From assembly GCA_003056145.1 (NCBI GenBank), contig LSNL01000002.1, positions 1-36,368 on the forward strand: 36,368 bases of DNA. The letters run 5' to 3'. The position numbers and the translations under genes are program-made. Source of the stretch: Parcubacteria group bacterium M10-OD1-1. Lineage in GTDB: Bacteria > Patescibacteriota > Minisyncoccia > Moranbacterales > UBA2206. Shown piece after piece: positions 1 to 36,368 of this stretch (positions are counted from its first letter, which is position 1; every line of letters begins with the position of its first letter). The notes beneath the pieces were generated by a model, which saw nothing but the letters and a program-made list of their open reading frames with translations, was not told the DNA's origin and ran no database searches.

Positions 1-185
1 TAGTTATGGGAAAGATTGTTAGATAGGGGATTTTAATAAGTTTAATAGAATCTTTATTGTTTTAGAAACATTTTAAAAAATGTATTATAAAGGCTTAAAA
101 GATCAAACATAAAATTTCAAGGGTGATATTCTTAGTTTCAGAGATTTTTCAAGAGTACATAAATGCACTACGTATGTTAAATTTG

Positions 186-920
186 TTACATTTCCAAACT
201 TTCCCAACTCATCATAAAAATACTTTTTAGTGTTGTGTGTAGAGTTTCGCTCTCAATAATAAGACCCATATTTTCTTTGAAGGAGACAATTCCTATTTTG
301 TTTTTGCCGTATAAATCAATCTCCACTTTTATGGGAAATTTTTGAGCATCAATTATTCTTGTTTGGCGAAGAGATTCTCCTTCTACTTTTTTATATTCCC
401 GTATTTCAGGAGTGTCGGGAGCAATAGCCTTTACCCATATTTTATTTTTTACCCTCTGAGGAACATAATAATCAATAAAATCTTTTCCTAATGTTTCAAA
501 AGCTTCTTCTGAAACCCACGCCAGTATTTCTTGTTTTTTATAATTCAAAAAGTCGCGATAAACGGTTTTAATTCCTTCTGAACCTTCATAGAAAGTTATT
601 TTAGGTTTTTTATCTAAAAAATTAGACATTGCCAACAACTCGGGAACGATTGAATCAAACATGTTTTTCTTTTCTTCTATCTTTTTTCCAATAGATCTTG
701 GATCTTCTGCATAAAAATACTGTTTCTTTCCCTTTTTTAAAGAATTAACAAACCCTTTTTCTTTTAAAGACTCAATAACTAAATAAACCGTTGTTCTTTT
801 TAACTTGGATTTTTTAGCAATCTCTGCAATAGTGGCTTCTCCTAATTCCAATAAAGCCAAATAAGTTTTTGTTTCTTTTTCCGAAAACCCTATATTATTT
901 TTCAATTGTTCATCTAACAT
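186..920 (-). CDS. TrmB-family winged-helix transcriptional regulator
   Basis: 244-aa ORF; N-terminal wHTH (GFSEKETKTYLALLELGEATIAEIAKKSKLKRTTVYLVIESLKEKGFV) typical of TrmB-like regulators, with C-terminal ligand-domain-like region. Confidence 0.85.
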   Translation of the reverse strand: MLDEQLKNNIGFSEKETKTYLALLELGEATIAEIAKKSKLKRTTVYLVIESLKEKGFVNSLKKGKKQYFYAEDPRSIGKKIEEKKNMFDSIVPELLAMSNFLDKKPKITFYEGSEGIKTVYRDFLNYKKQEILAWVSEEAFETLGKDFIDYYVPQRVKNKIWVKAIAPDTPEIREYKKVEGESLRQTRIIDAQKFPIKVEIDLYGKNKIGIVSFKENMGLIIESETLHTTLKSIFMMSWESLEM

Positions 921-984
921 TGTTTTGTCGTTAATTATGTCAACAGTTGTAGTGTACTATATACCCTTGTTTTAAGCAATAAAT
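860..984. repeat. Direct repeat copy 1 (125 bp): start of the TrmB-like gene plus its upstream region
   Basis: Identical to 1118-1242 except one base (a at 917 versus g at 1175). Confidence 0.95.
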
Positions 985-1117
985 AACTCTTTCATATATC
1001 GCGTAATTGTGTTTTTGAATTTATTATTAGTACAGAGAATGTCTATCCGCTAAGAGTTGGCTTACTAAAAGAGAGTTTAGGAAAAAGGTAGCTGAAACTT
1101 AAAGTTCTTTAAAAAAT

Positions 1118-1242
1118 AATAAGTTTTTGTTTCTTTTTCCGAAAACCCTATATTATTTTTCAATTGTTCATCTAGCATTGTTTTGTCGTTAATTATGTCA
1201 ACAGTTGTAGTGTACTATATACCCTTGTTTTAAGCAATAAAT
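1118..1242. repeat. Direct repeat copy 2 (125 bp): truncated 5' end of the TrmB-like gene plus its upstream region
   Basis: Offset of 258 bp from copy 1; encodes MLDEQLKNNIGFSEKETKTY on the minus strand and then diverges. Confidence 0.95.
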
Positions 1243-1284
1243 TACGATAATTGGTAGTATATGGGTGTATATTTGACATCAATA

Positions 1285-1342
1285 TTGACATAACGCCATT
1301 TATCTGTTAAGATTTGACTTAGTAAATGAGGTTTCGGATAAA
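1285..1342 (+). promoter_or_regulatory. Two overlapping sigma70-like promoters upstream of the receiver gene
   Basis: TTGACA (1285-1290)-N17-TAAGAT (1308-1313) and TTGACT (1314-1319)-N17-GATAAA (1337-1342); SD GAGGAGG follows before ATG 1390. Confidence 0.6.
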
Positions 1343-1389
1343 AAGTACCTGAAACCAAAAAGTTTTTTTAAAAAAAAGAGGAGGATATT

Positions 1390-1899
1390 ATGAAAATTTT
1401 AGTCATTGATGACAACACCCGGAATCTGGAGGCTGCTGTAGAGCAGTTTCCAGATGTCGACATCACCACTGTCGACTCAGTAGAGTTGGCAGTGGAATTA
1501 CTAGCAGGGAAAAAATCAGTTTTTTCCCCGCGGGAACCCAAAACCAGGTATGATGTGGTCTTAATTGACCTCAACATGCCAGCTAGTTTTTTGTCTGTTG
1601 GAGTAAGTCCAGCAGGCAAAAAAAAGGAGGGGGAATTATCCCCTGTTGGAATGTTTTTAGTATTCTTGGCTGCCCGAAACGGCGCCAAGAAAATTGTCAT
1701 GCTGACCGATTCAGGTCACCATAATGACCCGTCCAGTGCAATGATTGACCTGGTCTCATCAGAGGATCTCAAGAAAATCAAAACGTTTTCGCTGGATGGA
1801 GCCACAGTTGTTTTAACAAACAACTGTGGCCTGATTATCCGAACCCCTGGCGGGGAGAGGGTAAAAGACTGGAAAACCGCTCTCTCCTTATGTGTTTAG
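1390..1899 (+). CDS. Stand-alone receiver (CheY-like) domain protein
   Basis: MKILVIDDN and YDVVLIDLNMP match the beta1 and beta3 acidic motifs of REC domains; strong SD GAGGAGG. Confidence 0.75.
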   Translation: MKILVIDDNTRNLEAAVEQFPDVDITTVDSVELAVELLAGKKSVFSPREPKTRYDVVLIDLNMPASFLSVGVSPAGKKKEGELSPVGMFLVFLAARNGAKKIVMLTDSGHHNDPSSAMIDLVSSEDLKKIKTFSLDGATVVLTNNCGLIIRTPGGERVKDWKTALSLCV

Positions 1900-1915
1900 A
1901 GAGTAGTTCATTAAA

Positions 1916-1941
1916 GTGAGTAAGATTGTTCTCTTACTCAC
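1916..1941 (+). other. RNA hairpin (10-bp stem) after the receiver ORF
   Basis: GTGAGTAAGA-TTGTTC-TCTTACTCAC. Confidence 0.75.
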
Positions 1942-1946
1942 ACAGC

Positions 1947-1985
1947 AAACCGCTATACTTAGTTCAAGTATAGCGGTTTTTTATT
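1947..1985 (+). terminator. Intrinsic terminator
   Basis: AAACCGCTATACTT-AGTTC-AAGTATAGCGGTTT followed by a T-rich tract. Confidence 0.9.
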
Positions 1986-2072
1986 TTAATTAACGCAAAA
2001 AAGCCGGTATATTTTTTAGATAATTAAAAATCCCTTTTAGGAAGGGATTAAATGCGTTTGATTGAAAATAAA

Positions 2073-2113
2073 ATAAAAAAAATTGCCAGACCGTTTATTG
2101 AAAACAGTCTGGC
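2073..2113 (-). terminator. Intrinsic terminator of dapB (minus strand)
   Basis: On the minus strand GCCAGAC...GTCTGGC followed by AATTTTTTTT. Confidence 0.8.
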
Positions 2114-2138
2114 GATGTGTAGCTCGTTAATTTTGGGA

Positions 2139-2951
2139 CTAGAAATCATTCAGTCCCAGGACATCGAACATGGTGTACAAGCCGTTCGGCTTGGCCACGA
2201 TCCAGTCGGCGGCCAAGGTGGCGCCCCGGGCGAAGTTGTCTCGATTGTGAGCCCGGTGAGTAATCTCAATTCGTTCGCCGGCCCCGGCAAAGTAGACCGT
2301 ATGCTCGCCGACGATATCTCCGGCTCTGATGGACTGGATGCCGATCTCCTGGTCCGTCCGCTCGCCGATTATGCCGTGGCGCTCAAACACTCCGACGCTC
2401 GACAGTTTTCGGTTCAGGGCGGTTGCTGCCATTTCACCGAGTTTCAGGGCTGTGCCTGAGGGCGCGTCTTTTTTCATACGGTGATGAGTCTCGACGATCT
2501 CCACGTCATAGGCATCGCCCAGAACGGCCGCTGTCTTGGCGACGAGCTTGAATAGGACATTGACGCCGATGGACATATTGGGTGCCTGGACACAGGTGAA
2601 GTTTTTCTCGGCCAGTTCTGCTAGGATAGCAAGGTCATATGGGGTCAGTCCAGTGGTACCAATAACCATGGCTCGTCCATACTCGCTTGCAATACGGGCA
2701 AATCCTATAGTGGCTGTGTGAAAGGTGAAGTCAATGATGACATCACCCTGATTGATAACCGATTCCAGGCTGGCGGCAATAATCACTCCAGTGGTGCCGA
2801 AACCGGCGTTTTCGCCAACATCCCGTCCTACTGCCGGATTATCCTGATGCTCAAAAGCGGCGGTCAGCTGGAGATTAGGATTCTTCTGCACCATTAAGCT
2901 GATGCGCTTACCCATACGTCCATCAGCACCAGCAATAATTACTCTGGTCAT
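2139..2951 (-). CDS. dapB: 4-hydroxy-tetrahydrodipicolinate reductase
   Basis: N-terminal Rossmann GADGRMGKRI and DapB signature EIVETHHRMKKDAPSGTALKLGE; SD GGGAGG upstream. Confidence 0.95.
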   Translation of the reverse strand: MTRVIIAGADGRMGKRISLMVQKNPNLQLTAAFEHQDNPAVGRDVGENAGFGTTGVIIAASLESVINQGDVIIDFTFHTATIGFARIASEYGRAMVIGTTGLTPYDLAILAELAEKNFTCVQAPNMSIGVNVLFKLVAKTAAVLGDAYDVEIVETHHRMKKDAPSGTALKLGEMAATALNRKLSSVGVFERHGIIGERTDQEIGIQSIRAGDIVGEHTVYFAGAGERIEITHRAHNRDNFARGATLAADWIVAKPNGLYTMFDVLGLNDF

Positions 2952-3028
2952 TTTTTACCTCCCTTATTGCTCACTATTTGTGAGTCGTTAAATTGGTAAG
3001 TTTTCTGACACCCGTTGCCAGAAAGTTT

Positions 3029-3057
3029 ATACTACTAAGCATTTTGTCTCTTGTCAA
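3029..3057 (-). promoter_or_regulatory. Predicted dapB promoter
   Basis: Minus strand TTGACA (3052-3057)-N17-TAGTAT (3029-3034); leader carries hairpins at 3002-3024 and 2970-2984. Confidence 0.6.
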
Positions 3058-3446
3058 ATGATTGTACATAATAACCATCCCGAAATAATCCTATTAAGCT
3101 TTATAAAAATAATAAAAAGAAACTTTTATATAGCTACTTTAAGTTTAAAATAAAATTATATAATTTTGGTGGCAATCTATTTTTCTTGGCATTTATTTTT
3201 TAGATAATTTAGCAAAAATTTCCGCTTTGCTACAGTTTTTAATAATTATAACTAGGACTTTCGACGATAGATAGAATTCAGTGCGACTTTTTCCTCGAGG
3301 GAAAATAAGTTGATAGTAGCTGGATAAACGGTTAGAAATTGTGCTATTATATAGTTAATAATAATGATCATTCAAATCTTGGTTAGTCGTTTAATAGAAA
3401 AGAAAAAGTTTTAAAAATATAACTTCAAACCTTAATATATATCAAA

Positions 3447-4241
3447 ATGAAATTAATAAGTTTCAATATTGGGATTAAAATTGATAACTCCAAAGAGATA
3501 GGAAATTTTATCAAATCACAAGATGCAGACATAGTTGCGTTTCAAGAAATTATAAAACATTTTAATGAATCTGTTTTTGAGATATATAAATCCAAAAAAC
3601 ATATCGAAGAAATTATTGGCAAGAAATTACCTTATTCTTTTTTTGGTCCACAATGGATAGCCGATGCAATGAGAAAAAATGGAAAGATGCATCGCGATTT
3701 TAATGGTTTTATAGAACAAGGAAATGAAATAATTTCAAAATTCCCAATTTTAAAGGCTACTAATGAATTTTATTATAAACATTATTCCTTAGAATTAGAA
3801 TGGGCAAATTTTCATACTGAAGATCATCCAAGGTGTGTTCAAATTGTGGAATTGAATGTTAATAATAAAAATTTGCAAATTCTTAATTTACATGGTTTAT
3901 ATTCCAAAGATAAGCAAGACAGTAAGAGAACTCTTAATCAGTGTAAATATATTCTTGAAGCTGCTAAAAGAAAAAATATTCCAACAATTATTGTAGGAGA
4001 TTTTAATTTGTTTCCCGAAACAAAAAGCATTGGAATATTAAATAAAAAATTCAGAAATTTAATTGATGAATACAAAATCAAATCCACAAGACCTACTTTT
4101 GATGACGAAACCGATAAAAGAAATAATGTAGTTGATTACATTTTTGTAAATGATAAAATTAAGGTGAATAATTTTGGAGTTATCATTACCAATATTTCCG
4201 ACCATCTTCCTTTGATTCTAGATTTTGATATATTAGATTAA
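3447..4241 (+). CDS. Endonuclease/exonuclease/phosphatase (EEP) family protein
   Basis: FNIGI...VAFQEI, IIVGDFNLFPETKS, NVVDYIFVND, ISDHLPLILDF are EEP motifs. Confidence 0.85.
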   Translation: MKLISFNIGIKIDNSKEIGNFIKSQDADIVAFQEIIKHFNESVFEIYKSKKHIEEIIGKKLPYSFFGPQWIADAMRKNGKMHRDFNGFIEQGNEIISKFPILKATNEFYYKHYSLELEWANFHTEDHPRCVQIVELNVNNKNLQILNLHGLYSKDKQDSKRTLNQCKYILEAAKRKNIPTIIVGDFNLFPETKSIGILNKKFRNLIDEYKIKSTRPTFDDETDKRNNVVDYIFVNDKIKVNNFGVIITNISDHLPLILDFDILD

Positions 4242-4355
4242 AAAAGTTTGAAGTTATAAAAATAATATTTTTTTACCTTAATTTCAATTTGAGCTAAAGT
4301 TAAGAAAACACCCGCAGACTATTTAATTTGTTATCTCATAATATGAACAAATAAT

Positions 4356-5615
4356 ATGAACAAAAAAATTTTAATAATTGGAATAGCATTTTTCGTAACG
4401 GCTATTATAACTATGGCAGTAGTATTATTTCTTTTTTCTTATCAACCAGCCCAAACACCGCAAACAGAGGATGTTGGTTTAACGCAACAAGGAATTCAGG
4501 AAGTTGTAAGGGCTAATAATCAATTTGCTTTTGATTTATACTCTAAATTAAGTAAATCAAAACAAGGAAATATATTCTATTCGCCCTATAGTCTCTCTGC
4601 TGCTTTGGCAATGACTTATGAAGGGGCTAGGGGTCAGACAGCTAAGGAAATAAAATCTGTTTTTCATTTTCCTAAAAGTAATATTTTAAGATCTAATTTT
4701 GCTACAATTCAAAATGGAATAAATAAAGAAAATAAATTTTATAAATTAAAAACAGGAAATGCTTTATGGGCTCAATATAATTATCGGTTTCTTAAAAATT
4801 ACACAGACAGAGTAAAAAAATACTATGGGGGTAAGGTAGTTAATCTTGATTTTAAACAAGAAACTGAAAAATCAAGACAGACAATTAATTCATTCATTGA
4901 GAAACAAACTAACAATAAGATTAAAAATTTAATCCCAGCTGGAGTTCTTAGTTCAATGACAAAATTAGTTATTACGAATGCAATTTATTTTAAAGGAAGT
5001 TGGAAATGGGAATTTGATAAATCTAAAACTTCTGAACAGGATTTTAAGATAACTCCTACAAAGGTTGTAAAAACTCCTATGATGTATATGAAGCCAGATA
5101 AAGTCAGATTTGATTACGCTAAGATTAAAGGTTTACAAATTTTGGAGTTGCCTTATAAAGGTGAAAAAATTTCTATGTTGATATTATTACCAACGAATAA
5201 TCTTAATTCCATAGAATCTTCTTTAACTGTCAGAAAGCTTAATGAATATAAAGCTCAAATGAAAGAAACAAAATTAGATTCAATTTCGCTCCCTAATTTT
5301 AGTTTTAATAGTAAATATTTTATGAAAGGAATATTGAGTGCTATGGGTATGCCAACTGCTTTTGGTAATGCTGATTTTTCAGGTATGGATGGAACAAAAA
5401 ATTTACAAATTAGTCAAGTTATCCATCAAGCTTTTATAAAAATTAATGAAAAAGGAACAGAAGCCGCAGCTGTAACAGCAGTTACAATGAAAAACTCAAT
5501 GGTTATGTCAAGGAACATTTTCAGAGCAGACCACCCATTTATTTTTATAATTCAGGAAAAAGGAACGGGCAATATTCTGTTTATGGGACGAGTTATAGAC
5601 CCAACTAAACAGTAA
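4356..5615 (+). CDS. Serpin family protein with N-terminal membrane anchor/signal
   Basis: SPYSLSAALAMTYEGARGQTAKEI, VITNAIYFKGSWKWEF, hinge KGTEAAAVTAV, HPFIFIIQEKGTGNILFMGRVIDP. Confidence 0.95.
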   Translation: MNKKILIIGIAFFVTAIITMAVVLFLFSYQPAQTPQTEDVGLTQQGIQEVVRANNQFAFDLYSKLSKSKQGNIFYSPYSLSAALAMTYEGARGQTAKEIKSVFHFPKSNILRSNFATIQNGINKENKFYKLKTGNALWAQYNYRFLKNYTDRVKKYYGGKVVNLDFKQETEKSRQTINSFIEKQTNNKIKNLIPAGVLSSMTKLVITNAIYFKGSWKWEFDKSKTSEQDFKITPTKVVKTPMMYMKPDKVRFDYAKIKGLQILELPYKGEKISMLILLPTNNLNSIESSLTVRKLNEYKAQMKETKLDSISLPNFSFNSKYFMKGILSAMGMPTAFGNADFSGMDGTKNLQISQVIHQAFIKINEKGTEAAAVTAVTMKNSMVMSRNIFRADHPFIFIIQEKGTGNILFMGRVIDPTKQ

Positions 5616-5793
5616 ATTTTCTGTATCTTTTTTGGTTTTGTTATAAAAAAACTTCTTGCATAGTTAGTCGTATAGGTAATACAAAGAAGAAACAGAAAAA
5701 GTAATTTACAAAAAAGATTGATGAGCTTGAATTTTAGAGAATTTAATCACTAAAAAATTTATAATAATTAGTAATTAAAATAGCGGAGTAATC

Positions 5794-5823
5794 TTTACAA
5801 AAAAAACAATGCGTGCTTATAAT
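5794..5823 (+). promoter_or_regulatory. sigma70-like promoter upstream of the 5909 ORF
   Basis: TTTACA-N18-TATAAT. Confidence 0.5.
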
Positions 5824-5854
5824 AAAGAGTGTTGTTTAAAAATTAGATAGAGGC

Positions 5855-5875
5855 TTAACACAAAATTTGTGTTAA
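5855..5875. promoter_or_regulatory. Palindrome/hairpin in the 5909 leader
   Basis: TTAACACAAA-A-TTTGTGTTAA, 10-bp arms, between promoter and SD AAAGGAG. Confidence 0.6.
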
Positions 5876-5908
5876 AAAATTAGAACTTTTATAAAGGAGA
5901 ATTTTAAA

Positions 5909-7141
5909 ATGAATTATTTTTATGAACTTTTTTTTTGGTTGGTTGCGGTTTTTCTAATATTATTAATTTTTGTTGTTAACAAATATGGTGATGGATTGTT
6001 TGGATTTTTACAAAGATGTATGTTAGCTATAGTTGATTGGAGGACTATACGGAGGAAAATATTAGGTCAACCTACTCTAGATGTAGTGTTTATTTCCAAT
6101 ATGCGACATTCAGGAGACAAGAAAATTTATCTTGGTAGTTATGTTCCTCCAGAAGGACATTTCAATGGTCCTAGAATAGTTTTTCAGAATATGCTTGGGC
6201 GAACTAGAGCATTAAATGTTTTGGCTTCGGACTTGTATCACAAATCTATGAATCATATGAAGACTACTCGGAGAATAAGTAGAAAATATTATCTAAGCGC
6301 TTGTCAATGGGCTCAAAAAAATGGAGCTCAAGTAATTTTATCAGGAGCTAGCTTAAAAGAACTTTTTGGCAGAGATGTTAAAGAGGCTAAAAAGCAATTT
6401 CCAAAGTTGCTTTTTACTAAAGGAGATAATGGAACAATAATTTTGTTTTGGCGACAATGTCAAAAATCTTTTGAATTAGCAGGTCTTTCTACAAAATCTA
6501 GAATTGGATTTTTATGTCCATATAATACAAACGGGAAAGGAATTATGAATTTTCTTGTTAAAGATGGCTATAGCAATGTGGTCCTTTTTGGTAGTAAACC
6601 TAAGGCAGTAGAAAAAGTTTCTCGAGAAACTGGATTTCCATTTGTTTTTTCTTATGCTGAGATGGGAGAGGTGGACGCTTTAATTTGTTGTTCTCATTCT
6701 CAAGATGTCCAATTGAAAGACAATGATATTCAAAATCTTCGCAAAAAAAATAAAAAATTATTAATTCTTACAGTTGCTCAACCTCCAAATCCTGAATATT
6801 CTATTTATGAAAAATGTCAAAACGATGTAATAGTAATTAGTACCGGAAATGGATATTCCAGCCAGCAGAAATATATTTTGGGTGATGTAGCAGCAGGATT
6901 ATTTGGTTTTGCTAACCAACATTTTAATTTCGGTTGTTATTTGGAGGCTATTTCACTGGCCTATATTTTAAAAAATAAGATTACTAAATATGGCGATCCG
7001 TATCAAATTAATTGGTTTGAAACCAATGAAGAGAATATGTTATTTATAGAAAGAATTTTTAATGACATTGGAATCAGTCCGTTTCCAATGGCTTCTTATT
7101 CTAAAATTAATAATAAAAATTCTCTTTATTTGAGTCAATAA
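5909..7141 (+). CDS. Membrane-anchored protein of unknown function with possible Rossmann-like C-terminal half
   Basis: 410-aa ORF with SD AAAGGAG, N-terminal TM segment, and a beta-alpha-beta-like stretch RIGFLCPYNTNGKGIMNFLVKDGYSNVVLFGSKPKAVEKV. Confidence 0.6.
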   Translation: MNYFYELFFWLVAVFLILLIFVVNKYGDGLFGFLQRCMLAIVDWRTIRRKILGQPTLDVVFISNMRHSGDKKIYLGSYVPPEGHFNGPRIVFQNMLGRTRALNVLASDLYHKSMNHMKTTRRISRKYYLSACQWAQKNGAQVILSGASLKELFGRDVKEAKKQFPKLLFTKGDNGTIILFWRQCQKSFELAGLSTKSRIGFLCPYNTNGKGIMNFLVKDGYSNVVLFGSKPKAVEKVSRETGFPFVFSYAEMGEVDALICCSHSQDVQLKDNDIQNLRKKNKKLLILTVAQPPNPEYSIYEKCQNDVIVISTGNGYSSQQKYILGDVAAGLFGFANQHFNFGCYLEAISLAYILKNKITKYGDPYQINWFETNEENMLFIERIFNDIGISPFPMASYSKINNKNSLYLSQ

Positions 7142-7166
7142 AAATTAAAGTGAATGCTATTCATAG

Positions 7167-7207
7167 GCTACTTGATCTGAAAGGAGAAAGTAGCTTTTTA
7201 TTTTTTT
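7167..7207 (+). terminator. Intrinsic terminator after the 5909 ORF
   Basis: GCTACTT (7167-7173)...AAGTAGC (7188-7194) followed by TTTTTATTTTTTT. Confidence 0.8.
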
Positions 7208-7279
7208 AAATATTTAGTATATAATAAAAGTAGATAATTTCTATAAATGGGTTACATATTTAAAGGAAAATTAAAGTAA

Positions 7280-9517
7280 ATGAAATTTACAACAATACTA
7301 CCTTTGCTAAGTACTTTTTTCGTTGCCTTTTTAGGTTGGATAGTTTTGATTAAGGCTAGAAAAAATAGAATTAGTTTCACTTTCGTCTTATTTTCGTTGA
7401 CAATATCAATTTGGATGTTTGGAACTTTTATGATGTTTTTAGAAAGAAGTAATATATCGGATATTATTTTTTGGGATAAATTTGTTTATATTGGTGTGAT
7501 TTATATCCCTGCTATAATGTATCATTTTGGATTAGCTTTAACTAAAAATAAAAAAACTATTTCAAAAAAAATTTTATTTTTTGGATACACACTTTCAACC
7601 TTCTTTTTAATTTTACTTCCGACAAAACTTTTTGTTAATGGAGTATTTATCTATAAAGGAGGAGCTCATACAAAAGCTCAATTATTTCACCATCTTTTTT
7701 TAGTTTATTTTGTATTTTTTATAATACTATGGTTTGTAACTGTATATAAATATTATAAGGTTAGTAGGTTATCTATAGAAAGAGAGAGAATAAAATATTA
7801 TTTTATATCATTCTTTATTTTAGCTTTTTTCGGATCACTTGGTTATCTTCCAGCTTATGGGATAGGAATATATCCATTTGAATATTTGGCAGGAGTTGTC
7901 TTTGTAACTATCTTATTTTACGCGATTGTTCGGCATCGCTTGATGGATATTAAATTAGTTTTACGAAAATCAACAGTTTTATTGTTGTCTTTGTTGACTA
8001 TTTTTATTCCTGCTTTTATGGCGATGACTTTTTTTGCATATCATATTGGTAATTTTTCAATCTGGCCTAATTTTTTTGTTCTAATGATAGGAGTTTTAAT
8101 TTACCCAATTGTTAGAAATTATTATTTTCAATTAGCTAATAAATATTTATTTTCCTCTCTTTATGATAGCGTTCAGGTTGTTTCAGAAGTTAGCAATGGT
8201 TTAAAGATGATTTTAGATGTGAATAAGACTTATCAGTTTATAAATGCAGTATTTACTAAAATATTTCATCTTAAATCTTTTTATATTTTTATAGCTGATA
8301 CTGAAGGGGAAAAATATGTAATTAAATATAAAAAAGGAGTTAAAATAAAAAAGCCAGACGTATTTCTACGAAATAGTTCTTTACAAAAATATTTTTTTCA
8401 AGGAGAGACAACTATTATAGTAGAAGAGCTGCAATCTAATTATTCTAATAAAGATGCTAAAGAGCTAGTTGACTTTTTGACCAAATTAGGTGTTGAAATA
8501 GTTGTTCCGTTAAATGTTAAAAACAAAAATATTGGGTTACTTGCTTTAGGGGCTAAAGAATCAGGTGATATGTATAATAGCGAAGATTTGCAAATTCTAG
8601 ATACGATTAGTGCTCAGCTCGGAGTATCTATTAACAATGCTCAATTATATACAGAAGTTAAGGATTTTAATGTTAAATTAAGAAAAGAAATTGTTCGAGC
8701 AACATCTAAATTACAGACAACCAATAACCGATTACAAATTATGGCTAATAGATTAGCTCAAGCTAACGATCAATTGAGAAAACTGGACAATGCTAAAACT
8801 GAATTTATTTCTATTGCTTCGCACCAGTTAAGAACTCCTTTAACTGCTGTTAAGGGTTTTGTCTCTTTGCTACTAGAAGGTTCTTATGGGAAACTTAGTA
8901 AAGAAATAAAAAGTACTTTAAATAAAGTTTATTTAAGTAATGAAAGACTTATTCAGTTAGTTGAAGATTTGTTAAATGTTTCGAAAATTGAGGCAGGTCG
9001 AATGGATTATCAATTTGAAAAGACTCAGCTGATAGATGTTTGCCGAGAGCTATTTGATACTTTTATCATTAGGGCTAAAGAAAGGCGATTGAAATTAGAG
9101 CTAAAGATTTCTTCTAAAAAAATTCCTGAAGTTATGACGGATAGAAATAAAATTAGAGAAGTCATTTCTAATTTAATTGATAATGCTATTAAGTATACTT
9201 TAAAAGGAGGTGTGATTGTAAAAATTACTTCTAGTAACAATAGGGTTCAAATAGCTATTATAGACACAGGAATTGGCGTTCCAGCGGAAGAAACTCCTTA
9301 TCTTTTTCAAAAATTCTCTCGGGGAAAAGATATTTCTCGACTTAATACTGGAGGAACAGGACTAGGATTACATGTGGGTAAAAAAATAATGGAAGCTTTA
9401 CACGGAAAAATTTGGCTGGAATCAGCTGGAACTAATAAGGGATCTACTTTTTTTATAGAAGTGCCTATTGAAATTCTAAAAATTAAAAATAATAAAAAAG
9501 ATAATAAAATTTATTGA
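7280..9517 (+). CDS. Sensor histidine kinase (N-terminal 7TM-type region, GAF, HisKA, HATPase_c)
   Basis: Multiple TM helices, GAF-like middle region, FISIASHQLRTPLTAVKGF H-box, NLIDNAIKYT N-box, DTGIGVP, GGTGLGLHV. Confidence 0.95.
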   Translation: MKFTTILPLLSTFFVAFLGWIVLIKARKNRISFTFVLFSLTISIWMFGTFMMFLERSNISDIIFWDKFVYIGVIYIPAIMYHFGLALTKNKKTISKKILFFGYTLSTFFLILLPTKLFVNGVFIYKGGAHTKAQLFHHLFLVYFVFFIILWFVTVYKYYKVSRLSIERERIKYYFISFFILAFFGSLGYLPAYGIGIYPFEYLAGVVFVTILFYAIVRHRLMDIKLVLRKSTVLLLSLLTIFIPAFMAMTFFAYHIGNFSIWPNFFVLMIGVLIYPIVRNYYFQLANKYLFSSLYDSVQVVSEVSNGLKMILDVNKTYQFINAVFTKIFHLKSFYIFIADTEGEKYVIKYKKGVKIKKPDVFLRNSSLQKYFFQGETTIIVEELQSNYSNKDAKELVDFLTKLGVEIVVPLNVKNKNIGLLALGAKESGDMYNSEDLQILDTISAQLGVSINNAQLYTEVKDFNVKLRKEIVRATSKLQTTNNRLQIMANRLAQANDQLRKLDNAKTEFISIASHQLRTPLTAVKGFVSLLLEGSYGKLSKEIKSTLNKVYLSNERLIQLVEDLLNVSKIEAGRMDYQFEKTQLIDVCRELFDTFIIRAKERRLKLELKISSKKIPEVMTDRNKIREVISNLIDNAIKYTLKGGVIVKITSSNNRVQIAIIDTGIGVPAEETPYLFQKFSRGKDISRLNTGGTGLGLHVGKKIMEALHGKIWLESAGTNKGSTFFIEVPIEILKIKNNKKDNKIY

Positions 9518-9523
9518 TAAATT

Positions 9524-10381
9524 ATGAATATTCATCTTAGCCAATACGCTGGTTTTTGCGACGGTGTTAAGAGAGCTTATGAAATGGTTAATTCATTAGA
9601 AATGGCTAAACTAAAAATGCCAATCTATATTTTAGGATCACTAGTCCATAACCAAGATGTTAATAAAAAAATAATTGCTAAAGGAGTTAAGCCTATCAGT
9701 CGGGAAGATTTTTTTAATTCTAAAATTGGGGAAATAGGAACACTTATTTTAACTGCTCATGGCGTAGGTCCAAGAATATATGCTTGGGCAAAAAAGAACC
9801 AGTTTGATTTAATTGATGCAACTTGTCCAAAAGTAATGAAAGCTCAAAGATTGGCTCAGGTATTTTCTAATCGTCAACAAACTATAGTTTTAGTAGGAGA
9901 TAAAGGACATAAGGAAGTAGAAGGTATTAGAGGTTGGGGCGGTCAAAAAGTAGTGATTATTTCTAACGAAGAAGATTTAAAAAATAGTAACTTTAAATTA
10001 GATGAGAAATTAACAGTTTTAGCTCAAACGACTCAAGATGAAAAATTTTTTAATCAAGTAGTGGAATTTTTACGTCAGAAATATTCTCAAGTAACTGCTT
10101 TAGAAACTATTTGTTATTCTACTCAAGAAAGACAACTAGAGATTAAAAAATTAGCGCAACAAAATGATTTAGTAGTTATAATTGGTTCAAAAACTAGTGC
10201 TAACTCTAATCGATTATTTGAAATTGCTCAAGATATTAATTCAAAAGCTTATTTTATTGAGAATGCTCAAGCAATAAAAAAGGAGTGGTTCAGTGGAGTA
10301 AAAAATGTTGCAATTACCGCTGGCGCTTCTACTCCTGAATGGGTGATTAAAAAAGTTTTAGAAAAAATAAAACAGCTATAA
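9524..10381 (+). CDS. ispH: 4-hydroxy-3-methylbut-2-enyl diphosphate reductase
   Basis: AGFCDGVKRAYEM, LGSLVHNQDV, DATCPKV, GDKGHKEVEGIRGW, TICYSTQERQ with three cluster cysteines. Confidence 0.95.
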   Translation: MNIHLSQYAGFCDGVKRAYEMVNSLEMAKLKMPIYILGSLVHNQDVNKKIIAKGVKPISREDFFNSKIGEIGTLILTAHGVGPRIYAWAKKNQFDLIDATCPKVMKAQRLAQVFSNRQQTIVLVGDKGHKEVEGIRGWGGQKVVIISNEEDLKNSNFKLDEKLTVLAQTTQDEKFFNQVVEFLRQKYSQVTALETICYSTQERQLEIKKLAQQNDLVVIIGSKTSANSNRLFEIAQDINSKAYFIENAQAIKKEWFSGVKNVAITAGASTPEWVIKKVLEKIKQL

Positions 10382-10459
10382 TTTATTTAAAAAAAAATTT
10401 GCTTTTTCTTTTTATCTAAGTGTATAATTGATTAGGCTAAATAAAGTTAAGAATATTTT

Positions 10460-11278
10460 ATGACAAAAATGATTATTGTAGAAGATGATTCTATGATTTC
10501 AGAAATCTATCAGAAAAAATTTTCAGAGGCTGGCTATGATGTGGCTATTGCCAATAACGGAGAGCAGGTATTGGGTATGATTAAAAAAGAGCCAGTGGAT
10601 ATAATTCTGCTAGATTTAATGATGCCAAAAATGGATGGTTTTGAAACAACAAAAGCTATCAGAAAAAATCCCGCTAATAAAAATCTCAAAATTTTAATTG
10701 TCAGTAATCTTAGTCAAAAGGAACAACAAGATGAAGTTATGAAATTAGGTGCTGATGGATTTATCGTGAAGGCTAACTATTCTCCGAGTCAATTAGTTAA
10801 AGAAGTCTCTCGTTTGATTGATCAAGAAAAAGAAGAGATTAAAAATGAAGCTAGAATTAATTCGGAAAATCAAACTAGTCAAGAAAATAAAGAGAATGAA
10901 ATTAAAAATCAAAAAAAAGTTTTACTTATTGAAGATGAGGATGTCTTCATTGAAATGTTTGGTAAGAAATTGAAACAGGAAGGTTATTATGTGGAGTCAG
11001 CTAATAGCGGGGAAGTGGGCTTAGAAAAAGCTTTACAGAAAAAATTTGACATTTTTATTTTAGACGTAATGATGCCAGTAATGACTGGAGAAGAAATAAT
11101 TGAGAATTTAAAATTAAATGAAAAAACTAAAAATGTTCCAATTATTATTTTAGCTTCTTCTCTAGATGATGAAATAGAGGAAAAAATTAGAGCTGAGGGA
11201 ATTAAGGATATTTTTATTAAAACTAAAATTATTCCTAGCGAATTAGCTAAAAAGGTAATTGATTTAATAGGAAAATAA
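10460..11278 (+). CDS. Tandem receiver-domain response regulator without output domain
   Basis: Two REC domains: IIVEDD...LLDLMMPKMDGFE and LLIEDED...ILDVMMPVMTGEE. Confidence 0.92.
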   Translation: MTKMIIVEDDSMISEIYQKKFSEAGYDVAIANNGEQVLGMIKKEPVDIILLDLMMPKMDGFETTKAIRKNPANKNLKILIVSNLSQKEQQDEVMKLGADGFIVKANYSPSQLVKEVSRLIDQEKEEIKNEARINSENQTSQENKENEIKNQKKVLLIEDEDVFIEMFGKKLKQEGYYVESANSGEVGLEKALQKKFDIFILDVMMPVMTGEEIIENLKLNEKTKNVPIIILASSLDDEIEEKIRAEGIKDIFIKTKIIPSELAKKVIDLIGK

Positions 11279-11286
11279 TAAATAAT

Positions 11287-12606
11287 ATGAAACGAACTTT
11301 AATCGTTAGGATTCCAGAATTAGTTGGAGAAAAAGTTAAAATTGCTGGCTGGATTAATGTCAGACGAGATCATGGGAAATTAATTTTTATTGATTTAAGA
11401 GATCGTTCAGGAGTAATTCAGATAGTTATAATTCCAGATAATGAAGAGGCTTATCAAAGAGCTAGAGAAGTTAGAGATGAATATGTTATTGAAGTAGAAG
11501 GCTTAGTTAAAAAAAGACCAGGTGGGCAATCTACAGAAAAGTTAGAAACTTCTAGCGTAGAAATAGAAGTGGAAAAGATGAAAATTATTTCTCGAGTGGA
11601 AGGTGAATTATCATTTGAGGTTTCATCTAAAAAATTAGATGTTAATATTCAGACACTTTTAGATAATAGAAATTTATCTCTGCGTAATAAAAGAGTGAAT
11701 GATATTTTTAAAATTTATTCTCAAATTTTAAAATCCTATAATGATGTAATGAGAGAGAATGATTTTTTGGAAATCAAGAGTCCTAAAATTCTTTCTACTG
11801 CTTCTGAGGGAGGTGCAAATTTTTTCAAAATGGAATATTTTCAAGGAGAGGCTTTTCTAGCTCAAAGCCCTCAATTTTATAAACAGGCTGGAGTTGGAGC
11901 TTTTGAGCGGGTGTTTGAAATTGGTACGGTTTTTCGAGCGGAACCGCATTTTACTACTCGTCATGTTAACGAATATACTAGCTTTGATGCAGAGATGGGT
12001 TTCATTGAAAGTTATGCTGATATAATGAAGCAGTTAACTCAAGTTATGAAAAGAATTATACGTGATATTCAAAAAAATTGCGCTTCAGAATTGGCTGAAT
12101 ATGAAAGTGAGTTGTTTGTTCCTGATGAATTTCCAAAAATAAAACTCACTGAAGCGTTGGAAATTTTAAAGAAAGAATTTGGCAAAGAGATGGAAGGAAT
12201 TGATATTGATCCAGAAGGGGAGAGACTGATTGGTGAATGGGCCAAAAAAACTTATAACTCAGATTTTATTTTTCTAACTCATTATCCTTCTAGCATCAGA
12301 CCTTTCTATACAATGCCAAGCGCCGATCCGCAATATACAGAAAGTTTTGATTTAATTTTTAAAGGCGTAGAAATTGCAACAGGCGGACAAAGAATTCACG
12401 ATTATAATCAATTAGTAGCTAGTATTCAAAGTCATGGTTTAAAGCTGGACGACTTTAAACATTATTTAGAAATTTTTAAATTAGGAATTCCTCCTCACGG
12501 CGGTTGGGGTCTAGGATCTGAGCGGATAGTGCAAAAAGTTTTAGGAATTAAAAATATAAAAGAGGTTATTCTTTTCCCAAGAGATGTTAAGCGACTTACT
12601 CCGTAA
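11287..12606 (+). CDS. aspS: Aspartyl-tRNA synthetase, archaeal/short type
   Basis: OB-fold GWINVRRDHGKLIFIDLRDRSGVIQIV; class II motifs RVFEIGTVFRAEPHFTTRHVNEYTSFDAEMGF and GGWGLGSERIV; 439 aa, too short for the bacterial GAD insertion. Confidence 0.92.
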   Translation: MKRTLIVRIPELVGEKVKIAGWINVRRDHGKLIFIDLRDRSGVIQIVIIPDNEEAYQRAREVRDEYVIEVEGLVKKRPGGQSTEKLETSSVEIEVEKMKIISRVEGELSFEVSSKKLDVNIQTLLDNRNLSLRNKRVNDIFKIYSQILKSYNDVMRENDFLEIKSPKILSTASEGGANFFKMEYFQGEAFLAQSPQFYKQAGVGAFERVFEIGTVFRAEPHFTTRHVNEYTSFDAEMGFIESYADIMKQLTQVMKRIIRDIQKNCASELAEYESELFVPDEFPKIKLTEALEILKKEFGKEMEGIDIDPEGERLIGEWAKKTYNSDFIFLTHYPSSIRPFYTMPSADPQYTESFDLIFKGVEIATGGQRIHDYNQLVASIQSHGLKLDDFKHYLEIFKLGIPPHGGWGLGSERIVQKVLGIKNIKEVILFPRDVKRLTP

Positions 12607-12623
12607 AATTAAAATAAAAGAAG

Positions 12624-13844
12624 ATGGATATTCAAGATCAAGTTATCAGAGACATTTCTTTTCATGATGAAAAGCTTAATGCTAAAAAAATAAAATTGAT
12701 TGGGGCTATTTCCTTTTTAGTCGGCTTCGCCCAGGTGTTTTTTCTCTATATAATGTCGTCTTATTTTAAATTGATTTCTGGCATTCAAAATGTGGGGATT
12801 TTTTATTTTGTCGCTTATAGCTTAATTCTCTTAATTCTTTTAAATTTACATAAACTTGTTAAAAAAGTTGGAAAGTCTCATCTTTTTCATTTATCACTTT
12901 TTTTTAAAATTCTAACTATTCTATTTTTGCTTTTTCTTCCACCCAGTTGGGTTAATATTATTTTAGTTGGTTTATATATTATCTTAGGAAATATAGAATG
13001 GGTCAGTTTAGATATGATTCTAGAATCTTACTCTACTGACGCAATGTCAGGGAGAATTAGGGGAGGTTTTTTATCATTAATGAACTTAGGCGTTTTGATA
13101 GGACCTTTTCTTTCCACTTGGGTTTTGGAAAGAAAAAATTATCACGGTATTTTTATTTTATTATTAATTTTTAATGTCATTATTTTGTTTGTTGGGATTT
13201 TTGGCTTAAAAAAAGTTAATCATCGCTTTCGCGAAAAAGCTCAAATGAAAGATATTATAAAAAAAGTTATTCGTCGAACTAATATTAGAAAAATATTTTA
13301 TATTTCTTTCGTTTTGGAATTTTTTTATGCTTTAATGATTATTTATACGCCAATTTATTTAAGAAATTTAGGTCTTAGTTGGGAAAGTATTGGTGTAATT
13401 TTTACTATGATGCTTTTACCTTTTGTTTTTCTACAATATCCAGTGGGAGTTTTGGCTGATAGAAAACTAGGTGAAAAAGAAATTCTAATTGGTTCTATTG
13501 GGTTAATGGGCATTACGACAATAGTTATTTTTTTTATTGGCTCTACTAGCCTTATTCTTTGGTCAATAATTTTATTTCTAACTAGAGTAGGGGCGTCGTT
13601 AGTAGAAATACTAAGAGATTCTTATTTTTATAAAAGAATTGATGGACATAATATTGATTTGATTGATGTTTTTAGAGCGATGCGTCCAGTCGCTTATATT
13701 TTAGCTACTGCTTCTTCGGCTCTGGTTTTAGCTATTCTTCCTATGAAATTTATTTTTATTCTAGTTGGTTTGATAATTTTTTCAGCTTTGTATCCAGCTA
13801 TTGGATTAGTAGATAATCTTAGTGAGAAAGAACTAAAAAAATAA
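12624..13844 (+). CDS. MFS-type transporter
   Basis: About 12 hydrophobic segments; VGVLADRKLGEKE loop resembles the MFS signature. Confidence 0.8.
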   Translation: MDIQDQVIRDISFHDEKLNAKKIKLIGAISFLVGFAQVFFLYIMSSYFKLISGIQNVGIFYFVAYSLILLILLNLHKLVKKVGKSHLFHLSLFFKILTILFLLFLPPSWVNIILVGLYIILGNIEWVSLDMILESYSTDAMSGRIRGGFLSLMNLGVLIGPFLSTWVLERKNYHGIFILLLIFNVIILFVGIFGLKKVNHRFREKAQMKDIIKKVIRRTNIRKIFYISFVLEFFYALMIIYTPIYLRNLGLSWESIGVIFTMMLLPFVFLQYPVGVLADRKLGEKEILIGSIGLMGITTIVIFFIGSTSLILWSIILFLTRVGASLVEILRDSYFYKRIDGHNIDLIDVFRAMRPVAYILATASSALVLAILPMKFIFILVGLIIFSALYPAIGLVDNLSEKELKK

Positions 13845-13950
13845 GTTAATAAAGATAAACTATTATTAAATTGTAAGTTTGAATATTTTTCCTTGAAATG
13901 GTATGATTGACTAGATAAGAAGCCTTAGAACAATATAAAACTTAGTTTAT

Positions 13951-14661
13951 TTGAGAATGTATAAAGTAAAACTGGAAAAATTTGAAGGACCGATGGAGCT
14001 TTTACTAGAGCTGATAGAAAAAGAAAAAATGAATATTACTGAATTGAGTTTGTCAAAAGTGGCAGATGAATATCTAGAATATATTAAAGATAACCACAAT
14101 ATTCACTTAGAGAATTTAGCTGAATTTTTATCTGTAGCTGCTAAACTTATTTTAATTAAGTCTAAAGCACTTTTGCCAATGCTCAAGTTTAGTGATGAGG
14201 AAGAAGAAGAAATAAAAGATTTAACTTATCAGTTAGAAGAATATAAAAAATTTAAAAAAGCTTCGTTGTTAATTGGAGAAATGGCTGAACGAGGATTAAT
14301 TAGCTACGCACGCGAAAGCTTTAGTGGAGTTAAAACAGTTTTTTATCCACCAGAGAATATCAACAGATTTGATTTAAAAAAATATTTTCAGCTAGTGATT
14401 AGTGAAATTCCTCAGTTAGAAAAACTAAAAGAGGAAGTTGTGGAAGAAGTAGTAACACTGGAAGAAAGAATAGTAGAATTGGAAAATAGTTTGCGTTCTA
14501 AGGCAGAAACTTCCTTTTCTACTTTGATAGCCAAGGCATCTACTAAAGTTGATGCCATTATATCCTTTTTAGCTATGTTAGAAATGATTAAACAAAGGAT
14601 AATAAAAGTGGAGCAGAAAGATTTATTTGAGGAGATCAAATTAACTGTTAAAAGAAATTAA
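13951..14661 (+). CDS. scpA: Segregation and condensation protein A
   Basis: KLEKFEGPMELLLELIEKEKMNITELSLSKVADEYLEYI; start is TTG 13951 or, more likely, ATG 13957. Confidence 0.92.
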   Translation: MRMYKVKLEKFEGPMELLLELIEKEKMNITELSLSKVADEYLEYIKDNHNIHLENLAEFLSVAAKLILIKSKALLPMLKFSDEEEEEIKDLTYQLEEYKKFKKASLLIGEMAERGLISYARESFSGVKTVFYPPENINRFDLKKYFQLVISEIPQLEKLKEEVVEEVVTLEERIVELENSLRSKAETSFSTLIAKASTKVDAIISFLAMLEMIKQRIIKVEQKDLFEEIKLTVKRN

Positions 14662-14673
14662 TTAAATTTTATT

Positions 14674-15219
14674 ATGGAAATTGGAAAATTAAAATCTATT
14701 CTGGAGAGTTTATTATTTGTTAGCGGAGAACCAATCAAAATAATTAAATTAGCTAAAATAATAGGAATTAAAGACATTGAAATTGAAACAGCTATTAATC
14801 AAATTCAAAAAGAAGACGCTGGAAATCGGGGAATGATTATTATCCGAAAGGAAGGTTTAGTCCAAATGGTAACTAATCCTCAAAATGCTAAAATTGCTAA
14901 GGAACTAGTGAAAGGCGAAATTCAATCTAGTTTAAGTAAGGCTTCGTTGGAAGTTTTATCAATTATAGCTTATCGAGGACCACTTTCTAGAATTGATGTT
15001 GAGGCGGTTAGAGGTGTTAACTGTAGCTTTACAATACGGGCTCTTTTAATGCGAGGACTGATTGAAAGAACGAGTAATCCCACCAATAATCGCTCCTATC
15101 TTTACAAAATATCTTTTGAATTTTTAAAAAAGTTAGGAATTGAAACAGTGGAAAAATTACCTGATTGGGAAAAACTTTCTCAAAATCCTCAGGTAGAAGA
15201 TTTAGTTGAAAATAAATAA
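14674..15219 (+). CDS. scpB: Segregation and condensation protein B
   Basis: LKSILESLLFVSGEPIKI, LSIIAYRGPLSRIDVEAVRGVNC; directly follows scpA. Confidence 0.92.
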   Translation: MEIGKLKSILESLLFVSGEPIKIIKLAKIIGIKDIEIETAINQIQKEDAGNRGMIIIRKEGLVQMVTNPQNAKIAKELVKGEIQSSLSKASLEVLSIIAYRGPLSRIDVEAVRGVNCSFTIRALLMRGLIERTSNPTNNRSYLYKISFEFLKKLGIETVEKLPDWEKLSQNPQVEDLVENK

Positions 15220-15231
15220 TTTTTAGATTTA

Positions 15232-16281
15232 TTGTTAAATATGTTAAATATAATTTTGCTAATTCTGATTGCTCCTTTCTTACCAGTTTTTATGTATGGC
15301 AGTTTAAGTAGTGGTGCTAATCAGCCAACTACTAATAAAACTAGTCAAGTCTTAGGAGCTAGTCAGCAAAAACAAGAAATTTCTACTGGTGAAAAAAAAC
15401 AAGCTCAACCTTTTTCTACTCACAACTTTTTATCTTTTGATACAGCTTCTCATTCAGGATTTATGCCAATTAGGAAAGATAATTATTCGGATATTAAAAT
15501 TTGGGCTAGATCTTCAGTAGTTATTGACGTAGATAGCGGTACTCTTTTACATTATGATAATGGAAGAAAGAGGACTCAAATTGCTTCGTTAACTAAATTG
15601 ATGACTGCGACTTTAACTTTAGAGAAAGTTAAAAATTTAAATGAAACAGTTACTATTAGTAAGAGAGCTTTGCAAGTAGATGGCACGGTAGTTGGTTGTC
15701 CGACTAGTATTTTTTGTAACGATGAGAGATTGCATGTAGGAGAAAAAATTAGCGTTAGAAGTCTTTTGACGGCAATGCTTTTAGATAGTGCTAATGATGC
15801 TGCTACCCAATTAGGAATTTATATGGCTGGAACACCAGAAAAATTTGTTAAAATGATGAATGCTAAAGCTCGTTCGCTGGGGCTTCAAGATACGCATTTT
15901 TGTACTCCTTCAGGATTAGAAATTGACGGACATGCTTCAGAATGTTACTCTTCAGCTTACGACATTGCTAGAATTGCGGCTAATTCTTTAAAATATAAAC
16001 TAATTTGGCAGATAATGAGAACGAAAAAAGCTCAAGTTTCCTCACTAGATCATAAATATGTGCATAATTTAAAAAATACTGATAAGCTTTTAAGTCAGAT
16101 GCCTAATTGTATTGGTGGTAAAACTGGATTTACTCCTTTAGCTGGGCATTCTCTTTTATTAGGAGCGATTGATAAAACTAAAAAACATAGAATTATAGCG
16201 GTAATTTTAAATGATCCTAATCGATGGACCGATATGAAAAAATTAATCAGTTGGACTTTTGCTAATTATCGTTGGCAATAA
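15232..16281 (+). CDS. D-alanyl-D-alanine carboxypeptidase (peptidase S11)
   Basis: SxxK (IASLTKLMT), SxN (LDSANDAA), KTG (GGKTGFTPLAG); start TTG 15232 or ATG 15241. Confidence 0.92.
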   Translation: MLNMLNIILLILIAPFLPVFMYGSLSSGANQPTTNKTSQVLGASQQKQEISTGEKKQAQPFSTHNFLSFDTASHSGFMPIRKDNYSDIKIWARSSVVIDVDSGTLLHYDNGRKRTQIASLTKLMTATLTLEKVKNLNETVTISKRALQVDGTVVGCPTSIFCNDERLHVGEKISVRSLLTAMLLDSANDAATQLGIYMAGTPEKFVKMMNAKARSLGLQDTHFCTPSGLEIDGHASECYSSAYDIARIAANSLKYKLIWQIMRTKKAQVSSLDHKYVHNLKNTDKLLSQMPNCIGGKTGFTPLAGHSLLLGAIDKTKKHRIIAVILNDPNRWTDMKKLISWTFANYRWQ

Positions 16282-16307
16282 ATAGCAAAATTTAATTAAA
16301 AATTTTT

Positions 16308-17417
16308 ATGGATATTTCTCAAATACAGACTATTCCTGAGGTAATTAATATTTTGAAAATATTAGTTACAGGTTTTTTAGCTTTTTTAATGGCGTTTTTT
16401 TCAACACCAATTTTTACCCATTTTCTTTATCAACATAAAATAGGAATTAAAATTAAAAAGAACTCAGTCAGTGGAGAAAAGTTAAAATATGTTAGTACTC
16501 TTCATCAACATAAATCCGGAACACCAACAATGGGCGGGGTTTTAATTTGGCTTTCGGTAGTAATTTTAGTTTTTGCGTCTCATTATATTTTCCCTTACAT
16601 TGCTCAGCTTTTTGGTATAAATTTTATTGCTAGATTAGATTTTTTAAGTCGTTCTCAGGTTTGGTTACCTCTTTTTGCCTTAGTTTCGGCAGGCATTCTC
16701 GGTCTTTTTGATGATTATATGAGTATTAAAGGTATTGGAGCTAATAAAGGCGGGGGAATGAGATTTTTTTCTCGTTTTGGTTGGTTAATTATAATTTCTG
16801 CTTTAGGTGCTTGGTGGTTTTATTTTAAATTAGGTTGGGACAAATTACATATTCCAGCAGTAGGAGATTTTGGCATTGGACTTTGGTATATTCCACTTTT
16901 TATTTTAGTAATTCTTTTCTCAGCTATTTCTTCTAATGAAACCGATGGTTTAGATGGTCTTAATGGCGGAATTTTATTGATTGCTTTTGGCTCCTTTGCC
17001 TTAATTTCAGCTTTTCAAAACAAAATAGACTTGGCGGCTTTTTGTGCAGCCTTAGCTGGAGCTCTTTTGGCTTTTCTTTGGTTTAATATTTATCCAGCTA
17101 GATTTTTTATGGGCGATACTGGGGCGGTTTCTTTAGGAATTACTTTGGGAGTTATTGCTATGCTAACTAATTCAGCTCTAGTTCTTCTCATTATTGTTTT
17201 TATATATGTGATTGAGTCAGGATCAGTCGTGATCCAACTTTTTTCAAAAAGATTTTTTGGTCGAAAAGTCTTTCTAGCCGCTCCCATTCATCATCATTTT
17301 GAGGCATTGGGTTGGCCAGAAACTAAAGTAACAATGCGTGCTTGGATTTTCACGGCAGTTACGGCTTTGATTGGAGTTATTGTGGGAATATTAGGTGCTG
17401 GTATTTTTAACAAGTAA
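16308..17417 (+). CDS. mraY: Phospho-N-acetylmuramoyl-pentapeptide-transferase
   Basis: GTPTMGGVLIW, GLFDDYMSIKG, NETDGLDGLNGG, FFMGDTGAVSLG, APIHHHFE. Confidence 0.97.
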   Translation: MDISQIQTIPEVINILKILVTGFLAFLMAFFSTPIFTHFLYQHKIGIKIKKNSVSGEKLKYVSTLHQHKSGTPTMGGVLIWLSVVILVFASHYIFPYIAQLFGINFIARLDFLSRSQVWLPLFALVSAGILGLFDDYMSIKGIGANKGGGMRFFSRFGWLIIISALGAWWFYFKLGWDKLHIPAVGDFGIGLWYIPLFILVILFSAISSNETDGLDGLNGGILLIAFGSFALISAFQNKIDLAAFCAALAGALLAFLWFNIYPARFFMGDTGAVSLGITLGVIAMLTNSALVLLIIVFIYVIESGSVVIQLFSKRFFGRKVFLAAPIHHHFEALGWPETKVTMRAWIFTAVTALIGVIVGILGAGIFNK

Positions 17418-17464
17418 ATTGAAGAATAGATTCAATAATTTGGTTCATTTTTCTTATAGATGAG

Positions 17465-17493
17465 TTGATTTTTATTTGGTTGTGTGCTAGGGT
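17465..17493 (+). promoter_or_regulatory. sigma70-like promoter for the structured locus at 17500-17940
   Basis: TTGATT (17465-17470)-N17-TAGGGT (17488-17493) with TG extension of the -10. Confidence 0.45.
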
Positions 17494-17549
17494 ACAAACA
17501 AGAAACGGTAGTTTAACAATATTATATTTTTGCAAAAAAAGGAGCTTCT

Positions 17550-17879
17550 ATGTACAAAGATACGCCGAAAGTCGTCGTTCGAGATGAGGATATTATATTA
17601 CAGTGGCAGGAGGAATCCGGAACAAAAAGGGATTTCCCCCTAGTTCTGCCAGCAAAAAAGGATGTGTTTCAGGAAAAAACAACAATTTTGTTTGTAGGTT
17701 TTTTCCTTGATTTTAAGAGAAAGAATATTCACAGGAAGAGACCAACTGATATAAGGTCGTATCAGGAAGATCCTTTTCCTGATACTCCCGTTGTGTATGG
17801 TAAGTTCCAGAGAAGGGTGTTTTTTTTGGAGCTTAGGTATGTCCCAGACATACCAAAGCAGTTTTGTGCAATTCCTTGA
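17550..17879 (+). CDS. 109-aa hypothetical protein, or a non-coding structured RNA carrying an ORF
   Basis: SD AAAGGAGC 6 nt before ATG; no recognisable domain; ORF lies inside a chain of strong hairpins. Confidence 0.45.
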   Translation: MYKDTPKVVVRDEDIILQWQEESGTKRDFPLVLPAKKDVFQEKTTILFVGFFLDFKRKNIHRKRPTDIRSYQEDPFPDTPVVYGKFQRRVFFLELRYVPDIPKQFCAIP

Positions 17880-17901
17880 GGCTTTAAGCTTAGGGAGTTG
17901 C
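17604..17901 (+). ncRNA. Chain of consecutive RNA hairpins (possible structured RNA or structured mRNA)
   Basis: Stems at 17604-17651, 17671-17680/17698-17707, 17759-17768/17776-17785, 17801-17814/17822-17835, 17836-17843/17847-17854, 17868-17880/17889-17901. Confidence 0.65.
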
Positions 17902-17904
17902 CAG

Positions 17905-17940
17905 AGATCTAATTCTGAATTTAGAGTTAGGTCTTTTTTT
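17905..17940 (+). terminator. Intrinsic terminator
   Basis: AGATCTAATTCT-GAATTT-AGAGTTAGGTCT (12 pairs, two G.U) followed by TTTTTT. Confidence 0.88.
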
Positions 17941-18070
17941 ATTGGTTGAGTCTTAAATGTTTTCAGGTTATAATAAAAACTAGAGAAATAAGGTATAGAC
18001 CTATTAAGATTTTTTTAAAAGCAATTAGTTTAATAGTCAAAAATTTAAATAAAGTAACTTAATCAAAAAA

Positions 18071-19243
18071 ATGGAAAATATAATAAATGGAAAAGAGGCT
18101 ATCATTGATTATGTGGCAGAATTAGTGAAAAATGGTGCTAATAAAACACGAGTCAAGGATCAATTAATGGCAGTTGGTTGGTCGGAAGATCAAGTAGACT
18201 TAGTTTATAGCAAGGCTTTAATTCAAAATGGAATTCCAGTTCCTAGCAAAATAAAATCTTCAGCTAATATAACAACATCAATTTCTGGTAAAAAGTCATC
18301 TACTGTAGAGGTGGCGCTTAATTTATTTTCTTTTATTCTTTTAGGAATAATTGCCATAGCGACAGGGACACTTTTTTATCAAATTATTAATAAATATTTT
18401 CCAGACACACTTATTACTAATTATTACCAAGGTCAAATTTCAACAGAGACAATTCATTATGCAATTGCAACATTAATTATCGGCTTTCCAATATATTATA
18501 TTTCTATGCGATTATGGTTTCGCGGATTTCAAAAAGATGAAGGTAAAAGGGAGACGAAATTAACAAAATGGTTGACTTATTTAGTATTACTAATTGCTTC
18601 AATTACTGTCGTTGGCGATTTAATAACAGCAGTGTTTACATTCTTACAAGGGGAAATTAGTGTGCGGTTTTTTCTTAAAGCTTTAACTATTCTGGCGATT
18701 GCTGGAGCGATTTTTGGTTTCTATTTTTTAGAACGGAGAAAAATCCAGTATCGTAAACCGATTTCTCAAGGTCTTTTTAAGCGCTTCGGAATAATTGTTT
18801 CAGCTACTATTTTTATTGGAATTATTTTAGGATTTATCGTCGGAGGATCGCCAACAACAGAAAGAAAGAGAGGATTTGATGCTCAAAGAGAAAAAGATCT
18901 TTTTACTATTTCAAATTGTGTAAGTAACTATGCCAGGAGATATAAAAGATTGCCAGAATCTTTGAATGAATTACAAACTAATATGTATTCATATTGCGCT
19001 AATAAAAAAGATCCTGAGACTAAGAAAGTTTATGAGTACCATATAATTACTGCTTCAAAAATCGTTGGAACAAATCGTGAAGGAACCTTTGAACTTTGTG
19101 CAAATTTTAATTTAAAATCGGAAAAAAATAACTCTGAAGGACATAATTATTATTCAGGTGATGGTAAATGGGAAAAACATAATGCTGGGAAAAATTGTGA
19201 TAAAGTAAATGTTATTTTTGAGAAATTTAATAGAAATCAATAG
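18071..19243 (+). CDS. Membrane protein, DUF5671-like
   Basis: N-terminal helical DYVAELVKNGANKTRVKDQLMAVGWSEDQV then several TM helices. Confidence 0.6.
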   Translation: MENIINGKEAIIDYVAELVKNGANKTRVKDQLMAVGWSEDQVDLVYSKALIQNGIPVPSKIKSSANITTSISGKKSSTVEVALNLFSFILLGIIAIATGTLFYQIINKYFPDTLITNYYQGQISTETIHYAIATLIIGFPIYYISMRLWFRGFQKDEGKRETKLTKWLTYLVLLIASITVVGDLITAVFTFLQGEISVRFFLKALTILAIAGAIFGFYFLERRKIQYRKPISQGLFKRFGIIVSATIFIGIILGFIVGGSPTTERKRGFDAQREKDLFTISNCVSNYARRYKRLPESLNELQTNMYSYCANKKDPETKKVYEYHIITASKIVGTNREGTFELCANFNLKSEKNNSEGHNYYSGDGKWEKHNAGKNCDKVNVIFEKFNRNQ

Positions 19244-19245
19244 TT

Positions 19246-19869
19246 ATGAATATAAAAAGGCAAATAGTAGTTATTCATGGTGGAGAAGTTTTCAATTCAT
19301 ATGAAGACTATTTAAAATACTTAAAAAATTATCCAGTTGACTTGAATCGGCTTATTAAAAGACCTCGCTGGAAAAATTATTTGCAGGATGATTTAGGCGA
19401 TAGTTGGGAAGTTTTTTCTCCGCAAATGCCGAATTTTCGTAATGCTAAATATTTAGAATGGAAGATTTGGTTTGAAAAAATCCTGCCACATCTTCAAGAC
19501 GGAGTTGTTCTTATTGGACAATCGTTAGGCGGAATTTTTTTGGCAAAGTATCTTTCGGAAAATGATTTTTCGGTAAAGATTTCTGCAACATATTTAGTTG
19601 CTGCTCCGTTTGATAGCAAGGCTAGAGATGACATTGATTATACCCTGGGAGATTTTGAGTTACCAGAATCTTTGGAAAAATTTCAAGCGCAGTCAGAAAA
19701 AATATTTATTTATCATTCAAAAGATGATTCACTCGTGCCTTTTTCTGATTTAGAAAAATATTCTCGGGCGCTTCCTAAAGCAGAAAAGGTTATTTTTTAT
19801 GATCGCGGACATTTTATTCAAGAGCATTTCCCAGAAATTGTAGAAGAAATTCGTAAGTTGGAAAAATAA
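19246..19869 (+). CDS. Alpha/beta hydrolase (RBBP9/YdeN-like)
   Basis: VVLIGQSLGGIFLAKYL nucleophile elbow, DDSLVPFSDLEKYSRALP, GHFIQEHFPEI. Confidence 0.85.
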   Translation: MNIKRQIVVIHGGEVFNSYEDYLKYLKNYPVDLNRLIKRPRWKNYLQDDLGDSWEVFSPQMPNFRNAKYLEWKIWFEKILPHLQDGVVLIGQSLGGIFLAKYLSENDFSVKISATYLVAAPFDSKARDDIDYTLGDFELPESLEKFQAQSEKIFIYHSKDDSLVPFSDLEKYSRALPKAEKVIFYDRGHFIQEHFPEIVEEIRKLEK

Positions 19870-19941
19870 TAAGAGAAATCCCGTTTTTATTCTGCTAATT
19901 AATTATTCTTTGTTGAATAGAATAAAAAGTAACTGTGGCTA

Positions 19942-19977
19942 AAGTATATATCAAAGTATATACTTAAGTATATACTT
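19942..19977. repeat. Three tandem 12-bp iterons, probable operator
   Basis: AAGTATATATCA / AAGTATATACTT / AAGTATATACTT; the last two are identical 12-bp palindromes. Confidence 0.8.
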
Positions 19978-19992
19978 TTAATTTTTAAAAAT

Positions 19993-20163
19993 ATGTCAAA
20001 ATTAAAAAATAAAAATACACGTAAATTAATGAGATTGGGCAAAACTAGTTTGGCCGTTACTTTGCCGAAAGAAATGATTAATTCTTTAGGTTGGCGGGAA
20101 AAACAAAAAGTGGTTGCTAAAAAAGTTCGAGGTGGAATTTTGATTAAGGATTGGAAAAAGTAA
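19993..20163 (+). CDS. 56-aa AbrB/MazE-like (SpoVT-AbrB swapped-hairpin) DNA-binding protein
   Basis: Not in the ORF track (too short): MSKLKNKNTRKLMRLGKTSLAVTLPKEMINSLGWREKQKVVAKKVRGGILIKDWKK. Confidence 0.8.
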   Translation: MSKLKNKNTRKLMRLGKTSLAVTLPKEMINSLGWREKQKVVAKKVRGGILIKDWKK

Positions 20164-20240
20164 ATTTATAAATCAAAAAAATAAATTTAAGGGTGACTAT
20201 TTATTGAAGAAGATAAAATTAGTAGATAAATTTTAGAAAT

Positions 20241-20280
20241 AAAAAACCGACAGGTTTCGTGACTTCCGAAACCTGCCGGC
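20241..20280 (-). terminator. Intrinsic terminator of the pyrE-pyrF unit (minus strand)
   Basis: Minus strand CCGGCAGGTTTCG-GAAGTCA-CGAAACCTGTCGG followed by TTTTTTATTT. Confidence 0.85.
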
Positions 20281-20306
20281 TAGATAAGAACTTAAACACT
20301 TATTTA

Positions 20307-21125
20307 TTATCGGGCAGAAGCTATGTCCGCATAAATCGCGGTAATAACCTCATGCCTAGTTTTCCCTCCTTTAGGCTCTCTTATTGGTCGTCCGATAATA
20401 AAACCTCTAACTCCATTGCGATAAGCCTCGCCTGGAGTCATGGTTCTTTTTTGGTCATCGGGCGGATCCCATGGCAACCTGATTCCAGGAGACCATATTT
20501 CCTTCTCGGGAAATTTTTTGTGAAGAGAAGGAGCTTCACGGGCCGAGGTCAGTAAAATATCCATACCAGCATTCACTGACATCTCGGCAAGCTTCAGCGT
20601 AAACCAACTCATTTGTTGACCTTCAGAATCAAAAATCATCCCTGGCGGAGGACTAATTCCAGCTTGCCGGAGCATTGTAATATTCATACTGGTTAAATAA
20701 TGAACTGCAATAATTTTTGGTGGTTTAATGCCCAGAATTCTTGCCTGTTCATCGCGTCCTTTAACAGCTTTCGCCATCATTTCTTCCATACCGAAAGCCA
20801 TCACATTAAAATATTCCATACCATTAAGTACCTGCTTTGTTATTCCTTTAGCAGCACCATAAATCGTATTTGGAATATCCACCAGCTTGACATCAGCAAA
20901 AGCTTTTTTGCCAAAATCAGTCGCGACCTGTAATGCCGTGGGGAGTGTGACATTGTTTATCAGTTCTAAACCGATTTTTGGCAAGGAAATACTCTCGTAA
21001 ACTTCTTCCATAAGAGAATATCCCGCTCTTAATGTCGGCGTATCAACTGGAAAAATGATCTTTACATCATTTTTTTCGGCAACCTTTTTACATCCCGTTC
21101 CTAGTGCAATCGCTGTCCCTGCCAT
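20307..21125 (-). CDS. pyrF: Orotidine 5'-phosphate decarboxylase-like
   Basis: KKAFADVKLVDIPNT (DxKxxD catalytic motif) and RNGVRGFIIGRPI phosphate-binding motif; SD AAGGAGG. Confidence 0.82.
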   Translation of the reverse strand: MAGTAIALGTGCKKVAEKNDVKIIFPVDTPTLRAGYSLMEEVYESISLPKIGLELINNVTLPTALQVATDFGKKAFADVKLVDIPNTIYGAAKGITKQVLNGMEYFNVMAFGMEEMMAKAVKGRDEQARILGIKPPKIIAVHYLTSMNITMLRQAGISPPPGMIFDSEGQQMSWFTLKLAEMSVNAGMDILLTSAREAPSLHKKFPEKEIWSPGIRLPWDPPDDQKRTMTPGEAYRNGVRGFIIGRPIREPKGGKTRHEVITAIYADIASAR

Positions 21126-21144
21126 TTTTTCTACCTCCTTAGTT

Positions 21145-21882
21145 TTATTTTTGAGAATTTTCTAATAATTCCCAATTCTCATCACTCACTTTAGGTTTTA
21201 TTCTTTTTGAGCCAATTTTACATAATTCACATGGAGGATCCCAAGAATTAATCCAATGTTTGACCAAAGCCAGAACATTAAAAGATCCATATTTTTTAAC
21301 CAGGATATATTCAATAGCTCCTCTATTGAGTATCACAAGCTCTACTGGCAAAATGTCTATTGCCGGGTAACGCCCTTTAATTTCACAGACTGTTTCTTTA
21401 AAGCCAGTCCCAGTAGTAGTAAAATCTTCTACTAGCAATAAGGTGCCATTCGGACTAGCTTGATTCCGTTTTTCCATAACAACAATTCTGCCCTGCTTGT
21501 CTTTGATAAGATTAAGGTTTTTAGCTCCCAAAATTTCTGCAACATCATTTCCAAGTTCAGTCGCTCCCTTAGGTATTCCAGCAACATAATCTGGTCGTTG
21601 CAGTCCAGAATCGTTATAAATACGAACGAGATTCTTAGCTATAATCCGTCGTAAGTTATTGTATTGCAAGACAGTTTTAGAATAGAAAAAACCGTCGCTA
21701 CACATTTTAGACTTAAGTTCAGCGTGTAAACCTACCCTTCCTTCTTCCGCAGCCACCCTATCATATGACCAGAACCCTTTAAACACATTAAAAATATGCA
21801 ACAAATCTTCCTTGGATAAGTTCACATCAAGTTTGTCCAAAGCCAGTAATTCTGATTTACTCATCATAATTATTGATTTCAT
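21145..21882 (-). CDS. pyrE: Orotate phosphoribosyltransferase-like
   Basis: PRPP-binding motif LLLVEDFTTTGTGFKE; paired with pyrF; SD AAGGAGC. Confidence 0.75.
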   Translation of the reverse strand: MKSIIMMSKSELLALDKLDVNLSKEDLLHIFNVFKGFWSYDRVAAEEGRVGLHAELKSKMCSDGFFYSKTVLQYNNLRRIIAKNLVRIYNDSGLQRPDYVAGIPKGATELGNDVAEILGAKNLNLIKDKQGRIVVMEKRNQASPNGTLLLVEDFTTTGTGFKETVCEIKGRYPAIDILPVELVILNRGAIEYILVKKYGSFNVLALVKHWINSWDPPCELCKIGSKRIKPKVSDENWELLENSQK

Positions 21883-21936
21883 TCTTTGCTCCTTAGTTTT
21901 ATTTGAGAATCTTTAAATTGAAAATGAACTATTAGT

Positions 21937-21965
21937 AGTCTACTGATTTAATTGAAATTAGTCAA
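21937..21965 (-). promoter_or_regulatory. Predicted pyrE-pyrF promoter
   Basis: Minus strand TTGACT (21960-21965)-N17-TAGACT (21937-21942). Confidence 0.55.
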
Positions 21966-22222
21966 TAAAATAGCAGATAACTTCTTAAATAATTAAATGT
22001 ATTACCTTGCTTATTTTTATTCTAGAAAGTAGGAGGTTAATAGCTAGAAATCAAATTGTAAATAAATAGTTCTTAAAAAAAATAGATTAAAGAAATAAAT
22101 TTTTTAAAAAGTAAGAATCAATTGATAGTTTGAAATCTTTAGTATAAAATAAAAGAGTGATTGGCAATTTAAGTTACTTAGAACTGTAAAATACAACTTA
22201 AGATAAATAGAAATAATTTTAA

Positions 22223-22795
22223 ATGCTCAACCAGTCAATAAAAATTAAAACGCTTGGATTAATTGGTCTTATTTTTCTTATTGGAATAGTAATTGGTTTT
22301 CAGCTCGGAAAAAATAATTTAGCAGTTAATAATTATCATCAAAATCAACTAACTGAAAAAGTAGTTAAAGATAAAATTTCTCAAGTAGCTTATATTGGAA
22401 AATATAAAGTTGCGAGAGTTATTGATGGTGATACAATTGAGATTGAAGGTGGAGAGCGAGTGAGGTATATTGGCATGGATACTCCAGAGACAGTCAAACC
22501 GCACACAGCTATTCAATGTTTTGGACCAGAAGCTAGCCAGGAAAATAAAAAATTAGTCGCTGGAAAAATAGTTCGTTTAGAAAAAGATGTAACTAACCGT
22601 GATAAATACGGTCGTTTATTGCGTTATGTCTGGTTAGGTAATAATTTAGTAGATTTAACTTTAGTACAATTAGGTTTTGCTCGTGCTACGCCTTATCCAC
22701 CTAATATTCATTATAAAACTAAATTTTATCAAGCTGAAAATTTAGCACGAAAACAAAAAATTGGTTTGTGGAAATCGTGTGTAAAAAATAATTAA
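22223..22795 (+). CDS. Thermonuclease (SNase-like) with N-terminal membrane segment
   Basis: VARVIDGDTIEIEGGERVRYIGMDTPET, RDKYGRLLRYVW, LVQLGFARATPYPPN. Confidence 0.93.
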   Translation: MLNQSIKIKTLGLIGLIFLIGIVIGFQLGKNNLAVNNYHQNQLTEKVVKDKISQVAYIGKYKVARVIDGDTIEIEGGERVRYIGMDTPETVKPHTAIQCFGPEASQENKKLVAGKIVRLEKDVTNRDKYGRLLRYVWLGNNLVDLTLVQLGFARATPYPPNIHYKTKFYQAENLARKQKIGLWKSCVKNN

Positions 22796-22904
22796 AACTA
22801 AATATAAATGTAGTAGATTAAGAAAGATAAATAGGGGTATAATAAAAAAACAGATATTTAATAAAATAATTCAAACAAATCAATCTAGATTATAAGAAAA
22901 AAAT

Positions 22905-23939
22905 ATGAAAATAAGAAGAATTCAAGAAGCTGAATTAGAAAATAAAAAGGTCTTATTGAGAGTAGATTTTAATGTAGCTTTAGAAAACGAGAAGGTAAAA
23001 GAAGATTTTAAAATTAAAGTTGCTCAAGAAACAATAAATTATTTATTAAGTCGAGGAGCTAAAGTAGCTCTACTTTCTCATCTCGGAAGACCAGAGGGGA
23101 TGGTTAAATCAGAATTTTCTCTAGCTCAAATAAAAGATGATGTACAGAAAATTCTAGGTAAAAAAATTAATTTTATTTCTGATTGTATTGGAGAAAAAAT
23201 AAATAAAATATCGCGAGAAGAGATACTTCTATTAGAAAATGTAAGATTTCATCTTGGGGATAAAAACAATAATCAAGAGTTTTCTCAAAAATTAGCTGAA
23301 AATTTCGATATTTTTATCAACGATGCTTTTAGTGTTTCTCATCGTGATCAAGCTTCGGTAACTGGAGTGGCTAAAATACTGCCTAGCTATGCAGGTTTTC
23401 GGCTACAAAAAGAAATAGCCGAAATGGAAAAGATAAAAAATAATTTTGAACGACCAGCAATAGCAATTATTGGTGGCGCAAAAATAAAAACTAAATTACC
23501 GGTGATTAATTTTTTTGAAACTAATTATGATTTTATTTTAGTAGGAGGGAAAATTGCTAACGAAGCTTTAGATGAAAAAATTAAATTTTCTGAGAAAGTT
23601 ATTTTACCGTTGGATTTTATAGACAATCGTTTAGATATTGGTAATAAAACTTTAGCTCAATTTAAGGCTCTGATTGTTTCGGCTAAAACTATTGTCTGGA
23701 ATGGTCCGACCGGAAAATTTGAAGAAAAGAAATATGCTAAAAGTTCCAATGAAATTTTAGAGGCAATTTTGGCTTCAGGAGCATACACGGTAATTGGTGG
23801 AGGAGAAACAATTGAAATAGTAGAAAAGAATAAAGCAATGAACAAAATTAGTTTTGTTTCTACTGGTGGCGGTGCAATGCTGGCTTATTTGGGAGGTGAG
23901 AAGATGCCAGGGATTGAAGTTTTAGAAAATAGAAAGTAA
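22905..23939 (+). CDS. pgk: Phosphoglycerate kinase, compact form
   Basis: KVLLRVDFNVAL, LLSHLGRPEG, LLENVRFH, INDAFSVSHRDQAS, GGAKIKTK, WNGPTGKFE, VSTGGGAML. Confidence 0.95.
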   Translation: MKIRRIQEAELENKKVLLRVDFNVALENEKVKEDFKIKVAQETINYLLSRGAKVALLSHLGRPEGMVKSEFSLAQIKDDVQKILGKKINFISDCIGEKINKISREEILLLENVRFHLGDKNNNQEFSQKLAENFDIFINDAFSVSHRDQASVTGVAKILPSYAGFRLQKEIAEMEKIKNNFERPAIAIIGGAKIKTKLPVINFFETNYDFILVGGKIANEALDEKIKFSEKVILPLDFIDNRLDIGNKTLAQFKALIVSAKTIVWNGPTGKFEEKKYAKSSNEILEAILASGAYTVIGGGETIEIVEKNKAMNKISFVSTGGGAMLAYLGGEKMPGIEVLENRK

Positions 23940-24017
23940 ATGTGCTATAATGTAAAAAAGAAAACTTAAAAGTTAAATTAAAAAAATAATTAATGCTTTA
24001 AATTAAATTTTAAAAAT

Positions 24018-25274
24018 ATGTCAAAAATACGCAACATTCAAGCAAGGGAAATTTTAGATTCTCGAGGTAATCCTACTATTGAAGTAGAAATTGAATTACA
24101 TTCTGGTTTAAAAGCTAAAGCGGGAGTTCCAAGTGGTGCTTCTACTGGAGCTTATGAAGCTGTAGAGCTTCGGGATGGTGATGCTAATCGTTATGGTGGA
24201 AAAGGAGTACTTAAGGCAATTAACAATATTAATGATAAAATTGCTAAAATAATCATCGGTACAGAAGTTAGAAGTCAAGAAGAAATAGATGAAAAAATGA
24301 TTAAATTAGATGGAACGGAAAATAAGTCTAATTTAGGAGCCAATGCTATTGTGGGAGTTTCTTTAGTCTGTGCTCGGGCAGCTGCAATGGAGCAAGAAAT
24401 TCCTTTATACAAATATATTGCTAAAACTTACGATTTTAGTTGCGAAAAATTCACTTTACCAATGCCGATGTTTAATATTTTAAACGGAGGTAAGCATAGT
24501 GATTCTGGATTAAGTATTCAAGAATATAAATTAGTTCCTAGTGGTGTTGAAAAGTTTAGCGAACAGCTACGAGCGGGCAGTGAAGTTTTTCACACGCTTT
24601 CTGGAATATTATCTAGTAACGGATTTTCTATTTCAGTTGGAGATGAAGGAGGTTTTGCTCCTAAATTAGAAAGTAACGCCAAAGCGCTTGAATTTATTAA
24701 TCTAGCGATTGAAAAGGCTGGATATAAAAAAGGCGTAGAGTTAAATATTGGGATTGATGCGGCCGCTAATTCTTTTTTTGATGAAAAAGAAGATAAATAT
24801 ATTTTCAAACCAGAGAACTCAATGCTAAATAAAGAAATGTTGATTAATATTTACAATGAATGGATTGATAAATATAATGTTATCTCTGTGGAGGATGGAT
24901 TAGATGAAAATGATTGGGATGGTTGGAAAATTATGAACGAGAAGATTGGAGGAAAGGTTATGACTATTGGAGATGATTTAATAGTTACTAATGTTAAACG
25001 TTTGGAAAAGGCTATCGCTAAAAAAGCTTGTAACGCTGTTTTAATTAAAACTAATCAAATCGGAAGCTTAAGTGAAACAGTTGAGTGTGTTAAGTTGGCT
25101 CAAAAAAATAAAATGAAAATTGTTATTTCTCATCGTAGTGGAGAAACAGTGGACGATTTTATTTCTGATTTAGCAGTCGGAGTTGGTGCTGAATATATGA
25201 AATCTGGATCTCTAAGTCGGGGAGAAAGAATCTGTAAATATAATCGGTTATTAAAAATAGAGAAAGAAGTATAA
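24018..25274 (+). CDS. eno: Enolase
   Basis: AREILDSRGNPTIEVE, VPSGASTGAYEAVELRD, SVGDEGGFAP, LIKTNQIGSLSET, SHRSGETVDDFI. Confidence 0.98.
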   Translation: MSKIRNIQAREILDSRGNPTIEVEIELHSGLKAKAGVPSGASTGAYEAVELRDGDANRYGGKGVLKAINNINDKIAKIIIGTEVRSQEEIDEKMIKLDGTENKSNLGANAIVGVSLVCARAAAMEQEIPLYKYIAKTYDFSCEKFTLPMPMFNILNGGKHSDSGLSIQEYKLVPSGVEKFSEQLRAGSEVFHTLSGILSSNGFSISVGDEGGFAPKLESNAKALEFINLAIEKAGYKKGVELNIGIDAAANSFFDEKEDKYIFKPENSMLNKEMLINIYNEWIDKYNVISVEDGLDENDWDGWKIMNEKIGGKVMTIGDDLIVTNVKRLEKAIAKKACNAVLIKTNQIGSLSETVECVKLAQKNKMKIVISHRSGETVDDFISDLAVGVGAEYMKSGSLSRGERICKYNRLLKIEKEV

Positions 25275-25365
25275 ATCAAGACTACAGAAAAAACTAAAAT
25301 TCTCTGATTAAATTTTTTTAGAAAAACTTATTAAGTGTTTTAATAAAAATTAAAATCAATTAAAA

Positions 25366-26916
25366 ATGATAAAATCTAAGAGCCCTACTTTACTAGTTAT
25401 TTTAGATGGTTATGGTATCGGGAGAGCTTCAAAATATAACGCAGTAACCTTAGCTAAAAGGCCTAATCTAGATCGGCTTTTTGAACTTTATCCTTCTACT
25501 CAATTAGGAGCTACTGGTAAAGATGTTGGACTAGAGGATAATAAAATGAGTGGTTCTGAGGCTGGGCATATGAATATTGGTGCTGGTCGAACTGTTCATC
25601 AGGATTCTTATTATATAACTGAAAGTATTAAAAACGGAGATTTTTTTATGAATCCAGCTATTTTGGGAGCGTTTCATCGTTTGAAAAATACTGATGGAGA
25701 TTGTCACCTTATGGGATTAATGGGTAACTATGATAGTCCTCACAGCGATCCAGATCATTTTCGGGCGATTCTTAAATTAGCAAAAGACAAAGGAGTAAAA
25801 GAGGTCTATTGCCATTTATTTACTGACGGTCGGGATTCTTATCCAAGAAGTGCTAAAAAACATTTAAAAGCCTTTCAAAAAATTATCAGAGAAGAGGGTA
25901 TCGGTAGGATTGCGAGTTTGAGTGGTAGATTTTATGCTATGGATCGAGCTAAAAATTGGGATCGTTTAACCAAAGCTTATAATGCAATCGTTTTAGCAGA
26001 AGGAGAAAAAGCTAGAACTCCTGAAGAGGCAATTGAAAAAGCTTATCAAAATAATTTAACTGATGAGTATCTTTTACCGACGGTTATTTATGGAAAAAAT
26101 GGACCAGTGGCTCAAATTAAAGAAGAAGATAGCGTTATTTTTTTTAATTTACGATCTGATAGGGCTAGACAATTTTCTAAGCTATTTGTTGCTAGTCATC
26201 AGCAAGAAATTAGTCAAGATGATATGCCAATGATAAAACATCTTAAGAATTTATATTTTGTGGCATTAACTGATTTTGGACCAGATTTAAATGTGCATAC
26301 TGTTTGGAGAGGACATACTTTAATGGGGACGTTGCCAATGTCACTAGGAAAATCCAAACAACTATATATTGCTGAATCGGAAAAGTACGCCCATATTACT
26401 TATTTTCTTAATGGTGGTTATGCAGATCCAGTTAATGACGAAGATAGAATAATGATTCCTTCTCCAAAGATTAGTTCTTATGCTAAGATACCCCAGATGT
26501 CAGCGAGAAAAATAACTCAAACAGTAGTAGAAAAACTACAAGCTGAAGCTTATGATTTTTATGCTATTAATTTTGCTAATGCTGATATGGTTGGACATAC
26601 TGGAGATTTAAAAGCGACGATTAAGGCTTGCGAAGTTTTGGATCAGCAAATTGAAATTTTAGCAAAAAAAGTTTTACGCCAACAAGGAAGGTTAATTATT
26701 ACAGCTGATCATGGGAATGCAGAAGATTTATTTGATGAAAAAGTAGGGCAAGCTAATACTTTTCATACCAAAAATCCAGTACCCTTTTTGTTGGTAGGAG
26801 ATGAGTTTAAAGGTAAAAAATTAAAAACAGACGGAGTTTTAGGTAATATTGCACCGACTATTTTAGAAATATTAGATATTGAAAAACCTCAAAAAATGTT
26901 AACAGGATTGTTATAA
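25366..26916 (+). CDS. gpmI: 2,3-bisphosphoglycerate-independent phosphoglycerate mutase
   Basis: LVILDGYGIG, SEAGHMNIGAGR, HLFTDGRDSYPRSA, NFANADMVGHTGD, TADHGNAE. Confidence 0.97.
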   Translation: MIKSKSPTLLVILDGYGIGRASKYNAVTLAKRPNLDRLFELYPSTQLGATGKDVGLEDNKMSGSEAGHMNIGAGRTVHQDSYYITESIKNGDFFMNPAILGAFHRLKNTDGDCHLMGLMGNYDSPHSDPDHFRAILKLAKDKGVKEVYCHLFTDGRDSYPRSAKKHLKAFQKIIREEGIGRIASLSGRFYAMDRAKNWDRLTKAYNAIVLAEGEKARTPEEAIEKAYQNNLTDEYLLPTVIYGKNGPVAQIKEEDSVIFFNLRSDRARQFSKLFVASHQQEISQDDMPMIKHLKNLYFVALTDFGPDLNVHTVWRGHTLMGTLPMSLGKSKQLYIAESEKYAHITYFLNGGYADPVNDEDRIMIPSPKISSYAKIPQMSARKITQTVVEKLQAEAYDFYAINFANADMVGHTGDLKATIKACEVLDQQIEILAKKVLRQQGRLIITADHGNAEDLFDEKVGQANTFHTKNPVPFLLVGDEFKGKKLKTDGVLGNIAPTILEILDIEKPQKMLTGLL

Positions 26917-27011
26917 AAATATCAAAGTAAAACAATTAAAGGAAAGATAAAAATAAATTAAAATAAGTGCCGAGTTAGCTTAAATAATTTTTTAAAGTAA
27001 TTTAATTAAAT

Positions 27012-28013
27012 ATGAAAAATCAAGTTTTATGCTTAGGATCAGCTGGTAAGGATATTTTTTTTCCTACAACTGAAGGTCAAGTAGTAGAAACGCCAGATGA
27101 TTTAATGTCTCAAAAAAAATTTATTTTTGAATTAGGAGCTAAATATAAAATTCAAGAAAGGTATGAAGCCTTAGGTGGCTCAGCCGCAAATGTAGCAGTA
27201 GGACTAGTAAAATTAGGTATTTCTGTTGCTTGTGCTTCAGTGATTGGGGATGATTTAATCAGTATTTGGATTAGAGAAGAATTAAGAAAGAATAAAGTAG
27301 ATCTGAGTTTAATAAAAGTTCAAGAGAAAGCTAAAAGTGATTTATCGGCTATTATTGTAGATTATAGAAGCGCTGATAGAACTATTTTTTCTAACCGGGG
27401 TCTAAATGGAAAATTGGAGTTAGAGGCGGAAAATTTTCGCGAGGTAGAATGGATTTTTCTAGGCGATATTAGTGGAAAATGGGAAGACCAATTAGAAGAT
27501 ATTATTCAATTAGCCAAGGAAGAAAATAAAAAAATAGCTTTTAATCCCAGGGGAGTGCATATTCAAGAAGATCCGGTAGAAATTATTAAGGCTGTTTCAC
27601 TGTGTGAAATATTATTTGTTAATAAAGATGAAGCGATGGCAATTATTTCTCAAGTAGATAAAAATATTTCTGCTCAAAATTTAAATCAGGAAGAATTTCT
27701 GTTGAAAAAGTTTCAAGAATTAGAAGTAGAAGTGGTAGTCATTACTGATGGGAAAAGAGGAGCTTGGGCAATGAATAAAAACGGAATAGTCTCGGCTAAT
27801 GGATTAGGAGTATCAGCGGTTGATTCTACTGGAGCAGGAGACTCTTTTGCTAGTGGATTTTTAGCTGCTTATATCAAAAGTAAGGATATTTCTGAATGTC
27901 TTCAATGGGGAATTGCTAATAGTAGTAATGAAGTTCAATTTTATGGTTCTATTGATGGACTTTTGGGTGAAGAAGAAATGGAAAAAAAATCAAAAGATGT
28001 AATATTACAATAA
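27012..28013 (+). CDS. PfkB-family carbohydrate kinase
   Basis: GGSAANVAVGLVKLG and VDSTGAGDSFASGFLAAY. Confidence 0.93.
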   Translation: MKNQVLCLGSAGKDIFFPTTEGQVVETPDDLMSQKKFIFELGAKYKIQERYEALGGSAANVAVGLVKLGISVACASVIGDDLISIWIREELRKNKVDLSLIKVQEKAKSDLSAIIVDYRSADRTIFSNRGLNGKLELEAENFREVEWIFLGDISGKWEDQLEDIIQLAKEENKKIAFNPRGVHIQEDPVEIIKAVSLCEILFVNKDEAMAIISQVDKNISAQNLNQEEFLLKKFQELEVEVVVITDGKRGAWAMNKNGIVSANGLGVSAVDSTGAGDSFASGFLAAYIKSKDISECLQWGIANSSNEVQFYGSIDGLLGEEEMEKKSKDVILQ

Positions 28014-28037
28014 AATAATTTAATAAATATATTTTTT

Positions 28038-30110
28038 ATGAAATTAGAAAAACTTTTTAATCCTCAATCAATTGCGATTGTCGGTGCTTCAGCCGAACAA
28101 GGAAAAGTGGGAAATGCGATTACAAAAAATATCTTAAATTTAGGTTATGCTGGGGAAGTATTTCTAGTAAATCCGAAACACGATGAAGTCTTGGAAAAAA
28201 AATGTTACCATAGTCTTTCTGATATAGAATCAGAGGTTGATTTAGCCGTAGTTGCTATTCCAGCTAAATTTGTTTTGGGCGAAATTGAAAAAAATGCAGA
28301 TAGGATAAAAAATTATGTAATTATTTCCGCAGGTTTTTCTGAAACTGGAAAAGAAGGAAAGGAATTTGAGGAAAAGCTGTTAACATTAGCGCAGAAAAAA
28401 AATCTTAATATTTTAGGTCCGAATTGTTTGGGTTTCATTGTCCCTGCGAATAAATTAAATAACTCTTTTGCAGGCGGAATGCCTCATACTGGAAATATAT
28501 CTTTTATTACTCAGTCGGGAGCGTTAGCGGTGGCAATTATGGACATTGCTAAAAAAGAGGGGATTGCTTTCTCTAATATAATTTCAGTTGGTAACAAAAT
28601 GCAAATTGGAGAATCAGAACTTTTAGAGTTTATGGAGAATGATGATAAAACGGAATTTATTTTTATGTATTTAGAAGGTATTAAAGATGGTTTAAAATTT
28701 GAAAGAATAGCCAAGAGAGTGGCTAGAAAAAAACCAGTAATTATTCTTAAAGCTGGACGAAATGAGAGAACTCAAAAGGCTATTTCTTCGCATACCGGGG
28801 CTTTAGCTGGGAATGATGAAATTATTTCTGCTGTTTTTAACAATACGGGGATTGTTAGAGTCGCTAGCTTAGAAGAACTTTTTGATTTATTTAAGATAGT
28901 CAAGATGAAAAAGAAAATCACAAATGAAAACACAGTGGTTCTTACTAACGCTGGAGGTGTGGGTGTTTTGAGTGCTGATGCGTTTGGTGGAAAAAATATC
29001 AAGCTAGCAGAATTGAAAGATGAGATAAAAGAAAAAATAAAAGAAAATCTACCCAAGGAAGCTTCAGTGGAAAATCCGATAGATTTATTGGGAGACGCTC
29101 AAGAGGATAGATATGAAAAAACGTTGGAAATTATTTCTAATCTCAAAAATATTGGTTCAGTTATCTGCATTTTAACGCCACAAGATCAGACTCCTGTGGA
29201 AAAAATTGCTGACAAACTTATTGAATTTAAAAACAAGACGGGAAAGCTTGTGGTAGCGGTGTTTTTGGGTGGAGAGCGAGTGGAAAGCGCGATTGCTAAG
29301 ATGAGAGAGAATAATATTAGTAATTTTCAGTTCCCAGAAAAAGCTATTTTTGCTATGGATAAATATTTTAAATGGAATTTGTATGCTTCTTCAATAAATA
29401 AAAATTTCGAATATAAAATTAATGAAAGACGAAAAAAAGAAGCGGAGGCTATAATTGAAAAAGCTAAAAAAGAGAAAAGAAAAGCGCTCTATTTTTCTGA
29501 GGCAAGGGAGATTATGGAAATGTACGGAGTAAATACCGTGCCAATCATCAATATTTACCCAGGTAAAAAAGTTAATAGTAGTTTGACTCCTTTCAGATAC
29601 CCAGTCGTTTTGAAAGTGGATGACGATAAAGTTTTACACAAGACTGATCGACAAGGAGTAGTTTTGAATATTAAGGATGAAAAACAATTGGAAAAATCAA
29701 TTTCGCAGATGCAAAGAGATTTTCCTAATAGTAGATTAATTGTTGAATCTATGGTTTCTAAGGGAATGGAACTTATTATTGGAATTAAACGAGATGAGGT
29801 TTTTGGTCCTGTCATTATATATGGTCTGGGTGGAATTTATACGGAATTTTTAAAACTAGTAGATTATTTAATTCTTCCACTGGAGGCTTCCCAAATTCAA
29901 GAGTCTTTATTGAAAGGAAAATTAGGATTTTTGTTTAATGGAGCACGCGGACAAAATCCATATGATGTAAAAGATCTTTCTGAATTATTCTTCGGTGTCA
30001 GTTCCTTGGCACTAGAAGTTTCTCAGATAAGAGAATTTGATATCAATCCAGTGATTACTTACAATAACGGGAAAAAATCTCTGGCTGTGGATGTGAAAAT
30101 CATTCTTTGA
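28038..30110 (+). CDS. Acetate/acyl-CoA ligase (ADP-forming), fused alpha-beta
   Basis: CoA-binding N-terminus, SHTGALAGND catalytic-His region, C-terminal ATP-grasp with VLHKTDRQGVVLNI. Confidence 0.93.
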   Translation: MKLEKLFNPQSIAIVGASAEQGKVGNAITKNILNLGYAGEVFLVNPKHDEVLEKKCYHSLSDIESEVDLAVVAIPAKFVLGEIEKNADRIKNYVIISAGFSETGKEGKEFEEKLLTLAQKKNLNILGPNCLGFIVPANKLNNSFAGGMPHTGNISFITQSGALAVAIMDIAKKEGIAFSNIISVGNKMQIGESELLEFMENDDKTEFIFMYLEGIKDGLKFERIAKRVARKKPVIILKAGRNERTQKAISSHTGALAGNDEIISAVFNNTGIVRVASLEELFDLFKIVKMKKKITNENTVVLTNAGGVGVLSADAFGGKNIKLAELKDEIKEKIKENLPKEASVENPIDLLGDAQEDRYEKTLEIISNLKNIGSVICILTPQDQTPVEKIADKLIEFKNKTGKLVVAVFLGGERVESAIAKMRENNISNFQFPEKAIFAMDKYFKWNLYASSINKNFEYKINERRKKEAEAIIEKAKKEKRKALYFSEAREIMEMYGVNTVPIINIYPGKKVNSSLTPFRYPVVLKVDDDKVLHKTDRQGVVLNIKDEKQLEKSISQMQRDFPNSRLIVESMVSKGMELIIGIKRDEVFGPVIIYGLGGIYTEFLKLVDYLILPLEASQIQESLLKGKLGFLFNGARGQNPYDVKDLSELFFGVSSLALEVSQIREFDINPVITYNNGKKSLAVDVKIIL

Positions 30111-30125
30111 TAAGAACAGAAAAAC

Positions 30126-30152
30126 TTGACTGAATGGGTTTGTTGTTATAAA
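30126..30152 (+). promoter_or_regulatory. sigma70-like promoter upstream of the 63-aa ORF
   Basis: TTGACT-N15-TATAAA (spacer short). Confidence 0.35.
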
Positions 30153-30257
30153 CTAAAAAGAATGCAATCTTGAACTTTTTTAGTTGATTTTGCTTCAAAA
30201 ATGTTCTTGGAAAAATATTTGTGAAGGGGGAAGAGGCAAAAAAGAGGAGATAGTCCT

Positions 30258-30449
30258 ATGAAAAAAATCATACAAAAGCTAAAGATACCATTGGATGTAG
30301 TTTCCTTCGGTTTTATTTTAGCCGGAGGATTTTGTTCGGACTGGTTTGAATGGAAAATTGCTTGTAGTTTTTCCTTTATTGGTTTAGTTTTAATTATTAT
30401 TGAAGTACGAACTAATCGCCGTCCTTCCCCTTATGCGAACAGGAAATAA
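30258..30449 (+). CDS. 63-aa small membrane protein, unknown
   Basis: SD GAGGAGA; two hydrophobic segments; stop codon lies within a 13-bp hairpin. Confidence 0.55.
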   Translation: MKKIIQKLKIPLDVVSFGFILAGGFCSDWFEWKIACSFSFIGLVLIIIEVRTNRRPSPYANRK

Positions 30450-30463
30450 TATTTCCTGTTCGC
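30435..30463. other. Perfect 13-bp hairpin overlapping the stop codon of the 63-aa ORF, then a C8 run
   Basis: GCGAACAGGAAAT-AAT-ATTTCCTGTTCGC followed by CCCCCCC. Confidence 0.85.
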
Positions 30464-30597
30464 CCCCCCCTCAAAGATATTTTCTTGCAATTTATTTTTT
30501 AAAAAAACTAATTTAGAATATAGTTTCTAACTTTTTTTGGATAGAATAGTGGTTGAATAAGTGACAATCTGTGTGTGGTTTGATTGAGTGTGATAAT

Positions 30598-30626
30598 TTG
30601 ACAATCAGACTCCGATATGTTATAAA
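30598..30626 (+). promoter_or_regulatory. Near-consensus sigma70 promoter for the GT2-chitinase unit
   Basis: TTGACA (30598-30603)-N17-TATAAA (30621-30626). Confidence 0.65.
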
Positions 30627-30659
30627 TAACAATTAACTTTATATGATCGTTAAATACTA

Positions 30660-32960
30660 ATGGATAATAAAACTGCAGGTAAGAAAAAGTATAAGCAGAT
30701 TTCTCGTGAAAAGCAATGGGGAACTGAATATCAAACATTACCACTATCCAATCTTCATAGCCAACCTTCAAGTTTTGCTATTGCTTTTAGTCGCCTCTCT
30801 GTAGTACTGACGATATTTTTTTGGGCGATGTATGTTGTTTCGGTTATCGTCCGCCAACTTTTTGATGGTCCGCAAAGCTATCAATTTACCATGGAAAGTT
30901 TTGGTTATCTAATTATTGTGACTTTTTTAACTTTCTCGGCATTAGTTTATTTAATTGCTCGGCAAGGTGCGTTTCAACGATTTAGTAGCCATATTCGTGT
31001 TCCGAGAGCTACGCTTGATAAATATTTTTTTACGCATCAGCCATCAATTACAGTTTTAATTCCTTCTTATAGCGAAGAGACTCAAGTTATCCGAAAAACA
31101 ATGTTATCTGTGGCATTGCAGGAGTATCCTAATATCAAAGTTGTTCTTTTAATTGATGATGATGCTTCAAAGATTTGTTCTGAGGATATGCTTCGGTTGG
31201 AAGCGACACGGGCTCTTGCTAGTGAAATTGAAACACTTTTAGCAATACCATACAAACGCTTTAAGAAAATATTGAAACGGTTTGAAGAGGCTAATCGGAA
31301 AAATAATATAATAATTAGTAAGGCCGTTGAAGAAATAGCTGCACAATATATTTGGGCAGCAAAGTGGCTAAATACATTAGCAGATAAAGAAGTAATTGAG
31401 GATCATGTAGATATATTTTTTGCTAATCAAGTATTGCGTGAACTTGCTGAAGATTTAAAACTTGTTGGAGAGGCATTAGTAGTTTCGCATAAAGAAGATG
31501 CACAAATTCCAGTTGATCGTCTAATGCAATTATATCGTAGGCTGGTACTAATATTTGGAGCGAACCTAGAGGTCTTTGAACGAAAAAAATATGCATCTTT
31601 ATCACATGAACTGAATAAGGCAATGAACATCAATTCATATATCGGATTGATGGGGGGTATGTATCAGCAGGAGCAAACACCAGATGGAATTGTTTTAGTA
31701 CCGACCATGAATCAATCCAATGCTGATATAATTATTAATGATAGTGAATTTATATTAACACTGGATGCTGACTCTATTTTGTTAAGAGAATACTGTTTGC
31801 GATTAGTCTATTTTTTACAGCAACCTGATAATGCAGATGTGGCTATTGCGCAGACTCCGTATTCTTCTTTTCGCGGAGCTCCTACGCGTGTCGAGCGTTT
31901 ATCTGGCGCTACAACAGATATTCAACATATTATTCATCAGGGGATGAGCTATTATGGTGCAACTTTTTGGGTAGGGGCTAATGCAATAATAAGAAAATGT
32001 GCTCTTGAAGATATAGTTGAAAAAAAATGGGTAGGTGGATTTGAAATTAAAAGATATGTGCAAGATCATACGGTCATAGAAGATACTGAATCAAGTATTG
32101 ATTTGGCGATTCATGATTGGAAATTAGTTAATTATCCGGAGCGTTTGAGTTATAGTGCAACACCGCCTGACTTCGGTTCTTTAGTGATACAGCGTCGTCG
32201 GTGGGCTAATGGAGGACTTCTCATACTTCCGAAGCTATGGACATTGATTCGTAAACGCAAAAATAAAGGTAATCCTATATCAAAAACCGAATTCATAATC
32301 AGACTGAACTATATGACCTCTATTGCTTGGTCAAATATTGGTTTGATATTTCTTTTAATTTATCCCTATGATGGAAGATTATTAAGTCCGTTGATACTTC
32401 TTGCGGCGGTACCTTATTTTTTAGCTATGGCTATTGATTTAAGATATTGCCGTTATAAATATAGTGATATTATTCGTATCTATGGTTTCAATTTAATATT
32501 ACTTCCAGTGAATATTGCAGGAACGCTTAAGTCGCTTGAACAGGCATTGACCACTAAGAAGACACCGTTCGCTAGAACTCCTAAAGTTAAAAATCGAACA
32601 TCCGCAGCGTTGCCGTATGTGCTTTCACCTTTACTTATTGTTGGTTTTTCTTTATTCACATTAGGGCGTAATATTCAAGGAGAAGATTGGGGGAATGCAG
32701 CGTTTGCTGGTTTTAATGCTTTTACATCTATCTGGGCTATTTTTTCATACATTGGAATTAAAAACTTATTTATTGATATTTGGATCGGATTGATAGATTT
32801 ACTTTATGTTGATACTCCTCCTAATAATATAAGCCAAAAATCAAATAAAAATGAATCAGAATTAAATTGGAAAAGTGTGTTGTATCATGGAGAATCAAAT
32901 GGGATAGTTCCTCATGAAGCTACAAAAGAGGTGATAATAAATAAAAAACGAACCACATAA
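30660..32960 (+). CDS. Processive-type family 2 glycosyltransferase, membrane-bound
   Basis: VLIPSYSEE, LLIDDDAS, ILTLDADS, EDTE, QRRRWANGG plus N- and C-terminal TM helices. Confidence 0.9.
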   Translation: MDNKTAGKKKYKQISREKQWGTEYQTLPLSNLHSQPSSFAIAFSRLSVVLTIFFWAMYVVSVIVRQLFDGPQSYQFTMESFGYLIIVTFLTFSALVYLIARQGAFQRFSSHIRVPRATLDKYFFTHQPSITVLIPSYSEETQVIRKTMLSVALQEYPNIKVVLLIDDDASKICSEDMLRLEATRALASEIETLLAIPYKRFKKILKRFEEANRKNNIIISKAVEEIAAQYIWAAKWLNTLADKEVIEDHVDIFFANQVLRELAEDLKLVGEALVVSHKEDAQIPVDRLMQLYRRLVLIFGANLEVFERKKYASLSHELNKAMNINSYIGLMGGMYQQEQTPDGIVLVPTMNQSNADIIINDSEFILTLDADSILLREYCLRLVYFLQQPDNADVAIAQTPYSSFRGAPTRVERLSGATTDIQHIIHQGMSYYGATFWVGANAIIRKCALEDIVEKKWVGGFEIKRYVQDHTVIEDTESSIDLAIHDWKLVNYPERLSYSATPPDFGSLVIQRRRWANGGLLILPKLWTLIRKRKNKGNPISKTEFIIRLNYMTSIAWSNIGLIFLLIYPYDGRLLSPLILLAAVPYFLAMAIDLRYCRYKYSDIIRIYGFNLILLPVNIAGTLKSLEQALTTKKTPFARTPKVKNRTSAALPYVLSPLLIVGFSLFTLGRNIQGEDWGNAAFAGFNAFTSIWAIFSYIGIKNLFIDIWIGLIDLLYVDTPPNNISQKSNKNESELNWKSVLYHGESNGIVPHEATKEVIINKKRTT

Positions 32961-32967
32961 ATATAAT

Positions 32968-34551
32968 ATGAAAGAAGCTAATACTCAAACAAAATTTATT
33001 CCTAAAAGAAGATTATCTCTTTGGCGGGTTTTATTTGCTATTTTAATGCTGATTGGACTTGCCTATGGCACGACTCTCAGTTGGGATAGATGGCAACAAC
33101 AAAAAGAGGAGGCTAAGACATCTTCATCCAAGCCATGGTTTGCCGCGTATACGGATGTTACATCCACGCCGACATATAATTTTGAGCAACTAGGATCTAC
33201 TGCGACACCCGAGGTCATACTTTCTTTTATTGTTTCTTCTACATCTGACCCTTGTGTGCCTACATGGGGAACTCACGACACACTGGATCAAGCAGCAAAA
33301 AAGCTTGATCTTGATCGTCGGATTGCCAGGCTTGAGCAACAGGGAGGAAAAATAGCCGTGTCTTTTGGAGGCGCTTTGAATTCAGAACTATCTCTTAAAT
33401 GCACAGATTTTAACAAGCTGTTTAATGCCTATAACTCTGTTATAGAACGCTATGGCATAGATACTATAGACTTAGATCTTGAGAGTAAAAATTTAAGTGA
33501 TATTAAAGCAGTCAAGCGTCGTGCGGATGTTATTGCACAAGTACAGGAGCATTATCGTATTAAGGGTAAAAGTCTCGCCGTTTGGTTGACTCTACCAGTG
33601 TCCCCTCAGGGATTGACGCAAGAAGGTACAAATGCAGTAGCTCAAATGTTATCAAGCGGAGTTGATTTAGCCGGAGTGAATGTAATGACGATGGATTATG
33701 GCGCAAGTCTTCAAGGAGAGACAATGCTTGATGCATCTAAACAGGCGTTAATTGAAACTCATCGTCAATTAGGGATACTTTATCAACAAGCGGGGATTAA
33801 TTTAAATAGTAATTCGTTATGGAAGAAAATTGGAGCCACGCCGATGATTGGTCAAAATGATTTTTCAGATGAGATATTTACATTGAAGGATGCTAAGGCA
33901 TTTAATTCTTTCTCTTTGAGCCATAGTATTGGACGAATGTCTATGTGGTCAGCTAATCGGGATATTCCTTGTGGTGAAAATTATGTTAATATGAAAGTTG
34001 TTTCCGATTCGTGCAGTGGTGTAAAAACTCCTGCGTTTGGATTTGCTAAAGCCTTGAGTAATGGATTTAAGGGCAATCTTACTCAAAGTGCTGGTATTTT
34101 AACTATAGCAGATCCCAAAAGTAATTCTCCTATAATTGATGATCCAAAGAAAAGTCCATATCAAATTTGGCAAAGTACGGGAGCTTATCCGAAAGAGGTA
34201 AAGGTTGTTTGGCATGGGAATGTGTATGAGGCAAAATGGTGGACAAAAAATGATTTACCTGATAATCCAGTCTTACAAGCTTGGCAGACACCTTGGCAGT
34301 TAATTGGGCCGGTCTTACCTGGCGAAAAACCTATTAAGCAACCAACACTGCCAAAAGGAACATATTCAAATTGGTCAGGGAAAATTGTGTATAATGGTGG
34401 CGATCGTGTTTTATTTGAGGGTATTCCTTTTCAAGCAAAATGGTGGAATCAAGGAGAAAGTCCAGCTGCATCGTCCGCTAATCCAGACAGTTCACCTTGG
34501 CTTCCGCTTACACAGTCACAGATTTTAGATATTCTAAAAGGTTTGAAATAA
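32968..34551 (+). CDS. GH18 chitinase-like protein with C-terminal CBM5/12-like repeats
   Basis: DTIDLDLES matches DxxDxDxE; GGKIAVSFGGA; two C-terminal modules with WHGNVYEAKWWTKNDLP and FEGIPFQAKWWNQGESP. Confidence 0.9.
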   Translation: MKEANTQTKFIPKRRLSLWRVLFAILMLIGLAYGTTLSWDRWQQQKEEAKTSSSKPWFAAYTDVTSTPTYNFEQLGSTATPEVILSFIVSSTSDPCVPTWGTHDTLDQAAKKLDLDRRIARLEQQGGKIAVSFGGALNSELSLKCTDFNKLFNAYNSVIERYGIDTIDLDLESKNLSDIKAVKRRADVIAQVQEHYRIKGKSLAVWLTLPVSPQGLTQEGTNAVAQMLSSGVDLAGVNVMTMDYGASLQGETMLDASKQALIETHRQLGILYQQAGINLNSNSLWKKIGATPMIGQNDFSDEIFTLKDAKAFNSFSLSHSIGRMSMWSANRDIPCGENYVNMKVVSDSCSGVKTPAFGFAKALSNGFKGNLTQSAGILTIADPKSNSPIIDDPKKSPYQIWQSTGAYPKEVKVVWHGNVYEAKWWTKNDLPDNPVLQAWQTPWQLIGPVLPGEKPIKQPTLPKGTYSNWSGKIVYNGGDRVLFEGIPFQAKWWNQGESPAASSANPDSSPWLPLTQSQILDILKGLK

Positions 34552-34598
34552 AACTAAGGAATAAGGAGCAAAAAAATAATGAGGCTATGATAATTCCT

Positions 34599-34627
34599 TT
34601 GACAATTTCAAGAGTGTTTTTTATAAT
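34599..34627 (+). promoter_or_regulatory. Perfect-consensus sigma70 promoter
   Basis: TTGACA-N17-TATAAT upstream of the 34758 ORF. Confidence 0.65.
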
Positions 34628-34757
34628 AAGATTAAAGAGAAAAATAAAAATTCAAATTTATCCAATTAAATTTCTGCGCTTAAGCCGAATTGAATAAACT
34701 AAAAAAATATCTCATAAAGTTATAATGAAAAATAATAAATATAAAAAATAAAAAAAT

Positions 34758-35093
34758 ATGTTAGAATCAGCTTATGTAGCAATTTTAATTGCTGGTTTCG
34801 GTGGTGGAGCAGTTAGAGGTTTAGTTGGTTTTGTTAAGCATCAATATGCTTACAAAAATGTTCCGTTTAATTTAGCCTATTTTCTAGCGATGATGTCTAT
34901 CTCTGGTGTTATCGGACTTTTGACTGCAGTAGCCATCAAGGAATTAGGATTGTCGTTTTTTGGTCTGAATTATCTAACGCCGGCTTTGGCTTTTGTAGTC
35001 GGTTATGCCGGTGGTGACTTTTTGGAAAATGTTTACAAAATTATTATCAAGAAACCATCTTTATATTCTTTTCCTAAAGATTTAATAAAATAG
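34758..35093 (+). CDS. Small membrane protein of unknown function
   Basis: 111-aa ORF with about three hydrophobic segments. Confidence 0.55.
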   Translation: MLESAYVAILIAGFGGGAVRGLVGFVKHQYAYKNVPFNLAYFLAMMSISGVIGLLTAVAIKELGLSFFGLNYLTPALAFVVGYAGGDFLENVYKIIIKKPSLYSFPKDLIK

Positions 35094-35186
35094 AGATAGG
35101 GTATATTTTCCGCTAAAATAGTCTAGCTAGATGTGGTGTAGTGGAATTTTTATTATAAAAATGAAGATTAAAAAATATACCTGTGC

Positions 35187-35215
35187 TTGACAAATTTAAT
35201 TAATTGTGCAATATT
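35187..35215 (+). promoter_or_regulatory. sigma70-like promoter upstream of a short hairpin and the edge GT2
   Basis: TTGACA (35187-35192)-N17-AATATT (35210-35215). Confidence 0.5.
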
Positions 35216-35224
35216 TAGCAGAAA

Positions 35225-35261
35225 GTCTAAGTATGTCTCTTTAGACCGGTTTTTTATTTTT
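35225..35261 (+). terminator. Terminator-like hairpin in the leader of the edge GT2 (possible attenuator)
   Basis: GTCTAA...TTAGAC followed by CGGTTTTTTATTTTT. Confidence 0.55.
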
Positions 35262-35282
35262 AAATTTATAATAAACTTTTGA

Positions 35283-36368
35283 ATGAATAAAAAAATAAAG
35301 GAAAAAAGGATAGATTCCGCTATTATTATGGAAGATAATCGTTTAATTAGACCTAGTTTTTTAGAAAAGAAAAAAAAAGTAAAAGTGTCTAAAAAAACCA
35401 CTAACTTTATTGATAATTCGCAAGTTGGGATGGTTGGTAATGGAATTTACCACAAAGGAGTAAAATATATTACACATTCAGATCTTCATCATAAACACAG
35501 TGCTATCAAAACTTTTCACGCTCATCAGAAAGTAATTATTCTCGTGCTCCTTATTTTGGTCATAGGGGGGGGCATAGCTAATCTGCAAGAAACTTTAATT
35601 GTAATTATAGCGGGATTGTCAGTCCTTTATTTTTCGGATATCTTTTTTAATCTTTTTCTTATTATTAGAAGTTTTCAAAAATCGGAAGAGGTGCAAATTC
35701 GTCAAGCTGAAATTAAAAAACTTGACGATGCAAATCTTCCGGTCTACACAATCTTTTGTCCGCTTTATAAGGAATGGCAAGTTATTCCGCAATTCACGCG
35801 GGCAATATCCAAACTTGATTGGCCGAAAGACAAGTTGGATGTGCAATTACTTTTGGAAGAAAACGATCCTGAAACAATTAAGGAAGCAAGAAGAATGGAT
35901 TTGCCGAGTTATTTTCGTATTCTTATTGTTCCACATGGTCATCCGAAAACTAAGCCTAAAGCTTGCAATTATGGGCTATGCCATGCCAAAGGAGAATATG
36001 CGGTTATTTTTGATGCAGAGGATATTCCTGACCTAGATCAATTGAAAAAAGCTTACCTTGTTTTTAAAAAACAGAAGAATGAGAAAATAATTTGCGCTCA
36101 GGCTAAATTAAACTTTTATAACGCACGCCAAAATATTTTGACGCGTCTTTTTTCTGCCGAATATGCTTTATGGTTTGATTTAATTCTTACTGGTATGCAA
36201 TCAATCAAATCGCCAATTCCTCTTGGTGGCACTTCTAATCATTTCCGAACAAAAGATCTAAGGATGCTTAATGGTTGGGACCCTTTTAATGTAACGGAAG
36301 ATTGTGATTTGGGAATTAGGATAACAAAAATGGGATACCATACGACTATTTTCAATTCAAATACAATG
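35283..36368 (+). CDS. Family 2 glycosyltransferase, 3'-truncated by window end
   Basis: Open frame from ATG 35283 to the edge (362 codons), absent from the track; FCPLYKEW, PHGHPKTKPKACNYGL, VIFDAEDIPD, TEDCDLGIRITKMGY. Confidence 0.88.
   Translation, partial: MNKKIKEKRIDSAIIMEDNRLIRPSFLEKKKKVKVSKKTTNFIDNSQVGMVGNGIYHKGVKYITHSDLHHKHSAIKTFHAHQKVIILVLLILVIGGGIANLQETLIVIIAGLSVLYFSDIFFNLFLIIRSFQKSEEVQIRQAEIKKLDDANLPVYTIFCPLYKEWQVIPQFTRAISKLDWPKDKLDVQLLLEENDPETIKEARRMDLPSYFRILIVPHGHPKTKPKACNYGLCHAKGEYAVIFDAEDIPDLDQLKKAYLVFKKQKNEKIICAQAKLNFYNARQNILTRLFSAEYALWFDLILTGMQSIKSPIPLGGTSNHFRTKDLRMLNGWDPFNVTEDCDLGIRITKMGYHTTIFNSNTM

Follow-up and report, generated by a model that had tools for sequence, protein, structure and literature searches.

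A Receiver-Like Gene with a Hairpin-Tiled Message and a Fairly Likely Class of Such mRNAs behind rRNA-Like Leaders in a Patescibacterium

Introduction

Can a coding sequence specify a protein and at the same time be shaped to fold, as RNA, along its length? This question is raised by a 36,368-nucleotide stretch of DNA from Parcubacteria group bacterium M10-OD1-1 (the whole stretch analysed, hereafter the window), in which the initial annotation described a receiver-domain gene whose sense RNA seemed tiled with hairpins from near the start codon to the terminator. We followed up this locus by RNA folding, profile searches, and structure prediction, and by screening the remainder of the genome (866 kb, 31% G+C, seven contigs in a 97%-complete assembly) and other genomes of the order. 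The results make it fairly likely that hairpin-tiled mRNAs with rRNA-like leaders form a class in this genome. No description of mRNAs of such a class was found in the open-access literature.

Results

The sense RNA of positions 1390–1985 folds at −251.4 kcal/mol, compared with −160.4 ± 7.6 kcal/mol for 100 dinucleotide shuffles, none of which is as low (z −12.0). The minimum free energy (MFE) of the ORF itself (1390–1899, forward strand, 169 aa) is −213.8 kcal/mol, about 8–9 standard deviations under codon- and codon-plus-dinucleotide-preserving shuffles. For the coding sequence alone, 100 codon-preserving shuffles gave z −9.1, and a second test gave z −8.3 when codons were preserved and −8.6 when dinucleotides were preserved as well, with none of 65 shuffles as low. 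The initial annotation had named this comparison as a check on its proposal, and the coding sequence passes it at z −8.3 to −9.1. Nearly all of the stems that had been read directly from the sequence are present in the MFE structure, which holds 1424–1455, 1466–1495, 1507–1528, 1547–1580, 1587–1623, 1665–1689, 1703–1718, 1729/1799, 1801–1830, the 1844–1855 region, 1916–1941, and 1947–1979. An independent hairpin scan recovered, on the same strand, hairpin 1 (1420–1459; 14 pairs, 1424–1437/1442–1455), hairpin 2 (1466–1495; 13 pairs), hairpin 3 (1504–1531; 9 pairs plus flanks), hairpin 4 (1587–1623; 15–16 pairs, the longest helix of the coding sequence), hairpin 5 (1801–1830; 13 perfect pairs), a hairpin after the stop codon (1916–1941; 10 pairs), and the intrinsic terminator (1947–1979; 14 pairs followed by a T tail). 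The MFE structure also contains a forward-strand multibranch (1729–1799) closed by 10 pairs between 1729–1738 and 1790–1799.

This hairpin cluster is the densest of the window and among the top three genome-wide, and among 140 sampled ORFs of the genome (mean z −0.8) the ORF ranks second in folding z. Another hairpin cluster of the window (30188–30526) lies between one ORF that ends at 30110 and another that starts at 30660. Pairing is local, with 89% of its weight spanning at most 60 nt versus 64% in ordinary ORFs. Around the start of the receiver gene (−18 to +12), pairing drops to 0.44, versus 0.67 in the coding sequence. Within the ORF it is spread evenly over codon positions, and no avoidance relation was found between stems and conserved residues. 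The neighboring dapB gene (2139–2951, 55% G+C) reaches a folding z of only −0.8 to −3; base composition is therefore not the cause of the tiling, and the fold is independent of both codon content and composition. Rfam 15 covariance models gave no gathering-score match and only sub-threshold matches at 1050–2000, on which ground a known ncRNA identity for this RNA was rejected.

The protein matches PF00072 (response regulator receiver domain) at 19.7 bits, under the cut-off of 30.2, and over its N-terminal half only. The acidic pair D7/D8, the D60 phospho-acceptor, and T106 are invariant or nearly so among homologs, and an AlphaFold model (pLDDT 84.5) has receiver domains as nearly all of its best PDB matches, at modest scores (TM about 0.4, E about 1e-3). 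The ORF product is a divergent receiver-like protein and a genuine member of its family. Homologs are patchy in related genomes (their contigs carry the names Uhr-, Zambryski-, Kerfeld-, and Wolfebacteria) and share 27–47% identity with it; none above 47% was found in the order or class sample or in GTDB r220 contigs. A TrmB-type regulator (186–920, reverse strand) is divergently oriented next to the receiver ORF, a layout that recurs upstream of the homolog at five scanned loci (L139, L140, L141, L142, and L146). An endonuclease/exonuclease/phosphatase gene lies downstream of both the window gene and one homolog. In the window, dapB, whose 55% G+C stands against 31% for the genome, is situated between the receiver gene and this downstream gene and is likely a recent transfer. 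The window also encodes a full serpin-family protease inhibitor (4356–5615; PF00079, E 5e-117) in a Patescibacterium. The earlier suggestion that a protein code and an RNA fold are superimposed here is borne out.

Tiling does not travel with the protein family. Among about 35 homologs, most have a folding z of +1 to −3, with exceptions at −5 to −7.5 (L012, L021, L022, and L041), all values being rough at 10–20 shuffles each. Tiling as a receiver-family trait was rejected because the homologs mostly fold ordinarily, and the description of it as a feature of receiver mRNAs has to be given up: the homologs keep the protein, mostly without the tiling. The initial annotation had set against itself the case of homologs that keep the protein and lose the pairing without compensatory changes; at the family level the first part of this is seen in most homologs, and compensatory changes are unscorable at 27–47% identity.

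Tiling does recur elsewhere in the same genome. We screened stretches from all seven contigs by sliding-window folding, hairpin density, and codon-shuffle z of the G+C-richer ORFs, against an average folding z of about −0.5 to −0.8 for the ORFs of the genome. At least three unrelated ORFs are tiled comparably to or more than the receiver ORF. The most extreme in the genome is a 228-aa orphan at C4:10225–10911 (contig:positions; L035:10225–10911), with z −18 to −27 and eleven consecutive near-perfect hairpins; its ribosome-binding site is predicted to be paired (0.74). Others are a 269-aa orphan at C1:42650–43459 (L032:2650–3459; z −6 to −12), a 282-aa ORF with a signal-peptide-like start at C4:26843–27691 (z −6 to −9), C4:11344–11988 (z about −5), and, only moderately structured, an operon of a LysM protein and small secreted proteins at C6:35852–38789 (L062:15852–18789; z −4.6 to about −7), in which a hairpin spans the last stop codon. 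The tiled ORFs encode unrelated proteins, mostly without a Pfam family. Helices in tiled coding sequences reach at most 16 bp, and leader stems of some members reach at least 20 bp. The feature first noted is thus real, and it follows a class of transcripts, unrelated ORFs mostly with boxA-like leaders, instead of receivers.

The only relative found for C1:42650–43459 is in genome G208 (34% identity), where its operon (L078/L080) is also structured. In the same genome, two near-identical long structured leaders (L080, about 90–330 and 5520–5840) stand before different orphan ORFs, themselves structured, as though the leader were a module. Three of the four strongly tiled loci (L032, L035, and L036) have a tRNA gene at a distance of about 0.6 kb or less, in a genome with about 40 tRNAs in 866 kb. 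tRNA-Ala(GGC) occurs in two places (L032 and L044), and a repeated sequence, TTTCGCCGGAGCGGAGGCGAGAG, is found near tRNAs (L032 at about 2085 and 4015; L033:182–454).

The tiling is strand-biased. With all mismatches penalised equally, the stems contain 11 G.U versus 3 A.C juxtapositions, and in each of the seven tiled genes examined the sense fold is stronger than the antisense fold, in six of them by a margin above that of the ORF baseline. The tiled genes appear to be under selection as sense RNA, in agreement with what the initial annotation had deduced from its G.U pairs.

Upstream of the receiver ORF, on the forward strand, the boxA-like GTTCTTTAAAA (1104–1114) matches the published consensus GYTCTTTAANA exactly (PMC5725501). 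The leader is repeated, and this site lies in its upstream copy, which has diverged. These leader copies adjoin a 128-nt direct repeat and have diverged far more than it has; the repeat itself (860–987 and 1118–1245, 98% identical) contains the TrmB gene start. The best promoter, a predicted sigma-70-type TTGACA-17-TAAGAT with an extended −10 (1285–1313, forward strand), has 10 of 12 matches in a consensus scan in which shuffles give similar site numbers. It is followed on the same strand by a predicted leader hairpin, GGTTTCGG...CCTGAAACC (1330–1356), a degenerate boxA-like GTTTTTTTAAAA in the ORF-adjacent leader copy (1362–1373, two mismatches to the consensus), and a putative ribosome-binding site, AGAGGAGG (1377–1384). 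Because the exact boxA precedes the best promoter and the copy on the ORF side is degenerate, the sequence makes a weaker boxA case for the receiver gene than for the other members.

For those members, TGNTCTTTGAAAA occurs outside ORFs exactly three times in 866 kb, in the leaders of C4:10225, C4:11344, and C1:42650, and the boxA-like TGYTCTTTGAAAA lies 175–215 nt upstream of the same three ORFs. In the leader of C1:42650–43459, a long stem accompanies a canonical boxA, TGTTCTTTGAAAAC. Long stems also follow boxA at C4:11344 and in the relative G019 (L129:17235), and likewise in the 16S rRNA leader of the genome itself. A looser pattern, G[ACT]TCTTT[AG][AG]A, gave one antisense and four sense matches in 438 leaders, a scan in which the C4:10050 boxA site was masked by a spurious antisense ORF. 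The sense matches belong to the window receiver gene (1104–1114), C1:42650, C4:11344, and L045:17360–17630. The last of these, on C2, is a boxA-led, strongly folded 0.25-kb RNA (z −4.8) that ends in a terminator-like hairpin and has no Rfam family; it is probably a non-coding RNA and a candidate new ncRNA. Strict boxA-like leader sites thus stand before tiled ORFs and one structured candidate RNA and before almost nothing else, the patterns having been picked after the first tiled leaders were seen. Two structured loci have no standard boxA: C4:26843 has only the diverged GTTATTTAACAATC, and none was seen at the LysM operon (C6:35852–38789).

The search of other genomes is the independent one. 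TGYTCTTTGAAAA was sought blind in 132–133 genomes of the order, and over all matches it was about as frequent as a reversed control. Most matches are therefore chance, and boxA as a general feature of the order was rejected. Among the matches fetched, 13 sites lay outside ORFs with an ORF at most 450 nt downstream; these ORFs averaged z −3.1, and 30 further ORFs from those loci averaged −0.6 (p 3e-4). After two doubtful ORFs were dropped (one beside a tRNA, one without a credible protein), the mean was −2.6, and that of 141 ORFs with a long leader but no boxA was −0.5 (p 9e-5). The strongest was thyX of genome G064, from another family of the order (L194:300–1313), with a boxA-like leader and z −6.4. 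Outliers of the control set (L127, L118, and L180) were dismissed because their ORFs are spurious, overlapping or adjoining tRNAs or a group I intron. In leaders of the receiver family, the looser [AG]G[ACT]TCTTT[ATG], chosen after the leaders were read, matched 10 of 34 in sense and 1 of 34 in antisense orientation, compared with 5 of 94 for other ORFs (p 6e-4). As for the machinery, NusB is encoded at C7:41157–41546 (PF01029, E 1e-34), where its gene adjoins that of RNase III; the 97%-complete assembly yielded no Rho RNA-binding domain.

Discussion

The best explanation in our view, drawn entirely from computation and held with moderate confidence, is that hairpin-tiled mRNAs with rRNA-like leaders form a class, transcribed by a Nus-modified polymerase, in which the hairpins stabilise the message. 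The sense strand of its members would be selected for dense, short (9–16 bp), local hairpins, usually behind an rRNA-like leader, and the layout of a member would be promoter, boxA-like element, one or more leader hairpins, ribosome-binding site, and hairpin-tiled coding sequence. On the nascent leader, boxA would bring NusB/S10 and the remaining Nus factors to RNA polymerase in the manner of rRNA operons, and the Nus-loaded polymerase would pass the hairpins without stalling or terminating. The hairpins would fold on emergence, giving a message that is compact and resistant to single-strand-specific RNases when uncovered by ribosomes; the ribosome-binding site of the receiver gene would remain comparatively open. 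Coding helices, at no more than 16 bp, stay under the approximately two turns preferred by RNase III, whereas some members have leader stems of 20 bp or longer. We infer Nus recruitment, message stability, and function by analogy with rRNA (PMC10250234) and boxA-led mRNAs (PMC5725501). More tentatively, Patescibacteria may have a hitherto undescribed class of mRNAs treated like pre-rRNA, with a boxA-loaded polymerase, co-transcriptional folding of the entire coding region into short hairpins, and perhaps processing at a long leader stem. The resulting messages would be inert and long-lived, with translation on demand, in apparently Rho-less cells.

The same structures could have been selected without boxA or Nus factors playing any part: hairpins would stabilise a small number of messages that are poorly translated or long-lived, and the boxA matches would be incidental to AT-rich leaders. 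Two structured loci of the genome without a standard boxA, and matches in the order near the control level, fit this reading, as does the weak form in which strong mid-coding folding is widespread among bacteria (PMC7063772). It leaves unaccounted for that in other genomes a boxA-like leader predicts a structured ORF downstream, that nearly all such leaders of this genome precede structured transcripts, and that antisense controls are low, and we regard it as unlikely, though a serious contender. We give little credence to the idea that the RNA is primarily a structured non-coding or dual-function one, a scaffold or regulator that happens to keep an ORF. Pairing that is even across codon positions, and the boxA-led structured RNA at L045:17360–17630, which looks non-coding, would suit it, but the receiver family residues, the start codon with its ribosome-binding site, and the TrmB synteny bespeak protein selection. 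Moreover, a common RNA scaffold is unlikely when one genome encodes several unrelated proteins in this way, and no Rfam family matches.

The structures could also have arisen at the DNA level, by short-range template switching that perfected quasi-palindromes, or in horizontally acquired G+C-rich islands where hairpins accumulated unselected. The tiled ORFs are mostly orphans of 43–51% G+C in a 31% genome, and the proximity of three of four tiled loci to a tRNA gene, a usual integration site, would be in keeping with such an origin. Against it, dapB and other G+C-rich ORFs of the same genome are untiled, and base composition or foreign origin alone was rejected on this ground. The excess of G.U over A.C and of sense over antisense folding is unexpected from a strand-neutral process; RNA selection is therefore favoured over DNA palindrome formation, which was rejected as the source of the tiling. 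A DNA-level origin is already disfavoured, and we consider it improbable. A viral or plasmid origin was set aside as well, with no relative in IMG/VR or PLSDB DNA and no PHROG of note.

If the class of hairpin-tiled mRNAs with rRNA-like leaders is real, protein genes whose messages fold over their full length would be carried by cellular chromosomes too, beyond RNA viruses and vaccine designers, and would be tied to the bacterial rRNA machinery. Such extreme natural examples would make the purpose of mRNA structure within coding sequences testable. They would also suggest that protein genes are served by Nus factors in this bacterium, whose tiny genome yielded no Rho RNA-binding domain.

Comparison with Known Systems

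The closest parallel is the rRNA operon leader, where boxA and NusB/S10/NusA/NusG(/SuhB) form an antitermination complex. The tiled class shares its order of promoter, boxA, leader hairpins, and folded RNA, an exact or near-consensus boxA, and the presence of NusB. It differs in that the folded RNA encodes a protein, no leader–trailer helix was identified, the role of Nus factors is a predicted one, and a Rho RNA-binding domain was not found. Positive-strand RNA virus genomes have pervasive ordered structure. As in the tiled genes, their coding RNA is folded along its length, whereas the tiled genes are chromosomal, with a promoter and terminator, and their hairpins are short and local.

Among cellular messages, the boxA-regulated mRNAs (suhB, nusE/rpsJ, and a ParE-type toxin gene; PMC5725501) likewise have boxA in the leader of a protein gene. 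In suhB, however, boxA is repressive, PMC5725501 describes no coding sequence tiled with hairpins, and some of the boxA elements reported here are 200–290 nt from the start codon. Genome-wide surveys of local mRNA folding (PMC7063772) similarly find mid-coding folding that exceeds codon-preserving shuffles and is weaker near the start, but as a weak average trend that is weakest in low-G+C species, whereas here, at 31% G+C, single genes of the genome reach z −8 to −18. The designed 'superfolder' and LinearDesign mRNAs (PMC8940940, PMC7457604) resemble the tiled class in a coding sequence chosen for maximal pairing to the benefit of RNA stability; the tiled mRNAs, by comparison, are natural, and their stems are separated short hairpins.

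Follow-up and report, generated by a model that had tools for sequence, protein, structure and literature searches.

The window analysed here, a stretch of 36,368 nucleotides, carries on its plus strand a full transcription and translation unit at positions 17465-17942, made up of a promoter-like element, a leader, an SD sequence, an open reading frame and a terminator (Table 1). Our reading of this unit, to which we give about even odds (roughly 0.5), is that it is a real, monocistronic and lineage-specific protein gene, its coding region moulded into a series of local hairpins and its ribosome-binding region left open. What we computed is the fold, the effect of codon order upon it, the low chance of the reading frame, the open start and a set of similar genes. 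A first, sequence-only reading of this DNA had described a promoter with a 17-nt spacer, an A-rich leader, an SD, a 109-aa frame and a terminator, and all of them were located in the sequence. The promoter was missing from the output of a sigma-70 consensus scan because its TAGGGT matches TATAAT at only three of six positions. The pattern TTGAYW-N17-TAGGGT is common to this unit and to a second hairpin-rich gene, C4:26843 (there as TTGACA-N17-TAGGGT), and the two share TTTAACAAT in their leaders. The terminator is present, as both its pairing probability and a terminator scan indicate, but not at 17905-17940, where it had first been placed; its helix has the coordinates and pair count given in the table.

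Table 1. Features of the focal unit and of the insertion that carries it (window coordinates).
Feature	Position	Strand	Evidence
Lineage-specific insertion between mraY and pgk, carrying the focal unit	17418..22904	.	Synteny; pgk starts at 22905
Promoter-like TTGATT (17465-17470), 17-nt spacer, TAGGGT (17488-17493), TG upstream of the second hexamer	17465..17493	+	Sequence
A-rich 5' leader with TTTAACAAT (17512-17520) and SD AAGGAG (17539-17544)	17494..17549	+	Sequence; -20 to -8 region 0.60 unpaired
109-codon ORF, orphan protein P0001; ATG 17550, stop TGA 17877-17879	17550..17879	+	ORF list, shuffle tests
Hairpin 17604-17611/17644-17651 around 17612-17618/17630-17636	17604..17651	+	Mean pairing probability 0.87 and 0.73
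Hairpin AGGAAAAAAC/GTTTTTTCCT, competing with alternatives	17669..17710	+	Pairing probability ~0.33
Hairpin, core GTATCAGGAA/TTCCTGATAC (17759-17768/17776-17785)	17749..17796	+	Core pairing probability 0.97-1.0
14-pair hairpin with G-U pairs, 17801-17814/17822-17835	17801..17835	+	Pairing probability 0.5-0.73
Hairpin, core GGTATGTC/GACATACC (17836-17843/17847-17854)	17831..17859	+	Core pairing probability ~1.0
Stop-codon-containing hairpin, 17868-17880/17889-17901	17865..17903	+	Pairing probability 0.69-1.0, mean 0.91
Intrinsic terminator: helix 17904-17917/17922-17935 (14 pairs, 4 G-U) and T tract	17904..17942	+	Mean pairing probability 0.96; terminator scan

The neighbourhood places the unit in its lineage. 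From the downstream ORFs, we judge pgk to be the very next gene after mraY in about 21 of 30 relatives; here some 5.4 kb lie between the two. The focal unit comes first in that interval, genes for a DUF5671 protein and a serine hydrolase-like protein follow, then two on the opposite strand and finally one for a nuclease (SNase). Synteny in the relatives gave no counterpart of the focal unit, which is an acquisition or innovation specific to the lineage. Some relatives have other genes after mraY, for example a metallo-hydrolase-like ORF beginning MKIYFLGTNGW.

The fold is strong by every comparison with dinucleotide shuffles. For 17510-17945 the minimum free energy is -140.4 kcal/mol, against a shuffle mean of -100.2 (sd 5.6; z -7.12); the sequence-only reading had counted equally stable shuffled folds as evidence against the structure, and none of the 100 shuffles folded as low. 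The ORF alone gives z -5.2 (0 of 300 shuffles). In a scan of the 866-kb genome by 300-nt windows on both strands, of which 11,477 of 11,526 were completed, the one starting at C3:17700 ranked 9 of 11,477, with z -5.07 by G+C regression. Of the seven stems first listed, five hold up at pairing probabilities mostly of 0.7-1 (17604-17609/17646-17651, for instance, at 0.72-0.95); the one at 17671-17707 lies within an ambiguous region (17671-17680/17698-17707, about 0.33), and that of the terminator needed the shift already described. Among 200 ordinary genes the 99th percentile of the paired fraction is 0.524, and the focal gene equals it at 0.53. Its unpaired fraction is 0.60 at -20 to -8 and 0.25 at +190 to +270: the start region is open as in ordinary genes, and the body is more paired, with a class mean of 0.33-0.37 unpaired against 0.43-0.44.

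The sequence-only reading had set two alternatives side by side: a structured non-coding RNA of roughly 440 nt whose open frame is fortuitous, or a second structured mRNA like the one at 1390-1899 of the window (locus 1). The length of the frame bears on the choice. At least 109 codons stay open after the SD-ATG in only 7 of 20,000 dinucleotide shuffles, and when the predicted structure was preserved and its base pairs and loops were permuted, frames this long arose in 7 and 2 of 20,000. The chance of such an ORF is therefore about 3.5e-4 even with the hairpins kept, so the hairpins do not explain the frame. For a non-coding RNA speak the strong fold itself (z -7.1), a weak codon-usage signal (the true frame scores -0.169 and two other frames -0.186 and -0.203, with no clear separation), a poor single-sequence AlphaFold model of P0001 (pLDDT 45, mostly strands) and the isolation of that protein. 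No homolog of it was found among genomes of the family and order, 384 genomes of the class, viral contigs, genome contigs, phages or plasmids, and searches of Pfam, NCBIfam, PHROGs and PDB were likewise empty, as the earlier remark that the peptide has no recognisable domain had anticipated. Class-level matches to P0001 at E 1e-3 to 0.1 were regarded as chance; many contain stops. Judged from these searches, the focal gene appears restricted to this ultra-small bacterium among the sequences covered, and its protein would be of no known kind. The non-coding alternative is nevertheless disfavoured, and we hold it to be quite improbable, because of the low chance of the frame, a codon order that favours structure, an SD with an open start region, and sister loci that encode recognisable proteins (an alpha/beta hydrolase, an ASCH domain and a receiver-like protein); nor does Rfam recognise an RNA here, with no match in the window at the gathering threshold and none in 17400-18070 at E up to 1. 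The structured mRNA is the alternative that is supported, and the focal ORF very probably codes for protein.

If the frame is coding, does its codon order favour the fold? In our synonymous shuffle the protein is fixed and the same codons are permuted among synonymous positions. The native codons of the focal ORF fold lower than these shuffles (z -3.25; better than 300 of 300), and recoding with the codon usage of the genome gives z -6.1 (0 of 300). By this effect the ORF ranks 7 of 131 ORFs of 270-420 nt. The value depends on the measure, running from -3.5 to -5.6 with fewer shuffles and reaching only -1.6 (rank 152 of 919) with 150-nt tiles. Across the 919 predicted ORFs of the genome the median synonymous z is -0.37, with a few far outliers, and 46 genes from a region of E. 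coli K-12 have a mean of -1.07 and a minimum of -4.5; three of these 46 reach -4 or lower. Set against those E. coli genes, the focal signal is moderate. The gene could be an unremarkable orphan at the far end of a general bacterial bias towards local mRNA structure, its hairpins serving no gene-specific role and noticed because they were looked for. The modest focal z, its fall with short tiles, the same bias in E. coli with a tail to -4.5 and the widespread structural selection already published (PMC6544989) all suit that explanation. It sits poorly with the rank of 9 among 11,477 windows, with the z of -7.1 against dinucleotide shuffles and -6.1 against genome-codon recoding, and with the much stronger signal of comparable genes elsewhere in this genome; we think it somewhat unlikely.

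Several of the stems are perfect, which raises the question of whether the palindromes are a matter of DNA (template switching in quasi-palindromes, or cruciform-forming sequence) instead of selection on RNA. The antisense strand of the focal ORF also folds better than its synonymous shuffles (z -3.4), and in the strongest sister gene the two strands score almost alike (-10.9 sense, -10.7 antisense), both as a DNA-level origin would have it. Specificity for the sense strand consequently rests on codon composition and on counts of G-U pairs. The sense fold of the focal gene has 14 such pairs and the antisense fold 4 (0.042 vs 0.012 per nt). The corresponding densities in ordinary genes are 0.026 and 0.016 per nt, and most sister genes show the sense-strand excess too. 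The hairpins, moreover, sit in units with an SD and a terminator and spare the start region. Against that evidence a DNA-level origin looks very improbable, and selection at the RNA level has probably acted on the focal gene.

The scans suggest that about a dozen genes of this genome are tiled with hairpins, the focal gene being a milder example; the loci of the set were chosen for their hairpins. The far outliers among the 919 ORFs, by synonymous z, are C4:10225 (-12), C3:1390, which is locus 1 (-10), C1:42650 (-6.2) and C4:26843 (-5.9), and longer or whole-ORF folds add C4:11344, C4:214563, C2:21006, C6:38394 and the focal gene. The sister genes C4:10225, C3:1390, C1:42650, C4:26843, C4:11344 and C4:214563 span about -4 to -12. 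The focal gene falls within the definition of the set, with its SD-led ORF, its paired fraction of 0.53 against 0.524 and its codon-order rank of 7 of 131. Among the sisters, C4:214563 encodes an ASCH domain (E 8e-8) and locus 1 a receiver-like protein with a weak match to Pfam Response_reg (E 1e-3). The locus 1 protein has homologs in seven relatives at 34-47% identity, and of five of their genes tested four are not tiled (z -0.9 to -1.6) and one stands at -3.7, compared with about -10 here. Tiling at locus 1 does not follow the protein family, and so this is not a conserved RNA family.

Part of the set is linked to leaders that resemble boxA. The boxA-like TGYTCTTTGAAA has four copies in the genome, where we estimate about 0.7 from base composition, and three of the four precede tiled ORFs. 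TGYTCTTTGAAAA precedes the tiled genes C4:10225, C4:11344 and C1:42650, as well as two genes of relatives, L094 and L088, which came to light as further tiled genes when 27 relatives were searched with TGYTCTTTGAAA; other boxA-like matches in those relatives are not tiled. The focal leader does not carry the boxA consensus (GYTCTTTRAAAA-like), its TTTAACAAT being a partial resemblance only. On C4 (L010:10048-11988) lie two adjoining orphan ORFs of 228 and 214 aa. Both are preceded by TGCTCTTTGAAAA, which resembles boxA, and no coding region of the genome is more tiled with hairpins than the first of them (z about -12). L094 (1440-2640, from a Moranbacterium relative) has a promoter, a boxA-like element, hairpins from end to end and a terminator, and its product is a secreted alpha/beta hydrolase (Pfam BD-FAE, E 5e-18). 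Taken over the initial 600 nt of the ATG ORF its synonymous z is -8.7, and a longer frame gives -14.5. No homolog of it was found in 10 genomes of its own family, a search of genome contigs returned only itself, and Rfam gave no match to the tiled genes of the relatives. We also considered boxA followed by SD-ATG as a widespread mRNA leader in the class and rejected it, since it occurs in 4 of 286 genomes.

What might the hairpins be for? Codon order, and probably the choice of amino acids too, would lay the coding region out as serial local hairpins, which would then work at the level of the message. RNase Y, which the genome encodes along with NusB, is one of the single-strand-specific endonucleases, enzymes that require unpaired stretches. 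A folded body may shield the message from such enzymes, or the hairpins may pace elongation, or both; with the start left open, the outcome would be a longer-lived message or one read at a controlled pace. We put forward mRNA stabilisation or translation pacing only tentatively. A profile search of the genome, which is 97% complete, gave two weak matches to Rho, read as the beta and alpha subunits of ATP synthase, so the genome appears to lack it. Without Rho, translation could be slow or uncoupled and yet not bring on Rho-dependent termination, and the lack of a detectable Rho may be why hairpin tiling is tolerable. It also means that classical anti-Rho antitermination is unlikely to be the purpose of boxA here. 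One may go further and propose that one class of mRNA in Moranbacteria and their near relatives stands apart: tiled with hairpins, in many cases preceded by boxA, folded throughout the body, long-lived or slowly translated or endowed with a second RNA function, and permitted by the absence of Rho; so broad a claim strikes us as unlikely as it stands.

Two other sightings in the host genome deserve a record. At C2:84150-84420 (L017, about 4150-4420) four copies of GTTCCACGTGGAAC, resembling the parS site of ParB, lie inside a predicted membrane-protein ORF; they translate as FHVE(Q/H)F and VPRGT and may be a parS cluster within a coding region. On the minus strand at C7:108300-109100 (L046, about 8300-9100) is a 5S-rRNA-like sequence, one helix of which seems to contain an additional hairpin, about 60 nt long.

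From the set to which the focal gene belongs, it would seem that these bacteria tailor some of their messages for stability or controlled translation. Should the set prove real, there would be CPR bacteria whose proteins are encoded in messages folded into hairpins nearly end to end, far past the mild structure bias known in other bacteria. Such messages would offer natural examples of fully folded mRNAs that ribosomes read and on which RNases fail, and perhaps a new role for boxA outside rRNA. None of the literature searched describes hairpin-tiled mRNAs from Patescibacteria.

How does all this compare with known systems? BoxA outside rRNA has a precedent in the suhB mRNA (PMC5725501). Like the transcripts bound by NusB-NusE (rRNA leaders and suhB mRNA), several of the sister genes follow an element, TGYTCTTTGAAAA, that is near the published consensus GYTCTTTAANA, and the genome has NusB; the focal gene differs in having only a partial match (TTTAACAAT). 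With the large structured RNAs of Rfam the focal unit shares a long chain of stable helices, its own promoter and its terminator, but it has no Rfam match, no counterpart with a shared structure was found among the relatives searched, and its SD-led frame is intact. The closest comparison is with the selection for mRNA structure that acts on coding sequences: Gebert et al. (2019, PMC6544989) report it for about 2.5% of bacterial ORFs and cite Katz and Burge (2003) on bacterial coding regions selected for local structure. There as here, the native codon order is more structured than its synonymous shuffles. The difference is that here entire coding regions are consecutive hairpins, mostly in lineage-specific genes, and that the strongest sister genes, at z -7 to -12, fall outside the range of our 46 E. 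coli genes, whose minimum is -4.5. The focal locus is best read as an extreme variant of this known selection on mRNA structure, not as a new non-coding RNA, and as a moderate member of its set; what is new is the extreme tiling in a mostly lineage-specific set of genes, together with its partial link to boxA-like leaders.
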